Below are positions 1 to 64,000 of a stretch of 64,000 nt of DNA, piece by piece. A program made the translations under genes and the position numbers. Source of the DNA: Fluviicola sp. XM-24bin1 (GTDB lineage Bacteria > Bacteroidota > Bacteroidia > Flavobacteriales_D > Crocinitomicaceae); assembly GCA_003149635.1 (NCBI GenBank), contig QCWI01000004.1, positions 230,500 through 294,499 of the forward strand. Direction: 5' to 3'. The notes under the pieces were generated by a model that was not told where the DNA came from, did no database searches, and saw nothing but the letters and a program-made list of their open reading frames with translations. Numbering within the stretch: the first letter of the stretch is position 1; each line of letters starts with the position of its first letter.

Positions 1-195
1 CGATGGGAAATACTGGGAGAATCGAAGGTAGAATAAAAACGAAATCCGTTTAAAATTCAACGCTATCGACGGATTCAGCGCACAACTACAATTCATACCT
101 CTATTCAAAATGAATTTGATGTTAACTAGAAATAACATTCGATTAACTCGCTCTTAATTCTCAAATTACTTTGCTCTCGTAATCTTGTATGTAAG

Positions 196-396
196 ATGGA
201 AACTACGCAAATCATACTTCCAGAGACACGATTAAACGACCCCAAGGTTTACATCGATTTGGGCAACGAAGCCGGAAAGACAGGAAACATGGAAGCTTCT
301 GTGAAATGGTACATGAAAGGTTTGACGCTCGCCAAAGAAATCCGAGACACTCAAAGCATCAACAAACTCTCTGCGCTGATTGCTCTTTCTTTATAA
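196..396 (+). CDS. small TPR-like protein
   Basis: 66-aa ORF; one TPR-like helix pair (IDLGNEAGKTGNMEASVKWYMKGLTLAKEI). Confidence 0.5.
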   Translation: METTQIILPETRLNDPKVYIDLGNEAGKTGNMEASVKWYMKGLTLAKEIRDTQSINKLSALIALSL

Positions 397-399
397 GAA

Positions 400-732
400 T
401 CATTCATTGATCCCATCCGTGATCAACTGATATTTAAAATGGAACGTTCCTGATTTATCCTGCTCCCAACCATCCTCAATGGCTGCAAGAATCATTTTTC
501 GAATCACACCAGGGGTAACTGCCGTTTGGTTTGATTTCACCCAATTATCCGGTCGGTAAATTCCCTTGTTAACAATAAGAACGCTTCTAGCGTCTTCATC
601 CATCGATTCAATCGCTACGGTCATTGTCGACCAAGCCAAACCTTGATCATAAGTTGGTTTCTTACGAATCAACCAGCGGTAATTGCCCGTTTCAATTTCA
701 ATGGTGCGTGAACCTTTTTTCGGCAAGCTCAT
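400..732 (-). CDS. hypothetical protein
   Basis: 110-aa ORF with plausible composition; no family recognised. Confidence 0.6.
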   Translation of the reverse strand: MSLPKKGSRTIEIETGNYRWLIRKKPTYDQGLAWSTMTVAIESMDEDARSVLIVNKGIYRPDNWVKSNQTAVTPGVIRKMILAAIEDGWEQDKSGTFHFKYQLITDGINE

Positions 733-740
733 AATTGACA

Positions 741-826
741 GAAATTATTGGGTCGAACAAGTTCGACCCTTGTGCACTTATCTGGTGCAATTTTCCTTGT
801 GCTCTTGGCGCCTTTGTGGTCGCCCC
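741..826. repeat. palindromic dispersed repeat, family 1, partial copy A
   Basis: Perfect hairpin GGGTCGAAC-AA-GTTCGACCC (750-769), then TTGTGCACTT-N15-CCTTGTGCTCTTGGCGCCTTTGTGGT; same layout as 39557-39630. Confidence 0.6.
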
Positions 827-827
827 T

Positions 828-2954
828 TTACTTATTGTGCTCCATCACGTACTCCAACACTTTGCGCATCAAATGATCGCGATCTTTCCCACGAACGTTG
901 TGCGGGTGCATTGGATAAGGGAAGAAATCCATTTGAATTTCCGCTTTGATAAAGGTCTGAACCAAAGAAAGACTGTGCTGCATTACCACCACATCATCCA
1001 CTGTACCGTGAATCAATAGCAAATCGCCTTCCAGGTTCTCCGCATGCGTAAACAATGATGCTTGCTCGTAACCTTCGGGGTTTTGCTCCGGTTGATCCAT
1101 GTAACGTTCGCCGTACATTACTTCGTAATATTTCCAATCTGTCACCGGGCCTCCGGCTACACCCACATTGAAAGTTCCCGGCTGGCGCAACATTAACGAT
1201 GTCGTCATGAAACCACCAAAAGACCAACCATGCACCGCCAAACGATTGGCATCAACATATGGCAGTGACTTCAGATATTCCACTCCTGTCATTTGATCTT
1301 CAATCTCCACAGTTCCCAATTGACGGTGAATTTGCGATTCAAAGGCTTTACCACGATTTGCAGAACCGCGATTGTCAACTGTGAAGATGATGTATCCTTG
1401 CTCTGCCATCCACAACATCCAACCAGAAGCTCCTGCACCCCAAGAATCGGTAATCATTTGGGCATGTGGCCCACCATAAACGTACACCAAAACTGGATAC
1501 TTTTTACTTGGATCAAAATCGCTTGGTTTGATCATACGGGTGTACAATTTCGATCCATCCTTACCTTCAATAGTGCTAATTTCAATGGTTCCGACTTTGT
1601 ATACCTCCAATTTGTTATCGGCTTCCAATTTCTTGGTAACGATTTTACCCCGTCCGTCTAAAATCCAGTGGTTATTTGCGTACCCCAAAGAATGACTTGA
1701 GAAGTTATCGTGGAAGTATTTTCCATTTGGCGCAACATCCACGCTATGCATTCCTTTCGCACGTGTGATGATTTTCACTTTTCCTTTCAAATCCACTGAA
1801 TACACATGCGATTCAATCGCTTTCTCTCCAGTAGTTTGATAGTAAATACGGCCCGCAACGTAATCAATGATGTTGTTTACCACAAAATCATGATCCGTTA
1901 ACTTTTTAATCAAAGTCCCTTCAAAATCGTAGTAGTACAAGTTGTTAAATCCGTCTTTTTCGGAAATCCAAACGAAGTTGTACGAATCGTCTTCTGGGAA
2001 AAATGCTGGATGTTCTGGCTCTACCCAAGTATCGCTTTTCTCTTCCAACAATGTTTTTACAAAGTTTCCAGTAGCCGCATCGTACACATTCAACCACATG
2101 TGATCTTGATCTCGGTTCACTTCTGCTACCAATACGTATTTGCTATCTGGTGTCCATGAAACATTGGTCAAATAGTTTTCCTCGCCATTTTTCGCTTCGA
2201 AATACACCAACTTACGAGACGCCAAATTGTAAATTCCAACGCGTGCTTTCTCTGAACCTTGACCTGCCATCGGATACTTGATTTTTCGCAAGGTTCCCGG
2301 AGTTGTTGAGTTATCCAAAAGTGGATAATCTGCTACATTGCTTTCATCTTTCTGATAAAATGCCAAGTGTGATCCATTTGGTGACCAAAAGAATCCTTGG
2401 GTAATTCCAAATTCGCTTCGTGCAATCGCTTGTCCAGAAACGATATTTGGATCATCAATCTCGGTAACCAAGTATTCAGTTCCGTCTGCCCCTACTATGC
2501 GAACATTGTTATCAAGAGTATAAGCGACATGTCCAGCAGATTCGCTTTGACTCGGGTTCTCAGCATCTTTTGGCAATTCCACCAAAACCTTCGCAGTCTT
2601 GTTGCTCACATCAAACTCCACGTACTTTCCACCCTGGCTTAACCAGAACTTGGAAGCATCTTTCCATTGCACCCCATACATATGACGGAATTGAACTCCA
2701 GCAATTTTATTGAAGTCCGAAAGCGTAACCAAGGTCTCTAAATCGTCTTTTGTAGCCAATCCTTTCTGAATGGACTGGTAATCTGCAGCCAATTGTGTGT
2801 AACTCTTTGAATCCATCATCCATTGGAAATCCAAAATAGACTCAGGCAACAAAGCGCGGTATCCAGATGTAGATTGCTCCAACGTTAATTCTGTCTGAGC
2901 GATCCCTTGAAGGCTAATGACAAGGACTACAAATCCTAATAAAATCTTTTTCAT
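828..2954 (-). CDS. S9 family peptidase (dipeptidyl peptidase IV-like)
   Basis: Signal peptide MKKILLGFVVLVISLQGIAQ; DPPIV propeller; GWSFGGF nucleophile motif; C-terminal Asp/His motifs. Start moved to internal Met. Confidence 0.92.
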   Translation of the reverse strand: MKKILLGFVVLVISLQGIAQTELTLEQSTSGYRALLPESILDFQWMMDSKSYTQLAADYQSIQKGLATKDDLETLVTLSDFNKIAGVQFRHMYGVQWKDASKFWLSQGGKYVEFDVSNKTAKVLVELPKDAENPSQSESAGHVAYTLDNNVRIVGADGTEYLVTEIDDPNIVSGQAIARSEFGITQGFFWSPNGSHLAFYQKDESNVADYPLLDNSTTPGTLRKIKYPMAGQGSEKARVGIYNLASRKLVYFEAKNGEENYLTNVSWTPDSKYVLVAEVNRDQDHMWLNVYDAATGNFVKTLLEEKSDTWVEPEHPAFFPEDDSYNFVWISEKDGFNNLYYYDFEGTLIKKLTDHDFVVNNIIDYVAGRIYYQTTGEKAIESHVYSVDLKGKVKIITRAKGMHSVDVAPNGKYFHDNFSSHSLGYANNHWILDGRGKIVTKKLEADNKLEVYKVGTIEISTIEGKDGSKLYTRMIKPSDFDPSKKYPVLVYVYGGPHAQMITDSWGAGASGWMLWMAEQGYIIFTVDNRGSANRGKAFESQIHRQLGTVEIEDQMTGVEYLKSLPYVDANRLAVHGWSFGGFMTTSLMLRQPGTFNVGVAGGPVTDWKYYEVMYGERYMDQPEQNPEGYEQASLFTHAENLEGDLLLIHGTVDDVVVMQHSLSLVQTFIKAEIQMDFFPYPMHPHNVRGKDRDHLMRKVLEYVMEHNK

Positions 2955-3086
2955 GTACGGTAATTTGCGAGTTTCTTTGCTCCGATATCGAAGCGCACCC
3001 AAATATAACGATCCTTTATCAGGATTTAAGAAAGATTGGATAAGCGGTTCTCAAAAATCGGCTACCTTTACCCGAAATATTTCATC

Positions 3087-3566
3087 ATGAAGCAAGTAAG
3101 CATTAATAGTATCGAAAAGGCCATTGATAAAATCGACAATCTGGATGATGAAGGATTGGGACGCATTTCTGAAACCTATGCGCTTGCTCAACAGACTTTG
3201 TTGGGATACATTATGTCCGCATCGGTTGAATACAAAAATGAGCAACTGGAAGGACTCTTGATTTACTACTATTGCCTGATCTCGGAGGCATTCACGCAAG
3301 AGCAAGTAACTTTGAATCAAATTTCAGAGGATGATATTGACGCCTTCGAACAGCCGTTTTTCGAAATGCTGGATGAATACTTCGACAAAGAAGACGAGGA
3401 CATCATCCATGGATTTACCGAACAATCGGAATTGGTTCGCTTCATGATGATGGAAATTACCACCAAAGATGAAGACGGTACTTCTCTTGACGACGATACT
3501 GCCACGCAACTTTTCATTGTAACGGCAGCCATGATCACTTTAATGTCTCGCGCAATTCAGGCATGA
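3087..3566 (+). CDS. hypothetical protein
   Basis: ORF 3036-3566 with likely start MKQVSINSIEK; overlaps next CDS by 4 nt. Confidence 0.6.
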   Translation: MKQVSINSIEKAIDKIDNLDDEGLGRISETYALAQQTLLGYIMSASVEYKNEQLEGLLIYYYCLISEAFTQEQVTLNQISEDDIDAFEQPFFEMLDEYFDKEDEDIIHGFTEQSELVRFMMMEITTKDEDGTSLDDDTATQLFIVTAAMITLMSRAIQA

Positions 3567-3970
3567 AAACTCCCAAAGAAATCGTCAACCTTATGATGGA
3601 AGGCGATGCTTTTAGTCGCTGGTTAGGAATTTCGGTTGATAAATTGGACAAAGGACATTGTACGCTGTCTTGTACTGTAAGAGCAGAAATGTTGAATGGG
3701 CATCACATTGCACACGGCGGGATTTCTTACTCACTTTCGGACTCGGCTTTGGCTTTCGCATCGAACAGCTACGGAAACAAATGTGTAAGTATAGAGACTT
3801 CAATTTCCCATTTGCTTCCAGTAAAAGAAGGAGATATTTTAACAGCATTTTGTGATGAAATCCACCGAGGAAAGACTGTAGCCATATACACCGTCAATAT
3901 TTTTAATCAGCGCGAAGAGAAAATTTCCATGTTTAAAGGAACGGTGAACATCTCCCGAGAAATTTGGTAA
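3563..3970 (+). CDS. PaaI-family hotdog-fold thioesterase
   Basis: 135 aa; LNGHHIAHGGISYSLSDSALAFASN hotdog motif. Confidence 0.85.
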   Translation: MKTPKEIVNLMMEGDAFSRWLGISVDKLDKGHCTLSCTVRAEMLNGHHIAHGGISYSLSDSALAFASNSYGNKCVSIETSISHLLPVKEGDILTAFCDEIHRGKTVAIYTVNIFNQREEKISMFKGTVNISREIW

Positions 3971-3978
3971 ATTGGGAC

Positions 3979-4467
3979 ATGCGTCTTGCATTGACGATAT
4001 GCTCCATTCTGATCGGAAGTTTCATTGCTTCGGCTCAACCCAATTCAAAGCTTACTCTTGAAACTGAGTTATTCTCTATCGAATTTCCCGATCTCCCTGA
4101 ATTCGATCATGACACATTAGACAGTAAGGACACCCTCATAAGTTATAGTCATACAGTTGATCACGACAGCATCACCTATTCTATTGTCCATCGAAATCGC
4201 ACCGAGGTTGACAACAAAACAGAAACTTTCGATGCTGAAATCGATTGGTTAGGCTATTGGACGCTCGCAGACATCTCGGATAAAACAAAAAGCAAGCTAA
4301 ATGGATTTCCAACATTGCGATTTACAGCGACAACTTCGGTTGAAACTATATACTTTTATTACGTGCTTACTGACACTTACTTCATTCGCGTTGGAGCGAG
4401 TGTAGAAAGTGTCAATCTTACCTCAAAGGCATTGGCTTTTATCGATAGCTTCAGCCTTTGCGATTAG
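3979..4467 (+). CDS. hypothetical exported protein
   Basis: ORF 3964-4467; likely start MRLALTICSILIGSFIASAQ (signal peptide). Confidence 0.55.
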   Translation: MRLALTICSILIGSFIASAQPNSKLTLETELFSIEFPDLPEFDHDTLDSKDTLISYSHTVDHDSITYSIVHRNRTEVDNKTETFDAEIDWLGYWTLADISDKTKSKLNGFPTLRFTATTSVETIYFYYVLTDTYFIRVGASVESVNLTSKALAFIDSFSLCD

Positions 4468-4574
4468 TAGAGGTTAAAGATTCTTAAAAATTATTCACGC
4501 ATAATACATTCCTCAGTAAAATTACTGTGACCGCATAGAAATTATTCTTAGCTTTAAGGACTTTAAATGATGCT

Positions 4575-5024
4575 ATGAGTAAAAAGAAAGAACGCGCGTA
4601 CATGGTTGACTTTGTTCTACGTCATCTGTGGCACAAGACTTCCCGCATGTATAACCAGAAGGCCAACGATTACGGAGTAAGTATCTCCGTCGGTTTCATC
4701 ATGCTAAATATAGATAAAGAAGGTACACCAAGTACACAATTGGGGCCGAAAATGGGTATGGAACCTACCAGCCTTTCCAGAACATTGAAAACAATGGAAG
4801 AAAAAGGGTGGATTCGTCGTGAAGTCGATAAGAATGATAAACGTAAGGTTTTGATCTTCTTAACCGACGAAGGAATAGAGAAACGACGTATTGCCAAAGA
4901 TGTAGTACTAAGTTTCAATGATCGGATTATCGATTCTATTCCGAAAGGGAAGTTGAACACGTTTTTCGAAGTGGCCGAACGCATAGACATGGCCCTAGAT
5001 AGAGAATTGAGTAATTTTTCATAA
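4575..5024 (+). CDS. MarR family transcriptional regulator
   Basis: wHTH: GMEPTSLSRTLKTMEEKGWIRREVDKNDKRKVLIFLTDEG. Confidence 0.88.
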   Translation: MSKKKERAYMVDFVLRHLWHKTSRMYNQKANDYGVSISVGFIMLNIDKEGTPSTQLGPKMGMEPTSLSRTLKTMEEKGWIRREVDKNDKRKVLIFLTDEGIEKRRIAKDVVLSFNDRIIDSIPKGKLNTFFEVAERIDMALDRELSNFS

Positions 5025-5025
5025 T

Positions 5026-7431
5026 ATGAACAGACACATTCGTAAAGTCGCAATTTTAGGTTCCGGTGTCATGGGATCGCGAATTGCTTGTCACTTTGCC
5101 AATATTGGTTGCGAGGTCGTTTTGCTGGACATCGTTCCGCGAGAATTGAATGAAGCCGAACAGAAAAAAGGAATCAGCGCAGATTCGAAAACGCACCGAA
5201 ACAGAATTGTAAACGACGCATTACAATTCGCCTTAAAATCTAATCCATCTCCGATTTACCGAAAGTCGTTTGCTTCGCGAATTCAGACGGGCAACTTCGA
5301 TGATGATATGGCCTTGATCGCCGATTGCGATTGGATCATTGAGGTGGTTATCGAACGACTTGATATCAAACAACAAGTTTTCGAAAATGTAGAAAAGCAC
5401 CGCAAACCGGGAACGCTGATCACAACGAATACTTCTGGAATTCCAATTCACATGATGCTCAAAGGCAGAAGTGAAGACTTCCACAAGCATTTCTGTGGAA
5501 CCCATTTCTTCAATCCGCCGCGTTATTTGCAGTTGTTGGAAATCATTCCAACTCCGAAAACCGATCCAGAAATCGTTGATTTCTTAATGGATTACGGACA
5601 GCGCATGCTTGGAAAGAAGACCGTTTTGTGTAAGGACACTCCAGCATTTATTGCGAACCGGGTAGGTGTTTATGCGATCATGTCTTTATTCCATGCCGTT
5701 CAGGAAATGGGACTTTCCGTGGAAGAAGTAGACAAATTAACGGGACCTGTAATGGGACGACCTAAATCAGCGACTTTCCGCACGTGTGATGTCGTTGGCT
5801 TGGACACCTTGGTTCACGTTGCAAATGGATTGAAAGAAAACTGTCCTGACGACGAAGAAAAAGATCTCTTCGAGCTTCCAGAATACATCTCCAAAATGGT
5901 AGAAAACAATTGGCTAGGATCTAAATCCGGTCAAGGATTCTATAAGAAAGTGAAGGATGAAAACGGTAAAAGCAACATCCTAGTTTTGGATTTGGAATCG
6001 TTGGAATATCGTGAGAAGACGAAAGTGAAATTCCCGACTTTGGAAATGACCAAGCCGATTGAAGACCTCAAGCAACGTACAAAAATGTTGTTCATGGGGA
6101 TGGATAAGGCAGGTGAATTCTATCGTAAAGTGTTCGGTGGTTTGTTCGCTTATGTCGCGAACCGCATTCCTGAAATCTCAGACGATCTATATAAAGTCGA
6201 TGATGCTTTGAAAGCAGGATTCGGCTGGGAACTAGGGCCATTTGAAACTTGGGACTTAATTGGATTGGCCAAAGGAATTGAATTGGCTGAAAAAGAAGGT
6301 AAGACGATTCCAGCTTGGATTACAGAAATGAAAGATGCTGGCGTTTCGAGTTTCTACAAATTCGAAGACGGTCAGCAATTGTACTACGATGTTGAAAGCA
6401 AAGGATACAAAACCGTTCCAGGGTCTGAAGATCGCGTGTCATTGGAAGCGCTTCGAGAAGGAAACACCCTTTGGAAAAACGAAGACACTACCATCGTCGA
6501 CATGGGGGATGGCGTCTTGAATTTAGAGTTCCACACGAAAATGAACACTATTGGAGGCGGCGTAATCCAAGGAATCAATAAAGCAATCGATCTTGCAGAA
6601 GAGTCCCATAAAGGATTGGTCATCTCTAACAATGGACAAAACTTCTCAGCGGGAGCCAACGTCGGAATGATTTTCATGATGGCGGTCGAACAAGACTTCG
6701 ATGAATTGAATTTCGCCGTAAAAACCTTCCAGGATACAATGATGCGCGTGCGCTACTCGAACATTCCAGTAATCGTTGCACCGCACAATTTAGCCCTCGG
6801 GGGAGGATGTGAATTGGCCCTGCATGCTGACAAAGTGGTTGCTCACGCCGAGCTATATATGGGATTGGTAGAATTCGGCGTAGGACTTATCCCAGGAGGC
6901 GGTGGAACAAAAGAATTTGCCAAACGATTGTCAGACGAGCTCCACAGCGGGGATATTAAAATCAATCGTATGCGTGATCGCTTCTTAACGATTGGACAGG
7001 CAAAAGTTGCTACTTCAGCTTACGAAGCATTCGATTTAGGATACCTCCGCGAAGGAACAGATGAAGTGGTCGTAAGCCGCGAATTGCAATTGACCCGAGC
7101 GAAAGCCGCTTGTTTGGAACTAGCAGACAAAGGCTACGTAAGTCCGAAGCGCGAGAAAAACGTAACTGTGATGGGGCAAGAAGGTCTAGGAATCGTTTAC
7201 GTTGGAGCTAACTCTATGTTGTCCGGTAATTACATGTCGGAACACGATCGTGTGATCTCTGAAAAACTTGGCTTTGTCCTTTGTGGTGGCGATCTATCCG
7301 AAAACACCGTTGTATCAGAACAATACCTCCTTGATTTGGAGCGAAAGGCATTCTTGGAATTATGTCGTGAACGCAAAACATTGGAGCGTTTGGAGAGCAT
7401 TATAAAGACGGGAAAAGTGTTGAGAAACTAG
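5026..7431 (+). CDS. 3-hydroxyacyl-CoA dehydrogenase / enoyl-CoA hydratase multifunctional protein
   Basis: Rossmann AILGSGVMGSRIACHFAN plus C-terminal crotonase domain (SAGANVGMIF; ALGGGCELALHAD); 801 aa. Confidence 0.92.
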   Translation: MNRHIRKVAILGSGVMGSRIACHFANIGCEVVLLDIVPRELNEAEQKKGISADSKTHRNRIVNDALQFALKSNPSPIYRKSFASRIQTGNFDDDMALIADCDWIIEVVIERLDIKQQVFENVEKHRKPGTLITTNTSGIPIHMMLKGRSEDFHKHFCGTHFFNPPRYLQLLEIIPTPKTDPEIVDFLMDYGQRMLGKKTVLCKDTPAFIANRVGVYAIMSLFHAVQEMGLSVEEVDKLTGPVMGRPKSATFRTCDVVGLDTLVHVANGLKENCPDDEEKDLFELPEYISKMVENNWLGSKSGQGFYKKVKDENGKSNILVLDLESLEYREKTKVKFPTLEMTKPIEDLKQRTKMLFMGMDKAGEFYRKVFGGLFAYVANRIPEISDDLYKVDDALKAGFGWELGPFETWDLIGLAKGIELAEKEGKTIPAWITEMKDAGVSSFYKFEDGQQLYYDVESKGYKTVPGSEDRVSLEALREGNTLWKNEDTTIVDMGDGVLNLEFHTKMNTIGGGVIQGINKAIDLAEESHKGLVISNNGQNFSAGANVGMIFMMAVEQDFDELNFAVKTFQDTMMRVRYSNIPVIVAPHNLALGGGCELALHADKVVAHAELYMGLVEFGVGLIPGGGGTKEFAKRLSDELHSGDIKINRMRDRFLTIGQAKVATSAYEAFDLGYLREGTDEVVVSRELQLTRAKAACLELADKGYVSPKREKNVTVMGQEGLGIVYVGANSMLSGNYMSEHDRVISEKLGFVLCGGDLSENTVVSEQYLLDLERKAFLELCRERKTLERLESIIKTGKVLRN

Positions 7432-7441
7432 ATATTGATTA

Positions 7442-7495
7442 GCGGAAAGCTAAAAGCACAAGGTAGAAAGAGTCCTTCTGCTTTTTGCCTTTCGC
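7442..7495. repeat. palindromic repeat, family 3, copy 1
   Basis: GCGGAAAGCTAAAAGCA (7442-7458) imperfectly complementary to TGCTTTTTGCCTTTCGC (7479-7495). Confidence 0.55.
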
Positions 7496-7515
7496 CTTCA
7501 ACAAAATTATAAAGT

Positions 7516-8691
7516 ATGAATAGAGCTTATATAGTAACCGGATATCGTACAGCGGTTGGAAAAGCCAACAAAGGCGGACTCCGTTTTTACCGTCCGGACG
7601 ATCTGGCAGCGGATGTCGTGAAACACATTATGAAGGAAATTCCACAGTTGGACAAAGAACGTGTGGATGACGTAATTGTCGGAAACGCCACTCCGGAAGC
7701 CGAACAAGGATTGAACGTCGGTCGAATGATCTCTCTCATGGGATTGGATACCGTGAAAGTTCCTGGAATGACGGTGAATCGTTACTGTTCTTCAGGATTA
7801 GAAACCATTGCAATTGCAACGGCTAAAATCGAAGCGGGAATGGCCGACTGTATTTTGGCAGGAGGCGTAGAATCCATGTCGACGATGGCAATGGGTGGAT
7901 GGCGAATTGTCCCGAACCCTGAAGTAGGAAAGAACAATCCGAACTGGTATTGGGGAATGGGATTAACAGCCGAGGCTGTCGCCAAAGAATTCGGAGTATC
8001 CCGCGAAGATCAAGATGCATTTGCGGCGAAATCGCATGAAAAAGCGATTGCTGCAATCAAATCAGGACGATTCAAAGACGACATCGTCCCTATCGAAGTA
8101 AAACACATCTTCTTGGATGAAAATGAGAAGCGTCAAGAAAAAATCAATATCGTTGATACCGATGAAGGCCCAAGAGCAAGTTCACCGGAAGGATTAGCAC
8201 GATTGCGCCCTGTGTTTGCAGCGGACGGATCCGTTACAGCCGGAAACTCTTCGCAGACCTCCGATGGAGCAGCATTCTGCCTTGTAATGTCGGAGAAAAT
8301 GGTCAAAGAACTGGGATTGGAACCAGTTGCTCGATTGGCATCGTACAGCGTTGTTGGCGTGGAGCCTAGAATCATGGGAATCGGCCCTGTAGACGCCATT
8401 CCGAAAGCGCTAAAAGCAGCAGGACGCAGTATGAACGATATCAACCTTTTCGAATTGAATGAAGCATTTGCTTCTCAATCTTTGGCTGTTATCCGAAAAG
8501 CAGAATTAAATCCTGACATCGTAAACGTGAATGGAGGTGCGATTTCTTTGGGACATCCATTAGGCTGTACCGGTGCAAAATTGACTGTTCAAATCATGAA
8601 CGAACTCAAGAAGCGTAACGAGAAATACGGCGTTGTCACCATGTGCGTTGGTACAGGACAAGGTGCTGCCGGAGTCATTGAAATGATCTAA
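7516..8691 (+). CDS. fadA: acetyl-CoA C-acyltransferase (thiolase)
   Basis: 391 aa; NRYCSSGLETIA, NVNGGAISLGHPLGCTGAK, CVGTGQG motifs. Confidence 0.93.
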   Translation: MNRAYIVTGYRTAVGKANKGGLRFYRPDDLAADVVKHIMKEIPQLDKERVDDVIVGNATPEAEQGLNVGRMISLMGLDTVKVPGMTVNRYCSSGLETIAIATAKIEAGMADCILAGGVESMSTMAMGGWRIVPNPEVGKNNPNWYWGMGLTAEAVAKEFGVSREDQDAFAAKSHEKAIAAIKSGRFKDDIVPIEVKHIFLDENEKRQEKINIVDTDEGPRASSPEGLARLRPVFAADGSVTAGNSSQTSDGAAFCLVMSEKMVKELGLEPVARLASYSVVGVEPRIMGIGPVDAIPKALKAAGRSMNDINLFELNEAFASQSLAVIRKAELNPDIVNVNGGAISLGHPLGCTGAKLTVQIMNELKKRNEKYGVVTMCVGTGQGAAGVIEMI

Positions 8692-9987
8692 ATGAACTCC
8701 AAGGAACTCCTGATAAATAGCGGTCACAAGGAATTGTTACCGCTTCAGGAAGCGACAATCGATGCCTTCCAAAAGCATCCACATGTTCAATTATTAGCGC
8801 AAACAGGATCTGGAAAAACTCTCGCTTTTTTATTGAGCGCTGTTCAACTATTAGACAGTTCCAAGAAAGGGGTGCAGATGGTCATCCTCTCTCCTACCCG
8901 AGAATTGGCGCTGCAAACGGCGGATGTGTTCAAATCTCTGAAATCGAATATTTCCTACACAACTTGTTATGGAGGACACGCTGTTAAAACGGAGAAAAAC
9001 GAACTAAGCGCGAACCCGAGTGTGATTATTGCGTCGCCCGGACGATTACTGGATCACCTTCAAAGAAAACACACCCGAATAGATTGGTGTTCCATCGTTA
9101 TTATTGACGAATTCGATAAATGCTTAGAGTTCGGTTTCGAAAAGGAAATGGAAGCGATTCGAAAGTATCTTCCTTCTGAAATCAAATCTTTATTCGTTTC
9201 TGCCACGCAAATCGATTATGTTCCGAAAGCTTGGAAAACTTCAACGACCCACGAGCTTAATTTTCAATCCACGGAAAAGCCAGCAGGACTTAAACTTTGG
9301 AAAGTTAATTGCCAAGATCTTTTTGAAGGATTGACGCAAAGTTTGATGCATTTTCAACATGAGTCTTCGGTGGTGTTCTGCAATTATCGGGAAGTAGTCG
9401 ACAATGTTACCAATCGCTTAAAAGAACAAGGAATTGCTTGTGTCGCTTATCACGGAGGGATGGATCAACCCCAACGAGAATTGGCATTGATCAAGTTTCG
9501 AAATGGGAGTGTACAAACATTGATTTGCACGGACTTAGGCTCCAGAGGATTGGATATAGACGGTGTTTCGCACATCGTTCATTACCAATTCCCAGATAGC
9601 GAAGCTGTATTCATCCATCGAAACGGACGGACAGCAAGAGCACAAACCGAAGGAAATGCATACATCTTATACCATTCGAACCAAGATCTTCCGGACTATC
9701 TTACTTTGCCCGAAACAGAATTCAAACCAAAAGTCCGTAATGCAACACCACCCCAATGGGTCACCTTGTTTTTCGGAGCAGGAAAAAAAGACAAATTACG
9801 AAAGTTGGATATAGTGGGCTTCCTATCGCAGCAAGGAAAGCTGAAACCGGACGAAATTGGAAAAATTGATCTACTGGATCATATAGCGTATGCCGCCATC
9901 AAACGAAGCAAATTAAAGTCGACATTAAATAACATTCACCAAAAACGAATCAAGGGCAAGAGATTTGTAATAAAAAAAGCTAAATAA
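8692..9987 (+). CDS. DEAD/DEAH-box RNA helicase
   Basis: AQTGSGKT, PTRELALQ, SPGRLLDH, DEFDK, SAT, HRNGRTAR motifs; begins directly after the fadA stop. Confidence 0.92.
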   Translation: MNSKELLINSGHKELLPLQEATIDAFQKHPHVQLLAQTGSGKTLAFLLSAVQLLDSSKKGVQMVILSPTRELALQTADVFKSLKSNISYTTCYGGHAVKTEKNELSANPSVIIASPGRLLDHLQRKHTRIDWCSIVIIDEFDKCLEFGFEKEMEAIRKYLPSEIKSLFVSATQIDYVPKAWKTSTTHELNFQSTEKPAGLKLWKVNCQDLFEGLTQSLMHFQHESSVVFCNYREVVDNVTNRLKEQGIACVAYHGGMDQPQRELALIKFRNGSVQTLICTDLGSRGLDIDGVSHIVHYQFPDSEAVFIHRNGRTARAQTEGNAYILYHSNQDLPDYLTLPETEFKPKVRNATPPQWVTLFFGAGKKDKLRKLDIVGFLSQQGKLKPDEIGKIDLLDHIAYAAIKRSKLKSTLNNIHQKRIKGKRFVIKKAK

Positions 9988-10063
9988 CGTAAAAATATAG
10001 CTATGCATGCATAATGCAATGCCAAGTTTTATTATTTTAGTAGAACGCTAATTTATTGAAGAT

Positions 10064-11851
10064 ATGGAATCACAGAAAAACCCAATTAAAGGAGGCGAAT
10101 TTATCGTGAGAGACACGGCCCCTTCCGAAATATTCACAGCAGAGAACTGGAGCGAAGAGCAGCGCATGATCCAACAAATGTGTATGGATTTTATCGATGC
10201 GGAAGTTAAACCCATTTTGGACCGTATTGATAGTCTGGAAGAAGGATTGATGCCTTCATTGATGGAAAAAGCGGGTGCACTTGGACTCTTGGGAATGTCG
10301 GTTCCTGAAGAACTCGGTGGATTGGGCGTTGATTTCAAAACAAGTCTATTGGCAACAGAATCTTTAGGAGCTGGATACTCTTTCTCAGTGGCCTACGGAG
10401 CACATACGGGAATTGGTACGCTACCTCTTCTCTATTACGGAAATGATGCCCAGCGTGAAAAGTACATTCCCAAATTAGCGTCAGGTGAATGGAAAGCCGC
10501 TTACTGTTTAACAGAGCCAGGGTCAGGATCGGATGCGAATTCCGGTAAGACCAAAGCAATTTTGTCCGAAGATGGTACGTATTACACATTGAACGGACAA
10601 AAAATGTGGATTACCAACGGAGGATTTGCCAATCTGTTTACGGTTTTCGCAAAGATTGATGATGATGAAAAGCTTACGGCTTTCCTAGTCGAAGCAGATT
10701 CGGAAGGCATCACTACCAACCCCGAAGAAAAGAAAATGGGGATCAAAGGATCGTCCACGCGACAGGTATTCTTCAACAACGTAAAAGTACCAGTTGAAAA
10801 CATGCTTTCAGAACGTGAAAACGGATTTAAAATTGCCCTGAACATTCTCAACATCGGCCGTATAAAATTGGCTGCTGGAGTTATGGGAGGAGCGAAAGAA
10901 GCAGTGCGTGATTCGGTAAAATATGCCAACGAGCGTGAGCAATTCGGACGCTCAATTTCAAAATACGGAGCCATTCGTTACAAATTGGCAGAGCAAGTAA
11001 TTCGCACATTCGCTGTGGAATCGGCAACGTATCGTGCTGGACAAAATATCGACGACGCCATTCAAGGATACATTGATCAAGGTTTAGACAAAGGAGAAGC
11101 CACATTGAAAGGTATAGAGCAATTCGCTCCTGAATGCGCCATTTTGAAAGTGGCCGGATCCGAAGCATTGGATTACGTGACCGACGAGGCCGTTCAGATC
11201 TTCGGAGGTATGGGATATTCTGCTGAATCTTCAGTGGAACGTGCCTATCGCGATGCTCGAATCAATAGAATTTTTGAAGGAACCAACGAGATCAATCGTT
11301 TACTTACCGTAGATATGGTATTGAAGCGCGCTTTGAAAGGCGAATTGGATTTGATGGGGCCTGCAATGAGCGTTGCCAATGAATTGGTAAGTATTCCGGA
11401 AATGAAAGATCCCACAGAAGGCCCTCTTGGAGCCGAGTTCGATGCATTGGAAGGATTCAAAAAATCCATCTTAATGGTTGCTGGATCGGCGGTTCAAAAG
11501 TTGATGCAATCGCTAGCGAAAGAACAAGAAGTCTTGATGAACATCGCTGACATGTCCATAGATACCTACATCGCAGAATCGACCTTGTTGCGCGTTCAGC
11601 AAATGATTGATGCGCAAGGAGAAGGGGCGTGCAAAGAACAAATCGCTATCGTTAAAACCTTGTTCTACGATACAGCAGACAAGATCAATAAAGCAGGTAA
11701 AGATGCAGTAAACTCTTTCGCTGAAGGCGATGAACTGCGCATGATGATGATGGGATTGAAGCGCTTCACGAAGACGCAACCGTTCAATGTGAAAGAAGCA
11801 CGACAATTAATCGCTCAAAAGTTGATCGAAGCAAATGGATACTGTTACTAG
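10064..11851 (+). CDS. acyl-CoA dehydrogenase family protein
   Basis: 595 aa; YCLTEPGSGSDA, QIFGGMGYSAESSVERAYRDARINRIFEGTNEI. Confidence 0.93.
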   Translation: MESQKNPIKGGEFIVRDTAPSEIFTAENWSEEQRMIQQMCMDFIDAEVKPILDRIDSLEEGLMPSLMEKAGALGLLGMSVPEELGGLGVDFKTSLLATESLGAGYSFSVAYGAHTGIGTLPLLYYGNDAQREKYIPKLASGEWKAAYCLTEPGSGSDANSGKTKAILSEDGTYYTLNGQKMWITNGGFANLFTVFAKIDDDEKLTAFLVEADSEGITTNPEEKKMGIKGSSTRQVFFNNVKVPVENMLSERENGFKIALNILNIGRIKLAAGVMGGAKEAVRDSVKYANEREQFGRSISKYGAIRYKLAEQVIRTFAVESATYRAGQNIDDAIQGYIDQGLDKGEATLKGIEQFAPECAILKVAGSEALDYVTDEAVQIFGGMGYSAESSVERAYRDARINRIFEGTNEINRLLTVDMVLKRALKGELDLMGPAMSVANELVSIPEMKDPTEGPLGAEFDALEGFKKSILMVAGSAVQKLMQSLAKEQEVLMNIADMSIDTYIAESTLLRVQQMIDAQGEGACKEQIAIVKTLFYDTADKINKAGKDAVNSFAEGDELRMMMMGLKRFTKTQPFNVKEARQLIAQKLIEANGYCY

Positions 11852-11878
11852 AAAGTAATTCGATTAGAACATATGAAA

Positions 11879-11904
11879 GGGTCGTCGGGAGACGGCCTTT
11901 TTTG
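11879..11904 (+). terminator. intrinsic terminator after acyl-CoA dehydrogenase
   Basis: GGTCGTC-ggga-GACGGCC followed by TTTTTT. Confidence 0.65.
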
Positions 11905-12035
11905 TTGTAACTACAGAAGTTACAGATAATTTGACCGACCCGAGAAAAAACTAATTCGCTTTATAACCATTTAGTTATATAGGAATATTCGAATATCGCT
12001 ATAATGTGATTTTGCAAGCCTTCAATTTAACCCCA

Positions 12036-12071
12036 CAAAAAAGCCCTGACATCTTTCGACATCAGGGCTCC
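12036..12071 (-). terminator. intrinsic terminator of DUF4920 gene
   Basis: AGCCCTGA...TCAGGGCT hairpin; A-run on + strand is a T-tract on -. Confidence 0.65.
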
Positions 12072-12091
12072 AATTCTCTTAAAGCAATCGC

Positions 12092-12583
12092 TTACTTCTT
12101 CAAAGTAATTCCGTCTGCAATAAAGTTAATTTCAAACTCAGGCTCTGTGATAGCAGCGATTTCTTCTTCGCTCTTCCCAGCGTCCTCAGCAAAATGCTGC
12201 AAATCTGCTACAGGAATCGTATCCATAAAGGCTACACCGTGCAAGTAAGCACCCGTTCCAACTTCCGTTTTCGGTGGAATTGTAAAGTGATCCTTGAAAC
12301 GAACCATAAACGTATCTCCGTTTCCTTTATCGATATTGATCCAACATCCCGCTTTCGAACACACTTCTGAAATATCTGCTTCAATTGTGTATTCTACTTC
12401 TCCTTCTTTACCTTCAAAATCCTTTAGCATATCTGCCACAGAAATGGCTTTGCTTACATCCACTTTTACTGGGCCATAGCTTTTTCCCAATTTTTCTTTT
12501 TCATCTTGAACAGAATCAGATTCTGGAGCTGAGCATGCGATAGCAATGGCTGCAACTGCAAACGCGATCATGTATTTTTTCAT
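12092..12583 (-). CDS. DUF4920 domain-containing lipoprotein
   Basis: Lipobox-like AIACS; VCSKAGCWINI...DTFMVRFKDHFTIP typical of DUF4920. Confidence 0.75.
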   Translation of the reverse strand: MKKYMIAFAVAAIAIACSAPESDSVQDEKEKLGKSYGPVKVDVSKAISVADMLKDFEGKEGEVEYTIEADISEVCSKAGCWINIDKGNGDTFMVRFKDHFTIPPKTEVGTGAYLHGVAFMDTIPVADLQHFAEDAGKSEEEIAAITEPEFEINFIADGITLKK

Positions 12584-12629
12584 AGTCGATTAATTAGATT
12601 TCTTGTAAAACTTTCGTAAAGATACGCAT

Positions 12630-12662
12630 AAAAAAACCCTGATCTCCGTTAAGAGTCAGGGT
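12630..12662 (-). terminator. intrinsic terminator
   Basis: ACCCTGA...TCAGGGT hairpin with T-tract on - strand. Confidence 0.65.
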
Positions 12663-12683
12663 ATAACATATTTTTAAGAAAAT

Positions 12684-13058
12684 TTATTTCAGGTACTCAG
12701 CGTAGAATAAATTCAACTGGTGATTCTCACCATCTACATCTACGTATCTCACACCACATCCAGAAAGGAAACGGATCATAATCTGAGAACTTTGCGCTTG
12801 CTCACCTTTAATAGTTACGGTAGCCTCACGCGATGAAGCATCATATGAAACAGTGAAGTAATCAGGATAGTAAGAAGCCGCACTCGTTACTTGCTCTTCC
12901 GTTGTTCCATCAGGCAATGTGTAAACGTAAGTTCCAGACTCCTTACTAGTTGCCAATTCAGCAGCCCCTTGTGACATTGCAGTATTCTTCACGTCCTGTG
13001 CAAAACTCAAAGCAACAACCCCGAGAACGAATGCCAGTGTAGAGATCAATTTTTTCAT
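12684..13058 (-). CDS. hypothetical exported protein
   Basis: Signal peptide MKKLISTLAFVLGVVALSFAQ; 124 aa. Confidence 0.65.
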   Translation of the reverse strand: MKKLISTLAFVLGVVALSFAQDVKNTAMSQGAAELATSKESGTYVYTLPDGTTEEQVTSAASYYPDYFTVSYDASSREATVTIKGEQAQSSQIMIRFLSGCGVRYVDVDGENHQLNLFYAEYLK

Positions 13059-13151
13059 GGTATCTTTTTCTTTTGTTAGTATGACGTATAATTAGTTCGA
13101 AACGTTGTTTCAGCCAAACGAATCTACAATATTTTTGCCAAATTTGTTTGT

Positions 13152-13757
13152 ATGAGTGATCTTTTGCTCCATTACCATGAAGGACAGCTTGAAGCGGGCT
13201 GTGACGAAGCGGGCCGAGGTTGCCTTGCAGGCCCCGTGGTTGCTGCAGCGGTGATCCTCCCAGACGACTTCGAAAACGAATTGCTGAACGATTCAAAAAA
13301 ACTCACTGAATCTAAACGAAAAGCACTCCGACCTATCATTGAAGAACAAGCTTTGGCACATGCCGTTGCGTTCGTACACCCTGAGGAGATTGATAAAATC
13401 AACATTCTGAATGCAAGTTTCCTTGCCATGCACCGAGCTGTGGACGCGCTTCAAAAAAGTCCTGAGTTCCTATTAATTGATGGTAATCGATTCAATCCAC
13501 ATCCGAAATATCCGCATGCTTGTATCATAAAGGGAGATGGAAAATACCTGTCCATTGCAGCCGCATCTATTTTGGCAAAAACCTATCGCGACGACTACAT
13601 GGAAGAAATCGCTGAAGAATTTCCCATGTACGATTGGGCGAGCAACAAAGGTTACCCAACTAAAAAGCATCGATTGGGAATCCAAAATCACGGCGATTGC
13701 AAGTACCATCGTCAATCGTTCACCCTATTGCCTCCTGAACAGTTAGAACTCTTTTAG
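13152..13757 (+). CDS. rnhB: ribonuclease HII
   Basis: [47 protein letters not shown]. Confidence 0.96.
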
Positions 13758-13842
13758 AGTAAACAGAGACTTGTTCATTTCTACTTTTTACAGAGTAAAA
13801 TCCAGCCTTCGTTCTTTCTATTTTTGGTAAAAATGGTAACGT

Positions 13843-15975
13843 ATGTTCAAACGCGTACTTCTCGGCGTACTGTTTATCGCAAGTCTTGCATGGATCACGT
13901 ATTATGCATGGGACATTGCCAGCTCCAAGAATAATTACGTTCCAGAAATCGTTTTTTCAGAAGCAGACGGGCAATTATTGGTCGTAATTCGTCCCGATGA
14001 AGTCAATTTCGACGCCATCGAATCCTTCAGAGATGCCCCAACACTTGATTTGATCAAATCACTGAACGATAGCAGCTATCAAAAAGGATATTTCAGTCAG
14101 AAACGACCTCATTTCTTATTGATCTCCGAGGACAATTGGAACAGTGCTGCGATCAAAACATTGTTCAAAGGAAAATCACCTCAAATTGACGGCTCTAAAG
14201 TTCGAATCGACGGATATTCAGGGAAATATTACAAAACGGGACTCTACCTATCCAAGGGAACTATGGAGCATCAGGGAGATGAATCAAACATTTTTCCAGT
14301 CGATAAAAAAGCCTCAGCAAGTTTGATCTCATTCGCTGATAAAGGCATTCAAAACACAACGGACATCTATTTTAAAGCCAACGGTCGTGTCAATTTCGTT
14401 ACCCGAAATGCGAACATTGAACAAGGCGCGCAAATTAAAGATGAGTCGATTTTCGCCGGATTGGTTTCACGAAACATCTCCAGTTATCACTTCTACGAAC
14501 GTGATTATTATGCTACACTTGATCAGGAATTCGCTACTGGGCCGATGTATCAATGGCTTTTGAACGGTTTCGTTGTAGCAGATTACGATGGTGAGAAGGT
14601 CATAGTTTCCGATTATCTCGGCGGGCAAGATCCCATTCTTATCCTGAACGACATCAATCAATCTTTGGATAGCAATCGCTTTGAGAATAAACTAATGAAG
14701 GATTTTCCAGCAAACGGAGGATCTTACGTGGTTAAATATCTCGAAGATCTCGTTGTATTTTCTGAAAGCGAAGCTGCCTGCGATAAAATGCTCGCCGATT
14801 ACAAACTAGGAAGCACCATCGCCTCAAGTACTAATACCCGTTATCGCTATTTCGGGGAATTGCCAAAAGCCGTTTCCGAACGATTTGTAGGCGAAGAGCA
14901 GAGTTACTCCAAATCCGTCTATCAAGGCCGTTTAATGGAAACATACACGGGAATCCCAGTTCCTGAAACCACAAAAGAATTGAGTGCTTCAGTAAACCTG
15001 AGTTGCGGTTTTGACATCAAGGACTTCGTAGTGTTATCAGGTAAAGGAAACGTTGTCGTTCTTGGAACCCAAGGAGAAGTTGCTTGCTACACATCGGGGA
15101 AGCTCGCTTGGAAAAAGAAAATCGATGATAAAATCATAGGTTCGATTTCCCTAATTGACTTACACTACAATGGCGAGATGTACGTGCACCTTAACACGTC
15201 GGGGCAACTGTATTTGTGGGACTTAAAAGGAAACGACGCTACAGGATTCCCGGTTACTATCGATGGTGAAATCACGGCACCTACGAAATTCTACCGATGG
15301 CGCGAACGTAGTTATTTCCTCGTTGGAACTGCTAATAACAAACTCCTGCAGTTGAATGCCAAAGGTGGAGAATTGGACGTCTTCAAAATTGATCATCCCA
15401 TCCAAAAACCAATCGACATCTGGGTGAGTCAAAAACGCTTGTTTGCCGGTGTAGCCTCGAATACGGTACAATTCACGATGTACGAGATTGAAAAACGTCG
15501 TGCTTTGCGATCTTTTGAAATTCTTCCGGGCTCCAAATCTGTGAAAGTTCCAAATCAATTGTTCCGATTCTCAATTACAGACAACGCGTTGGTGCGCATG
15601 GATCAAAAAGGTAGACGCGACAACATTGACCGCTATCCAGACGGTAAACTCCTGTACCTCAATAAAAAGGCTATGGCTATCCAAACTGGAAACACCCTTT
15701 CGTTGCTCAACGAAGAAGGTATCGGATTCGGTGAAATCGCCCTTCCCTTCAGCGATATAGGCGATATTTTCATCAAAACACTCGAATCTGGGAAAACCTA
15801 TATCTGCGTTATTGATGCATTGGAGAATAATGTATATTTGTACGGTACTGACGGATCACAATTGAGTAACAAAGCCTTAGAGGGACAAACACGCGTGCAT
15901 TTGCAAACGGTTGGAAACTCGAAATGCATTACAACAGTTGTAGATCAATTTGTGATACAGTATATTGAGGACTGA
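13843..15975 (+). CDS. hypothetical membrane-anchored protein with propeller-like C-terminal half
   Basis: 710 aa, N-terminal TM anchor; repeating strand pattern (LYLWDLKGNDATGFPVTIDGEI...). Confidence 0.6.
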   Translation: MFKRVLLGVLFIASLAWITYYAWDIASSKNNYVPEIVFSEADGQLLVVIRPDEVNFDAIESFRDAPTLDLIKSLNDSSYQKGYFSQKRPHFLLISEDNWNSAAIKTLFKGKSPQIDGSKVRIDGYSGKYYKTGLYLSKGTMEHQGDESNIFPVDKKASASLISFADKGIQNTTDIYFKANGRVNFVTRNANIEQGAQIKDESIFAGLVSRNISSYHFYERDYYATLDQEFATGPMYQWLLNGFVVADYDGEKVIVSDYLGGQDPILILNDINQSLDSNRFENKLMKDFPANGGSYVVKYLEDLVVFSESEAACDKMLADYKLGSTIASSTNTRYRYFGELPKAVSERFVGEEQSYSKSVYQGRLMETYTGIPVPETTKELSASVNLSCGFDIKDFVVLSGKGNVVVLGTQGEVACYTSGKLAWKKKIDDKIIGSISLIDLHYNGEMYVHLNTSGQLYLWDLKGNDATGFPVTIDGEITAPTKFYRWRERSYFLVGTANNKLLQLNAKGGELDVFKIDHPIQKPIDIWVSQKRLFAGVASNTVQFTMYEIEKRRALRSFEILPGSKSVKVPNQLFRFSITDNALVRMDQKGRRDNIDRYPDGKLLYLNKKAMAIQTGNTLSLLNEEGIGFGEIALPFSDIGDIFIKTLESGKTYICVIDALENNVYLYGTDGSQLSNKALEGQTRVHLQTVGNSKCITTVVDQFVIQYIED

Positions 15976-15992
15976 AAACCAAACGAAAACTA

Positions 15993-18563
15993 ATGAAAAC
16001 GCTAAAACTACTTGGAGTGTTTGTTGCACTCAACCTGTGTTTTACAGGATTTTCTCAAAATTATCTCGGAATTACCGGAAGTAATTACGCCGGTGTCATG
16101 GGAATCGATCTTCAGCCTGCGAGCTTCGTAGATGGTCGATTTGTAACCGATGTCAATTTGTTCAGCACGAATTTTAGTTTCTGGACAAATGCAGGTTACT
16201 TCGACACGCGCGACATGCCGAAGTGGTGGACAAAATCATTCCGCCCAGATGTTTCAGGAGGAAACAACTTGTACATCAACGGTGGATCAAATCCGCACAA
16301 TGACTGGGCAATTCCATTAGGTGACTCCGCGCAAGATCTAAATCCTTATATCTTCCGTAACTACGATGCCACCTCAACGAAGAAAATTGGGATCTATAAC
16401 AACGTTCAAGTAGATGTGTTGAATTTCATGTTCCACATCAACCGTAAAATCGCGGTAGGAGCTACGGTGAAGTTCCGATCTATTACGAACATAGATGATG
16501 TGGATCCAAAATTGGCGTTGCTTGCGGAGAACGATTTGGAGATCCAAAGTTTGTGGAATCAGCAGTTTGATGAAGAACTATTGAACTTGAACCACATGTC
16601 ATGGGCCGAATACGGTTTGGTGTATTCACAGGTGATTCGTGAAGATGGAGAACACTTCATGAAGGCTGGAGGAAAAGCAAAATGGCTCCAAGGTTATACT
16701 GCTGCTTACGTGCACACAAATAACTTGAGCTACAACCTATTCAACGACGATACCACACAGTACTTATCTGGTGACTTTGCTTACGGTCACTCAAGAGGAC
16801 TTTTAGAAGGAGATACGCCTGAATCAGGTCTTCCTCAATCGGCATCAAAATTCGGACTTGGTTTGGATCTAGGATTCGTGTACGAATGGCGCCCTGATTG
16901 GAAAGAATACAAATACGACATGGATGGTGAAACAAACATCTGGCGTCGTGACCAAGACAAATACAAAATGCGCGTAGGAGCTTCGATCCTTGACATTGGA
17001 GGAATGCGTTTCGAAAAAGGAGGTATCTCTCAAGACTTTAACGTGAACAGCAACAACTTATTCGATTTGACTGTATTTGACGAAGCTTCAGGTTTGGTAA
17101 GTTTCGACAGTATTGTGGATTCATTGATTACAAACGATCCTAGCTGGACACCTGCAGACGACGAAGGAACGTTCTTCATGCAATTGCCAACTGCAGTTAG
17201 TTTGCAGTTCGATTACCACATTTACAAGTGGTTCTACGTAAACGTAACGGGTATAGCAAGTATCCAGAACCGTCGTAATCCACACCGTGTACGTACAGCA
17301 AATCAGTTGTCGATCACGCCAAGTTTCGACCATGCATGGTTCGGACTACACGTGCCAATGGCAATTAATAAATACTCTGGTTTCCGCGCAGGACTTGCCA
17401 CGAGACTCGGGCCAATTACCGTAGGATTTACAGACATCCGAACGTTGTTTGCCTTTGGTAAGATCCGAGGAACAGGAATCTACGCAGGATTGCGCGTTCC
17501 GGTTCTTTATGGACACCCTTCTGATGAAGATGGTGACCTTGTATCGGATGACTTGGATGAGTGTGTTACTACCCCAGGTGTTTGGGCTTTCCGCGGATGT
17601 CCGGATACGGATGGTGACGGAATCCAGGATACAGAAGATGAATGTCCATTAGAGGCAGGATTGGAGCAATTCAAAGGATGTCCGGATAAAGATGGAGATG
17701 GAGTTCCAGATAAAGATGACAACTGTCCTGAAATTGCAGGTAAAGTTGAATTGCAAGGATGTCCGGATACGGATGAAGATGGAATCATCGATCCGGAAGA
17801 TGACTGTCCTGAAACTCCAGGATTGGCTGAATTCAAAGGATGTCCAGATACGGATGGTGACGGAATCAAAGATGAAGACGATGCTTGTCCAGAAGTTCCT
17901 GGTCCATTAGTAAACAACGGATGTCCAGATACAGATAACGACGGAATCCTTGACTTCTTGGATGATTGTCCAGAAATCCCTGGACCTCAAGAGAACAACG
18001 GTTGTCCTTGGCCAGACACTGACGAAGACGGATTGTTGGATAAAGACGATAAGTGTCCATACATCGCTGGTCCGGTTGAAAACGAGGGATGTCCTTACTC
18101 TGATACCGATGAAGACGGAATCCTTGATAAAGATGATGACTGTCCTACAGTTCCTGGTGTTCCTTCAACTGAAGAAGGTAAGAACGGTTGTCCTGAGATT
18201 GAAGAAGAAGTTCAAGAGATCTTGCAGACTGCCTTCGATAACCTAGAGTTCGAGACAGCACGAGACATCATCAAGGATGAGTCAGTCCCATCGTTGAGTG
18301 AGTTGGCTGAAGTATTGAACAAGAAGCCAGAATGGAAGTTGCAGATTGCAGGTCACACCGATAGCCAAGGTGATGCACAAAGCAACTTGATCCTATCTAA
18401 GAAGCGTGCTGAAGCAGTGAAGCGTTTCATGGAGAGCAAAGGAATTGACGGAAGCCGTCTAAACGTATTGTTCTTCGGTGAAACTCAACCAATCGCTGAC
18501 AACAACACAGCTGAAGGAAGACAGAAAAACAGACGTGTTGAGATGACGATTATCTTCGAATAA
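15993..18563 (+). CDS. DUF5723-like outer membrane protein with thrombospondin type-3 repeats and OmpA C-terminal domain
   Basis: Signal peptide; ~7-8 units of CPDTDGDGIxDxxDxCP; OmpA motif LQIAGHTDSQGDAQSNLILSKKRAEAVKRFM. Confidence 0.88.
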   Translation: MKTLKLLGVFVALNLCFTGFSQNYLGITGSNYAGVMGIDLQPASFVDGRFVTDVNLFSTNFSFWTNAGYFDTRDMPKWWTKSFRPDVSGGNNLYINGGSNPHNDWAIPLGDSAQDLNPYIFRNYDATSTKKIGIYNNVQVDVLNFMFHINRKIAVGATVKFRSITNIDDVDPKLALLAENDLEIQSLWNQQFDEELLNLNHMSWAEYGLVYSQVIREDGEHFMKAGGKAKWLQGYTAAYVHTNNLSYNLFNDDTTQYLSGDFAYGHSRGLLEGDTPESGLPQSASKFGLGLDLGFVYEWRPDWKEYKYDMDGETNIWRRDQDKYKMRVGASILDIGGMRFEKGGISQDFNVNSNNLFDLTVFDEASGLVSFDSIVDSLITNDPSWTPADDEGTFFMQLPTAVSLQFDYHIYKWFYVNVTGIASIQNRRNPHRVRTANQLSITPSFDHAWFGLHVPMAINKYSGFRAGLATRLGPITVGFTDIRTLFAFGKIRGTGIYAGLRVPVLYGHPSDEDGDLVSDDLDECVTTPGVWAFRGCPDTDGDGIQDTEDECPLEAGLEQFKGCPDKDGDGVPDKDDNCPEIAGKVELQGCPDTDEDGIIDPEDDCPETPGLAEFKGCPDTDGDGIKDEDDACPEVPGPLVNNGCPDTDNDGILDFLDDCPEIPGPQENNGCPWPDTDEDGLLDKDDKCPYIAGPVENEGCPYSDTDEDGILDKDDDCPTVPGVPSTEEGKNGCPEIEEEVQEILQTAFDNLEFETARDIIKDESVPSLSELAEVLNKKPEWKLQIAGHTDSQGDAQSNLILSKKRAEAVKRFMESKGIDGSRLNVLFFGETQPIADNNTAEGRQKNRRVEMTIIFE
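17521..18200 (+). repeat. tandem TSP3-type repeats coding ~27-aa units
   Basis: Recurring CPDTDxDGIxDxxDDCPExPG units in the preceding CDS. Confidence 0.85.
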
Positions 18564-18588
18564 TTATGATCGCAACGTTAATTACTAT

Positions 18589-18622
18589 AACAGCCGCCCT
18601 GTTTCAGGGGGCTGTTCTTTTA
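18589..18622 (+). terminator. intrinsic terminator after OmpA-family gene
   Basis: AACAGCCgCCCTG-TTT-CAGGGGGCTGTT followed by CTTTT. Confidence 0.75.
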
Positions 18623-18672
18623 TATATTGGGTAGGAATTGCCATATTCTAGTGAACTACGAACTACACTACC

Positions 18673-19221
18673 ATGAAATTTCTACTCAAACTTCTCGTGG
18701 CAATTGCCTCGTTGATCGGTATTGTGATGGTGATCGCTTTCTTCGTCGACCGATCTTTCGAAGTGAAACGGAGTGAAACCATTCCAGCCAATCGCCAAAT
18801 TGCCTTCAACTACTTTAAAAACCTAGAACATCAGGAAGACTTCAATGTCTGGCTCAACTACGACCCAAAAACGGAGATTTGGTACGAAGGAACACCGGGT
18901 GAAATTGGCTACAGCATCTGCTGGAAAAGTACTGACAAACGCGTGGGTGTGGGTAAACAAGAAATCGTGGCCATTGAAGAGAATGAAAGTATAGAGTACA
19001 AAATCGAATTAGAGGAACCCGAGAGTATCAGCGGCGATATGAAAGTATCTTTTGAAGACGCGGGAGCCAACGAAAGCAAAGTAACGTTCTATCTTAAAGG
19101 TGAGATTCCGTATCCATGGAACTTATCGCTCTTGTTCACCGACATCGAAGACCAAATTGGTTCAGAACTCGAAAAAGGACTCAAACAAGCCCGTCCATAT
19201 ATCAAGAAATCGGTTGATTAG
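18673..19221 (+). CDS. SRPBCC family protein
   Basis: TM followed by polyketide_cyc-like fold (ANRQIAFNYFKNLEHQEDFNVW). Confidence 0.7.
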   Translation: MKFLLKLLVAIASLIGIVMVIAFFVDRSFEVKRSETIPANRQIAFNYFKNLEHQEDFNVWLNYDPKTEIWYEGTPGEIGYSICWKSTDKRVGVGKQEIVAIEENESIEYKIELEEPESISGDMKVSFEDAGANESKVTFYLKGEIPYPWNLSLLFTDIEDQIGSELEKGLKQARPYIKKSVD

Positions 19222-19272
19222 AATTCGATTTAGACCGCGCTCAACTGATTTTTTCTCCCTACTTTTATTCCG

Positions 19273-20892
19273 ATGAAATTGAGCAAGGCACAACGCTATT
19301 TATTGAGTACGTTATCAGGACTCCTCATGGTGCTTTGTTTTCCTTTCACTGGAAGTCTTACCCCTTTGGTTTTCGTTGCTTGGATTCCACTTTTATTTGT
19401 TGAATCGTACGTTTCTAGACAGAACTATCGCTCTGGGAAGATTTTCACTCATGCTTACATTACCTTTTTCATTTATAACATCGGCACTACCTGGTGGGTT
19501 TGGAACGCCAGTCAGGGAGGTTCAGCATTGGCATTTTTGCTGAATTCCTTGCTAATGACCCTTGCGTTTTACGCCTTTCATCTGACCAAAAAATATGTGG
19601 GCCAAAAGGAAGGAATTATTGCGTTGGTGCTGTATTGGATCGGGTTTGAATACTTCCACTACGACTGGGAAAGTTCTTGGCCATGGCTGACTTTCGGAAA
19701 CGTCTTCAGCATCCATCCAAGTTGGATTCAATGGTACAGCGTGACGGGTGCCCTTGGTGGAAGCCTTTGGGTCTTGGTTATCAATTTATTGTTATTCCGA
19801 ACCCTTGAGAATGTCTATTTAAGGAAAGAGACTTGGCGCATACAAACGCCTCTATTTTACTTGGCTGGAGCCGCTCTCATTATCCCGATGACAATCTCCC
19901 TGATTACGTACTACTCGTATGAAGAGAAGAAAGATCCAATCGAAGCCGTTTTGATTCAACCGAATCTGGATCCTATGCAACCCGACGACGGTATGCCATC
20001 AGTGAAGTTTGGTTCCGATCCTTTATTGCAATCTCGCGACATGTTGGATCAAGCAGTAAAGATCGTTACGCCGAAAACAGATATTGTTCTTGCTCCAGAA
20101 ACAGCCTACTGGAGGGATATCCGAGAAGACCGCATTGAATCCAATAGATTGTATGGATTACTCAGAAGTGCTCAACCGTACCTGAACAATGCCGACATTT
20201 TATGGGGAGTAGCTAGTTCGCGGACATTCGATAAACGCAAATCGGTAACCACTAGACCGTTGGGTGACGGTTCATTCCAAGAGGATTACAATTCATCACT
20301 CCACATTGATTCGGAAGGAAAACCGGTATTTATTCGAAAATCGAAGTTGGTTCCAGGCGTAGAAAAAGTTCCATTTGCTAATACTTTCCCTTTCATGTCA
20401 GAGTGGGCGATTTCCATGGACGGAACTCAAGTAGGATATGGCATTGAAAATTCACCAAAAATTTTCGAATCCAAGGATTTCAAGTTCGCCCCGGTGATTT
20501 GTTATGAATCCATTTTCGGAGGATTCGTTGCTGAGCAGTGCAGGAAAGGTGCAGAAGTAATTTGCATAATCACCAACGATGGTTGGTGGGGAGACACTCC
20601 GGGCTACAAACAGCACGCGAGCTTTGCAAGCTTAAGAGCCATTGAAAATCGACGCAGTATCTTGCGCTCAGCAAACACCGGAACCACTTGTGTAGTAAAC
20701 CAAAGAGGTGATATTCTTCATGCAACAAAGTGGATGGAAAAGGCCGCCGTAAATGCCACTATCAACCTTAATAGCAATTCAACCGTTTATTCAGAATACG
20801 GGGATGTTTTGGGGCGTAGTTTTGGCTTCGTCTCCATATTTCTCTTACTTTTTACATTCGTTAGACGTTTTAAGAAACTTTTTTCAAAGTGA
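19273..20892 (+). CDS. lnt: apolipoprotein N-acyltransferase
   Basis: Multi-TM N-term and nitrilase domain (VLAPETAYW; VPGVEKVPF; VICYESIF; NDGWWGDTPGYKQH). Confidence 0.92.
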   Translation: MKLSKAQRYLLSTLSGLLMVLCFPFTGSLTPLVFVAWIPLLFVESYVSRQNYRSGKIFTHAYITFFIYNIGTTWWVWNASQGGSALAFLLNSLLMTLAFYAFHLTKKYVGQKEGIIALVLYWIGFEYFHYDWESSWPWLTFGNVFSIHPSWIQWYSVTGALGGSLWVLVINLLLFRTLENVYLRKETWRIQTPLFYLAGAALIIPMTISLITYYSYEEKKDPIEAVLIQPNLDPMQPDDGMPSVKFGSDPLLQSRDMLDQAVKIVTPKTDIVLAPETAYWRDIREDRIESNRLYGLLRSAQPYLNNADILWGVASSRTFDKRKSVTTRPLGDGSFQEDYNSSLHIDSEGKPVFIRKSKLVPGVEKVPFANTFPFMSEWAISMDGTQVGYGIENSPKIFESKDFKFAPVICYESIFGGFVAEQCRKGAEVICIITNDGWWGDTPGYKQHASFASLRAIENRRSILRSANTGTTCVVNQRGDILHATKWMEKAAVNATINLNSNSTVYSEYGDVLGRSFGFVSIFLLLFTFVRRFKKLFSK

Positions 20893-21440
20893 GTGAAAAT
20901 ATCATAGATACAGGGAAGTTGGTAGAAGAGCAGAGCGATTATTTGTTGTCGTTTGCTATGTCGAAATTGCAAGACCTTGAATTAGCCAAGGATCTAGTTC
21001 AAGATACCTTCGTATCGGCCATCACCAAATTAGACAGCTTCGAAAACCGAAGTAACATTCGTACTTGGTTAACGAGTATTCTGAATCGAAAGATCATCGA
21101 CCATTGGAGAAAGGCAGAAACGCGTTATACCGATCCCGTATCCTCTTTTTTTGATCAGGAAGGCAAAGCCAGACATTGGTTGGTTGAGAAGAAAAACAGC
21201 ACCTCGGTTGAAACGGTTGTGGATCAAATCACCAGAGAAGAAGCAACGATGGAATTGTATAATTGTATCGAAAAGTTGCCTCCGAAATGGCGTGGTGTTA
21301 TCGCCTCGAAATATCTAGAAGAAAAAGTTAGCGACGATATTTGTAAGGAAATGGAAATCACTCCTTCCAACTTATGGGTAATCATCCATCGTGCAAAATT
21401 GTTGTTGCGTGATTGCCTTGGAAAAGCTGAATTTCAATGA
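20889..21440 (+). CDS. RNA polymerase ECF sigma factor
   Basis: GTG start overlapping lnt stop by 4 nt; DLVQDTFVSAITKLDSFENRSNIRTWLTSILNRKIIDHWRK. Confidence 0.88.
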   Translation: MSENIIDTGKLVEEQSDYLLSFAMSKLQDLELAKDLVQDTFVSAITKLDSFENRSNIRTWLTSILNRKIIDHWRKAETRYTDPVSSFFDQEGKARHWLVEKKNSTSVETVVDQITREEATMELYNCIEKLPPKWRGVIASKYLEEKVSDDICKEMEITPSNLWVIIHRAKLLLRDCLGKAEFQ

Positions 21441-21685
21441 AAGACTGTCAGGAAATAACGGAACTTATAGAGCGATCCAAAGTAGAACGGATCACGCTAG
21501 GTGATCGTCTTGCTATCGGGATGCATAAGTCGATTTGCAGAGACTGCCGTCAGTACTTCCGTGATAGCGATTCGCTGGATGAATTGATGCAATCGAAGCG
21601 TTTCCGACATCTAAGCGAATATACGTTTTCTGATGATGAAAAGGAGAAATTGAAGATTCTTCTGAAATCAAAATCTGAAGATTGA
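21437..21685 (+). CDS. small soluble zf-HC2-like putative anti-sigma factor
   Basis: 82 aa; HKSICRDCRQY (H-x3-C-x2-C); 4-nt overlap with ECF sigma; no TM segment visible. Confidence 0.65.
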   Translation: MKDCQEITELIERSKVERITLGDRLAIGMHKSICRDCRQYFRDSDSLDELMQSKRFRHLSEYTFSDDEKEKLKILLKSKSED

Positions 21686-21699
21686 TCTCTAAGTATATT

Positions 21700-21753
21700 T
21701 AGGAGAAAGAGTCTTTCATCTTTTCTCTTTGAGCGCAGCGGTCTATTCTCCTA
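21700..21753. repeat. palindromic repeat, family 3, copy 2
   Basis: TAGGAGAA (21700-21707) / TTCTCCTA (21746-21753); core GAGAAAGAGTCTTTC...CTTTTCTCTTT resembles 7464-7494. Confidence 0.5.
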
Positions 21754-23316
21754 GAATCTCAACAATCCAAACTTCTCTTTACGACCCCAAATGGCATAGA
21801 TCAGAACCTCGTTGCTGCGATAGTTGACATTGAATAACTTCGGCATTACCAGAGCACCTATATCTTCTCTGTCGAAGAAAGGCTTTCGTCCAATAACACC
21901 TGATGAGAGATCGACGCTTGCCAGTGCCACGACATTTCTTCGTCTTGAGTAATTCGCTGCGTAAATCAATCGGTTGTCAATGAAGTCGCCGCTTTCATCG
22001 TAATTATTGATATGATCGTTAAAGATGAAATTCAATTTTCCATCAGCTACAAAACTTTCGTAACTACTGTAAGGGCCGCCATCGTTCGTGGAAACCTGGA
22101 TTTTATTGATCTTTGAAACCCAATCGAATTGCCCCTCGCCATCTATTTTATACGCGATAATATCGTTGTAGTAATAGTGGTAATTGTTGGAGAAATCGCC
22201 TGTTTGTCCCGTATTGTTTGTGTTTACCTGAATGTAATACTGCTCCAAAGTTCCGACGATGCTCCCGTCATCCAGAATGTGCGCCTCACGCATTCGATAA
22301 TTATACAATTGAGGCATGGCAGCCACTCCCCGTTCTTCACGACGCTCCAAACGGTTGATATCCCGCTCCGACCAATCCTGCGTAATAAAATCCTGATCGA
22401 ATTTTTTAAAGCCTTCCATCGTAGCTTCGCCCTTTCTCAAATCGATGCGCTGATAGAAAACGCCGTCAACACCTGGAGTATCTTTCATTCCATAAATCCC
22501 CGTAACGGTCAAACTATCGGTTGTAGCCGTGGACAAGGTCATTGCGATAATGCGTCGATCGTCTACATCCAATTTATAATCCTGCAATCCGTCTTGTGCG
22601 ATGTGATAAATGTGCAAGGCGACAAATTCGCGATTGTCTCTAAAAATGGAATTTCGTTCTCCTTTTTCGTATTCCGAAATTGACAAGAAGTAATCGCCAT
22701 CATTAGAAAGATAATGTCCGTGAATCGTTGATAGTTCTGACGTGAACGGAAGTCGATAATCCCCTTCATTGATTTCATTCATGTCCGTATCATAAATTCG
22801 GAAACCGTATCGATCTCGCTCTTCCTTCTTGCCAGGAATCTCCCAAATTACCGCGAAATATTTACCATTATTGGATTGAATCACATCGAACCAACCGCGA
22901 TCAATCAATTTATCCACCGCATACGATGCCAATTCGATAGGCTCATTGGTTCTTTCTACCTCTTTCGTGTATTCCTGCATGAAGAGCAGACGTGTATCGC
23001 CGCGTTTGTCTGATAAAAACGCAATCGGTCGATCTCCAACCAATCGAAGCCCTTCAAAGGTTCCAATACCTCCGGGAACTTGCAGTGAGATAGATCCGCG
23101 TGCTACTTGTTCGAGGTTATCGTGACGTGAAACTTTATAGCTTCCCATCAAATTTCCACCGACCCATCGCAAAGCGTAGAAATTACCCATAGAATCCGGT
23201 AAAATCTGTATCATACGTCCATTAGAACGTTGCATTTCACCCCAGTCCACAGCATAATCCTGTGCCTGAGAAGGCATTGCCCAAAAAAGTAAAAGTATGA
23301 TGAATCTAAATCTCAC
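21751..23316 (-). CDS. hypothetical exported protein
   Basis: 521 aa with signal peptide MRFRFIILLLFWAMPSQAQ. Confidence 0.65.
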   Translation of the reverse strand: MRFRFIILLLFWAMPSQAQDYAVDWGEMQRSNGRMIQILPDSMGNFYALRWVGGNLMGSYKVSRHDNLEQVARGSISLQVPGGIGTFEGLRLVGDRPIAFLSDKRGDTRLLFMQEYTKEVERTNEPIELASYAVDKLIDRGWFDVIQSNNGKYFAVIWEIPGKKEERDRYGFRIYDTDMNEINEGDYRLPFTSELSTIHGHYLSNDGDYFLSISEYEKGERNSIFRDNREFVALHIYHIAQDGLQDYKLDVDDRRIIAMTLSTATTDSLTVTGIYGMKDTPGVDGVFYQRIDLRKGEATMEGFKKFDQDFITQDWSERDINRLERREERGVAAMPQLYNYRMREAHILDDGSIVGTLEQYYIQVNTNNTGQTGDFSNNYHYYYNDIIAYKIDGEGQFDWVSKINKIQVSTNDGGPYSSYESFVADGKLNFIFNDHINNYDESGDFIDNRLIYAANYSRRRNVVALASVDLSSGVIGRKPFFDREDIGALVMPKLFNVNYRSNEVLIYAIWGRKEKFGLLRF

Positions 23317-23351
23317 TAGCTAATGAACTTCAAAAATCAGTCCAATGCTAG

Positions 23352-24707
23352 TTACTTCACCAATTGAATCCCCGTATAGTTTTGAGGAGTAATTTCTTTC
23401 AATTCCGCTTTTAAAGCATCGGACACTTCTAACGAATCTACGAAAGAATGCACAGTTTGTTTGGTAATTGCCTCGTTTTTTCTTGTCAATCCCTTCAATG
23501 CCTCGTACGGTTTTGGGAATCCTTCACGACGCAAAATGGTTTGAATCGCCTCGGCTACTACTGCCCAATTCTGCTCTAGATCCGCTTCAAATGCTGCTTC
23601 ATTCAACAACAATTTGCTCAATCCTTTCAAAGTCGCTTTGAAGGCAATGAATGAGTGCGCCATAGGTACACCAATCGTTCTAAGTACTGTTGAATCCGTC
23701 AAGTCACGTTGCAAACGAGAAACGGGCAATTTCACTGAAAGATGTTCGTAAAGTGCATTGGCGATCCCAATGTTTCCTTCAGAGTTTTCAAAATCAATTG
23801 GATTCACTTTGTGCGGCATTGCTGAAGATCCAACCTCTCCTTCTTTCAATTTTTGCTTAAAGTACTCCATGGAGATGTACATCCACATGTCGCGATCCAA
23901 ATCCAAAATGATGGTATTGATCCGCTTCAAGACGTCGAACAAAGCAGCAAGATTGTCGTAATGCTCAATTTGCGTTGTTGTTTGGCTACGATTCAATCCA
24001 AGGATGTTATCTACGAAGTTGTTGGCAAACGCTACCCAATCGTTTTCAGGGAAAGCTACGTGATGAGCGTTAAAGTTTCCTGTAGCACCACCAAACTTTG
24101 CCGAGTAATCGATCGCTTCCAATTGCTTCTTCTGAATTTTCAATCGCTCAGAGAATACCTGAATTTCTTTTCCTAATCGTGTAGGTGACGCTGGCTGACC
24201 ATGCGTTTTTGCCAACATAGGAACGTCCTTCCAATCTTGCGCAAATCCTTCCAAAGAGCCAATCAATTCATCCAATAATGGAATGTATTGCTCTTTCACC
24301 GCATCGCGCAATGACAATGGAACCGATGTATTGTTGATGTCCTGTGAAGTCAATCCGAAGTGAACGAACTCCAAATAGGCATCCAATCCCATTTCGCGCA
24401 TTTTCTCTTTCACGAAGTACTCTACGGCTTTCACATCATGGTTGGTCACTTTTTCCGTGTCCTTGATCCACTGTGCATCCTCTTCTGAAAAATTCGAACA
24501 GATCTCGCGTAATGCCTGATATTTTTCTTTAGGAAAAGATTGCAATGGTGCTACACCAGACTCTACCATGGCGATGAAGTACTCTACCTCAACGATGACA
24601 CGGTAACGAATTAGACCAAATTCAGAGAAGTACGATTGTAATTCCTGCGTTTTCCCCTGGTATCTTCCATCGACCGGAGAAATGGCTGTTAAACTGCTGA
24701 AATTCAT
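23352..24707 (-). CDS. purB: adenylosuccinate lyase
   Basis: ISPVDGRYQGKT; GEVGSSAMPHKVNPIDFENSEGN signature; start moved to MNFSSLTAISPVDG. Confidence 0.95.
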   Translation of the reverse strand: MNFSSLTAISPVDGRYQGKTQELQSYFSEFGLIRYRVIVEVEYFIAMVESGVAPLQSFPKEKYQALREICSNFSEEDAQWIKDTEKVTNHDVKAVEYFVKEKMREMGLDAYLEFVHFGLTSQDINNTSVPLSLRDAVKEQYIPLLDELIGSLEGFAQDWKDVPMLAKTHGQPASPTRLGKEIQVFSERLKIQKKQLEAIDYSAKFGGATGNFNAHHVAFPENDWVAFANNFVDNILGLNRSQTTTQIEHYDNLAALFDVLKRINTIILDLDRDMWMYISMEYFKQKLKEGEVGSSAMPHKVNPIDFENSEGNIGIANALYEHLSVKLPVSRLQRDLTDSTVLRTIGVPMAHSFIAFKATLKGLSKLLLNEAAFEADLEQNWAVVAEAIQTILRREGFPKPYEALKGLTRKNEAITKQTVHSFVDSLEVSDALKAELKEITPQNYTGIQLVK

Positions 24708-24802
24708 ACGATTTTGCTTTGTGAATCCACAATAAATGAAAGCGCAAAGATACAAATACCCTAGAAACTAAGGGATATTGAATGCTTTGTTTATTTTTGA
24801 CT

Positions 24803-25651
24803 ATGCGATTTCTGAGAAACCTCATTTTCGGCTATAAATCCTACATCAAAGCCATTAAGTTCATTCATGAACATAAGATGTACTGGTTCTTTTTGATTCC
24901 AGCGGTTTTAATGTTAGTGATTTATAAAATCGGGGATTGGATTCAATCTCGTTACATCCCTACCACGGCCGACAACATGAATGAAATCGTTTGGTTTCTG
25001 ATTCAGGTAATGTTAGAATTGACCGTCGCGTTCTTACTCATGAAGTTTGCGAAGTACCTCGTAATTATCATCCTCTCGCCTCTTCTTTCGGAAATCAGTA
25101 TGCGAACCGAGAAGATTCTTACTGGAAATACGTATCCCTTCAACTTCAAACAATTAGTTGCCGACGTTAAGCGCGCCATGCGCATCGTAGTTCGAAATAT
25201 GATGTGGGAATACACCATTTTCGTTGTAATTCTGATCATTACTTATATAATGAGCGGTTCCAAGTTTGGCGAATCTCCGTTGTTCTATCTCACCTATTTG
25301 GTTGGATGTTTCTATTATGGTTTCGGATTTATGGATTACGTCCTAGAGCGAGTTCGAATGGATATGGATCAAAGTATTCATTTTGTTCGTGACCACCGTG
25401 GTGTGGCTGTAGCTCTTGGAAGTATCTATTCCTTATTGATTTTCGTCCCAGTAGACGTAGGAATTCTCTTCAACTGGTCGAATTTCGAATTAGTAACATT
25501 CTTAAAACATTTCGGTTTGTGGGCCTGTGCATCCATAGCACCAATTCTTACAATTGTAGCCACAACGATTGCCATGGACGGTCTTGTAGACTTAAAAACA
25601 AACGTTTACTCACAAAAAATAGATACTTTAGAAGAAGAAGAATCCGAGTAA
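24803..25651 (+). CDS. EI24-domain (CysZ-like) membrane protein
   Basis: Multi-TM; LSPLLSEISMRTEKILTGN; likely start MRFLRNLIFGYKSY. Confidence 0.7.
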   Translation: MRFLRNLIFGYKSYIKAIKFIHEHKMYWFFLIPAVLMLVIYKIGDWIQSRYIPTTADNMNEIVWFLIQVMLELTVAFLLMKFAKYLVIIILSPLLSEISMRTEKILTGNTYPFNFKQLVADVKRAMRIVVRNMMWEYTIFVVILIITYIMSGSKFGESPLFYLTYLVGCFYYGFGFMDYVLERVRMDMDQSIHFVRDHRGVAVALGSIYSLLIFVPVDVGILFNWSNFELVTFLKHFGLWACASIAPILTIVATTIAMDGLVDLKTNVYSQKIDTLEEEESE

Positions 25652-25714
25652 AATGGATTTTTTCGTTGTTTTGCACGACTTTTGTTCTACCCACGCAACT
25701 ACAAATTAATTACT

Positions 25715-27097
25715 ATGAACCAATTGTACCGTATCGCGCTAAGTTGCTTGTTTGTATTGGCCGTTAATTTATCCTTTGGATCCGTTGAATTTGGAAGTCC
25801 AACAGATTCTACCAGCAAATTGGTAGATCGTTCTGCTGCCCTCGTAATGATTGAAGACGGTAAAACGAAATGGGGAGAAGGAAAAGTACGTGACGCATTG
25901 ATCAAATTCCGTCAAGCGGCGGTGAAAGATCCTTACACATGGCGAGCTCCATACTGGATTGCAAAGTGTCATTACCGTATGGACAACTACGGATACGCCT
26001 TGAAATATGCCAAAGAAGCCCTAGAAATGGGTAAAGAAGATGTGACAGATGAATTGTATTACGTCCTTGGATTGGCCTACCACAGAAATGGCGAATTGGA
26101 TGAGGCTATCAAGCATTACGAATTGGCGATGGAGAAATTATCCAAGCTACGTGTGAACGAACTTCGTATTCAGCACAATATCGATCAGTGTAAATACGCT
26201 AAGAAGGTGTTGGATGGAGAAGCAAAATTCGAGCGAGTACGCATGAAAGGTGATATCAATTCAGGATACCACGATTACAACATCGTTTTGTCAGGTGAGG
26301 ACACCGTTTTATACTTTGTTTCGCGTCGATCGAATACGACTGGAGGTAATATGAATCCAGATGACCAGTTGTATTTTGAAGATACATACCGTGTTGCTTT
26401 CGATCCTGAATTGCAAATGTGGGACGAAGTTTCCAATGAACTAGGAAAACTAAACAGTGATGGATTCGATTGCCTGAATTGGATTTCAGCGGATGGACAT
26501 TGGGCCGTTGTGACTTTGAACAACACGATGACAGACGTGAAGAAATCGACACGTGTATCTGACATCTGTATCATTAAAAAGAACAACAAAGGAACTTGGA
26601 ACTCCCCAAAAGCTATCGATAACAAATCTATTAACACCTCTTTCTTTGATGGAGCGGCTTCGTTGACAGCTGATGGAAATGTGATGTACTTCGTATCGGA
26701 TAGGAAAGGTGAAAAGAAATCTACGGATATCTACCGCGTAGAACGTAACGGAAAAACTTGGGGTACAGCAGAGCCACTTCCAGATAACATCAATACGATT
26801 GGTCGCGAGACAACGCCTTTCGTTACTCCAGACGGAAAGTACTTGTTCTATAGTTCAGACGGTCAAGCAGAAGGAATGGGCGGAGCGGATATCTACGTTA
26901 CAATGCGCACCGGGCCAAACGAGTGGTCGGATCCTGTGAACTTGGGTCCTGGAATCAATACCGTGAACAACGATACGCACTTCGTATTTGATCCGGTGAA
27001 CATGAAAGGATACATCGCTGGATTGGAAATCACTGGGCAGAAATCAAGTATGGATTTGTACGAGATTGACCTAACGAATTTCGTTTTTCCTCAGTAA
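25715..27097 (+). CDS. TPR and PD40 (WD40-like) repeat outer membrane/periplasmic protein
   Basis: Signal peptide; TPR segment; PD40 motifs (TADGNVMYFVSDRKGEKKSTDIYRVER; TPDGKYLFYSSDGQAEGMGGADIYV). Confidence 0.85.
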   Translation: MNQLYRIALSCLFVLAVNLSFGSVEFGSPTDSTSKLVDRSAALVMIEDGKTKWGEGKVRDALIKFRQAAVKDPYTWRAPYWIAKCHYRMDNYGYALKYAKEALEMGKEDVTDELYYVLGLAYHRNGELDEAIKHYELAMEKLSKLRVNELRIQHNIDQCKYAKKVLDGEAKFERVRMKGDINSGYHDYNIVLSGEDTVLYFVSRRSNTTGGNMNPDDQLYFEDTYRVAFDPELQMWDEVSNELGKLNSDGFDCLNWISADGHWAVVTLNNTMTDVKKSTRVSDICIIKKNNKGTWNSPKAIDNKSINTSFFDGAASLTADGNVMYFVSDRKGEKKSTDIYRVERNGKTWGTAEPLPDNINTIGRETTPFVTPDGKYLFYSSDGQAEGMGGADIYVTMRTGPNEWSDPVNLGPGINTVNNDTHFVFDPVNMKGYIAGLEITGQKSSMDLYEIDLTNFVFPQ

Positions 27098-27109
27098 TCT
27101 AAAACAATA

Positions 27110-27883
27110 ATGGAGCCCAGTGCGGACGCCTTACAACGGTATTTTCTCGAATTAAGTTACGACGGCACTGATTATTTTGGTTGGCAAAAACAGCCGAAGG
27201 ACATCTCGGTTCAAGAGGTTATTGAAACCCAGTTGAGCAAATTGCACTCAAACCAAGCTATATCAGTCGTTGGTTGCGGCCGAACAGATACTGGCGTTCA
27301 TGCCCATCATTACATTCTTCATGTTGACATTCCAGCGGTGAAAGATGTGGATCATTTCCGCTTCAAATTGAATCGCATGCTCCCCGATTCGATTGCCATC
27401 CAAAATGTTTATCGCGTTTCGGAAGATTGGCATGCGCGGTTCAGCGCTACAGCACGAACGTACCGCTATTTTGTTCATCAACAGAAAAATCCGTTTGCAT
27501 CCAGAAGCAGCTTGTATTTTCCTCAGGAACTGTATCTCAAAGCTATGAATGAAGCCGCTCAATTGCTTCTTGGGAAGCAAGATTTTACTTCATTGTCCAA
27601 ATTACATACCGACGTTAAAACGAATATCTGCACCATTACCCATGCGAAATGGGAAGCAGACGGAAATCAATTGTACTTTGAAATTTCCGCCGATCGATTT
27701 TTGAGAAACATGGTGCGTGCAACGGTTGGAATGTTACTGGAAGTAGGATTGGGAAAAATACCACCTTCGGAAGTGACCAAGATCCTCGCAGCCAAAGATC
27801 GCGGGGCCGCAGCCACCTCTGTCCCACCACAAGGATTATTTCTTTGGAAAATCGAATACGATGGATTACAAAAAGGTCAATAG
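27110..27883 (+). CDS. truA: tRNA pseudouridine(38-40) synthase
   Basis: LELSYDGTDYFGWQKQP; GCGRTDTGVHAHHYILH; RFLRNMVRATVGMLLEVG. Confidence 0.95.
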   Translation: MEPSADALQRYFLELSYDGTDYFGWQKQPKDISVQEVIETQLSKLHSNQAISVVGCGRTDTGVHAHHYILHVDIPAVKDVDHFRFKLNRMLPDSIAIQNVYRVSEDWHARFSATARTYRYFVHQQKNPFASRSSLYFPQELYLKAMNEAAQLLLGKQDFTSLSKLHTDVKTNICTITHAKWEADGNQLYFEISADRFLRNMVRATVGMLLEVGLGKIPPSEVTKILAAKDRGAAATSVPPQGLFLWKIEYDGLQKGQ

Positions 27884-28413
27884 AGAATCATGGAACAATC
27901 AGGTTCCCATTCATTTTGAAAGCGATTTCTATGATGTACACGCGTTCATTGCAGGGAAGAACAGTTTAAACCCACCTGAATTGGAACTTCTTGGGGATGT
28001 TTCGGGTAAGTCCATTTTGCATTTGCAATGTCATTTTGGGCAAGATTCAATTTCATTGAGTCGCATGGGGGCAAAAGTTACTGGAGTCGATCTTTCTGAT
28101 GCGGGAATTGAACAAGCGAGAAAATTGAATGACGTCTGCGGTACTGACGCCGAATTTATCGTTTCCTCAAGAAAGGTGGTCAATTCATTTTCGCGGAATT
28201 TCATCCGGTGGTTTGGATGTTCGATGATAATCATGATTCAGTTTTTTACCGCTATTTCAAATCGGATCCGATCGTTGAAACATACAGCGGAACATATGCA
28301 CAAAAAGATTCCGATGTCGAACTCAAGCACATTTCTTGGAATCATGGATTGGCAGAAGTGATGACCAGTTTGATGGATCAAGGCTTAACGATTCGACATT
28401 TTAAGGAATATGA
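27861..28413 (+). pseudogene. class I SAM-dependent methyltransferase remnant (internal deletion/frameshift, 3' truncation)
   Basis: N-part ILHLQCHFGQDSISLSRMGAKVTGVDLS..DAEFI in frame A; FLKKGGQFIFAEFHPVVWMFDD...HFKEYE resumes at 28163 in another frame; homology ends at 28411-28414. Confidence 0.85.
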
Positions 28414-29457
28414 AATCTTCTGGTCATGTGCGTTCAAGATCAACATGGCAGGGTCGCCATTCAAAGAACAATTGTCCCCTTGCATCAGTTGCACCACTTG
28501 TACTGGAAGGTTCGAAGTAATCTGACGCGGTTGCGCTTCATCATTTACTTCAATAAATTGTCCTGCATTGAGACTTTGCACAGGGCCTCCATCCACCGAT
28601 ACCTGAGTTCCATTGTCCTTTGCCAAAATGCGATAGGTATAAACGCCCGTCGATTCAAAGTTGGGCATGTAATACTCTGTTCCCCATACAAACGTGGGGA
28701 ATTGCTGATCGAAAAGATGGTCACAGGTGGTGCATGTCGTTGGCACGTTCGCACATTGCGCTCCTACAAACACGGCAAAGGGTCGGCAATCGCCGCTGGT
28801 GAGCGTTCCAGTGACTCGGGTTCCTGTTAAGTCTTGAGTCGTGTTATTCGCTCGGATTTGATAACATTCTCCCTGATCTAAGTTGATGAGATACGGAACT
28901 CCTGCAGGAAATCCTCCTTGTGTTTGAACCGATGGAGTAATCTCAATTTCCGTGTTGTCCTCCGTTGCAACAATGAGCATTTCGGATCGTGTAATATTAG
29001 TGATTCCACGGTAGGCCGAAACGAGATAATCGGTTCCAAGCGATTGGGTCGGAAGGATTTTAGATGCATCGGCACTGAATACCGAGAAGTTGATCGCAAA
29101 CAGACTGATATCGTCATTTAAATATACGTGAATCCCTTTCGTATCAACAACATCGTGCGACAATGTCTCTCCCATCCCCAAGGGAACGATGACCGTCGTT
29201 GTAACATTTGGAACCACTGTGAAGTTGACCGACCAACCGAACAACAGAATTTCAACCGTACCCGAAGTCGCTACCTGCGATGTGATGAAAAGCCGTAATT
29301 CTTCGTTAGACGACCCGGTATTGTTCATGAATCCGAGCCAGAAATCATCACCGACCGTGGCAAGCGTCTGTCCCTTCGCTGGCGCAACCATGCAAAACAG
29401 CAAGGAACACAAAAGGGCACACCTCCGTAACGCTTGTCGAGTCGGTTTCATTTTCAT
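28378..29457 (-). pseudogene. 3'-truncated IgGFc-binding-domain surface protein
   Basis: Paralogous to the N-terminal ~350 aa of the 32444-36988 product up to DQKIS, then aberrant tail YSLKCRIVKP* read from antisense methyltransferase sequence; no sorting domain. Confidence 0.75.
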
Positions 29458-29657
29458 AAGTACTTACAATGTAAGTAGAATAAACCATGGATTTTGAAGC
29501 AACATCTTAAGTGTTCGATTTATTGATTCAACCGTTCTTGAGTTGATTTTGCTGTAATTAATTTCTGTTTCCGGAACATTATTCTAGCTAAAACAGTATC
29601 AGACAACTATTTAATATTTATTCTCGTTGAGAGATCAGACTACAAACTATCTAACTC

Positions 29658-32390
29658 ATGCGAAGCGTATTCCTTTTACTTCTTTTGTCTTCATTTTCCC
29701 TTAATGCACAAACCTGGCAAGACGTCGGCGGCGGAACCAATAATAGTAGCCATGGAATGCTCGTTTGGAACGGGCAGCTCGTCAATCTAGGAAGTTATAA
29801 TAATCCATGTAACAGAGTCTCAGTATGGGATGGAACCAATTGGTCTTGCCTAGGTGGAGGCGTTGGAATTGTCGCTAGAGCAGGATGCGTTTGGAACGGA
29901 AACCTAGTCGTAGTCGGGGATTTTTGGAGCAACTTTCAGCCATGCACCGGATGCAATGGTGTTGCCGTATGGGATGGAACCTCATGGACAGCTTTGGATC
30001 AAGGATTCAATAATGATGTTCTTACATGTACAGTTTATAATGGCGATCTTATTATTGGAGGCGATTTTACTCAAGCGAATGGTGTTCCATTGAACAGAGT
30101 GGTTCGATGGAATACAACCACGCAAACATTTGAATCCATGGGAGCGGTGACCGATATGGACAACGATGTTCGATGTATGACTGTTTACGATGGTGAGCTT
30201 TGGGTTGGGGGCGATTTCAATAATGTTGGAGGGAACTCACCAAGTGATGGCGTAGTTAAATGGGACGATGCAAACAGTCAGTGGATCGGAGGAAATTTCG
30301 GAGTGGATCTTGTTGGTGGGGTAAATGAAACGGTACGTGTACTTTACGTCAACCCGAACGACGGTAATCTGTACATGGGCGGAGAATTTCCTGAATTGAT
30401 TGACGGAAATGCAGGCGTTGTAGATTACAACATGTCCGGAATTGCGTTGTACGATGGATCCAGCTGGTATCCGCTGGGAACGGGATTAAATGAATATTGC
30501 CGTGCGATTCACGAATACAATGGAAACCTTATCGTGGGTGGATACTTCACTACGGCGGGTGGCGTTGCTTGTAATAAAATTGCCAAATGGGACGGAACGA
30601 ATTGGAGTCCGATGGGACAAGGATTTGACGGCGTTGGAATCGATGAATACGTAAAATCAGCAACGGTTTGGAACGGAATTTTCTTTGCTGGAGGTGCTTA
30701 CACGCAAGCCGAAGGCGGCCCCATGAACTATATTGCGCAATGGTATGAAGTTCCGTCTGTGCCACCAGTGGCGGGTATTTCGGCCTCTACCTCTTCCGTT
30801 TGTGAAGGGGGATGCATCGATTTTACGGACATCAGTACGAACTCTCCAACTTCTTGGACGTGGTCGTTTCCAGGATCGAGTACCACAAGCAGCACGGATC
30901 AAAACCCAACGAATATTTGCTATGCTTCTTCTGGAACGTACAGCGCAAGCTTGACCGCATGCAATAACAGCGGTTGTAATACAACTAGTTTCAATGTTAC
31001 CATCAATGAAATTCCCACGATTTCGGTGAATAACGTTTCCATTTGTGACGGGGAAAACACCACTTTAACTACTACACCGTCAACGACAGGCGGCGATTAT
31101 AATTGGATCACGACAGGTGAAACAACTCAGTCCATTAACGTAAGTCCAACCACTACTTCGACCTACGATGTTACCTACACACTCAATGGTTGCGCAAGTG
31201 CAACAGAAACGGCAACCGTGACGGTAAATCCAGTGCCATCAGTATCAGTGAACAACACGACCATTTGTGAAGGTGAAAATGCGTCATTGACGTCGACCCC
31301 TTCAACAGGAGGCGGTTCGTACAATTGGATCACCACAGGAGATGTTTCTGCAACCATTTCGGTTAGCCCATATGTAACGACTTCTTACGATGTCGAATAT
31401 ACATTGAACGGCTGTACGAGTACTATTGCCAGCGGGACGGTATCCGTAAATCCTGCATACGCATTGAATGAATCCATAAGTGTTTGTTTGGGAGAAACTG
31501 TGACCTATCCAGATGGTACTAGCGAAACAATTACTGGGGCTACAAGTCATACAAGCTCACTTCAAACTACTTTAGGATGTGACTCCATCATCACGACCAA
31601 CGTTGTTCTTTATCCAGATTACAATCAAACTGTGAATGCGGACATTTGCTCTGGAGAGTCATATACGTTCCCAAATGGAACGACGGTTACGAATATTACT
31701 GCTAACATTTCTCAAACAGACAATCTGACTACGGTTAATGGTTGCGATTCTATCATCATTACAAATATTACAGTTCATGAGGATGTGGCTGAAATAGTAG
31801 ACGCTTTTATTTGTTCAGGAGATTCGTACACTTTTCCTGATGGAACCACAATGACCAATATTACTTCGGATGTTTCTCAGGTGGACAATTTCACCACAGT
31901 ACACGGATGTGATTCTACCATTTCAACCTATGTAACCGTAACTACCGTCGATGTAACGACATCAGAAGCGAATAATGTGATTACTGCGCAACAAACCAAC
32001 GCGACGTACCAATGGATTGATTGCTCCACGAACCAACCAATCAATGGAGAAACGAATCTTTCTTTTGCTCCAAGTGCCAACGGTGATTATGCTGTTATCG
32101 TAACTTACGATGGCTGTTCGGATACTTCTGATTGTGTTACCATCAGTACTGTGTCTTTGGCGCAATTAAATGCAGATTTACTTTCACTATCTCCGGTTCC
32201 TGCATCGGACGAAATTCATATTCATGGAGAAATCGAAGACGGAACGGAATATGAAATTTTGAGTGTTTCCGGTGAGTTAATTTCATCAGGAACCACGGAT
32301 TCAGGTGCGGTAATTTCGATTCAACATTTAGCGCGAGGATCGTACTTCATTCGAATCAAATCTTCTTCGTTGCGATTCACAAAAATCTAG
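29658..32390 (+). CDS. large secreted protein, PKD-like domain, internal repeats, T9SS type A sorting domain
   Basis: Signal peptide; repeats SVNNxxICxGEN...YNWITTG; C-term LSPVPASDEIHIHGEIEDGTEYEILSVSGELISSG...ARGSYFIRI. Confidence 0.85.
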   Translation: MRSVFLLLLLSSFSLNAQTWQDVGGGTNNSSHGMLVWNGQLVNLGSYNNPCNRVSVWDGTNWSCLGGGVGIVARAGCVWNGNLVVVGDFWSNFQPCTGCNGVAVWDGTSWTALDQGFNNDVLTCTVYNGDLIIGGDFTQANGVPLNRVVRWNTTTQTFESMGAVTDMDNDVRCMTVYDGELWVGGDFNNVGGNSPSDGVVKWDDANSQWIGGNFGVDLVGGVNETVRVLYVNPNDGNLYMGGEFPELIDGNAGVVDYNMSGIALYDGSSWYPLGTGLNEYCRAIHEYNGNLIVGGYFTTAGGVACNKIAKWDGTNWSPMGQGFDGVGIDEYVKSATVWNGIFFAGGAYTQAEGGPMNYIAQWYEVPSVPPVAGISASTSSVCEGGCIDFTDISTNSPTSWTWSFPGSSTTSSTDQNPTNICYASSGTYSASLTACNNSGCNTTSFNVTINEIPTISVNNVSICDGENTTLTTTPSTTGGDYNWITTGETTQSINVSPTTTSTYDVTYTLNGCASATETATVTVNPVPSVSVNNTTICEGENASLTSTPSTGGGSYNWITTGDVSATISVSPYVTTSYDVEYTLNGCTSTIASGTVSVNPAYALNESISVCLGETVTYPDGTSETITGATSHTSSLQTTLGCDSIITTNVVLYPDYNQTVNADICSGESYTFPNGTTVTNITANISQTDNLTTVNGCDSIIITNITVHEDVAEIVDAFICSGDSYTFPDGTTMTNITSDVSQVDNFTTVHGCDSTISTYVTVTTVDVTTSEANNVITAQQTNATYQWIDCSTNQPINGETNLSFAPSANGDYAVIVTYDGCSDTSDCVTISTVSLAQLNADLLSLSPVPASDEIHIHGEIEDGTEYEILSVSGELISSGTTDSGAVISIQHLARGSYFIRIKSSSLRFTKI

Positions 32391-32396
32391 CATAAA

Positions 32397-32427
32397 AAAA
32401 AGGGACTCTTTCGAATCCCTTTATTTT
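32397..32427. terminator. bidirectional intrinsic terminator between convergent surface-protein genes
   Basis: AAAGGGA-ctctttcgaa-TCCCTTT flanked by A-run and T-rich tract. Confidence 0.7.
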
Positions 32428-32443
32428 AAATATTGCGTTTCTG

Positions 32444-35400
32444 CTATTTGATCACATTTATGTGGCCAGTTCTGGTGAAGACATCCGTTCTTTCTTGATC
32501 GTACGCATACTTATACACCGCTTGCCAAACATAGGTTCCATCTTGAATCACACGACCATTGTAAGTTCCGTCCCATTCGAAATCAGTTGTTTGCGCTTCG
32601 AAAATAACTTCTCCCCAACGGTTGAAGATTCGGAATTCAAACTCTTCGAATAGACACTCGTGCTCAATTCGCAATCCGTTGTTGTACTCATCCCCGTTCG
32701 GCGTAAATGTGTTTGGAACGAAGAAAGGACAGTTACAATCGTCTACGTACAAGTACAAAGTATCCGTTACGTCTCCACAACCGTACGCCGTCGCAACGAT
32801 CTCCAAAGTATCGAAGTAGCTAAACGGCTCATCGTGGGTATATAAGTAACTTGTTGATCCATTGTTCCACCATAAGATGGAATCTAAGTTATTGATCAAT
32901 GGCGCCAAGAATACGGATTCATCGTGACAGATATGACGATCGTTACCCAAAGTAAAGTCTACTTGACCTACAATGATTTCAGTTGATGCCTGCACTTCAC
33001 AAACCGCAACTCCAGTCACCGTGTAAACACCTTCACCCAAAACAACTGTAGGGCCTGTCATTCCATTATCCCAAGTAAATGAAGTAGCATTTGGCAATAC
33101 CGCTGTTACCTCAACTTGATTCGTATCACACAAGTAATATAACGGCTGAAGAGTAATTGTTGGAACTTGGTGTACAGTAACATTCATTGTGTCGTATCCA
33201 ATACAACCTGTTGGCCCCGTTACGGCAACCGCAACGACGTTGTTTTGTCCAAATAATTCAGTTGTTGGTGCTACACTTCCTGTTGACCATGCATACGAGT
33301 TGTAAGCCTGTGTTAAGGAGTATGTCACCGTATCGGTAATACAGTAATCTGTTGGGCCCACAATATCAGGGGTTGGCGCTAGGATTTCCGTGACAATGAC
33401 ATCATCATCACTAATACATCCGTAGACATCCGTAACCGTCACTGTATAAGTTCCGCCAGCATCCACATCAATCTGAGCTGTCGTTTGATTTCCTGGAGTC
33501 CACAAGTATGTAGATCCCGTTGGAACCGTTGCGTCAATTTGAACCGTTTCGTGCTCACAGATATCGAAGTCTGGGCCAAGATCAACTACAGTTACTGGAT
33601 GATAATCCACGTTGATCGTATCGGCAATCACACAGCCATTAGAATCTGTAAGCTCTACCCAAACCTGAGAGGTGGTTGAGATGGTATAAGTCGCGCCTGT
33701 CGTATTATCCGACCAAAGAGCCGATCCGTTCTGAGGGATGGTCACCGTCAACAGCAAGTCATCGCCATCACAAAGCGTGGTGTCATTACCCAAATCCAAT
33801 GGAATTGGAGCGAAGTTAGAAATCGTCATCGCATCCGTATCCGAACCACAAGAAGAGGTTGCAGTTACCCAGTACACACCAGCCGTATTCGTGGTAATTG
33901 AAGGAGTAGTTTCCGTTGTAACCCAAACATACGTCGGGTTCGGAACGTTGTTAATTGTTGTATTGATGGTGACTGGCTCTCCTGCACAAACAGTTGTATC
34001 TGGAGTAGTAATCGTTACGTTCGGTGCTTGATTCACAAAGAATCGAATAGAATCCATCAACGAACAGTTCAATGGAGTGGTATAAGTCACATAGTACACT
34101 TGATCTGCCGTCGGGTGGAAAATCGGACTTGTGCTTGTTGGGTTCGTAATATCTGTAAGCGGTGACCACTGAATGTTCGATTTTCCTGTCATATCAACGA
34201 TGATGGAATCGCCCTCACAAATCGTAGTATCTCCAAGAGAACCAACCGTAGTTCCAGAGATGTATGTTACGGTAACCGAATCTGATATCGTACAAACACC
34301 ATTGTCAACTGTCAATGTGTAAGTCAATGTGGTATCGGTTTGAATCGTAGGGTTCAATACCGTCGTACTAGACAGCACTGGCCCTTGGTTCCATTGATAC
34401 GTCGGATTCGCTGAGTTCGTAGTTGCTTGCATCTGGTAGTTCGCCGTAAAACATAACAAAGTATCTGGGCCTGCATCTACAGTGAAATCATCTAATTCAA
34501 CAAAAACAGAATCCGTGTAAGTACATTGTCCCTGAACAATGTCAACTACGTACCAAGTATCGGCAACAGGCCCTGCCATTGTTGTCGTTGCGTTTGGATC
34601 AGCCAAGTCTCCTGAAGGCGTCCAAGTGAAAGTGAATCCTGTATTATCCAACATTTGGAAGGATACGTTATCCAAAGCCCAAACATCTTCCGCAACTCCT
34701 GTAAACGTTGGTTGTACCCAACGGAAACGTGTTGCCGCCGTTTGCGCCCCCACTGGAATTGGAACGGAGAGTACTGTAAAGTTCGGATACGCATTCTCGA
34801 AGAGTGTCGAAATGGTTGTCCATGTACCTCCCGCATTGTTCGAGTATTGTAACAAGACATCTTCACCAAATTCGGCATCGTCACAAGGTGCAGCACCGTT
34901 GGCAATTTTGATACTGAAATCAATGGTACCTCCTTGCGTCGTGTTCATATCGACGGTTTCGGCCACCCTTGGCGCTCCGCCATCGAAAAGAAGTGCGTCT
35001 CCGGTCATGGATCCACAAACGTTTGAATTAGTAAATCCAGCTACGTTGTTCCAAAGGTTCGGATCGTTACCTCCATTGAAATCATCAAAATGGACAATTT
35101 GATAGACATCCAAATTATGTTGCGTAGAGTCGCCAGCACAAATGAATGGATTGGTCGTTGTTAAATCTAGTTCACCAATACTTCCTCCGTTTACTTCGAT
35201 CCAAATACTGTCTCGTGCTGAACTACACGTAGAACCGATTGTATTTACATCTACATAGTACCATCCACTGACAAGTGCGGTTAGCACAGGGCTTTGCTGC
35301 GTTGGATCATCGAAGTAGAACCCTGGCGACCAGAGTATATCATAACTTCCCGTTGGAGCAATGGAAACATCCATTTGGATATCGGTAAACATACATACCG

Positions 35401-36988
35401 TATCCTCACTCGCAGTTGCATTAATCGTTGGAGGTGTTGGAGTAGCTACACTGAATAGGTACTCTTCTTCACATCCAGAAAGCAATGAGTTTCCTGTAAC
35501 AATGTAAACATCGTTTACAATTGGTGGAATCAAAATCAACTGGTTGTTGGTTCCAATCACCGTAGTCGTATCTGATAATGTTGTCCACTCAGGGCTAAAT
35601 AAGTTCTGGGGTGGTGCTAAGAATACCGTATCATTCGTACATAATGCTGTATCTACAACCAAAGGTGGTTCCGGCTGGAAAGATCCTACCGAATACGCAT
35701 AACTCTCCGCGCTTCCCGTTCCATACACGTATGCACTTACCCCGTTTGGTGCAGTAATGTTGTGACTTCCTTGGGTGATGCTTACTTGAGCATATGAGTT
35801 CAATGGATTCGCTGGGAATGGGCTAAAACTTGCCGCCGGAATTGCAATACCATCCAGCAATACCGTACCGATATCCGCGGTTTCGACAACAACATTTAAG
35901 TTGTGTTGATTAATTACTGCGGAAGTCACCGTACTAAAGGTCACATCGGAAATTTTCTGATCGTCCCCATTCAATGAAAGCATTGCCGGGTCACCCGTGA
36001 TACTACACGTTACCCCTTGCATGAACTGCGTTACTGCGATTGGTGCTGAACCAACTACTTGAACTCCAGTTGGAACGTTGTTGAAGAACTGCGATTGACC
36101 TGAATTCAATATGATCGGTGCCCCTCCGTCAATAGAAACGGAAGTTCCGTTATCACGTGCAGTTACGGAGTACGTGTATCCTGAGGTTCCTGTGAATGGT
36201 ACAATGTAGTATTCATCTCCCCAAGCTTCTGTTGGTAAAAGCTGATCGAAAATGTGGTCACAGGCGGTACATCCATTCGGAATGTTGGTACATTGGGCTC
36301 CTGCGAATACAGCGAAAGGTCGACAAGACCCGCTGGCTGCCGTACCTACAATGGTTGATCCTGATAAATCTGTGTTATTGGCGGCTGCCTTGACCTGATA
36401 GGTTTCTCCTTCGTCCAATTGAACAAGGTAAGGAACTCCTGCTGCATTACCTCCAGAGGTAGCAACTGAGGGAGTAATCTCCACTTCCGTTCCATCTTCC
36501 GTAGCAACAATCAAAAATTCTGAGTTCAACTGGAATCCACCACCAATTCCCTGGAAGGTACTTACGATGTACTCGGTTCCAATGGATCGCACCGGCAAGA
36601 CTTTACTCGCATCGGCGGTATATGGATGGAAGTTAATGGCGAAGACACTCACGGTATCTTGAGTCGTAATATGAACCCCCCGGTTTTCAACAACATCATT
36701 GAGCACGTGATGCGCCATTGCCGTTGGAACTGTTACAGTCGTCACCGCTCCGGGGGTTACCGTAAAGTTTTGTGACCAAGCCTGAAGTGGAATCTCCACA
36801 GTACCTGTGGTAGCCGTACCTCCAGAAATGAATAATTGCAAGTCAATAGTATTGGCGTAGGTTCCATAATTGTTCATGTAACCCATCCAGAATTCTTTAC
36901 CAACAGTTGGTATAATTCCCCCTTGTCCGAACGTTGTCGAGGAGATTAGCAGAAATGCTACAAGATGCAGCAATCGTGGTAGTTTCAT
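32444..36988 (-). CDS. giant secreted protein: IgGFc-binding N-terminus, Ig-like repeats, gliding-motility-associated (T9SS type B) C-terminal domain
   Basis: 1514 aa; C-term FFVPNTFTPNGDEYNNGLRIE...FRIFNRWGEVIFE...WDGTYNGRVIQDGTYVWQA. Confidence 0.88.
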   Translation of the reverse strand: MKLPRLLHLVAFLLISSTTFGQGGIIPTVGKEFWMGYMNNYGTYANTIDLQLFISGGTATTGTVEIPLQAWSQNFTVTPGAVTTVTVPTAMAHHVLNDVVENRGVHITTQDTVSVFAINFHPYTADASKVLPVRSIGTEYIVSTFQGIGGGFQLNSEFLIVATEDGTEVEITPSVATSGGNAAGVPYLVQLDEGETYQVKAAANNTDLSGSTIVGTAASGSCRPFAVFAGAQCTNIPNGCTACDHIFDQLLPTEAWGDEYYIVPFTGTSGYTYSVTARDNGTSVSIDGGAPIILNSGQSQFFNNVPTGVQVVGSAPIAVTQFMQGVTCSITGDPAMLSLNGDDQKISDVTFSTVTSAVINQHNLNVVVETADIGTVLLDGIAIPAASFSPFPANPLNSYAQVSITQGSHNITAPNGVSAYVYGTGSAESYAYSVGSFQPEPPLVVDTALCTNDTVFLAPPQNLFSPEWTTLSDTTTVIGTNNQLILIPPIVNDVYIVTGNSLLSGCEEEYLFSVATPTPPTINATASEDTVCMFTDIQMDVSIAPTGSYDILWSPGFYFDDPTQQSPVLTALVSGWYYVDVNTIGSTCSSARDSIWIEVNGGSIGELDLTTTNPFICAGDSTQHNLDVYQIVHFDDFNGGNDPNLWNNVAGFTNSNVCGSMTGDALLFDGGAPRVAETVDMNTTQGGTIDFSIKIANGAAPCDDAEFGEDVLLQYSNNAGGTWTTISTLFENAYPNFTVLSVPIPVGAQTAATRFRWVQPTFTGVAEDVWALDNVSFQMLDNTGFTFTWTPSGDLADPNATTTMAGPVADTWYVVDIVQGQCTYTDSVFVELDDFTVDAGPDTLLCFTANYQMQATTNSANPTYQWNQGPVLSSTTVLNPTIQTDTTLTYTLTVDNGVCTISDSVTVTYISGTTVGSLGDTTICEGDSIIVDMTGKSNIQWSPLTDITNPTSTSPIFHPTADQVYYVTYTTPLNCSLMDSIRFFVNQAPNVTITTPDTTVCAGEPVTINTTINNVPNPTYVWVTTETTPSITTNTAGVYWVTATSSCGSDTDAMTISNFAPIPLDLGNDTTLCDGDDLLLTVTIPQNGSALWSDNTTGATYTISTTSQVWVELTDSNGCVIADTINVDYHPVTVVDLGPDFDICEHETVQIDATVPTGSTYLWTPGNQTTAQIDVDAGGTYTVTVTDVYGCISDDDVIVTEILAPTPDIVGPTDYCITDTVTYSLTQAYNSYAWSTGSVAPTTELFGQNNVVAVAVTGPTGCIGYDTMNVTVHQVPTITLQPLYYLCDTNQVEVTAVLPNATSFTWDNGMTGPTVVLGEGVYTVTGVAVCEVQASTEIIVGQVDFTLGNDRHICHDESVFLAPLINNLDSILWWNNGSTSYLYTHDEPFSYFDTLEIVATAYGCGDVTDTLYLYVDDCNCPFFVPNTFTPNGDEYNNGLRIEHECLFEEFEFRIFNRWGEVIFEAQTTDFEWDGTYNGRVIQDGTYVWQAVYKYAYDQERTDVFTRTGHINVIK

Positions 36989-37123
36989 ACGTACTAAGTC
37001 GTTAACGATTCAAAATAACGAAAACTGAATCAATCTACCAATTTCCTAGACTTTTCTAATGATTAGGAAATCAGCTTTTTAATCAGTCAAGTTAAAGACG
37101 TAACTACGAGTGAATAAGTTGTC

Positions 37124-38404
37124 TTATTCTACGATTAAAAGGTAATTATTTTTCTTACCCTTGCTGAGAAGCACGTATTTGTTGTGAATCAAGGTTTCTG
37201 CCGTAATTGAGAATCGATCATCAACTTTCTCTTTGTTCACGGAAACTGCGTTTTGTTTCGCTGCCGTTCTGGCCTCACCATTTGATTTCAAAAAGCCTGT
37301 TTTTCCTGACAACGCATCCAAAATTCCGATCCCGTCTCCGAAGTCAGATTTGGTGATGGTAGCAACATCCACAGCGCCCTTCATTCCTTCGAAATCGTTC
37401 ACGCTCATCGAAACCACATCTTCATGAGACGCTTTTCCGAACAACAAGTTGGTCACAACGATGGCCGTTTGCAAGGCTTCTTTACCGTGAACACGCGTCG
37501 TGATATCCTCAGCCAAGGATCTTTGCAAGGCTCTTTGATGCGGCGCTTCCTTGTGCGTTTCTATCAAACTTTCAATTTCCTCGCGGGACATCAACGTGAA
37601 AATTTTGATGTAATTCTCTGCGTCCGCATCGGAGGCGTTCAACCAGAATTGGTAGAATTCGTAAGGAGATGTCTTTTCGGCATCCAACCAGACGTTTCCG
37701 CTTTCTGTTTTTCCGAATTTCGTTCCATCCGCTTTTTTAATTAATGGAGTCGTAACCGCGTATGCTTCTCCTCCACCCTTTCGGCGAATCAATTCTGTCC
37801 CAGTCACAATGTTCCCCCACTGATCAGATCCTCCCAACTGGACGATACAATTGTGGTGTTTATTCAAATGGTAGAAATCGTATCCCTGAACCAATTGGTA
37901 AGAGAATTCTGTAAATGACATTCCCGTTTCTAAGCGCGATTTTACGGAGTCTTTCGCCATCATGTAATTCACCGAAATGTGTTTTCCAACATCACGGATG
38001 AACTCAAGGAAAAACATGTCTTTGAACCAATCGTAGTTGTTGACCATCTCCGCTGAATTGGCTCCACTATCAAAATCTAAGAATTGCTCCAATTGCTTTC
38101 GAACGCATGCTACATTGTGATTCAGTGTCTCCGAATCCAATAAGTTTCGTTCTTGCGACTTCCCTGATGGATCGCCCACCATTCCGGTAGCTCCACCCAC
38201 CAATGCATAAGGCTTGTGTCCGGCGCGCTGGAAATGCACCAAAATCATGATTTGAACCAAACTTCCTACGTGAAGGGAATCCGCAGTTGGATCGAAACCG
38301 ATATAACCGCTAGAGACTTGTTTGTTAAGTGCTTCTTCCGTTCCGGGCATGATGTCGTGAATCATACCTCTCCATTGCAATTCTTGAATAAAATTTTCGG
38401 GCAT
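37124..38404 (-). CDS. tyrS: tyrosyl-tRNA synthetase
   Basis: GFDPTADSLHVGSLV; LGGSDQWGNIVTG; KKADGTKFGKTESGNVWLD. Confidence 0.96.
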   Translation of the reverse strand: MPENFIQELQWRGMIHDIMPGTEEALNKQVSSGYIGFDPTADSLHVGSLVQIMILVHFQRAGHKPYALVGGATGMVGDPSGKSQERNLLDSETLNHNVACVRKQLEQFLDFDSGANSAEMVNNYDWFKDMFFLEFIRDVGKHISVNYMMAKDSVKSRLETGMSFTEFSYQLVQGYDFYHLNKHHNCIVQLGGSDQWGNIVTGTELIRRKGGGEAYAVTTPLIKKADGTKFGKTESGNVWLDAEKTSPYEFYQFWLNASDADAENYIKIFTLMSREEIESLIETHKEAPHQRALQRSLAEDITTRVHGKEALQTAIVVTNLLFGKASHEDVVSMSVNDFEGMKGAVDVATITKSDFGDGIGILDALSGKTGFLKSNGEARTAAKQNAVSVNKEKVDDRFSITAETLIHNKYVLLSKGKKNNYLLIVE

Positions 38405-38406
38405 TA

Positions 38407-39309
38407 CTAACTCTTGGTCAATTGTTTAAACACTTCTTCGAGTGATTTCTCTTCTTTTCTTAATGTTACAGCAAGCAAGTCGTTTTGTTGTGCAAATTGG
38501 GCAATTGTTTTTCGCAAGTCCATGTCTTCCGAGGTCTCCAAAAGCCATCCTTCACCTACTTGTTCCACGCGGCCTACTCCAGGAATCTTCTTGAGTTTGC
38601 TTCTTGAAATCGAACCTTCAAACTCCACAAAAACAGTCTGTACAGACCCTTCCAATTGGAGATCTTTTGCTTTGTCGTCGGCCACAATTTCGCCGCGATT
38701 GATAATAACTACGCGATCACAAATGGCTTCTACTTCTTGCATGATGTGCGTTGACAACATCACCGTTTTTTCCTTTCCAATTGATTTGATCAAATTTCGG
38801 ATATCCGCCAATTGGTTCGGATCCAAACCGGAAGTTGGCTCGTCCAAAATCAGCACTTCTGGATCATGAATGATTGCTTGAGCCAAACCTACACGTTGTC
38901 GGTATCCTTTTGAAAGTTGTCCGATTTGCTTGTTTTGCTCAATTTCCAGTCCCACTTTCTCTATCATTTCTGCTACGCGAGCCTTTAGATTAGGAACGTG
39001 ATAAATTTTTCCAACAAACGTCAAATATTCCTTCACGTACATGTCAAGATACAATGGATTGTGCTCGGGCAAATATCCGATCATGCGTCGTGTGTTCAAC
39101 GTGTCGACGGTAACATCTTCACCGCACACTTTTACGCTTCCGCCACTCGCGTTGATATATCCCGTAATGATTTTCATGGTTGTTGATTTTCCGGCACCGT
39201 TTGGCCCCAAAAAACCTACAATTTCTCCACTTCCTACATTGAAGGAAACATCTTTCACCGCGGCCTGATTGCCGTAGTACTTGAACAGGTTTTTTACCTC
39301 TATTGACAT
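38407..39309 (-). CDS. gldA: gliding motility ABC transporter ATP-binding protein GldA
   Basis: Walker A GPNGAGKST; signature LSKGYRQRVGLAQ; LILDEPTSGLDP; GldA-like length and start. Confidence 0.82.
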   Translation of the reverse strand: MSIEVKNLFKYYGNQAAVKDVSFNVGSGEIVGFLGPNGAGKSTTMKIITGYINASGGSVKVCGEDVTVDTLNTRRMIGYLPEHNPLYLDMYVKEYLTFVGKIYHVPNLKARVAEMIEKVGLEIEQNKQIGQLSKGYRQRVGLAQAIIHDPEVLILDEPTSGLDPNQLADIRNLIKSIGKEKTVMLSTHIMQEVEAICDRVVIINRGEIVADDKAKDLQLEGSVQTVFVEFEGSISRSKLKKIPGVGRVEQVGEGWLLETSEDMDLRKTIAQFAQQNDLLAVTLRKEEKSLEEVFKQLTKS

Positions 39310-39361
39310 GTCATTAGGTTTGAAGCACGAATTTACACATTTATCAAGGATTCAATTCGTC

Positions 39362-39450
39362 ATTGATTCAATAATTCCATCATTGGAATCAATGGATATA
39401 ACGGTGTGCTGTAAAACGGATACATTCCAATGAAAAACAAGCAGGAATGT
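39362..39450. repeat. intergenic hairpins
   Basis: ATTGATTC (39362-39369)/GAATCAAT (39386-39393); ACATTCC (39422-39428)/GGAATGT (39444-39450). Confidence 0.5.
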
Positions 39451-39630
39451 TTAACCGCAAAGGTGCAAGAGGCACTAATTTTTTGACGAGCGCAGTTGAA
39501 AAAGTGCACTAGATCATCACGTTGTGATGATCAGAGGTAACGACTCGCTTAAATCTGATCGACCTAAAAGGTCGATCTTGTGTACTTCTATGTTATGGTA
39601 AACCTTGTGCTTCCGTGCCTTTGTGGTGAA
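39451..39630. repeat. palindromic dispersed repeat, family 1, full copy B
   Basis: Outer arms TTAACCGCAAAGGTGCAAGAGGCAC / GTGCTTCCGTGCCTTTGTGGTGAA; inner perfect hairpins GATCATCAC-GTT-GTGATGATC and GATCGACCT-AAA-AGGTCGATC. Confidence 0.75.
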
Positions 39631-39700
39631 AAAACGCAAGAACCGGTTGGGCACCGTCAGATCTTCGGTGTTAACTCGGATGCATAAAACTGACGGAAAT

Positions 39701-39733
39701 CATTTTGAGTTAACATTCGCACAGTAATTTTGT
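39701..39733 (+). promoter_or_regulatory. putative Bacteroidota-type promoter
   Basis: TTTG-N17-TAATTTTG ending at 39732, 5 nt before ATG 39738. Confidence 0.5.
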
Positions 39734-39737
39734 GGAC

Positions 39738-41054
39738 ATGGAGATCAAACCATTGAATCATCTTTCTGAACACCTGCAGCGATTGATCAAGGGACAACTT
39801 TGGGCAAAAGTGATTATTGGGATCGCCTTGGGAATTGCCTTGGGGTTGATTTTAAATCCTCAAAACGGGTATGTTTCGGCATCGATTAGTGAGAAAGCGG
39901 CAAGCTGGTTGGATATGCCGGGGCAGATTTTCCTCCGATTGGTTCAAATGGTTATGATTCCTTTGATTTTCGCGTCGATTATTACAGGGATCATTAGCAA
40001 CAGTTCCGAGAATTTGAAATCGATGGGATTGCGACTGTTGACCTATTTTATGATCACGACCGTTGTTTCTATTACCATCGGGATGGTGCTTTCTTATGCA
40101 ATGCAACCGGGGAAATACCTGAACAAATTGGGAGGATTACCGGGATCTAATAGCAATTCGGAACTCGCTACAGAAAGCGTAGGATCCAGTTCGATACCAG
40201 AAACCATCGCCAATTTGATTCCAAACAATCCGTTAGAAGCGATGATAACTGGGGAAATGCTAGGTGTAGTCATCTTTACCATCATTATTGGAGTAGCGAT
40301 CACACAACTTCCCAAACGACTTTTTGATCCGGTGATTCATTTTACCGAAGCCATTCAGAAAATTTGCATGATCGTTGTTTCTTGGGCGATGCAATTGGTT
40401 CCTTTTGCAGTATTTGGAATGATGGCAGCGCTGATGGCGCGCATTGGTTCCGATATCATCGCCGGTTTGGGCTATTATATATTGGTGGTATTCATCGGAC
40501 TCGTCATCTTAGTCGCCTTTTATTTATTGGTACTTCGCATTTTTACGGATATGTCACCATGGAAGTTTTTGAAAGCCGTCCGAGGGCCACAGCTGCTTGC
40601 CTTTTCAACGGCGAGTTCGGCTGCTGTAATGCCGCTATCCATGAAAACCGCCGACAACGATCTGAACGTTTCTTCGAATATCAGCGATTTTGTAATTCCC
40701 GTCGGCGCATCCATCAACATGGATGGAACCGCACTTTTTCAATGTGTATCCGCCGTATTTCTCGCACAGGCTTATGGCATCGAACTTTCATTGATTGAGA
40801 TCATTCTTTTATCCGCCACGATTGTTGCAGCATCCATTGGTACACCAGCAGTTCCAGGGGGCGGGGTAATCATTCTTGCTTCTGTTTTAGAAGGTGCTGG
40901 AATCCCAACCGGCGGATTGATTGTCATCATCGGAATTGACCGAATTCTTGGAATGTTTCGAACCGCCGTTAACGTCACTGGAGACCTTACCGCATGCGTT
41001 TTATTCCAAAAATGGTTCGGTACTGCGAAAACTCCTGCACCAAAAACAAACTGA
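39738..41054 (+). CDS. dicarboxylate/amino acid:cation symporter (DAACS family)
   Basis: VIPVGASINMDGTALFQ; GTPAVPGGG; multi-TM. ATG at 39738 preferred over GTG at 39732. Confidence 0.92.
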   Translation: MEIKPLNHLSEHLQRLIKGQLWAKVIIGIALGIALGLILNPQNGYVSASISEKAASWLDMPGQIFLRLVQMVMIPLIFASIITGIISNSSENLKSMGLRLLTYFMITTVVSITIGMVLSYAMQPGKYLNKLGGLPGSNSNSELATESVGSSSIPETIANLIPNNPLEAMITGEMLGVVIFTIIIGVAITQLPKRLFDPVIHFTEAIQKICMIVVSWAMQLVPFAVFGMMAALMARIGSDIIAGLGYYILVVFIGLVILVAFYLLVLRIFTDMSPWKFLKAVRGPQLLAFSTASSAAVMPLSMKTADNDLNVSSNISDFVIPVGASINMDGTALFQCVSAVFLAQAYGIELSLIEIILLSATIVAASIGTPAVPGGGVIILASVLEGAGIPTGGLIVIIGIDRILGMFRTAVNVTGDLTACVLFQKWFGTAKTPAPKTN

Positions 41055-41072
41055 CTTCATTACTTTTGCCTC

Positions 41073-42023
41073 ATGTTAGACAAAGGTGTTGTTGTAAAAT
41101 CTACGGGAAAATGGTACATCGTTGCCATGCCTGATGGATCGCTTGTAAACTGCCGAATTCGCGGAAAGTTGCGTTTGGATGGTTTGCGAACGACCAATCC
41201 TTTGTCTGTAGGAGATGTGGTTCACGTTTCTGAAGAAATTGACGGCGAGGGCAATCGAATGATTGAAGATTTTGAACCGCGTCGGAATTACATCGTTCGA
41301 AAGTCCACGAACCTCAGCAAGCAAAAGCAAATCATTGCTGCGAACATCGATCGTGCGTACCTGATTGTGACGTTGAAATCGCCTGTGACGCATCTCGCAT
41401 TTATTGATCGTTTTTTGGTTTCAGCTGAGTCATTTCGTATCCCCACAACCTTACTATTCAACAAAACGGATTTGCTGGATGAAGATGAGCTGGAATACAT
41501 CGAAGCACTTCGATTCATGTATCAGGAGTGTGGCTATCCAAGTGAAATAATATCGGCCCGAGACAGCAAAAACATCGATTTCCTTCGTGATGAAATAAAG
41601 GACAAACAAGTGGTAATATCTGGGCATAGCGGTGTGGGAAAAAGTACCTTGATCAATGCATTGGATCCGAATTTGAATGTAAAAACGGGCGCCATTTCGA
41701 AAGCGCATCAACAAGGACAGCACACCACAACTTTTGCGGAAATGCATCCACTGGAAACTGGAGGATACATTATCGATACGCCGGGAATTCGTGCCTTCGG
41801 AATTGTCGATTTGGAAAAAGCGGTAATTTCCCATTACTTCCCTGAAATGCGTGAGCGGATGAACGAGTGTAAGTTCCACAACTGCTTGCACGTCAATGAA
41901 CCCAAATGTGCGATCAAGGCAGCGGTTGAATCTGGTGAAATTTTCGAATCTCGTTATGAGACTTACTTGCAATTGATGGAGGAAGATGAGAATGAGATTC
42001 ACCGTAAAAATCCTTTCGCATGA
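41073..42023 (+). CDS. rsgA: ribosome small subunit-dependent GTPase A
   Basis: Circularly permuted GTPase: [35 protein letters not shown]; zinc [17 protein letters not shown]. Confidence 0.96.
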
Positions 42024-42469
42024 GAGTTTTGATCCAACGTGTATCGGAAGCTTCGGTAACCATAAAAGGTAATGTTCATGGGAGCATCAAGCAAGGTTTA
42101 CTCTTGCTTTTGGGGATTGAATATGAAGACAATCAAGAAGATATCGATTGGCTCGTCAAGAAGATCACGCAGCTCCGCATCTTTTCCGACTATGAGGGCA
42201 AAATGAATCTTTCCGTTCAGGATGTGAAAGGGAGTTTGCTTGTCATTAGTCAATTTACCTTGCATGCCTCCACCAAGAAAGGAAATCGACCGAGTTACAT
42301 CAAAGCGGCACGACCTGAAGTTGCCATTCCGTTGTACGAACAATTCGTAAAAGCACTTTCGACGCATGATCTACCTGTAGAAACGGGAGAATTTGGCGCG
42401 GATATGAAAGTGCAATTGATCAACGACGGCCCTGTAACTATTTGGATAGATTCGCGCGATAAACAATGA
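42020..42469 (+). CDS. dtd: D-aminoacyl-tRNA deacylase
   Basis: [40 protein letters not shown] overlap with rsgA. Confidence 0.96.
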
Positions 42470-42524
42470 TTTGGATTGGAACAATTGTTGTAAATTAGGG
42501 GCAAATCAATCTAATTAAAGAGAA

Positions 42525-43184
42525 ATGAAATTTATTTACAGTTTAGTTGCCGTTCTCGCATTCACATTCGCAGGATTATCGCAAAAAGGAGTCTACGTTA
42601 AGTACGAAAGCGAAATTGATGCCGCTGGTGAAGAAGGAGAAATGATGGCAATGATGATGAATGGTACTACGATGGAAGTCGCTTCGAGTGCCGAGAAAAC
42701 ATACACGAAAACCAAAATGGGAACGATGATGACCATGGAAATGGAGATGGACATTGATGGAAACGAAATGACCATTTTTATGACGGGTATGATGGGGAAC
42801 TTGGCGTTTCAAGGAAATCCTGATGATTTGGCTGCTGAAGAGGAAGAAGAAACAGAAGAGCCGGAACTTGAATTAGTAGACGAAACGAAAGAGATTCTTG
42901 GTGTAAAATGCAAGAAAGCCGTTTTGACAGATAGCGAAGGGAATCAATCGATTTACTGGTACACGGAAGACTTTAATCGCCCAGAAGGAATGGATCAAAT
43001 GCCAAATGGAATTCCTGGTTTGTGTTTAGAATTTGAAGTTGTCAACGAAGCAATGACCATGCGTTATACAGCTATTGAGTTCGATGATAAAGTGAAGATG
43101 GTCAACTACACCGTGGAAATCCCTGAAGGTGTTGAAGTGGGCTCTTTAGAAGACTTGAAAATGATGGGAATGGGCGGAATGTAA
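42525..43184 (+). CDS. exported Met-rich protein (DUF4412-like)
   Basis: Signal peptide; EMMAMMMNGTTMEV...GTMMTMEMEMDIDGNEMTIFMTGMMGN; ILGVKCKKAVLTD...WYTEDF. Confidence 0.65.
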   Translation: MKFIYSLVAVLAFTFAGLSQKGVYVKYESEIDAAGEEGEMMAMMMNGTTMEVASSAEKTYTKTKMGTMMTMEMEMDIDGNEMTIFMTGMMGNLAFQGNPDDLAAEEEEETEEPELELVDETKEILGVKCKKAVLTDSEGNQSIYWYTEDFNRPEGMDQMPNGIPGLCLEFEVVNEAMTMRYTAIEFDDKVKMVNYTVEIPEGVEVGSLEDLKMMGMGGM

Positions 43185-43202
43185 TCCGCTAGAGATTTTT
43201 CT

Positions 43203-43988
43203 ATGAAAATTCAAATAACACTGATAAGCCTGTTGCTCTCCGCGGCAGGCTTTTCTCAAAATATATCCACGGAAGCGCCGTCAGTTTCTGCTAGTGCCGT
43301 GACGATTCCGAAGGGGCAATTGCAAGGCGAATTCAGTGCTGGATTTGATGTAAATAATGAAGGCCCGGAAACTTATTTTCAATCAAGCGAGTTACCTTTT
43401 TTGTTGACGCGCTATGCTTTAACAGATCGCTGGGAGTTTAGAACACAGCATGGAACTCAATTTACGAGCATCAATGGAATCAACAATTACCAATACACCA
43501 GTTTCGGTGTTGGAGTCAAGTATTCTATTCTGCCGAATGATGGCAACACCAACCTGGCCGTGATTGCCAACTATTCTCCTTTCAATGGCATATGGCGCGC
43601 CCAACAGGGAGATCTAACCTTGGCATTCAGTCAAGTACTCAGCGAAAGCAATAGTATCGGAGGAAATCTCGGCTATTCTCGCTTTGCAGTCACTGCCGAA
43701 GGATTTGGAGTGATTTCGAACCAGAACTCCTATCTGGCTTCTGCATATTACAGTTTTAATTTTGCTGATAAATGGACAGCTTTTGGCGAGTTTTTCTATC
43801 GATACAGTGAATTTTCTTCCATGGGTAGCGAAGTCCTTACTGGCGATACTTATGGTATTGATTTCGGACTTCAGTATCTTCTGCGCGAAAATATCCAATT
43901 GGATTGGGTATCTGGATTTAACCTCTCCAACTCATTTCAATTCCACTCGCTGGGCTTCAATATTTACTTCAACACAAACAAAGATTAA
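43203..43988 (+). CDS. outer-membrane transporter-like protein
   Basis: Signal peptide; beta-barrel pattern; LTDRWEFRTQHG...YSILPNDG. Confidence 0.6.
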   Translation: MKIQITLISLLLSAAGFSQNISTEAPSVSASAVTIPKGQLQGEFSAGFDVNNEGPETYFQSSELPFLLTRYALTDRWEFRTQHGTQFTSINGINNYQYTSFGVGVKYSILPNDGNTNLAVIANYSPFNGIWRAQQGDLTLAFSQVLSESNSIGGNLGYSRFAVTAEGFGVISNQNSYLASAYYSFNFADKWTAFGEFFYRYSEFSSMGSEVLTGDTYGIDFGLQYLLRENIQLDWVSGFNLSNSFQFHSLGFNIYFNTNKD

Positions 43989-44314
43989 TGGAAATCAAAG
44001 AAGTACAAAAGATTGTCGACGATTGGATCCAAGAATATGGAGTTCGATACTTCGATGAAATGACCAACACTGCGATTCTCATGGAAGAAGTGGGTGAAGT
44101 GGCTCGAATCATGGCGCGCAGATATGGCGAACAAAGTGAGAAGGAATCTGATAAGGACAAAGTTCTCGGCGATGAAATGGCCGATGTATTGTTTGTGCTT
44201 GTGTGTTTGGCAAATCAAACGGGTATTGATTTAGAGGAAGCCGTTCGCAAGAATTTGGAAAAGAAGACGAAAAGGGATCATTCTAGACATAAGGAGAATG
44301 AGAAATTGAAGTAA
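43988..44314 (+). CDS. MazG-like nucleotide pyrophosphohydrolase
   Basis: ILMEEVGEVARIMAR...LGDEMADVLFVLVCLANQ (EExxE...ExxD). Confidence 0.85.
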   Translation: MEIKEVQKIVDDWIQEYGVRYFDEMTNTAILMEEVGEVARIMARRYGEQSEKESDKDKVLGDEMADVLFVLVCLANQTGIDLEEAVRKNLEKKTKRDHSRHKENEKLK

Positions 44315-44455
44315 GATATTCAAGGTAAATCATTCTTAACAATTCTAGAATTAACGAATTGTATAATTCAATAAATAAGCAACTAACTAATTAAACAATT
44401 GCTTAATTACCAACTTAGAAAAATCTAGGAATTCAATTCCAGAATCCGTATTTTA

Positions 44456-44881
44456 TTAAGTCAGCTTCCCGACGACCAATTTATCAACCGGAAACGTCAT
44501 CATCTCTTCGGAAATCTCCGAAATTGAAACCCATCGAAATTTTTCGCCTTCTGTTGTCAATGGCACATCATGAACTGTTACTGGAATTGACCTAAAATCG
44601 ATAGTGCGAACGCGGAAATAAAAACTAATTAGCTGATCTTCTTCTCTAAATCCCGACTGCTGAAAGAACTCGTTTACATAGAACAAATCGCCAATTTCGG
44701 CATCCAAGCCTAACTCTTCTAGCAGCTCACGCTTCAGTCCGTCAGCTAAGCCTTCGCCCCATTCCAATCCTCCGCCAGGAAACTTAGTAAAAGCTCTTCC
44801 AAAGCGCATTTCATCGGATACAAGGACTTCGTCCCGATCGTTTATGATAATGGCGTATGTTCTAAGGTTAAAGCGTTTCAA
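44456..44881 (-). CDS. NUDIX hydrolase
   Basis: Nudix box GGGLEWGEGLADGLKRELLEELGLDAE. Confidence 0.9.
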   Translation of the reverse strand: MKRFNLRTYAIIINDRDEVLVSDEMRFGRAFTKFPGGGLEWGEGLADGLKRELLEELGLDAEIGDLFYVNEFFQQSGFREEDQLISFYFRVRTIDFRSIPVTVHDVPLTTEGEKFRWVSISEISEEMMTFPVDKLVVGKLT

Positions 44882-45249
44882 TCGACCTTGTACATCGTGA
44901 AATTAACTATCCCTTCCGTCACTTCTGAAGTTCCAGCTCCCTTATAACCTCCTTCTAACGTACTTGTGCTTTTAACCCGCGTTACAGTGCCCTTCGGAAC
45001 GTCCAGAATATCACTCTTAATTAGGATCAATTCATAAGTGCAACCGTCGATCCAAACCACCTTTGTTTTGATGTAGTTCTCACCGATTGTCTCAATCTGA
45101 AGATTCTTCTTCCGAACGATGGAATAATTAGGCACGTAATTCCCCGCTTCATCTTTCAAGCGAAAGGTTCCGGTTTTAAAATCCTGACAATCCTGTGCAA
45201 TTCCTACGAGTGGAAAAATAAGCGCCAATGTGAATAGTAGCTTCTTCAT
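44878..45249 (-). CDS. hypothetical exported protein
   Basis: Signal peptide MKKLLFTLALIFPLVGIAQ; 4-nt overlap with NUDIX gene. Confidence 0.65.
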   Translation of the reverse strand: MKKLLFTLALIFPLVGIAQDCQDFKTGTFRLKDEAGNYVPNYSIVRKKNLQIETIGENYIKTKVVWIDGCTYELILIKSDILDVPKGTVTRVKSTSTLEGGYKGAGTSEVTEGIVNFTMYKVD

Positions 45250-45250
45250 C

Positions 45251-45643
45251 TTAACTGTTCAAAATAGACGCGATGTCCGGTTTAAAGTACTGATCAGACT
45301 TGAGCACTTTTCCATCCTCACGGTAGATCGGGTTCCCGTCTTTGTCCAGTTTGCTCATGTTAGAACGCTGAATCTCTTCAAATACTTCTTCAATTTTATC
45401 TTGCATCCCGTGTTTCAAAATCGTTCCGCACAAGATGTACAACATATCGCCCAACGCATCTGCAACCTCAACCAAATCTCCATTCTGAGCAGCTTCCAAA
45501 TACTCCTCATTCTCCTCTCGCATCAGTTTGTAGCGCAATAAAATATCAGCGTATGTTAACTCAACAGTAGGCTCATAATTATTCTCAATTCGAAACGCCG
45601 TGTGAAACTTCTCTACAGCGCCAATAGTGTCTTGTAATTTCAT
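45251..45643 (-). CDS. MazG/PRA-PH-like nucleoside triphosphate pyrophosphohydrolase
   Basis: LMREENEEYLEAAQ...VEVADALGDMLYILCGTILKHGM...KSDQYFKPDI; start moved to MKLQDTIG. Confidence 0.8.
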   Translation of the reverse strand: MKLQDTIGAVEKFHTAFRIENNYEPTVELTYADILLRYKLMREENEEYLEAAQNGDLVEVADALGDMLYILCGTILKHGMQDKIEEVFEEIQRSNMSKLDKDGNPIYREDGKVLKSDQYFKPDIASILNS

Positions 45644-45891
45644 AAAACAAATTTGACGATTACGAAAACGCAAGTCAAGGTCAATTGTTCTCGCGGCTCG
45701 AATAGTTTTCCACGATTCGTGGATAAAGGTGACCTCATTTTACTCGGAAAAATCACATAATACTCCTACATAAACCATATAACAATCATAATTACTATGG
45801 ATGCATAAGAAATGAAATCGGTTTTAGGCACGTTAATTGGAGTAAACCAGATAAGATGAATTAGAAATACCCAACCTTTAAAAATAAAACC

Positions 45892-46605
45892 ATGAAGAAT
45901 TTGAGTTTCATCGCAGCGCTTCTGATTTCAGGAGGATTGTTTGCACAAGACAGGCAGATGGCGGATGCACCCGCAGAGAATTTACTCCAAAACCCGTTTA
46001 CAGCGAATGTTGACGGCGGCAAATTTGAAGCGCGTCGAGCAGGACTAAAATGCGGATGCGCTGGAGACAATAACAGAGATCGCAAATTACTGACCTTTGG
46101 ATTTTCCTTTGGTGCGAATCGATCCAACCTTCAATTCGGTTCTGCACAAGCAAACGGCGATCAAATTGTAAACGGAATGGGATACCGCTTAGGAGCTGTT
46201 TCGGAATTGAGACTAGGAAAACGCTTGGTTATTTCACCAAAGGCTGATTTATCATTTAACGCCGGACAATTGAATCAATCAAATACCCAATATTCCGTTA
46301 GTGCTTCCAGTTTGGAATTAATGGGACATTTGAAATACCGCATGATGCGTTCGAACTTCAGCCCGTACATCCTAGCCGGGCCAAATTATCGCATTCCAAT
46401 TGCGAATCGAAGTGGTAATGCCGTGCCAACCAATAGCGATGTTGCCATTGATGTCGGTATCGGATTGGACATCCCGCTAATTGGGTTTAAAATGTCACCA
46501 GAATTACGCTATTCATACGGATTGACAAATATTACGAACAGCGAAGCATTTAGTGATTTGAACCATCACAACATTGCACTTACACTAATTTTTACGGGAA
46601 AATAA
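45892..46605 (+). CDS. outer membrane beta-barrel protein
   Basis: Signal peptide; porin-like strands; LAGPNYRIPIANR; terminal aromatic-rich strand. Confidence 0.75.
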   Translation: MKNLSFIAALLISGGLFAQDRQMADAPAENLLQNPFTANVDGGKFEARRAGLKCGCAGDNNRDRKLLTFGFSFGANRSNLQFGSAQANGDQIVNGMGYRLGAVSELRLGKRLVISPKADLSFNAGQLNQSNTQYSVSASSLELMGHLKYRMMRSNFSPYILAGPNYRIPIANRSGNAVPTNSDVAIDVGIGLDIPLIGFKMSPELRYSYGLTNITNSEAFSDLNHHNIALTLIFTGK

Positions 46606-46631
46606 TCCCCAAAGACTATACCTTGGACCGA

Positions 46632-46669
46632 GGCCGTTCATCTGATAATTGGGATGAACGGCCTTTTTT
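46632..46669 (+). terminator. intrinsic terminator
   Basis: GGCCGTTCATC...GATGAACGGCC perfect 11-bp stem followed by TTTTTT. Confidence 0.9.
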
Positions 46670-46711
46670 CGCGCTCATTAATTTCTACATTGTAAATCAC
46701 AATTCAGAACT

Positions 46712-48325
46712 ATGAAATTACACCACATCATTTTTGGAACGCTGACAAGCCTTTTTATTACTTCAATTTCCTTTGGTCAAGCCGTTACCGATGAGCAAAA
46801 AAACTGGTACAATGGGCCGGGACTCGGAATGAGTACCGACAAAGCCTACGAAACCTTGTTGCAAGGGAAAACAACCCAAACGGTAATTGTGGCCGTGATC
46901 GATTCTGGTGTAGATGTGGATCATGAGGATTTAAAAGGTCAGATTTGGGTCAATGAGGATGAAATTCCTGGAAATGGAATCGACGACGATAACAACGGAT
47001 ACATTGATGATGTGCACGGATGGAATTTCTTGGGTAACGCGGAAGGTGAAAATATCAGCGATGTGCGATTGGAGGTCACTCGTATCTACGCCACTTTGAT
47101 GGAAAAATACGAGGGAAAATCGAAATCGGATGTACCCCAAGAGGATCAAGATGAATTGGCATTGTACCGAGAAGTAAAAGCGGCAGTGATGGCCGAAAGA
47201 AAGGAAGCAGAATCCGTAAAAGGAGAGCTTTCGGAAACGTACAAATACCTCGCTCAAATCGACGAATTACTTCAAAAAAGTTTAGGTGAAAATTACACGC
47301 TAAAACAAGTTAAAAAGGCTCGGAAAGATCCTAAGATCGGGCCATCCGCCGAAGTAATGTATCTGTTGATGAAAGAAGATGTATGGGTTGAAGACTTCAA
47401 AGACTATTTGGATTACTGCGATGAAATTTTGGATTACAATTACAATCCGGATATCGATCCAAGAGCTGAAATTTTAGGAGATGACGTAAGTGATTTCACC
47501 GGCGGTTACGGAAACAACGATTACGAAGGGCCAGATGCTGGACACGGAACGCATTGTGCAGGGATTATTGGAGCTGTTCGAGGTAACGGAATCGGAAACG
47601 ATGGCGTAGCGACCGATGTAAAAATCATGACTTTAAGAGCTGTCCCGAATGGAGATGAGTGGGATAAAGATATTGCCATGGCCGTTCGATACGCAGTGGA
47701 TAACGGAGCCCAAGTGATCAATATGAGCTTTGGAAAATCGTATTCTCCAGAACAAGAACAAATCATTGCAGCCTTCCGATATGCAGAGCAGAAAGGAGTT
47801 TTGGTGGTGCATGCAGCCGGAAACGAAGCAGCCGATAATAACATCACTGAAAATTATCCGCGTCCGAAATACGCCTCAATGAATGATGCGTTTATGAATT
47901 GGATCGAAGTGGGGGCATCAACGCGTTACAAAAAAGCCAAAGTGAAGAAAGGTATTTTGCTTCGCGATGGAATTGCAGCAGACTTCTCCAATTACGGAAA
48001 TAATACCGTGGATGTATTCGCTCCGGGGCATGATATCTACTCTACCATTCCAGACAACGATTACGATCTGTACGATGGGACATCCATGGCAGGGCCAATG
48101 GTAGCAGGTACAGCCGCACTGATTAAATCATATTTCCCCGAATTAACCATGTTCGAAGTACGCAACATCATTTTGCAATCGGTACAAAAAATGGATAAAA
48201 CGATGCCTCTACCGGGCGATCCTGAGAAAATGGTCTCCTTGGATCAGCTTTCGAAAACAGGAGGAATTGTGAACGTGTATAACGCAATTGAGCTGGCGAT
48301 ACGATACCTTGATACTCCGAAATAA
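46712..48325 (+). CDS. S8 family (subtilisin-like) serine peptidase
   Basis: Catalytic VIDSGVDVDHEDL, GHGTHCAGIIGA, GTSMAGPMVAG; signal peptide. Confidence 0.93.
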   Translation: MKLHHIIFGTLTSLFITSISFGQAVTDEQKNWYNGPGLGMSTDKAYETLLQGKTTQTVIVAVIDSGVDVDHEDLKGQIWVNEDEIPGNGIDDDNNGYIDDVHGWNFLGNAEGENISDVRLEVTRIYATLMEKYEGKSKSDVPQEDQDELALYREVKAAVMAERKEAESVKGELSETYKYLAQIDELLQKSLGENYTLKQVKKARKDPKIGPSAEVMYLLMKEDVWVEDFKDYLDYCDEILDYNYNPDIDPRAEILGDDVSDFTGGYGNNDYEGPDAGHGTHCAGIIGAVRGNGIGNDGVATDVKIMTLRAVPNGDEWDKDIAMAVRYAVDNGAQVINMSFGKSYSPEQEQIIAAFRYAEQKGVLVVHAAGNEAADNNITENYPRPKYASMNDAFMNWIEVGASTRYKKAKVKKGILLRDGIAADFSNYGNNTVDVFAPGHDIYSTIPDNDYDLYDGTSMAGPMVAGTAALIKSYFPELTMFEVRNIILQSVQKMDKTMPLPGDPEKMVSLDQLSKTGGIVNVYNAIELAIRYLDTPK

Positions 48326-48354
48326 TGGCTAACTTTGCGCCTCTTGTTTGAGGA

Positions 48355-49212
48355 GTGAAGCATTACCTAAAGAAATATCTGAAGTACTACAAAGTCCGTG
48401 AACGTTTGTCGAAAAACAAGCGTGCGGAGCAGCAATCCTTTGTGCAACGCATCCAGAAAGAAGCCGCCGAAGATCAACTCTCCCCTATTTCCAAAAACGG
48501 GTTCAAAAACTTCTCTCAGTTCGAGGAGGATGGAGTGGTATTGTACCTCTTCGCTTTGTTGGGCTCAAAAAACAAGACATTCGTTGAGTTTGGTGCAGAT
48601 GATGGAATCAATAGTAATGCGGCCAATTTGCATTTCCATCATGATTTCACTGGATTGTTCATCGATGGAAATCGTCAAGCGATTGAACGCGGTGAATATT
48701 TCTACAAAAAACACGGGAATCCGAATGTGAATGCCCCTACTTTTTTAGAAGCAATGATCACCGCGGAGAACATCAACGAACTTATTACTAAAGGCGGGTT
48801 GAAAGGTGATATCGGATTCTTATCCATTGACATCGACGGCAATGATTATTGGGTTTGGAAAGCTATTGATTGCGTCAAACCAGAGGTCGTTATAATTGAA
48901 ACGCACAACGAATTCGGACTCCACGACATCATCGTTCCCTACGATCCTGAGTATTTCTATCCTGGCAAGCATCCCGATTATCACGGAGCTTCACCTATCG
49001 CAATGACGAAATTGGCGAAAAGTAAAGGCTATCGTTTGGTGGGATCCAACGAATTGGGCTTCAATTTCATCTACCTACGTGAAAACCTCTTGACAGAAAA
49101 GGTTCCGACTGTTTCTGTTGAATCCTTGCTACAACATCCATCCAATGCTGAAGCACAAGCTCGTTTCGAGGCCATTAAGGATTGGGAATATGTGACGGAA
49201 GAATTCGAATAA
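48355..49212 (+). CDS. FkbM-like/hypothetical methyltransferase-fold protein
   Basis: GTG start; FVEFGADDGINSNAANLHF...LSIDIDGNDYWVWKAI...VVIIETH. Confidence 0.6.
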   Translation: MKHYLKKYLKYYKVRERLSKNKRAEQQSFVQRIQKEAAEDQLSPISKNGFKNFSQFEEDGVVLYLFALLGSKNKTFVEFGADDGINSNAANLHFHHDFTGLFIDGNRQAIERGEYFYKKHGNPNVNAPTFLEAMITAENINELITKGGLKGDIGFLSIDIDGNDYWVWKAIDCVKPEVVIIETHNEFGLHDIIVPYDPEYFYPGKHPDYHGASPIAMTKLAKSKGYRLVGSNELGFNFIYLRENLLTEKVPTVSVESLLQHPSNAEAQARFEAIKDWEYVTEEFE

Positions 49213-49327
49213 TTCGCCAAACGCTGTAACAAATTCCGACTTCAAAAGTCTGACATAAGAACAATTCATCTTCGTTCGACCGAGGTGAATAGCAGAATTG
49301 GTGTGCGTCTCAGTTAGCACTGATTTG

Positions 49328-49357
49328 AAATCCCCGATCGTTTGGTTGGGGATTTTT
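49328..49357 (+). terminator. intrinsic terminator
   Basis: AAATCCCC...GGGGATTTTT. Confidence 0.7.
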
Positions 49358-49457
49358 CCTTTTGCGTTTTCCGCAACTTGCATTTTTTCGCATGAGTTAT
49401 TCAGTAACGTCGCCCTGTGCCTTCACCGTAGTTTTGGACTGTACAAAAACAAAAATT

Positions 49458-50177
49458 ATGAAAACCCTAATTAAAACTACAACAGTAATCGCAGGACTAA
49501 TTATCAGTGCAAACGTTAATGCGCAATCTTTAAATATAAGCGGAGGTGTATCGAATAGCAAACTGATTTTCGACGGGATATCGACAGGATCATCTACCGA
49601 GAATTACAACGGAACGACATATACTACCAACCTTTCCTATAAAGGAGCGACAAACGCAACATTCGGACTTTCTTATGAATTCAACCTAGGCAATCGCCTT
49701 TCGTTGGAAACTGGCGGACGATTCATGTCGCGCGGATTTACAGAGACATATACCCGAGAGATTCGAGGTCCACAGTACGTCGCAAATGCGATGGAAAGAA
49801 CAAGCTACAAATTAAATTACATTGATATCCCTTTGATTCTCAATACGGCGATCACCACAGGCGATTTGCGTACATACGTCCGCACGGGAATCTATGCCGG
49901 ATTCATGGTAAGCTCAAAGTATAGTACTTACTGGGAAGAAAGTGATTCAGATGGATATTCATCAACTTATGAATACTCAGATACGGACATGGGGATGGAC
50001 ACCGAGGAACGTATCACCGGAGGAATCCAGCTTGGGTTAGGAGCCAGCTATAAACAGTTCTACTTTGAGACAAACTACAGTTTTGGTCATTTCACCCTCA
50101 GCGATTTCGACTCTGGTATCACCACGCGTGATTTGAGTTTCACATTGGGATATAAAATCAACTTTAAAAAGAAATAA
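49458..50177 (+). CDS. outer membrane beta-barrel (PorT/OMP_b-brl-like) protein
   Basis: Start moved to MKTLIKTTTVIAGLIISANVNAQ; GLSYEFNLGNRLSLETGGRFMSRG. Confidence 0.75.
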   Translation: MKTLIKTTTVIAGLIISANVNAQSLNISGGVSNSKLIFDGISTGSSTENYNGTTYTTNLSYKGATNATFGLSYEFNLGNRLSLETGGRFMSRGFTETYTREIRGPQYVANAMERTSYKLNYIDIPLILNTAITTGDLRTYVRTGIYAGFMVSSKYSTYWEESDSDGYSSTYEYSDTDMGMDTEERITGGIQLGLGASYKQFYFETNYSFGHFTLSDFDSGITTRDLSFTLGYKINFKKK

Positions 50178-50205
50178 TAGATAGGTACAGGCTCTAGTAA
50201 AGCGT

Positions 50206-50245
50206 AATCCCCGGCATCGTCAATTGTTCGATACCGGGGATTTTT
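50206..50245 (+). terminator. intrinsic terminator
   Basis: AATCCCCGGcATCG...CGATACCGGGGATTTTT. Confidence 0.85.
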
Positions 50246-50498
50246 CATTCCCTTAAAAACGGATTTTGTGTCAGAATTCACCCCTCTCGTGACATTCTAT
50301 AAGTAGCGACATTTCATTTCAATACCTTTATTATTAGTTAACACAGCATCTTGAGGCTTTTACGCAGCACGGGGCATAACTATTTCCTGAAATGCGAATA
50401 AGTGTCAACCGAGCTATCGGAATGTGCAACTTGTAACACCGCTTCACTGAAGAAAGACCGCACTTTTTCTTCTGAAAGTGTATTAACTATTCACTAAA

Positions 50499-50585
50499 AT
50501 GAAGAATTCAAAACACAGTATGTTGATCCATACCCCTCAAAAAGGGCTTCTAGCTTCTTCCTCAACTTTCCATAGATCGAAATGA
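50499..50585 (+). CDS. putative 28-aa small ORF (MKNSKHSMLIHTPQKGLLASSSTFHRSK), ATGA-overlapping the next gene
   Basis: ATG at 50499, TGA at 50583-50585 overlapping ATG at 50582; below the ORF-track length cut-off. Confidence 0.35.
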   Translation: MKNSKHSMLIHTPQKGLLASSSTFHRSK

Positions 50586-51610
50586 AAACACAAGTAATCA
50601 TTGTTGGAAGCGGCATTTCCGGACTGGTACTCTCCTATCTTTTGAAAGAAAAGGGAGTCGACCATGTAGTGCTCAATCGTGTTGAAAAACAGAAAGCGTT
50701 GGAACTGCCAGAAACGGTGCCGCCTTCCACATTGGCGCTTTTAGAATCATTGAACTTACTGGAGCTCTTTTCGAAGCGTTCCAGTAAGACTTTTGGTTAT
50801 CATTCACTTTGGGGTTCCGGCCCGCTGCGAACCGATAATTACCTTCATCACAATCCGTACAAATTCGGACTGAAATTAAACAGGAAAGAGGTACTGCAGG
50901 ATCTAGAATTTTTGGTAAGCGATCATCTTTTCTCCTACAATCATCTCAAAGAACTGCAGCAAAACGATAAGGGAATTTCCGTCCTTTTGGAATTTGAAAA
51001 CCAACCGATAAGTATTGAAGGAAACATCATCATCGATGCCACAGGAAGAAACCGGGCCGTTTTGAAACAATTGGACATCATCAGTGAATTCTTCGACAAT
51101 CAAATCGCACTAAGTTGTCATCTCCCTTACTTCAAACATCCGCATTTGATTCACCCGGTCTTTATTGAATCCTTCGAACACGGATGGGGCATTGTTTCTG
51201 CCCTCAACGATGAAACAAACGTGATGACTTTATACACCCAAAACGGAAGTCCGCTGCAGCATTCATTAAAGGACTATGAAAACTGGAAGGATGTTCTCTC
51301 GAACACAAAAATCCTCAAAGATTTCCTCTCCGATTCGGTGAACCCAGCAATCCACGTAGGTAATGCAAATTCCTCTAGAGCTACACAAATCACTGGCTCG
51401 AATTGGATGGCCATTGGTAACGCCGCTATCGCCTTTAATCCTTTATCCTCGCACCGAATTTCCAATGTCGTTTATTGTGCAAATGCTGCCGCAAACGCCA
51501 TTACGGCAGAAGATCGAAGCGCATCCTTTCAGCGCTACGATGACACTCTCGGAAAGATTTTCGAGGCGTATTTGAGCCATCGAATTGGGTTGATGGAGGA
51601 TGTGGGGTAG
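50582..51610 (+). CDS. FAD-dependent oxidoreductase (monooxygenase/halogenase-like fold)
   Basis: VIIVGSGISGLVLSYLLKEKG dinucleotide fold; ETVPPSTLALLESLNLLELF; IIIDATGRNRAVLK. Confidence 0.75.
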   Translation: MKTQVIIVGSGISGLVLSYLLKEKGVDHVVLNRVEKQKALELPETVPPSTLALLESLNLLELFSKRSSKTFGYHSLWGSGPLRTDNYLHHNPYKFGLKLNRKEVLQDLEFLVSDHLFSYNHLKELQQNDKGISVLLEFENQPISIEGNIIIDATGRNRAVLKQLDIISEFFDNQIALSCHLPYFKHPHLIHPVFIESFEHGWGIVSALNDETNVMTLYTQNGSPLQHSLKDYENWKDVLSNTKILKDFLSDSVNPAIHVGNANSSRATQITGSNWMAIGNAAIAFNPLSSHRISNVVYCANAAANAITAEDRSASFQRYDDTLGKIFEAYLSHRIGLMEDVG

Positions 51611-51653
51611 GGGAGCAACGACGACTTACCCATAAGAATTTACCCAAGGCTAC

Positions 51654-52367
51654 TCATTCAGCGCCATCCGCAATGGTTGCTACAACTTCTTCCACTTGAT
51701 ATTTAACATACCGATTCGCCTCTCTCAGACATGCAAGGAATATTGCGAATTGTATTACAACTATGAAAGAACCTAATAAATGGTTATCTATAGAGGGGTC
51801 AGCCACGACTCCCACCCAACTTTCGATAGATAATAATAATGTAATGATAAAAGTGCTGACTAAACCATCATAAGTCGCCGCCATAACCCAATATCGTTTT
51901 AAAAATGAGAGTGAATTCGAGTATTTTTCATCTCGTCTGATTTCGGCCCATAATTTCACATATAATCTCCAAATTCCTCGAACTTCTGTTCTGTCTAAAT
52001 ATTTCTTAAAGAGAGGAGATGATTCTAGTCCATGACCTTTGATAACTCTGATGAAATTTTCATCAAATGAATCGTGTCTATTTAATTTCTTTCCAAACTT
52101 TGACATCAACCAACCTCCAAATCCCATCCTAATCCATCGACCCGCAGCAAAGGTTATCAGGCCAGCTATGTAGCAAATTAACGCAATCAGAATTATGCGC
52201 AATGAACCATCATACGAATACTCTACTTCTATTCCTCGTATATCTATCCAAATAAATATACAGAGAACCGTCGCTACTCCAGAAACAAAAAACGACAAAT
52301 CAAAAATGTCAAAAAAGTCACTTAGTTTGTCAAAAATCGATTTTAGAGCTTTACCTATTTCTTCCAT
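51654..52367 (-). CDS. hypothetical multi-TM membrane protein
   Basis: 237 aa with about four hydrophobic segments. Confidence 0.6.
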   Translation of the reverse strand: MEEIGKALKSIFDKLSDFFDIFDLSFFVSGVATVLCIFIWIDIRGIEVEYSYDGSLRIILIALICYIAGLITFAAGRWIRMGFGGWLMSKFGKKLNRHDSFDENFIRVIKGHGLESSPLFKKYLDRTEVRGIWRLYVKLWAEIRRDEKYSNSLSFLKRYWVMAATYDGLVSTFIITLLLSIESWVGVVADPSIDNHLLGSFIVVIQFAIFLACLREANRYVKYQVEEVVATIADGAE

Positions 52368-52392
52368 TTTGTTAAAGGGTTAGTCCTTAATC

Positions 52393-52638
52393 CTAAGAGG
52401 ATAATGTAATGTCAGTTTCTAACATCAAAGTATAACAAATAATGCAATTACGGTGCAATAACCTTTGCTTTAAAGAAAAAGATATACAGCTACTACGTAA
52501 TAATCGGATCCAATACCAATCTGAATAAACCATAAGATTGAGCGATATAGAAAAGTCGAGGTGATCAAAAGCGCCTAGTGCCGCCCCTATTGCTCCTTCG
52601 ATCAAACCGTAAAACATCCATATTAAGAAGATTGTCAA
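52393..52638 (-). CDS. possible small membrane protein or gene remnant
   Basis: 81-aa ORF, hydrophobic N-term IWMFYGLIEGAIGAALGAF; weak coding evidence. Confidence 0.25.
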   Translation of the reverse strand: MTIFLIWMFYGLIEGAIGAALGAFDHLDFSISLNLMVYSDWYWIRLLRSSCISFSLKQRLLHRNCIICYTLMLETDITLSS

Positions 52639-52649
52639 TTCTTTGGGCC

Positions 52650-52823
52650 GAGCAATTTCGCAAAGTTCGGATTAAGCAAAGCGCCAAAGATTACTGAAAC
52701 AGCGAAGGCGCTTGTCGTTTGGGTACTCACCCACTCGTTCGGTAGTTTCAGTTCTTTGGCGACTGCGCCGAACGGCTTGAAATTGCTCTTGACCTTTTCG
52801 TTCTTTTGGGTCAAGCCAAAAGG
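52650..52823. repeat. nested palindromic intergenic repeat, family 2
   Basis: Outer GAGCAATTTC..GTTCGG (52650-52670)/CCGAAC..GAAATTGCTC (52768-52788); inner CGCCAAAGATTACTGAAAC (52682-52700)/GTTTCAGTTCTTTGGCG (52745-52761); tail CTTGACC (52788-52794)/GGTCAAG (52809-52815). Confidence 0.75.
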
Positions 52824-52832
52824 ACCGACAAA

Positions 52833-53912
52833 CTATCCTTTCCTCGTCTTCGGATTCATAATCTTCGTCTGGTGACGAATCGATTCCTGGTGAATCGCAT
52901 CCATCACCTGTCGTACAAATTGCTTCGTAAGGTGCAATTCATCCGCTTGATCCAAGCGCATAGAAATGATTTTCGCCCAGTGCTTTTGCTGGAGAATGGT
53001 AATGTTATTCTCGCGTTTCAGCAATCCCACTTCTTCGCTGAGTTGCATGCGGGCACTCAACAATTCCAACATACGATCATCCAAAATCGCCACTTTCTCG
53101 CGCAATTCATTAATCTGCTCTGCAACGTCCGATCCAAATTCAGGAGCACGTACTACCAATTGATCTAGGATATTTTTCAATCCCTCGGCAGTTACTTGCT
53201 GCGCAGCATCCGACCAAGCATTGTCAGGATCTGGGTGCGTTTCAATCATCAATCCATGGAAACTCAAATCCAATGCTTTTTGACTGACTTCCAAGAGCAA
53301 ATCACGGCGACCGGTAATGTGACTTGGATCGCAAATGATTGGAATATCCGGACGATTTTCCTTCAACGCAATCGGGATTTCCCAACTCGGAACGTTGCGG
53401 TATTTGTCGTGTTTGTACACGGAAAATCCTCGGTGAATTGCTGTCAAATCCGTAATGCCTACTTTCTCAAATCGTTCGAAAGCTCCCAACCACAAAGCCA
53501 AGTCCGGATTAATAGGATTTTTAATCATCACCGGCGTATCCGTTCCTTTCAAAGCATCGGCAATTTCTTGAACCGCAAACGGATTTACCGTCGTTCTTGC
53601 TCCGATCCACAAAACATCAATTCCCGCTTTCAACGCAGCCTCAACGTGCGCTTTGTTGGCTACTTCTGTAGTGGTTTGAAGACCTGTCAATTTCCCGGCT
53701 TCCACCAACCACGGCAATGCCTCTTCACCCAATCCTTCGAAAGAATCAGGACGTGTTCTCGGCTTCCAAATTCCCGCTCGCAACAGTTGCACATTGTCAT
53801 TTTTCGCAATGTCTGTGCAAATGGAAATTACCTGTTCACGCGATTCGGCACTACATGGCCCAGCCACTACAAATGAGCGGTTGGATTGATTGATTTTGTC
53901 GGCTAATCTCAT
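52833..53912 (-). CDS. bifunctional 3-deoxy-7-phosphoheptulonate synthase / chorismate mutase (AroQ type)
   Basis: FVVAGPCSAES; LWIGARTTVNPFAVQEI; CDPSHITGRRDLL; C-terminal chorismate mutase (INELREKVAILDDRMLELLSARMQLSEEVGLLKRENN). Confidence 0.94.
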   Translation of the reverse strand: MRLADKINQSNRSFVVAGPCSAESREQVISICTDIAKNDNVQLLRAGIWKPRTRPDSFEGLGEEALPWLVEAGKLTGLQTTTEVANKAHVEAALKAGIDVLWIGARTTVNPFAVQEIADALKGTDTPVMIKNPINPDLALWLGAFERFEKVGITDLTAIHRGFSVYKHDKYRNVPSWEIPIALKENRPDIPIICDPSHITGRRDLLLEVSQKALDLSFHGLMIETHPDPDNAWSDAAQQVTAEGLKNILDQLVVRAPEFGSDVAEQINELREKVAILDDRMLELLSARMQLSEEVGLLKRENNITILQQKHWAKIISMRLDQADELHLTKQFVRQVMDAIHQESIRHQTKIMNPKTRKG

Positions 53913-53921
53913 CTTATTAAA

Positions 53922-53957
53922 TCAAAAAACCCGCTTCAGTCAGTGACCGAACGGGTT
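53922..53957 (-). terminator. putative attenuator terminator upstream of DAHP synthase/chorismate mutase
   Basis: On - strand AACCCGTTCGGTCACTGACTGAAGCGGGTT then TTTT (T-tract overlaps stem end); 6-bp GC-rich base plus internal GAA/TTC and GTC/GAC pairs; ends ~10 nt before ATG. Confidence 0.75.
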
Positions 53958-53990
53958 GTTATTTTTTATTTCATACAACACTCAAACGGC

Positions 53991-54038
53991 CTAAACTAGG
54001 TCGTTCCAGAACCACTTGTATGTGTTGGTTGTAATCAT
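53991..54038 (-). CDS. putative aromatic amino acid leader peptide MITTNTYKWFWNDLV
   Basis: 15-codon ORF with Tyr, Trp, Phe, Trp codons directly upstream of a terminator hairpin and the DAHP synthase gene. Confidence 0.75.
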   Translation of the reverse strand: MITTNTYKWFWNDLV

Positions 54039-54076
54039 TTACATCACAAAGGGAAAAAAAATATTTCAATTGACGT

Positions 54077-54108
54077 TTGATTTTTACAAAAATAATTTCA
54101 GACCTTTG
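54077..54108 (+). promoter_or_regulatory. putative promoter of trp leader
   Basis: TTTG-N21-GACCTTTG; -7-like element ends 5 nt before the leader ATG. Confidence 0.4.
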
Positions 54109-54113
54109 TAGAG

Positions 54114-54194
54114 ATGAATACAACATCACATATCAACACGACAGAACAAAATTGGTGGTGGAGCACAACTCTTCGATGGTGTGCCTGGCGTTAG
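54114..54194 (+). CDS. trpL: trp operon leader peptide MNTTSHINTTEQNWWWSTTLRWCAWR
   Basis: 26-aa ORF with three consecutive Trp codons plus two more; followed by a hairpin with T-tract and trpE. Confidence 0.9.
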   Translation: MNTTSHINTTEQNWWWSTTLRWCAWR

Positions 54195-54216
54195 TATATG
54201 TAGATCTTAAATATTG

Positions 54217-54251
54217 AAACGACTTGTCACATCTGGCAGGTCGTTTTTTTT
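54217..54251 (+). terminator. trp attenuator terminator
   Basis: AACGACTTG-tcacatctgg-CAGGTCGTT (one G.U) followed by 8-T tract (54244-54251). Confidence 0.88.
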
Positions 54252-54269
54252 CACTTCACTTTTTTTCAA

Positions 54270-55703
54270 ATGATTTATTCAAAAACCCGCAGGTTTAACG
54301 CGGACACACATACCCCGGTACAACTGTACCTTCAGCTCAGACATCACTTCCGAAATTGTTGTCTACTGGAAAGTAACGATTACCATTCCCGACAGGACAG
54401 CCGTTCGTTCATTGGGTTCGATCCATTAGTATCAATTGAGTTGAAAGACGGTCAATTCGAGATAAAGGAGAATGGGGAAATCAAAACTATTCCAGTAAAT
54501 GAGTCAAAAGAGAACAGTGCACTTCGACAAGCTCAGCGTACTGTCTCTTTGACAGACCAAGTTCAAAATCTCCTCGATGAATACACGTTCGAACATCCTG
54601 AATACAACGGTTTTTTCGGACGAATGAGCTTCGAGTTTACGCATCAAGACGAAACACATATTACCAGCGAATCTTCTCAATCTGACATTCCTCTTTTGCA
54701 CTTATTTCTGTTTCGCTACGTGATTGTGATCGATCACTTTACCAACGAAGGAATTCTCCTTGAAAACAGCCTCTCCCAAGATTTTAAAGGATTAACGATG
54801 GATTCCATCATGCGACTTCCTGCTCCATCCATTCTGCCTTTCGAGACTGTTGGAAACGAAACTTCATCACTCAGCGATCTTGAATTTTCAAATCTGGTAA
54901 TTAAAGGAATCGATCATTGCAAACGTGGTGATGTATTTCAGTTGGTGCTTTCAAATGCTTTCCAACAAACATATTTCGGAGATGATTTTCACGTGTATCG
55001 ACAACTGCGCCGTACCAATCCATCACCTTACCTTTTCTATTTTGATTTTGAATCCTACCGATTGTTTGGATCTTCTCCCGAAGCACAAACAGTCGTAAAA
55101 AATGGAAAGGTGGAAATTCATCCGATTGCCGGAACGGTTCCTAAAACGGGGGAAGATGAAATCGATGCGGAACAGCTCGAATTCCTCAAGAAAGATGAAA
55201 AAGAAAATGCAGAACACACTATGTTGGTAGACTTGGCTCGAAATGATTTGAGTCGCAACTGTACCGATGTTCAGATCGAAGCCTATAAGGAGATTCAACA
55301 TTTCAGTCATGTGATTCATTTGGTCTCGAAAGTGACTGGAAAGTGCGATTCTGATGATACTTTCAAAACGATCAGCCAAGCATTTCCAGCCGGCACCTTA
55401 TCGGGAACTCCCAAGCCAAGAGCGATGGAATTGATTCACGATTATGAAAAACAACCGCGTGGATTCTACGGTGGCGCTATCGGAATGCTTCAACCGAACG
55501 GAGATGCAAACATGGCCATCGTGATACGCAGCATTCTGAGCAAGGAAAATCAATTGAACTATCAAGCCGGAGCTGGAATCGTTTTGGATTCCGATCCCGA
55601 GCGAGAAACACAGGAAGTTCATCACAAGCTAAGAGCTGTCCGCGAAGCCATTCGAAAGGCGCATAGCTTTCAATCGGAAACTGAAAAAACTACGGCATCA
55701 TGA
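54270..55703 (+). CDS. trpE: anthranilate synthase component I
   Basis: PSPYLFYFDF..LFGSSPEAQT; HPIAGTVPKTG; FPAGTLSGTPKPRAMELI; GGAIGMLQPNGDANMAIVIRS. Confidence 0.95.
   Translation: MIYSKTRRFNADTHTPVQLYLQLRHHFRNCCLLESNDYHSRQDSRSFIGFDPLVSIELKDGQFEIKENGEIKTIPVNESKENSALRQAQRTVSLTDQVQNLLDEYTFEHPEYNGFFGRMSFEFTHQDETHITSESSQSDIPLLHLFLFRYVIVIDHFTNEGILLENSLSQDFKGLTMDSIMRLPAPSILPFETVGNETSSLSDLEFSNLVIKGIDHCKRGDVFQLVLSNAFQQTYFGDDFHVYRQLRRTNPSPYLFYFDFESYRLFGSSPEAQTVVKNGKVEIHPIAGTVPKTGEDEIDAEQLEFLKKDEKENAEHTMLVDLARNDLSRNCTDVQIEAYKEIQHFSHVIHLVSKVTGKCDSDDTFKTISQAFPAGTLSGTPKPRAMELIHDYEKQPRGFYGGAIGMLQPNGDANMAIVIRSILSKENQLNYQAGAGIVLDSDPERETQEVHHKLRAVREAIRKAHSFQSETEKTTAS
54509..54550. repeat. dispersed palindromic repeat inserted in frame within trpE
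   Basis: AGAGAACAGTGCACTTCGACAAGCTCAGCGTACTGTCTCT; arms ACAGT/ACTGT and AGAG/CTCT; antisense reads STLSLSKCTV. Confidence 0.75.
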
Positions 55704-56284
55704 AAATTGCAGTCATCAATAATTTCGATTCGTTCGTGTTCAATTTGGTTCGATACCTCAAAGAAACGGGATGCGAAGTCATCGTGCAGCGAAACGATCA
55801 AGTAGATTTCGAAGAACTAGATACTTGCGATGGAATCCTGCTGTCACCCGGCCCGGGAATCCCATCGGAGGCAGGAGCATTGATGGACGTCATCCGTCAT
55901 TTTGCAATGAAAAAACCAATTCTCGGTGTTTGTCTCGGACATCAGGCCTTAGCAGAACATTTCGGGGGGGCGCTCGCATTGGCGAAAATTCCCATGCACG
56001 GGAAGTCATCAAAGATTCAAAGACTGAACGATTCGAAGATTTTAAACGACATCCCGGAATCCTTCGAAGTGGGTCGATATCATAGTTGGATCGCAGAATT
56101 ACCGCTTCCCGAATCTTTAAAAATCACAGCTTCCTTTGAAAATGAAATCATGGCTTTTGAACACAGAGAATTGCCTGTTTTCGGAGTGCAGTTTCACCCG
56201 GAATCCATTCTCACGCCAGAGGGGCGAACAATGATTCAGAATTATGTCAATGTTGTCAAACATTCAATCCCAGTAACGATATGA
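55700..56284 (+). CDS. trpG: anthranilate synthase component II (glutamine amidotransferase)
   Basis: LLSPGPGIPSEAG; GVCLGHQALAE; GVQFHPESILT. Confidence 0.95.
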   Translation: MKIAVINNFDSFVFNLVRYLKETGCEVIVQRNDQVDFEELDTCDGILLSPGPGIPSEAGALMDVIRHFAMKKPILGVCLGHQALAEHFGGALALAKIPMHGKSSKIQRLNDSKILNDIPESFEVGRYHSWIAELPLPESLKITASFENEIMAFEHRELPVFGVQFHPESILTPEGRTMIQNYVNVVKHSIPVTI

Positions 56285-57258
56285 AACGATTTTTAGAAAC
56301 TATAATGGACAAGGAGTATTTCTCCAAAGCGACCGCCGCTGAGTTCATTCATGCCATTGGCGAAGACGCAGTCTCCGATGCAGAAATCGCGGCCATTCTA
56401 TCAGGAATTCAATTCCGTGGAGTATCCTTGGAAGAATTGGATGGATTCCGTGAAGCCTTGTTAGAACGGGCAACGAAACCAGAAATTGACAGCGAAAATT
56501 GCATCGATGTGTGTGGGACGGGAGGCGATGGAAAAGATACCTTCAACATCTCTACGACCTCAGCTCTGGTGCTCGCAGCTATGGGATATAAAGTGATCAA
56601 ACATGGAAACTACGGTGTAAGTTCAAGTTGTGGTTCCTCTAATGTTTTGGAATCTCTAGGATTTCGATTTACCACAGACAATAAAGAATTTGAAGCAGAT
56701 TTACGTCAAAACAACATTTGTTTTCTGCATGCTCCCCTTTTCCATCCGACTCTGAAAAAAGTGGCACCGGTAAGAAAGCAATTGGGTGTACGGACGATCT
56801 TCAACAGTCTTGGGCCGCTAGTAAATCCTGTGCAGCCTTCTTTTCAATTGACCGGAACGTATTCCTTGGAACTGGCTAAAATGTATCAGCATGTATTACG
56901 CCAGAATCGAAAGGCTTTTTCGGTTGTGTACGCCATGGATGGTTATGACGAAATCACGCTCACAGATGCAACGCGCTTGCTAGCGAACAACAACGATTCC
57001 ATCGTTTCTGCGGCTAGTTTTGGAAAGAATACTGTGAATCCTGACCATTTAAAATCAGGTGGAACGATCGACAAAGCCGCTGAAATTCTAACGGCAATTG
57101 CAAATGGAAATGGAACCGAGGCACAGACGAATGTGGTAGCGGCGAACGTGGCGACAGCCATTCAGACAATCCAATCCGGAACGACACTCAAAGATGCCTT
57201 TGACGAAGCACAACAATTCATTCGAAGCGGACAAACCGCAAAACACTTTAAAATTTGA
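56281..57258 (+). CDS. trpD: anthranilate phosphoribosyltransferase
   Basis: DVCGTGGDGKDTFNISTTSALVLAAMGYKVIKHGNYGVSSSCGSSNVLE. Confidence 0.96.
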   Translation: MKRFLETIMDKEYFSKATAAEFIHAIGEDAVSDAEIAAILSGIQFRGVSLEELDGFREALLERATKPEIDSENCIDVCGTGGDGKDTFNISTTSALVLAAMGYKVIKHGNYGVSSSCGSSNVLESLGFRFTTDNKEFEADLRQNNICFLHAPLFHPTLKKVAPVRKQLGVRTIFNSLGPLVNPVQPSFQLTGTYSLELAKMYQHVLRQNRKAFSVVYAMDGYDEITLTDATRLLANNNDSIVSAASFGKNTVNPDHLKSGGTIDKAAEILTAIANGNGTEAQTNVVAANVATAIQTIQSGTTLKDAFDEAQQFIRSGQTAKHFKI

Positions 57259-57292
57259 CTTGACTCATTATTCAATATTCCTTATTCCTATT

Positions 57293-58078
57293 ATGATGAA
57301 AACAATACTTGACAAAATAGCAGAGAACAAAAGGCAAGAAATTGCAGTGCTGAAATCGAAATATAAACTTTCGGATTTCGAATCCATGCTCTTTTTTCAC
57401 CAAGAAACGCGATCGCTTTCGAACGCAATCCAACAACAAGAGTTCGGCATTATCGCAGAATTCAAACGAAAATCGCCAAGCGCTGGCGATATCCGAATGG
57501 CAGCTGATCCCTTAGATGTGGTTGCCAATTATCAAAAGGCTGGAGCAGCTGCGATCTCGTGCCTCACGGATACAGCATATTTCGGTGGAAGTATGCGTGA
57601 TTTGGAAATCATCCGCGAGTTTACGAAGCTTCCTGTTTTGCGCAAAGATTTTATTATCGACGAAATCCAGTTGTTTGAAGCGAAAGCACATGGCGCCGAC
57701 GCTGTTTTGTTGATTTCCGAATTGCTCGATCCCGAACACGCGAAACAATTGACCATCATTGCGCAATCTCTAGGAATGGAAGTTTTGATGGAAGCGCACG
57801 ATCGCGCGCACCTCGAAAAAATTAATGATTTGGTAGATGTCATCGGAATCAACAATCGCGACTTGCACGCACAGAAAACGGATATCGAAACGTCGATTCA
57901 ACTCTTCGATTATCTACCCAAAGATCGTCTGTGTATTTCAGAATCTGGAGTAAAAGCAGCTGCCGATTTAGAAAGATTGCAAGCGACGGGATATCATGGT
58001 GCTTTGGTCGGAGAAAGCTTATTGAAGACAGATAATCCAGCAAGTCTCATTTCAAAAACGCCTGTTCCATGTTCGTAA
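57293..58078 (+). CDS. trpC: indole-3-glycerol phosphate synthase
   Basis: IIAEFKRKSPSAGDI; VLRKDFIIDEIQLFEAKAHGADAVLLI; IGINNRDL. Confidence 0.95.
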   Translation: MMKTILDKIAENKRQEIAVLKSKYKLSDFESMLFFHQETRSLSNAIQQQEFGIIAEFKRKSPSAGDIRMAADPLDVVANYQKAGAAAISCLTDTAYFGGSMRDLEIIREFTKLPVLRKDFIIDEIQLFEAKAHGADAVLLISELLDPEHAKQLTIIAQSLGMEVLMEAHDRAHLEKINDLVDVIGINNRDLHAQKTDIETSIQLFDYLPKDRLCISESGVKAAADLERLQATGYHGALVGESLLKTDNPASLISKTPVPCS

Positions 58079-58665
58079 AAGTTTGTGGCATCACCACCCC
58101 TCAACAAGCACATGAGATTTCACAATTAGTGGATTACGTGGGGTTCATTTTCCATCCGGGATCGCCGCGATTCGTTTCGCAATCGTATCCTTCGATGAAA
58201 GCCAAAAAAGTAGGCGTGCTTGTGAATGTACCCCTGCAAGAACTCATTCAAACAGCACTTTTGGAAAAATTAGACTCTGTACAATTGCATGGAAGTGAAT
58301 CTCCTGAATACTGCGCGGCAATGAAAGAACAAGTACAAGTGATCAAAAGTTTTGGCGTAGATGCTGATTTTGATTTTGATCAATTAAAAGCCTACGAACC
58401 TTACGTCGATTATTTCTTGTTCGATACAAAAACACCCAAGCATGGTGGCTCAGGGAAACAATTCGATTGGCGCTTGTTGAAACAATATCAAGGTGCTACT
58501 CCCTTCATTTTATCCGGTGGACTGCGCCCAGAATCCCTACCTCAAATTCAAGAGGTTAATCATCCCAAATTGACTGGAATTGATCTCAACAGCGGTTTTG
58601 AAACACAGCCCGGAATTAAAAATTTGCTCTTATTAAAACAGTTTCTCCATGATTTCCACAATTGA
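58069..58665 (+). CDS. trpF: phosphoribosylanthranilate isomerase
   Basis: [46 protein letters not shown]. Confidence 0.95.
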
Positions 58666-59845
58666 CTACAAACAACCCGATGAGCTCGGTTTCTATGGTG
58701 ATTTCGGTGGCGCTTTCATCCCAGAATTGTTGCGTCCGAACGTAGAAGAACTCAACAATGCATTCCTTGCGATGCGGGACAATGCAACGTTCCAAGAAGA
58801 GTTCCAAGATTTACTTCGCAATTACGTGGGGCGCCCCTCCCCTCTATATTATTCCCAATATTTAAGCGAGACCTACGGCGCCAAGATTTACTTGAAACGA
58901 GAAGATTTAAATCACACTGGATCTCATAAAATCAACAATGCACTGGGTCAAATTCTATTGGCGCAACGCATGAACAAGCGCAAAATCATTGCGGAAACTG
59001 GAGCGGGACAGCACGGAGTTGCGACAGCTACAGCCTGCGCCTTGCTCAAGATGGAATGCATCGTATTCATGGGAGAAAAAGATATGGAGCGTCAGGCGCC
59101 AAACGTTCAACGGATGCGCATGTTAGGTGCAACCGTTATCGCTGCGACAAGTGGCAGTAAAACGCTCAAAGACGCAACGAACGAGGCTATCCGATATTGG
59201 ATCAATAATCCCGATGCATATTACCTCATCGGTAGTGTTGTTGGGCCGCATCCATATCCAGAAATGGTGGCCTACTTTCAATCGGTAATTAGCCAAGAAA
59301 TTCGATCTCAACTTATCGAAAAAGAAGGAAAAAGTGTCCCGGATAAAGTCATCGCTTGTGTTGGAGGAGGAAGCAATGCCGCTGGTGCGTTCCATCATTT
59401 TTATTGCGAATCAACGGAATTAATCGCGGTGGAAGCAGGAGGAATGGGAGTGGATTCAGGGAAGTCAGCGGCAACCTCAGCTCTAGGAATCGACGGCGTT
59501 CTTCATGGAAGTAAAACAATTCTCATGCAAGACGAAGATGGACAGGTCGTGGAACCGCATTCCATCTCAGCCGGATTGGACTATCCAGGGATTGGCCCGG
59601 AGCACGCGAACGCCATTCGAAAAGAGCGAACCTTGGCCATCAATGTTACCGATCAAGAAGCCGTTGATGCCGCTTTCGAGTTGACACGGAACGAAGGAAT
59701 AATTCCCGCATTGGAAAGCGCTCATGCTATTGCAACCTTGAAGAAAATCAATTTTAAATCGGATGAAATCGTTGTGATCAATCTATCGGGTCGTGGCGAC
59801 AAAGACATGTCCACTTATCAAAAACATTATGAATCCATTTCGTAA
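58649..59845 (+). CDS. trpB: tryptophan synthase beta subunit
   Basis: [42 protein letters not shown]. Confidence 0.97.
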
Positions 59846-60587
59846 AAACAACAAGCAACTGAGCATTTTTGTGACTGCGGGATTTCCGGAATTGAACGCA
59901 TTACCTTCTCAAATTGAATTTTCACAATCAAAAGGTATCGACTTTATCGAAGTTGGAATTCCCTTCTCCGATCCTATGGCGGACGGCCCTACAATTCAAG
60001 AATCCAGTGAAATTGCATTGAAAAATGGAATGAACGTGGGATTGATGTTTGAGCAATTAGCAACTGTAAATGTGAACATTCCTTTGGTGATCATGAGCTA
60101 TTTCAATCCGATCATGCATTACGGTTTGGAGCGCTTTCTGAAGCAATGCAAAAGCTGCGGAATTGCCCATGTGATTCTCCCAGACATCAGCATGGAAGTG
60201 TATAAGAAGCTGTATCGAACAACTTTTGAGAAATATGGTGTGACGCTGTGTTTCCTGATTACTCCAAGCACTTCCTCCGACCGAATATCGAAGATGAGCT
60301 CCTTGAGTTCGAATGGATTCTTGTACTTGGTTTCATCGAACATGACAACAGGGAATTCAGTGAAGAGTGCGAGTGTGAGTGAGGAGGATGTAAAGCGAAT
60401 TCGGGAAGCAGCGGGTGATACTCCAATGATGATTGGTTTTGGTATTAAATCGCGGGGAGACGTTCTCGAAGCACAAAAAAATGCAGATGGTGCCATCATC
60501 GGTTCTGCCTACATTCGCGCCTTATCGGAAGGGCGTCAGGAGGAATTTATTTCGAGCGTTTCGTCGCCTGAACTACAAAATCTTTGA
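59829..60587 (+). CDS. trpA: tryptophan synthase alpha subunit
   Basis: [42 protein letters not shown]; start moved to [11 protein letters not shown]. Confidence 0.95.
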
Positions 60588-61221
60588 GGTAGAAAGGTTC
60601 CCAGTACGCGACATCTTCGAAAGACTTGTTCTGAAATTTTTCGAACGCCAAACGGATTTGTCCCGACGCTGACGATTTAATAGTAAAATCTGCCTCAAGA
60701 TTACGATTTGCCCATAATTCCGACAATTTTGCAGCGCCATCACCGAAATACACAAACGGTGCAAATTCGGAATAGCTCTCTTCTTCGAGGACATCGGCAG
60801 AGATCTCTTTGATAGTTTGACCATCACCGTTTTGAATCAATGCGAAGACTTCCATTCTACGTGCATCGATCAACGCGCACAAATTTTGTTGAGGATGTTT
60901 CGCTCTGGCAATTTCGCACAAGCTAGTCAAGGCATCAACAGCGATCAATGGAATATTCAATGCGTAACACAATCCTTTGGCGGTTGCCGCCCCGATGCGT
61001 AATCCAGTGTATGAACCCGGGCCAGAAGCAACAGACACGGCATCTAAATCTTTCATCGAAAGACCCGCTTTCTGAATCAATTCTTGAATGATGAGCGTGA
61101 GGTTTTCGCCGTGAGAATATCCTACTTCCTCAATTTCCTTTAAGGCGATTTGTTCTCCGTCGCGCGAGAGGGCTACCGAACAAACTTTGGTAGCTGTTTC
61201 AAGATGTAAAAGGATGGCCAT
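60547..61221 (-). CDS. tsaB: tRNA threonylcarbamoyladenosine biosynthesis protein TsaB
   Basis: LHLETATKVCSVALSRDG; VASGPGSYTGLRIGAATAKGLCYAL; start moved to MAILLHLE. Confidence 0.92.
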   Translation of the reverse strand: MAILLHLETATKVCSVALSRDGEQIALKEIEEVGYSHGENLTLIIQELIQKAGLSMKDLDAVSVASGPGSYTGLRIGAATAKGLCYALNIPLIAVDALTSLCEIARAKHPQQNLCALIDARRMEVFALIQNGDGQTIKEISADVLEEESYSEFAPFVYFGDGAAKLSELWANRNLEADFTIKSSASGQIRLAFEKFQNKSFEDVAYWEPFYLKDFVVQATKRSK

Positions 61222-61631
61222 TAAATGTCTTTCTCCACGTGTTTTGGATTGTCCCAATCGTTCAGTTTGACACAGTAATCATGCTCCATATTGAATTTCT
61301 TACCGAGCGTTTGAGCACTAAGCAACCCTTTCTTCCAGACGTAGGCCAAATCGATTTTCTCGTACGTGTACTCATCAGCGCCTTCTTCCTCGTACATGAT
61401 TTCCACTTCCCAGTAATTTTCATACCCAGTATATACGGCTTGCGCCTCAACTACGGTCACTTTCTTAGGTTCAACTAAACTACAACAACCGCAGAACAAA
61501 TAGATCGTTTTCCCTTTGTTCAGGTATGCTGCCACTTCCTCCGCTTTCTCTTTGGAGATATACGCCAATTGATCCGCCTGAGCAAAACTCACGACTCCAA
61601 GGAACAAGGCCAATAGAATACTTTTCATCAC
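61221..61631 (-). CDS. hypothetical exported protein with CGCC motif
   Basis: Signal peptide; IYLFCGCCSLVEPKKVTVVEAQ. Confidence 0.65.
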   Translation of the reverse strand: MMKSILLALFLGVVSFAQADQLAYISKEKAEEVAAYLNKGKTIYLFCGCCSLVEPKKVTVVEAQAVYTGYENYWEVEIMYEEEGADEYTYEKIDLAYVWKKGLLSAQTLGKKFNMEHDYCVKLNDWDNPKHVEKDI

Positions 61632-62314
61632 TTTACCTTTAATTTAAATCCGATTCCGTGAACGTTTGCGATTTGAATGGACGCGTCTTCTTTCAAGTAT
61701 TTACGCAGCTTGGTAATGAACACATCCAGACTTCTTCCAACGAAATAATCGTCGTGTCCCCAAACGCCAGTAAGCACAATTTCTCGCGCAACAACCTGAT
61801 TCATAAACTTGCAAAGGATGGCTAAAATTTGCGCCTCCTTTTTAGTTAAGGTCTTCTCAAAATTCGGATGCTTCAATTCAAAATTAACCGTATCGAAAAC
61901 GTATTCACCAATGTTGTAAATATCCTTGTTACGCGGTTCCGCTTCAATATTCACACGACGCAGCATCGCTGCTACACGCAATTGTAATTCTTCCGAGTTG
62001 AAAGGCTTCGTCAAATAGTCGTCTCCGCCGGATTTAAAACCCTCCACTTTGTCTTCGTCATTGGACTTTGCCGTCAAGAATAAAATTGGAACGTTAGCAT
62101 TGAGTTTACGAACATCTTTTGCCAAGGTGAATCCATCCTTTTTCGGCATCATGACATCAAAAATGCACATGTGAAAGGTATCTTCCGTAAATCGTTGAAA
62201 TCCTTCTGCTCCGTCAGTACAAAGCGTCACTTCATACCCTTCGGCTTTCAGTTGATCCGAGATGATGAATCCTAGACTGGTATCGTCTTCAACAAGCAAT
62301 ATTTTGACTTTCAT
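61628..62314 (-). CDS. OmpR-family response regulator
   Basis: LLVEDDTSLGF; FDVMMPKKDGFTLA; LFLTAKS; KPFNSEEL; winged-helix VVAREIVLTGVWGHDDYFVGRSLDVFITKLRKYL. Confidence 0.93.
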   Translation of the reverse strand: MKVKILLVEDDTSLGFIISDQLKAEGYEVTLCTDGAEGFQRFTEDTFHMCIFDVMMPKKDGFTLAKDVRKLNANVPILFLTAKSNDEDKVEGFKSGGDDYLTKPFNSEELQLRVAAMLRRVNIEAEPRNKDIYNIGEYVFDTVNFELKHPNFEKTLTKKEAQILAILCKFMNQVVAREIVLTGVWGHDDYFVGRSLDVFITKLRKYLKEDASIQIANVHGIGFKLKVK

Positions 62315-62373
62315 AAGCGCGTGTTATTGGGCTAAGATAGCCAGAAATCTGAAGATGAAATCTTAATGAACTG

Positions 62374-64000
62374 TTAATCCAGCTTCGGTAAATTTTCCCC
62401 GATAAGGTTCTTACCAACCAAAGCTTCCGTCACGTTGATGATGTGATCACCGAGCTTCTCACTACTGTAGATCAAATCGGTGTAGATAATACCGCTTCGG
62501 ATGTTAAACTCGTCTTTCTCAATTGAAGAAAGGTGCTCTGCGCGGAATTTGTTTCGCAACTCATTGATGTTGTCTTCCAACTCCATCGCCTTATCTAAAG
62601 TCACATCTTTTTGTTCCTTTTTCAAGTTGCGCAACATTTCCTCGAAGGCCAAATCCACTGCTTCCAAGATGGTCTTCACATTCGAACGTTGCTCTGGAGT
62701 GAACCAAATCTTCTGCTCATCCTTTCGCTTGTAAGTAAGAGACATTTGATAGAATACGTCACCAATACGCTCCAATTCATTCGTGATTGCCAACATTCCT
62801 CGAACCTTCATTGCGGATTCTTGCGAAAGATCATTCTCGGCACAATCGCTCAAATACCCTGAAATTTCAATTTCAATCCGGTCGGTGATTTCCTCGTATT
62901 TGGCAATTTTCTCGTACAACTTCTTCTTGGCTTTCTTCTCCTGCTCAAACATTAGAGACTGGAAGAACTTCGACATTTTCGAGGTGATCTTACCGAATTT
63001 TGCCAATTCCTTCTGCGCCTCCAATAAGAACAATTCTGGAGTTACCATCACTCCTGCTGAGATATATTCAAGGTTTATATTCTCATCAGCATCGGTTTTA
63101 CTTGGTACCATCCAGATCACCAAGCGCGTAATGTAATTAGCAAACCAGAACAGCAACAACACGTTCAGAATGTTGAATACGGTATGGAACAAAGCGAGTG
63201 CAATAGGCCTACTTTCTTGATTTGACATTGGGCTCGGCAATTGCGTTGACACCATAGTATCAATCAAATCAATAAAGAGATAGAAGGCTGCAATCATCCA
63301 GATCACACCAACTACGTTAAACACGAGATGGGCGCGCGCGGCTCGTTTCGCATGTACGTTACCAATAATGGCGGCGATATTTGCGGTAATCGTTGTACCT
63401 ATATTCTCTCCAAGCACCATTCCAGCTGCCATTTCGAATGGGATGATTCCACGCTCACAAAGGAGAATCGTAACGGCCATCGCTGCTGATGAGGATTGTA
63501 CCATGATCGTAACAACCGTTCCCATCAACACGAACAACATTACGGAGAAAGTTCCGTACCCAGATAAGGACTCAAGGAATGCCAACGATTCTACGTTCCC
63601 TTTTACGTCTGGAACTCCAGATTTCAGTAATTCCAATCCAAGGAAAAGGATGGCAAAACCAACCAACATCTCCCCCCAAGAGCGTAAATTATCACGATTG
63701 GTGAACAACAATACAATAGCAACAAGGAAGATTGGCAAGGCATAATCCGACATGGAAACCGAGAATCCTAAGAATGCCACGATCCATGCGGTAACCGTGG
63801 TACCGATGTTGGCCCCCATGATCACCCCAATACTTTGTTTCAAAGAAAGCAATCCGGCGTTTACGAAACTTACGACCATTACCGTAGTTGCTGAAGACGA
63901 CTGAATAATAGCAGTTGTTAGGAATCCAGTAAAGATTCCTTTCACGCGATTTTTCGTAATCGCACCTAGAATTTCACGAAGTTTTTGTCCTGCGGCTTTT
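62374..64000 (-). CDS. Na/Pi cotransporter family protein, N-terminus beyond window edge
   Basis: TTAIIQSSSATTVMVVSFVNAGLL; MVQSSSAAMAVTILL; PhoU-like C-terminal helices; reading frame open to 64000. Confidence 0.9.
   Translation of the reverse strand, partial: KAAGQKLREILGAITKNRVKGIFTGFLTTAIIQSSSATTVMVVSFVNAGLLSLKQSIGVIMGANIGTTVTAWIVAFLGFSVSMSDYALPIFLVAIVLLFTNRDNLRSWGEMLVGFAILFLGLELLKSGVPDVKGNVESLAFLESLSGYGTFSVMLFVLMGTVVTIMVQSSSAAMAVTILLCERGIIPFEMAAGMVLGENIGTTITANIAAIIGNVHAKRAARAHLVFNVVGVIWMIAAFYLFIDLIDTMVSTQLPSPMSNQESRPIALALFHTVFNILNVLLLFWFANYITRLVIWMVPSKTDADENINLEYISAGVMVTPELFLLEAQKELAKFGKITSKMSKFFQSLMFEQEKKAKKKLYEKIAKYEEITDRIEIEISGYLSDCAENDLSQESAMKVRGMLAITNELERIGDVFYQMSLTYKRKDEQKIWFTPEQRSNVKTILEAVDLAFEEMLRNLKKEQKDVTLDKAMELEDNINELRNKFRAEHLSSIEKDEFNIRSGIIYTDLIYSSEKLGDHIINVTEALVGKNLIGENLPKLD

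Follow-up and report, generated by a model that had tools for sequence, protein, structure and literature searches.

Ribosome-mediated attenuation is known from the classical trp mechanism. The trp attenuator of Escherichia coli (trpL, Rfam RF00513) combines a leader with Trp codons, alternative 1:2, 2:3 and 3:4 hairpins and an intrinsic terminator before trpE, features which the locus described here shares. The same organism assigns its DAHP synthase (DAHPS) isozymes to branches by TrpR, TyrR and allostery, the Trp-linked DAHPS (AroH) being under TrpR control. In Bacteroidota, where initiation does not rely on Shine-Dalgarno sequences and promoters are unusual, ribosome-mediated attenuation has to our knowledge hardly been described. 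According to Naville and Gautheret (2010), known leader-peptide systems were confined to Proteobacteria and Actinobacteria until the Firmicutes case that they reported (PMC2965389). In Corynebacterium glutamicum, the aroF leader reads Phe-Tyr-Phe and a separate trpE leader reads WWW (PMC4046766), and a transcriptome account of Flavobacterium psychrophilum describes leader peptides ahead of amino acid operons and reports structured 5' elements for pheA and hisG (PMC9723704). Here we analyse a divergent DAHPS/trp control region of Fluviicola sp. XM-24bin1, located in a stretch of 64,000 nucleotides (hereafter the window), which we consider likely to hold two separate divergent ribosome-mediated attenuators, both reading charged tRNA-Trp, one acting on trpEGDCFBA and the other on a DAHPS gene assigned to Trp.

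Anatomy and predicted switching of the divergent leaders

The region between the trpEGDCFBA operon (plus strand, 54270..60587, trpE ATG at 54270) and the trp-linked isozyme gene encoding a fusion of type I-beta DAHP synthase and chorismate mutase (DAHPS-CM; minus strand, 52833..53912, ATG at 53912) contains a leader ORF on each strand; the two diverge, and a strong intrinsic terminator follows each of them. The DAHPS-CM product matched NCBIfam models for DAHPS at residues 6-252 and for chorismate mutase at residues 265-350, all below the curated cut-offs, and a search of solved structures matched its DAHPS domain only. The best matches of the trpE and trpG products were the TrpE and glutamine amidotransferase families, and the remaining genes of the operon were named by translation and gene order. 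On the minus strand, the DAHPS leader ORF MITTNTYKWFWNDLV (53991..54038, ATG at 54038, stop ending at 53991) carries Tyr7, Trp9, Phe10 and Trp11 within 15 codons and is followed by a terminator at 53922..53957 (stem-loop 53928-53957 plus T-tract, -16.6 kcal/mol). On the plus strand, the trp leader ORF MNTTSHINTTEQNWWWSTTLRWCAWR (54114..54194, ATG at 54114, stop ending at 54194) is followed by a terminator at 54216..54251 (hairpin 54216-54247 plus T8, -17.8 kcal/mol, z -6.8). The sequence thus bears out the order of leader ORF, hairpin with T-tract and structural gene that the original prediction had proposed for both strands, and the start codons at 54038 (minus) and 54114 (plus), which it had placed about 75 bp apart, are separated by 75 bp. 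When the 358-bp region was shuffled 2000 times with its dinucleotides preserved, no shuffle gave a Trp leader with a terminator on either strand, nor on both, and a chance origin of the twin layout is excluded. Scanned against Rfam to E = 1, the region and its surroundings returned no known riboregulator, with neither Trp_leader (RF00513) nor the T-box model matching around the leaders; a single snoRNA match was set aside as chance.

Folding of each leader RNA, ending at the terminator loop, was repeated with a ribosome footprint on one codon after another. Without a ribosome, folding predicted a 1:2 (pause/protector) hairpin in the DAHPS leader (53972..54022, minus strand) and a 1:2 structure in the trp leader (54128..54201, plus strand). 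With the ribosome stalled at Trp9/Trp11, constrained folding predicted a 2:3 antiterminator in the DAHPS leader (53945..53991, minus strand), and the 2:3 antiterminator predicted in the same way for the trp leader (54178..54233, plus strand) pairs leader GGUGUG with terminator CACAUC. A ribosome at the stop codon was predicted to block such pairing of region 2 with the terminator 5' arm. In constrained folding of the DAHPS leader of the window, sequestration of the terminator 5' arm was 0.73 with the ribosome at Trp and 0.35 with the ribosome at the stop; the mean values were 0.70 versus 0.53 for plus-strand and 0.63 versus 0.36 for minus-strand leaders, with the Trp position giving the higher value in 27 of 36 plus-strand and 26 of 34 minus-strand leaders and the stop position in 1 and 2, respectively. 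Compared with shuffled spacers, the stall effect was on average positive in all nine genera on the plus strand and in six of eight on the minus strand, and for the window alone it was modest (p 0.14 plus, p 0.06 minus). The predicted antiterminator, which would exclude the terminator and be favoured by stalling at Trp, is therefore clear across relatives and weak for the window alone. Co-folding of the leader RNAs, which had been suggested as a check, thus yielded in silico the alternative folds expected for attenuation.

In the mechanism we propose, each promoter would start a transcript at or a few nucleotides before the leader AUG. When Trp-tRNA is ample, the ribosome would reach the leader stop and cover region 2, and the terminator would form ahead of the structural gene; when it is scarce, the ribosome would stall at the Trp codons, region 2 would pair with the terminator 5' arm and polymerase would read through. 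In the absence of a ribosome the 1:2 hairpin would form. As one attenuator would act on trpEGDCFBA and the other on the Trp DAHPS, the first step of the shikimate pathway would rise together with the Trp branch.

Conservation and promoter spacing

We compared 34 genomes of the window's genus (Flavobacteriales), fifteen of which have a true trpE, adjoined in all fifteen by a divergent DAHPS gene; in the family, trpE was present in 54 of 200 genomes. Conservation was assessed in 37 regions with divergent DAHPS and trpE, drawn from some nine genera that include Fluviicola; many of the regions are closely related, so that the counts are non-independent (33 distinct trpE and 32 distinct DAHPS leader peptides). 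The trpE-side Trp leader and terminator were kept in 37/37 regions and the DAHPS leader and terminator in 34/37, three regions lacking the DAHPS leader; the GTG-start trpE leaders of L150 and L151 were identified by eye, as was the plus-strand terminator of L042, which the terminator finder had missed. The divergent pair with two leaders, whose conservation had been put forward for survey, is thus retained in relatives. Moreover, double-sided compensatory changes were found at 7 of 11 consensus pairs of the trp-leader terminator (17 relatives) and at 9 of 11 of the DAHPS-leader terminator (14 relatives). As Trp leaders precede trpE also in other Flavobacteriales families that have DAHPS elsewhere, the trpE attenuator is the wider and probably the older of the pair. 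In addition, two attenuators in tandem, both complete with leader and terminator, were seen ahead of one operon at trpE in L188 and L169 and at prephenate dehydratase in L178, L179 and L224. A His leader MITTQLHHHHSNTCTQASVE (HHHH) with a terminator of -18.4 kcal/mol precedes hisG on another contig of the window genome (C5; L226, reverse complement 1193-1282), which extends putative attenuation in this genome beyond the aromatic genes.

A sigma-70 promoter scan gave nothing above chance, as expected for Bacteroidota. Putative -7 boxes of consensus TAnnTTTG were identified upstream of both leaders: TCCCTTTG on the DAHPS side (54047..54054, minus strand) and GACCTTTG on the trp side (54101..54108, plus strand). 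No -33 element could be assigned to the minus promoter, and only the -7 boxes are claimed. Among the DAHPS leaders, 29 of 34 have a TTTG ending 4-10 nt ahead of the start codon; among the trpE leaders, it stands at 4-6 nt in 23 of 36 and at 4-10 nt in 29 of 36. The start sites were placed by the box-spacing rule of F. psychrophilum, whose -7 box spans -12 to -5 (PMC9723704); hence the predicted starts fall near 54113, 1 nt upstream of the trpE leader AUG, and near 54042, 4 nt upstream of the DAHPS leader AUG. Both leader mRNAs are therefore probably near-leaderless; leaderless mRNAs are rare in F. psychrophilum (5.5%; PMC9723704).

The -7 boxes are 61-63 bp apart in most members of the window's genus and of one related genus, and 76-226 bp apart in the remaining members and genera, some of them of the window's own genus. 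Since both leaders are kept at the wider spacings, compactness is not required for twin leaders, and tight promoter packing, as judged by these comparisons, is a lineage trait. Such packing would make the polymerases compete. One could regard the region as a single bidirectional module with overlapping promoters, polymerase exclusion or a common regulator, in which the coupling itself has been selected. A distance of 61-63 bp between the boxes, shared by almost every compact member of the two genera and about the minimum for two back-to-back promoters without overlap of their core elements, speaks for such a module; however, spacings of 81-226 bp occur together with both leaders in other genera and in part of the window's genus, no shared operator was identified, and coupling through Trp-tRNA already accounts for co-regulation. 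We consider the single module unlikely, and a shared signal, charged tRNA-Trp, offers a simpler reading of the coupling than overlapping promoters.

Amino acid signal and proposed branch assignment of DAHPS

Codon enrichment was computed against the base composition of the same regions. The Trp enrichment was 18.8-fold for trpE leaders and 12.0-fold for DAHPS leaders, and every distinct leader of both kinds contains Trp; with leaders in 37 of 37 regions, the Trp control proposed for the trpE side is supported. The original prediction had assigned general aromatic control to DAHPS-CM, and this was not supported. Trp is the sole aromatic residue common to all 32 distinct DAHPS leaders, 24 of which have two Trp inside three codons, while Phe (1.3-fold) is barely and Tyr (0.6-fold) not enriched. 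Of the aromatic codons in the window's minus leader, only those for Trp are conserved among relatives, Phe10 being replaced by Leu in the nearest relative; the conserved signal is therefore Trp.

A DAHPS leader sensing Phe, Tyr and Trp, next to a trpE leader that alone is Trp-specific, would nevertheless be in line with the position of Tyr7 and Phe10, where stalling would free the antiterminator, and with the presence of Phe or Tyr in 25 of the 32 distinct DAHPS leaders. It would also suit genome G096 (L167 / L225), in which a trp-clade DAHPS and prephenate dehydratase share one operon divergent from trpE, with a Phe/Tyr/Trp leader MTTLNNNFYFFWYVPITR (FYFFWY) back-to-back with a Trp leader; here a mixed leader accompanies a mixed operon, so that leader codons follow operon content. 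The gene content of the window genome argues against general sensing. Prephenate dehydratase (PF00800) is absent from it and from 30 of the 34 genus genomes, and none of the 34, the window genome among them, has prephenate dehydrogenase (PF02153); control searches matched in all 14 reference genomes. Judged by these families, the organism would make no Phe or Tyr, and DAHPS induction on shortage of either would be futile. Thus we regard general aromatic sensing as quite improbable, the conserved signal being Trp, and a lesser response to Phe or Tyr is possible through the permissive stretch in which many DAHPS leaders carry these residues (Tyr7 and Phe10 here). That the short ORFs are untranslated and the hairpins ordinary or protein-controlled terminators (TRAP-like or T-box-like) is highly improbable, given the conserved in-frame Trp codons, the conserved short length, the start codons a few nucleotides after the -7 box and the Rfam scan to E = 1 without a T-box or other riboregulator.

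As chorismate synthase is present in the window genome and the two prephenate enzymes are absent, chorismate would go to Trp and presumably also to folate and menaquinone. The DAHPS-chorismate mutase fusion itself is retained in the genus despite the absence of the dehydratase in 30/34 and of the dehydrogenase in 34/34 genomes. Relatives keeping the Phe branch usually have a second DAHPS beside prephenate dehydratase and a Phe-rich leader: four genus members retain the dehydratase, three of them with a second DAHPS nearby and the fourth (G003, a fragmented assembly) with no DAHPS adjoining, and a Phe-rich leader with a terminator was found at 24 of 27 prephenate dehydratase loci of the family (e.g. 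MIINNNFFFFFNHFKF; Phe 3.9-fold enriched). That Phe-rich leaders belong to a different DAHPS isozyme further speaks against general aromatic control of DAHPS-CM. In a quick DAHPS tree that carries long-branch warnings, above all for G173 and for two members of the genus, the trpE-adjoining genes lie in one clade that includes the window gene and in which trp-less genus members are nested, and most of those next to prephenate dehydratase belong to another clade. Leader codons thus appear to assign DAHPS isozymes to branches, the window gene being the Trp-assigned isozyme, and in Phe-branch relatives the second DAHPS, placed in the prephenate dehydratase operon behind a Phe-rich leader, would be matched to its own end product. 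The combined proposal that leader codons define the DAHPS branch (Trp-type, Phe-type or mixed) and that the twin attenuators of the compact genera form one bidirectional switch with mutually influencing promoters is tentative and, on balance, doubtful.

Among twelve genus DAHPS genes that are not beside a trp operon, eleven have neither leader nor terminator; the exception, in G012, belongs to a sister of a trp-bearing genome. In the window, tsaB (60547-61257) follows trpA, and it directly adjoins DAHPS in eight trp-less relatives (L009, L010, L013, L017, L022, L023, L026 and L028), a placement which suggests repeated excision of the trp segment. Loss of the DAHPS leader together with trp fits a Trp-only role, and a plain deletion of the whole segment would also explain it; a paired sign test that set the loss of the leader against that of trp had little power (5 independent pairs) and did not reach significance (median p 0.125). 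The analysis shows the anatomy and its conservation, the Trp enrichment, the covariation of the terminators, the logic of the folds and the gene content, and from it we infer translation of the leaders, their start sites and their response to Trp. The twin leaders are real and conserved, and they very probably function as two Trp attenuators.

Relation to known attenuation systems

The twin attenuators present a deeply conserved and directly testable case of attenuation in Bacteroidota, for which relatives that have repeatedly lost the trp operon or the Phe branch offer natural comparisons. It also points to a way in which DAHP synthase isozymes could be allotted to branches where obvious aromatic repressors are lacking, namely through the amino acid that each leader encodes. 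In the same order, F. psychrophilum shows clues of leader-peptide attenuation at amino acid operons, and the accessible part of that account, unlike the present analysis, contains neither a divergent DAHPS/trpE pair nor isozyme-specific leaders (PMC9723704). Searches of the open-access literature for divergent pairs of attenuators gave no case, and neither such twins nor leaders specific to one isozyme were seen described there for Bacteroidota. The divergent attenuator pair, the isozyme-specific leader code and the breadth in Flavobacteriales appear to be new. The nearest precedent for the DAHPS attenuator is the aroF leader of C. glutamicum, which is not known to be back-to-back with the trp leader. 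That system likewise has DAHPS behind an aromatic-codon leader and a separate Trp leader on trpE (PMC4046766), but it belongs to a different phylum and its aroF leader reads Phe/Tyr, whereas the conserved signal of the DAHPS leader described here is Trp. Compared with E. coli trpL, the Fluviicola system has no Rfam match, is predicted to be near-leaderless, has no Shine-Dalgarno sequence and has a second Trp attenuator as its counterpart ahead of the divergent DAHPS gene.

Follow-up and report, generated by a model that had tools for sequence, protein, structure and literature searches.

Comparison of upstream sequences among relatives makes it highly likely that the gene for a DAHP synthase/chorismate mutase fusion protein (DAHPS-CM) in Fluviicola sp. 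XM-24bin1 is controlled by a Trp-responsive, ribosome-mediated transcription attenuator. The window, by which we mean the whole 64,000-nucleotide stretch of DNA that was analysed, had earlier been read from its letters alone, and that original prediction placed an unannotated attenuator before DAHPS-CM with a leader peptide that senses the whole aromatic pool. The attenuator was very probably called correctly, and the breadth of sensing was very probably wrong. The features of the region are collected in Table 1.

Direct reading of the minus strand places the leader ATG at 54038-54036 and the stop codon TAG at 53993-53991, so the predicted coordinates and sequence of the ORF are exact. The ORF had been described as holding four aromatic codons in a row of five; four aromatic residues do fall within five codons (Y-K-W-F-W), with a Lys interrupting the row. 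Tyr7 lies 5' of the Trp codons, and Trp11 is four residues from the end of the peptide. The order that had been proposed, with a promoter followed by the ORF, a hairpin and DAHPS-CM, agrees with the presence of a -7-like box and an intrinsic terminator on either side of the ORF. The downstream gene is DAHPS-CM as predicted, with Pfam matches to PF00793 (DAHP synthase domain) at 8e-37 and to PF01817 (type II chorismate mutase) at 1.3e-17. The leader is also unannotated, as had been said, in that it matches no Rfam family; the DAHPS-CM strand of the window reaches the gathering score of neither RF01692 nor RF00513.

Table 1. Features of the DAHPS-CM leader region and of the divergent trp operon (positions in the window)
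Feature	Positions	Strand	Basis or remark
Candidate promoter -7-like box TCCCTTTG (Bacteroidota consensus TAnnTTTG)	54047-54054	-	9-16 nt 5' of leader ATG
Leader ORF MITTNTYKWFWNDLV, 15 codons and stop	53991-54038	-	Read directly; 31 Trp-codon leaders at homologous position in relatives
Putative regulatory codons Trp9-Phe10-Trp11 (UGG UUC UGG)	54006-54014	-	Trp codons alone conserved
Segment 1 of predicted 1:2 hairpin (GAACG-A-CCTA)	53997-54006	-	Folding; last base of Trp11 to just before stop
Segment 2 of predicted 1:2 hairpin (TAGG-C-CGTTT)	53984-53993	-	Overlaps stop codon; pairs with segment 1
Predicted antiterminator 5' strand GGCCG	53987-53991	-	Pairs with CGGTC at 53949-53945; cotranscriptional fold, ribosome stalled at first Trp
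Predicted antiterminator helper helix, GTTGT with ACAAC	53979-53975 with 53959-53955	-	Same cotranscriptional fold
Intrinsic terminator AACCCGTTCGGT CAC TGACTGAAGCGGGTT and T-run	53924-53956	-	Fold; same place in 31 leaders
DAHP synthase (type I beta-like)/chorismate mutase (AroQ) fusion, 359 aa	52833-53912	-	Pfam PF00793 and PF01817
trp operon leader ORF MNTTSHINTTEQNWWWSTTLRWCAWR and stop	54114-54194	+	Read directly; weak RF01692 match
trp operon attenuator terminator	54216-54251	+	14-bp hairpin and T-run
trpEGDCFBA operon, divergent from DAHPS-CM	54270-60587	+	ORF list; TrpE, TrpG and TrpD by Pfam; C, F, B and A assigned only from position and recognisable sequence

In Bacteroidota, the -7 element TAnnTTTG occupies positions -12 to -5 (PMC9723704). 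A TTTG box is found close 5' of the ATG in 30 of the 31 leaders, 13 of which carry the exact TAnnTTTG sequence. Since 8-23 nt separate this box from the leader ATG in most relatives, transcription probably starts just 5' of the leader. The terminator hairpin of the window has 12 bp and a U-tract and is located 34 nt past the leader stop codon and 11 nt before the DAHPS-CM ATG (53912); the segment from the stop codon to the T-run folds at -17.8 kcal/mol. The distance from the stop codon to the start of the terminator is 7-37 nt across the 31 leaders, and the hairpin that was expected to be conserved in relatives is found at the same place in all 31.

DAHPS-CM loci were gathered from named genomes and from whole-genome sequences within the family and genus, and 157 distinct upstream regions were screened for an intrinsic terminator, ignoring amino-acid content. 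A terminator is present in 38 of these regions. We then scored as a leader any ATG-initiated ORF of 8-25 codons that contains W(x)W and ends just before the terminator. Such an ORF occurs in 31 of the 38 terminator-bearing regions, compared to 0.03 expected from dinucleotide shuffles, an excess that is not to be read as a p-value because the sequences are related by descent. Together with the terminator and antiterminator that are conserved in them, these leaders lend good comparative support to the original claim of ribosome-mediated attenuation. The last Trp sits 2-8 residues before the stop codon in the 31 leaders, and the first UGG is invariant in an alignment of 18 sequences (A1). The nearest relative, whose DAHPS-CM is 95% identical, carries the leader MITNNAYNWLWNDLT; further examples from relatives are MNRTQISWSWGALI, MKLTISNTWLWSNLK, MNFSKQNFWWWFKTR and MFKTNNTKWWSLNALSE.

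The distribution of the leader follows that of the trp operon. Among loci with enough flanking sequence, a leader is present at 25 of 30 DAHPS-CM genes that are divergent from trpE and at 4 of 119 that have no trpE upstream, and several family members, the same genus included, are without any leader. At five loci (L011, L017, L019, L108 and L118), DAHPS-CM is divergent from trpE and no W(x)W leader is recognisable; at L108, a terminator is seen together with a distant ORF containing only one Trp. These loci possibly represent losses of the leader or alternative control. DAHPS-CM in records titled Actinomyces viscosus, Bifidobacterium breve, Chryseobacterium gleum and Halobacteriovorax (L012, L074, L030 and L058, respectively) resembles that of this family or its relatives, and the names of these metagenome-assembled genomes are probably wrong. 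In the window, the leader read on the plus strand gives the 357-bp intergenic region two back-to-back Trp leaders. The leader on the trp side matches RF01692 (Bacteroid-trp) at 54115-54228 on the plus strand with 27 bits, below the gathering score of 49, and this is the sole match in the genome; thus, Rfam would miss the trp operon leader.

Cotranscriptional folds were simulated with a ribosome placed at chosen codons. With the ribosome at the first Trp codon, nearly every leader folds so that the strand beginning at the stop codon is paired to the terminator 5' arm, and with the ribosome at the stop codon this antiterminator strand is covered. Because a MAFFT alignment of all leaders misregistered the terminators between subgroups, we judged covariation from the duplex energies of cognate partners and of partners swapped between species. 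Cognate duplexes have a mean of -9.9 kcal/mol, compared to -7.6 kcal/mol for swapped ones, and 25 of 29 are better than their own swap mean (Wilcoxon p 3e-6, which is optimistic since relatives share descent and are not independent). At least one double-sided substitution preserves pairing (GUGCG/CGUAC to GUGCA/UGUAC). The antiterminator of the window is among the weaker ones, with a duplex z of -0.71 and 34% of swaps pairing better. These folds and energies point to an antiterminator that would exclude the terminator and be exposed only when a ribosome stalls early, though weakly so in the window itself. Segment 2 of the 1:2 hairpin lies right at the stop codon, a position conserved in relatives. 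The 1:2 hairpin appears in most predicted folds; its support from cognate and swapped partners is weak, with a p of 0.03 overall and no difference in the 18 closest sequences.

On the model that we propose, transcription would begin just before the leader ATG and the leader would be translated as it is made. When charged tRNA-Trp is plentiful, the ribosome would pass Trp9 and Trp11 and reach the stop codon, where its footprint would cover the antiterminator strand that starts there; the terminator would then form and transcription would end before DAHPS-CM. Under Trp shortage, the ribosome would stall at the Trp codons, so that the antiterminator strand could pair with the 5' arm of the terminator, and DAHPS-CM would be transcribed. 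A probable role for the 1:2 hairpin, which spans the stop codon, is that of a pause and default-off element.

The choice of Trp as the signal has to be weighed against the original proposal, in which a stall at Tyr7, Trp9, Phe10 or Trp11 would report a shortage of any aromatic amino acid. The window leader invites that reading, with Y, W, F and W inside five codons, and a stall at Tyr7 would likewise free the antiterminator because Tyr7 lies upstream. Its expectation that Tyr, Trp and Phe codons are all conserved in relatives is borne out for Trp only: Trp is present in 31/31 curated leaders (at least two in 29/31), compared to 15/31 for Tyr and 19/31 for Phe, and six leaders have neither Tyr nor Phe. 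The position between the two Trp residues, Phe in the window, is occupied by Leu, Gln, Ser or Trp in relatives, and already by Leu in the nearest of them. In the 38 terminator-bearing regions, Y(x)Y is not enriched (1 compared to 0.69 expected from shuffles) and F(x)F occurs in 6 (3.5 expected). The genome also appears to lack the usual route to Phe and Tyr, and elsewhere in the family leaders with runs of Phe and Tyr precede prephenate dehydratase operons. Even an F-Y-F leader, that of Corynebacterium glutamicum aroF, answers Phe and not Tyr (PMC11802643). Given that Trp is constant in the 31 leaders and that Tyr and Phe vary, the window leader is best read as a Trp leader whose Tyr and Phe are not conserved; sensing of the whole pool was rejected on codon conservation and appears improbable.

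Two further explanations do without stalling at Trp codons, and we regard both as far less probable still. Intergenic regions do contain terminators and the ORF has only 15 codons, so the hairpin might merely terminate or insulate convergent or read-through transcripts, with the short ORF being incidental. Nothing needs ending before DAHPS-CM, however, since upstream transcription is divergent. In addition, 31 upstream regions share the position of a W(x)W ORF, compared to 0.03 expected, and the antiterminator is conserved with covariation; this explanation is exceedingly unlikely. Close relatives share the residues WND, as they might if the leader encoded a small regulatory protein acting through its amino-acid sequence. 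Nevertheless, 5 of the 15 residues differ between the window leader and its closest relative, all five codon changes being nonsynonymous, and the parts that do stay constant are the Trp codons and the bases that pair with RNA segment 2, leaving a functional small protein with almost no credence. A Trp-responsive attenuator remains the reading that we prefer.

The aromatic pathway content of the family offers an explanation for a sensor of Trp only. In the genome of XM-24bin1 (G000), which is 99.86% complete, we found no prephenate dehydratase (PF00800), no prephenate dehydrogenase (PF02153), no type II DAHP synthase and no second DAHPS; the only other PF00793 protein is KDO-8-phosphate synthase. 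Across the family, prephenate dehydratase is found in 22 of 150 genomes and prephenate dehydrogenase above the cut-off in 3 of 150, suggesting that most members have lost Phe and Tyr synthesis. Since the dehydratase and dehydrogenase are not detectable, Trp is probably the sole aromatic amino acid made by XM-24bin1 and by most family members, which would explain why the sensor is for Trp only. A change in the mutase domain is seen as well. Residue 311 of the window DAHPS-CM, which we take from an alignment to be equivalent to the active-site position Arg51 of E. coli chorismate mutase, is His in 67/77 family copies of the main enzyme, and the equivalent residue is Arg in 49/50 other Bacteroidota and in 4/4 second copies. 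His at this position is only a hint, one that would fit a relaxed or altered mutase function.

Two DAHPS-CM matches are present in 18 of the 22 dehydratase-bearing genomes, by our count from a comparison of match lists, and the second DAHPS-CM adjoins the dehydratase on the same strand wherever coordinates are given. Upstream of prephenate dehydratase, a Phe/Tyr-rich leader occurs in 11 of 13 terminator-bearing regions, compared to 0.15 expected, and W(x)W occurs in 0 of the same 13. Phe/Tyr leaders with terminators are seen at L194, L196-L198, L200, L203, L205 and L208-L212, MVQNFNFFFFSFFHKRD being one example. The leaders of these dehydratase operons, most of which include a second DAHPS-CM, look like another unannotated attenuator family. 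One genome (G131) has both kinds, with MRKHTTYTWFWNDMKN upstream of the trp-linked DAHPS-CM and MNMNNTTYYFFFSVSIHRNLERR upstream of the dehydratase operon. We lean, by a modest degree, toward the view that in this family DAHPS-CM has split into isozymes under codon-specific attenuators, the trp-linked one having a Trp leader and the dehydratase-linked one a Phe/Tyr leader, and that the Trp copy is left alone, with its mutase site changed, in the many members whose Phe and Tyr branches have been lost. Attenuation would then do here what the isozyme control of AroH, AroF and AroG does in E. coli. The two sets of leaders suggest that in Bacteroidota the codons of a leader, instead of a repressor, can determine which branch a DAHP synthase isozyme serves, and they offer a clean basis for comparing how the identity of leader codons tracks pathway loss. 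New Rfam families could be built from the approximately 31 leader sequences and from the Phe/Tyr group.

Attenuation of the trp operon by a Trp leader is a textbook case. The proteobacterial trpL type (RF00513, Trp_leader) shares with the window leader neighbouring Trp codons near the stop of a short ORF, predicted alternative 2:3 and 3:4 pairing with a U-tract terminator, and probably 1:2 pairing too; it differs in that it controls trpE, whereas the window leader precedes DAHPS-CM, and in that the window antiterminator strand starts right at the stop codon. In the window, RF00513 gives only a sub-threshold match (18.3 bits compared to a gathering score of 41, E 1.1). The known Trp leader of Bacteroidota, the Bacteroid-trp leader RNA RF01692 (PMC2864571), shares the phylum, a Trp leader and action in cis, sits at the trp end of the intergenic region that holds the DAHPS-side leader, and differs from that leader in peptide length and structure. 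In several relatives it exceeds its gathering score of 49 bits, and in the relatives its matches fall only on the trpE side; the DAHPS side gave no match, either for the window (E up to 10) or for 16 relatives (E up to 1).

Leader-peptide attenuation has been noted in Flavobacterium psychrophilum (PMC9723704). The original remark that no such leader had been described for DAHPS-CM in Bacteroidota agrees with our search, in which we found no report of a Trp leader on this gene in the open-access literature, where absence is not proof. A structure-only prediction does place a putative attenuator before the Bacteroides thetaiotaomicron operon pheA > hisHb > aroAIbeta-aroQ > tyrA (PMC1173090, table 7). 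Like the window, this is a predicted attenuator on a Bacteroidota operon that contains DAHPS-CM; it heads a Phe/Tyr operon, and the portion of the text available to us mentions no leader peptide. Another known case is aroR of C. glutamicum, the leader of the DAHP synthase gene aroF, which has F-Y-F and responds to Phe (PMC4046766, PMC11802643). It belongs to another phylum and uses a Phe-Tyr-Phe leader; nonetheless it shares leader-peptide attenuation of a DAHP synthase gene and mixed aromatic codons with one amino acid sensed, and it is thereby a precedent for a mixed aromatic leader that senses a single amino acid. The class of attenuator is thus already known, and what appears to be new is a Trp leader on DAHPS-CM, with an isozyme-specific arrangement around it.
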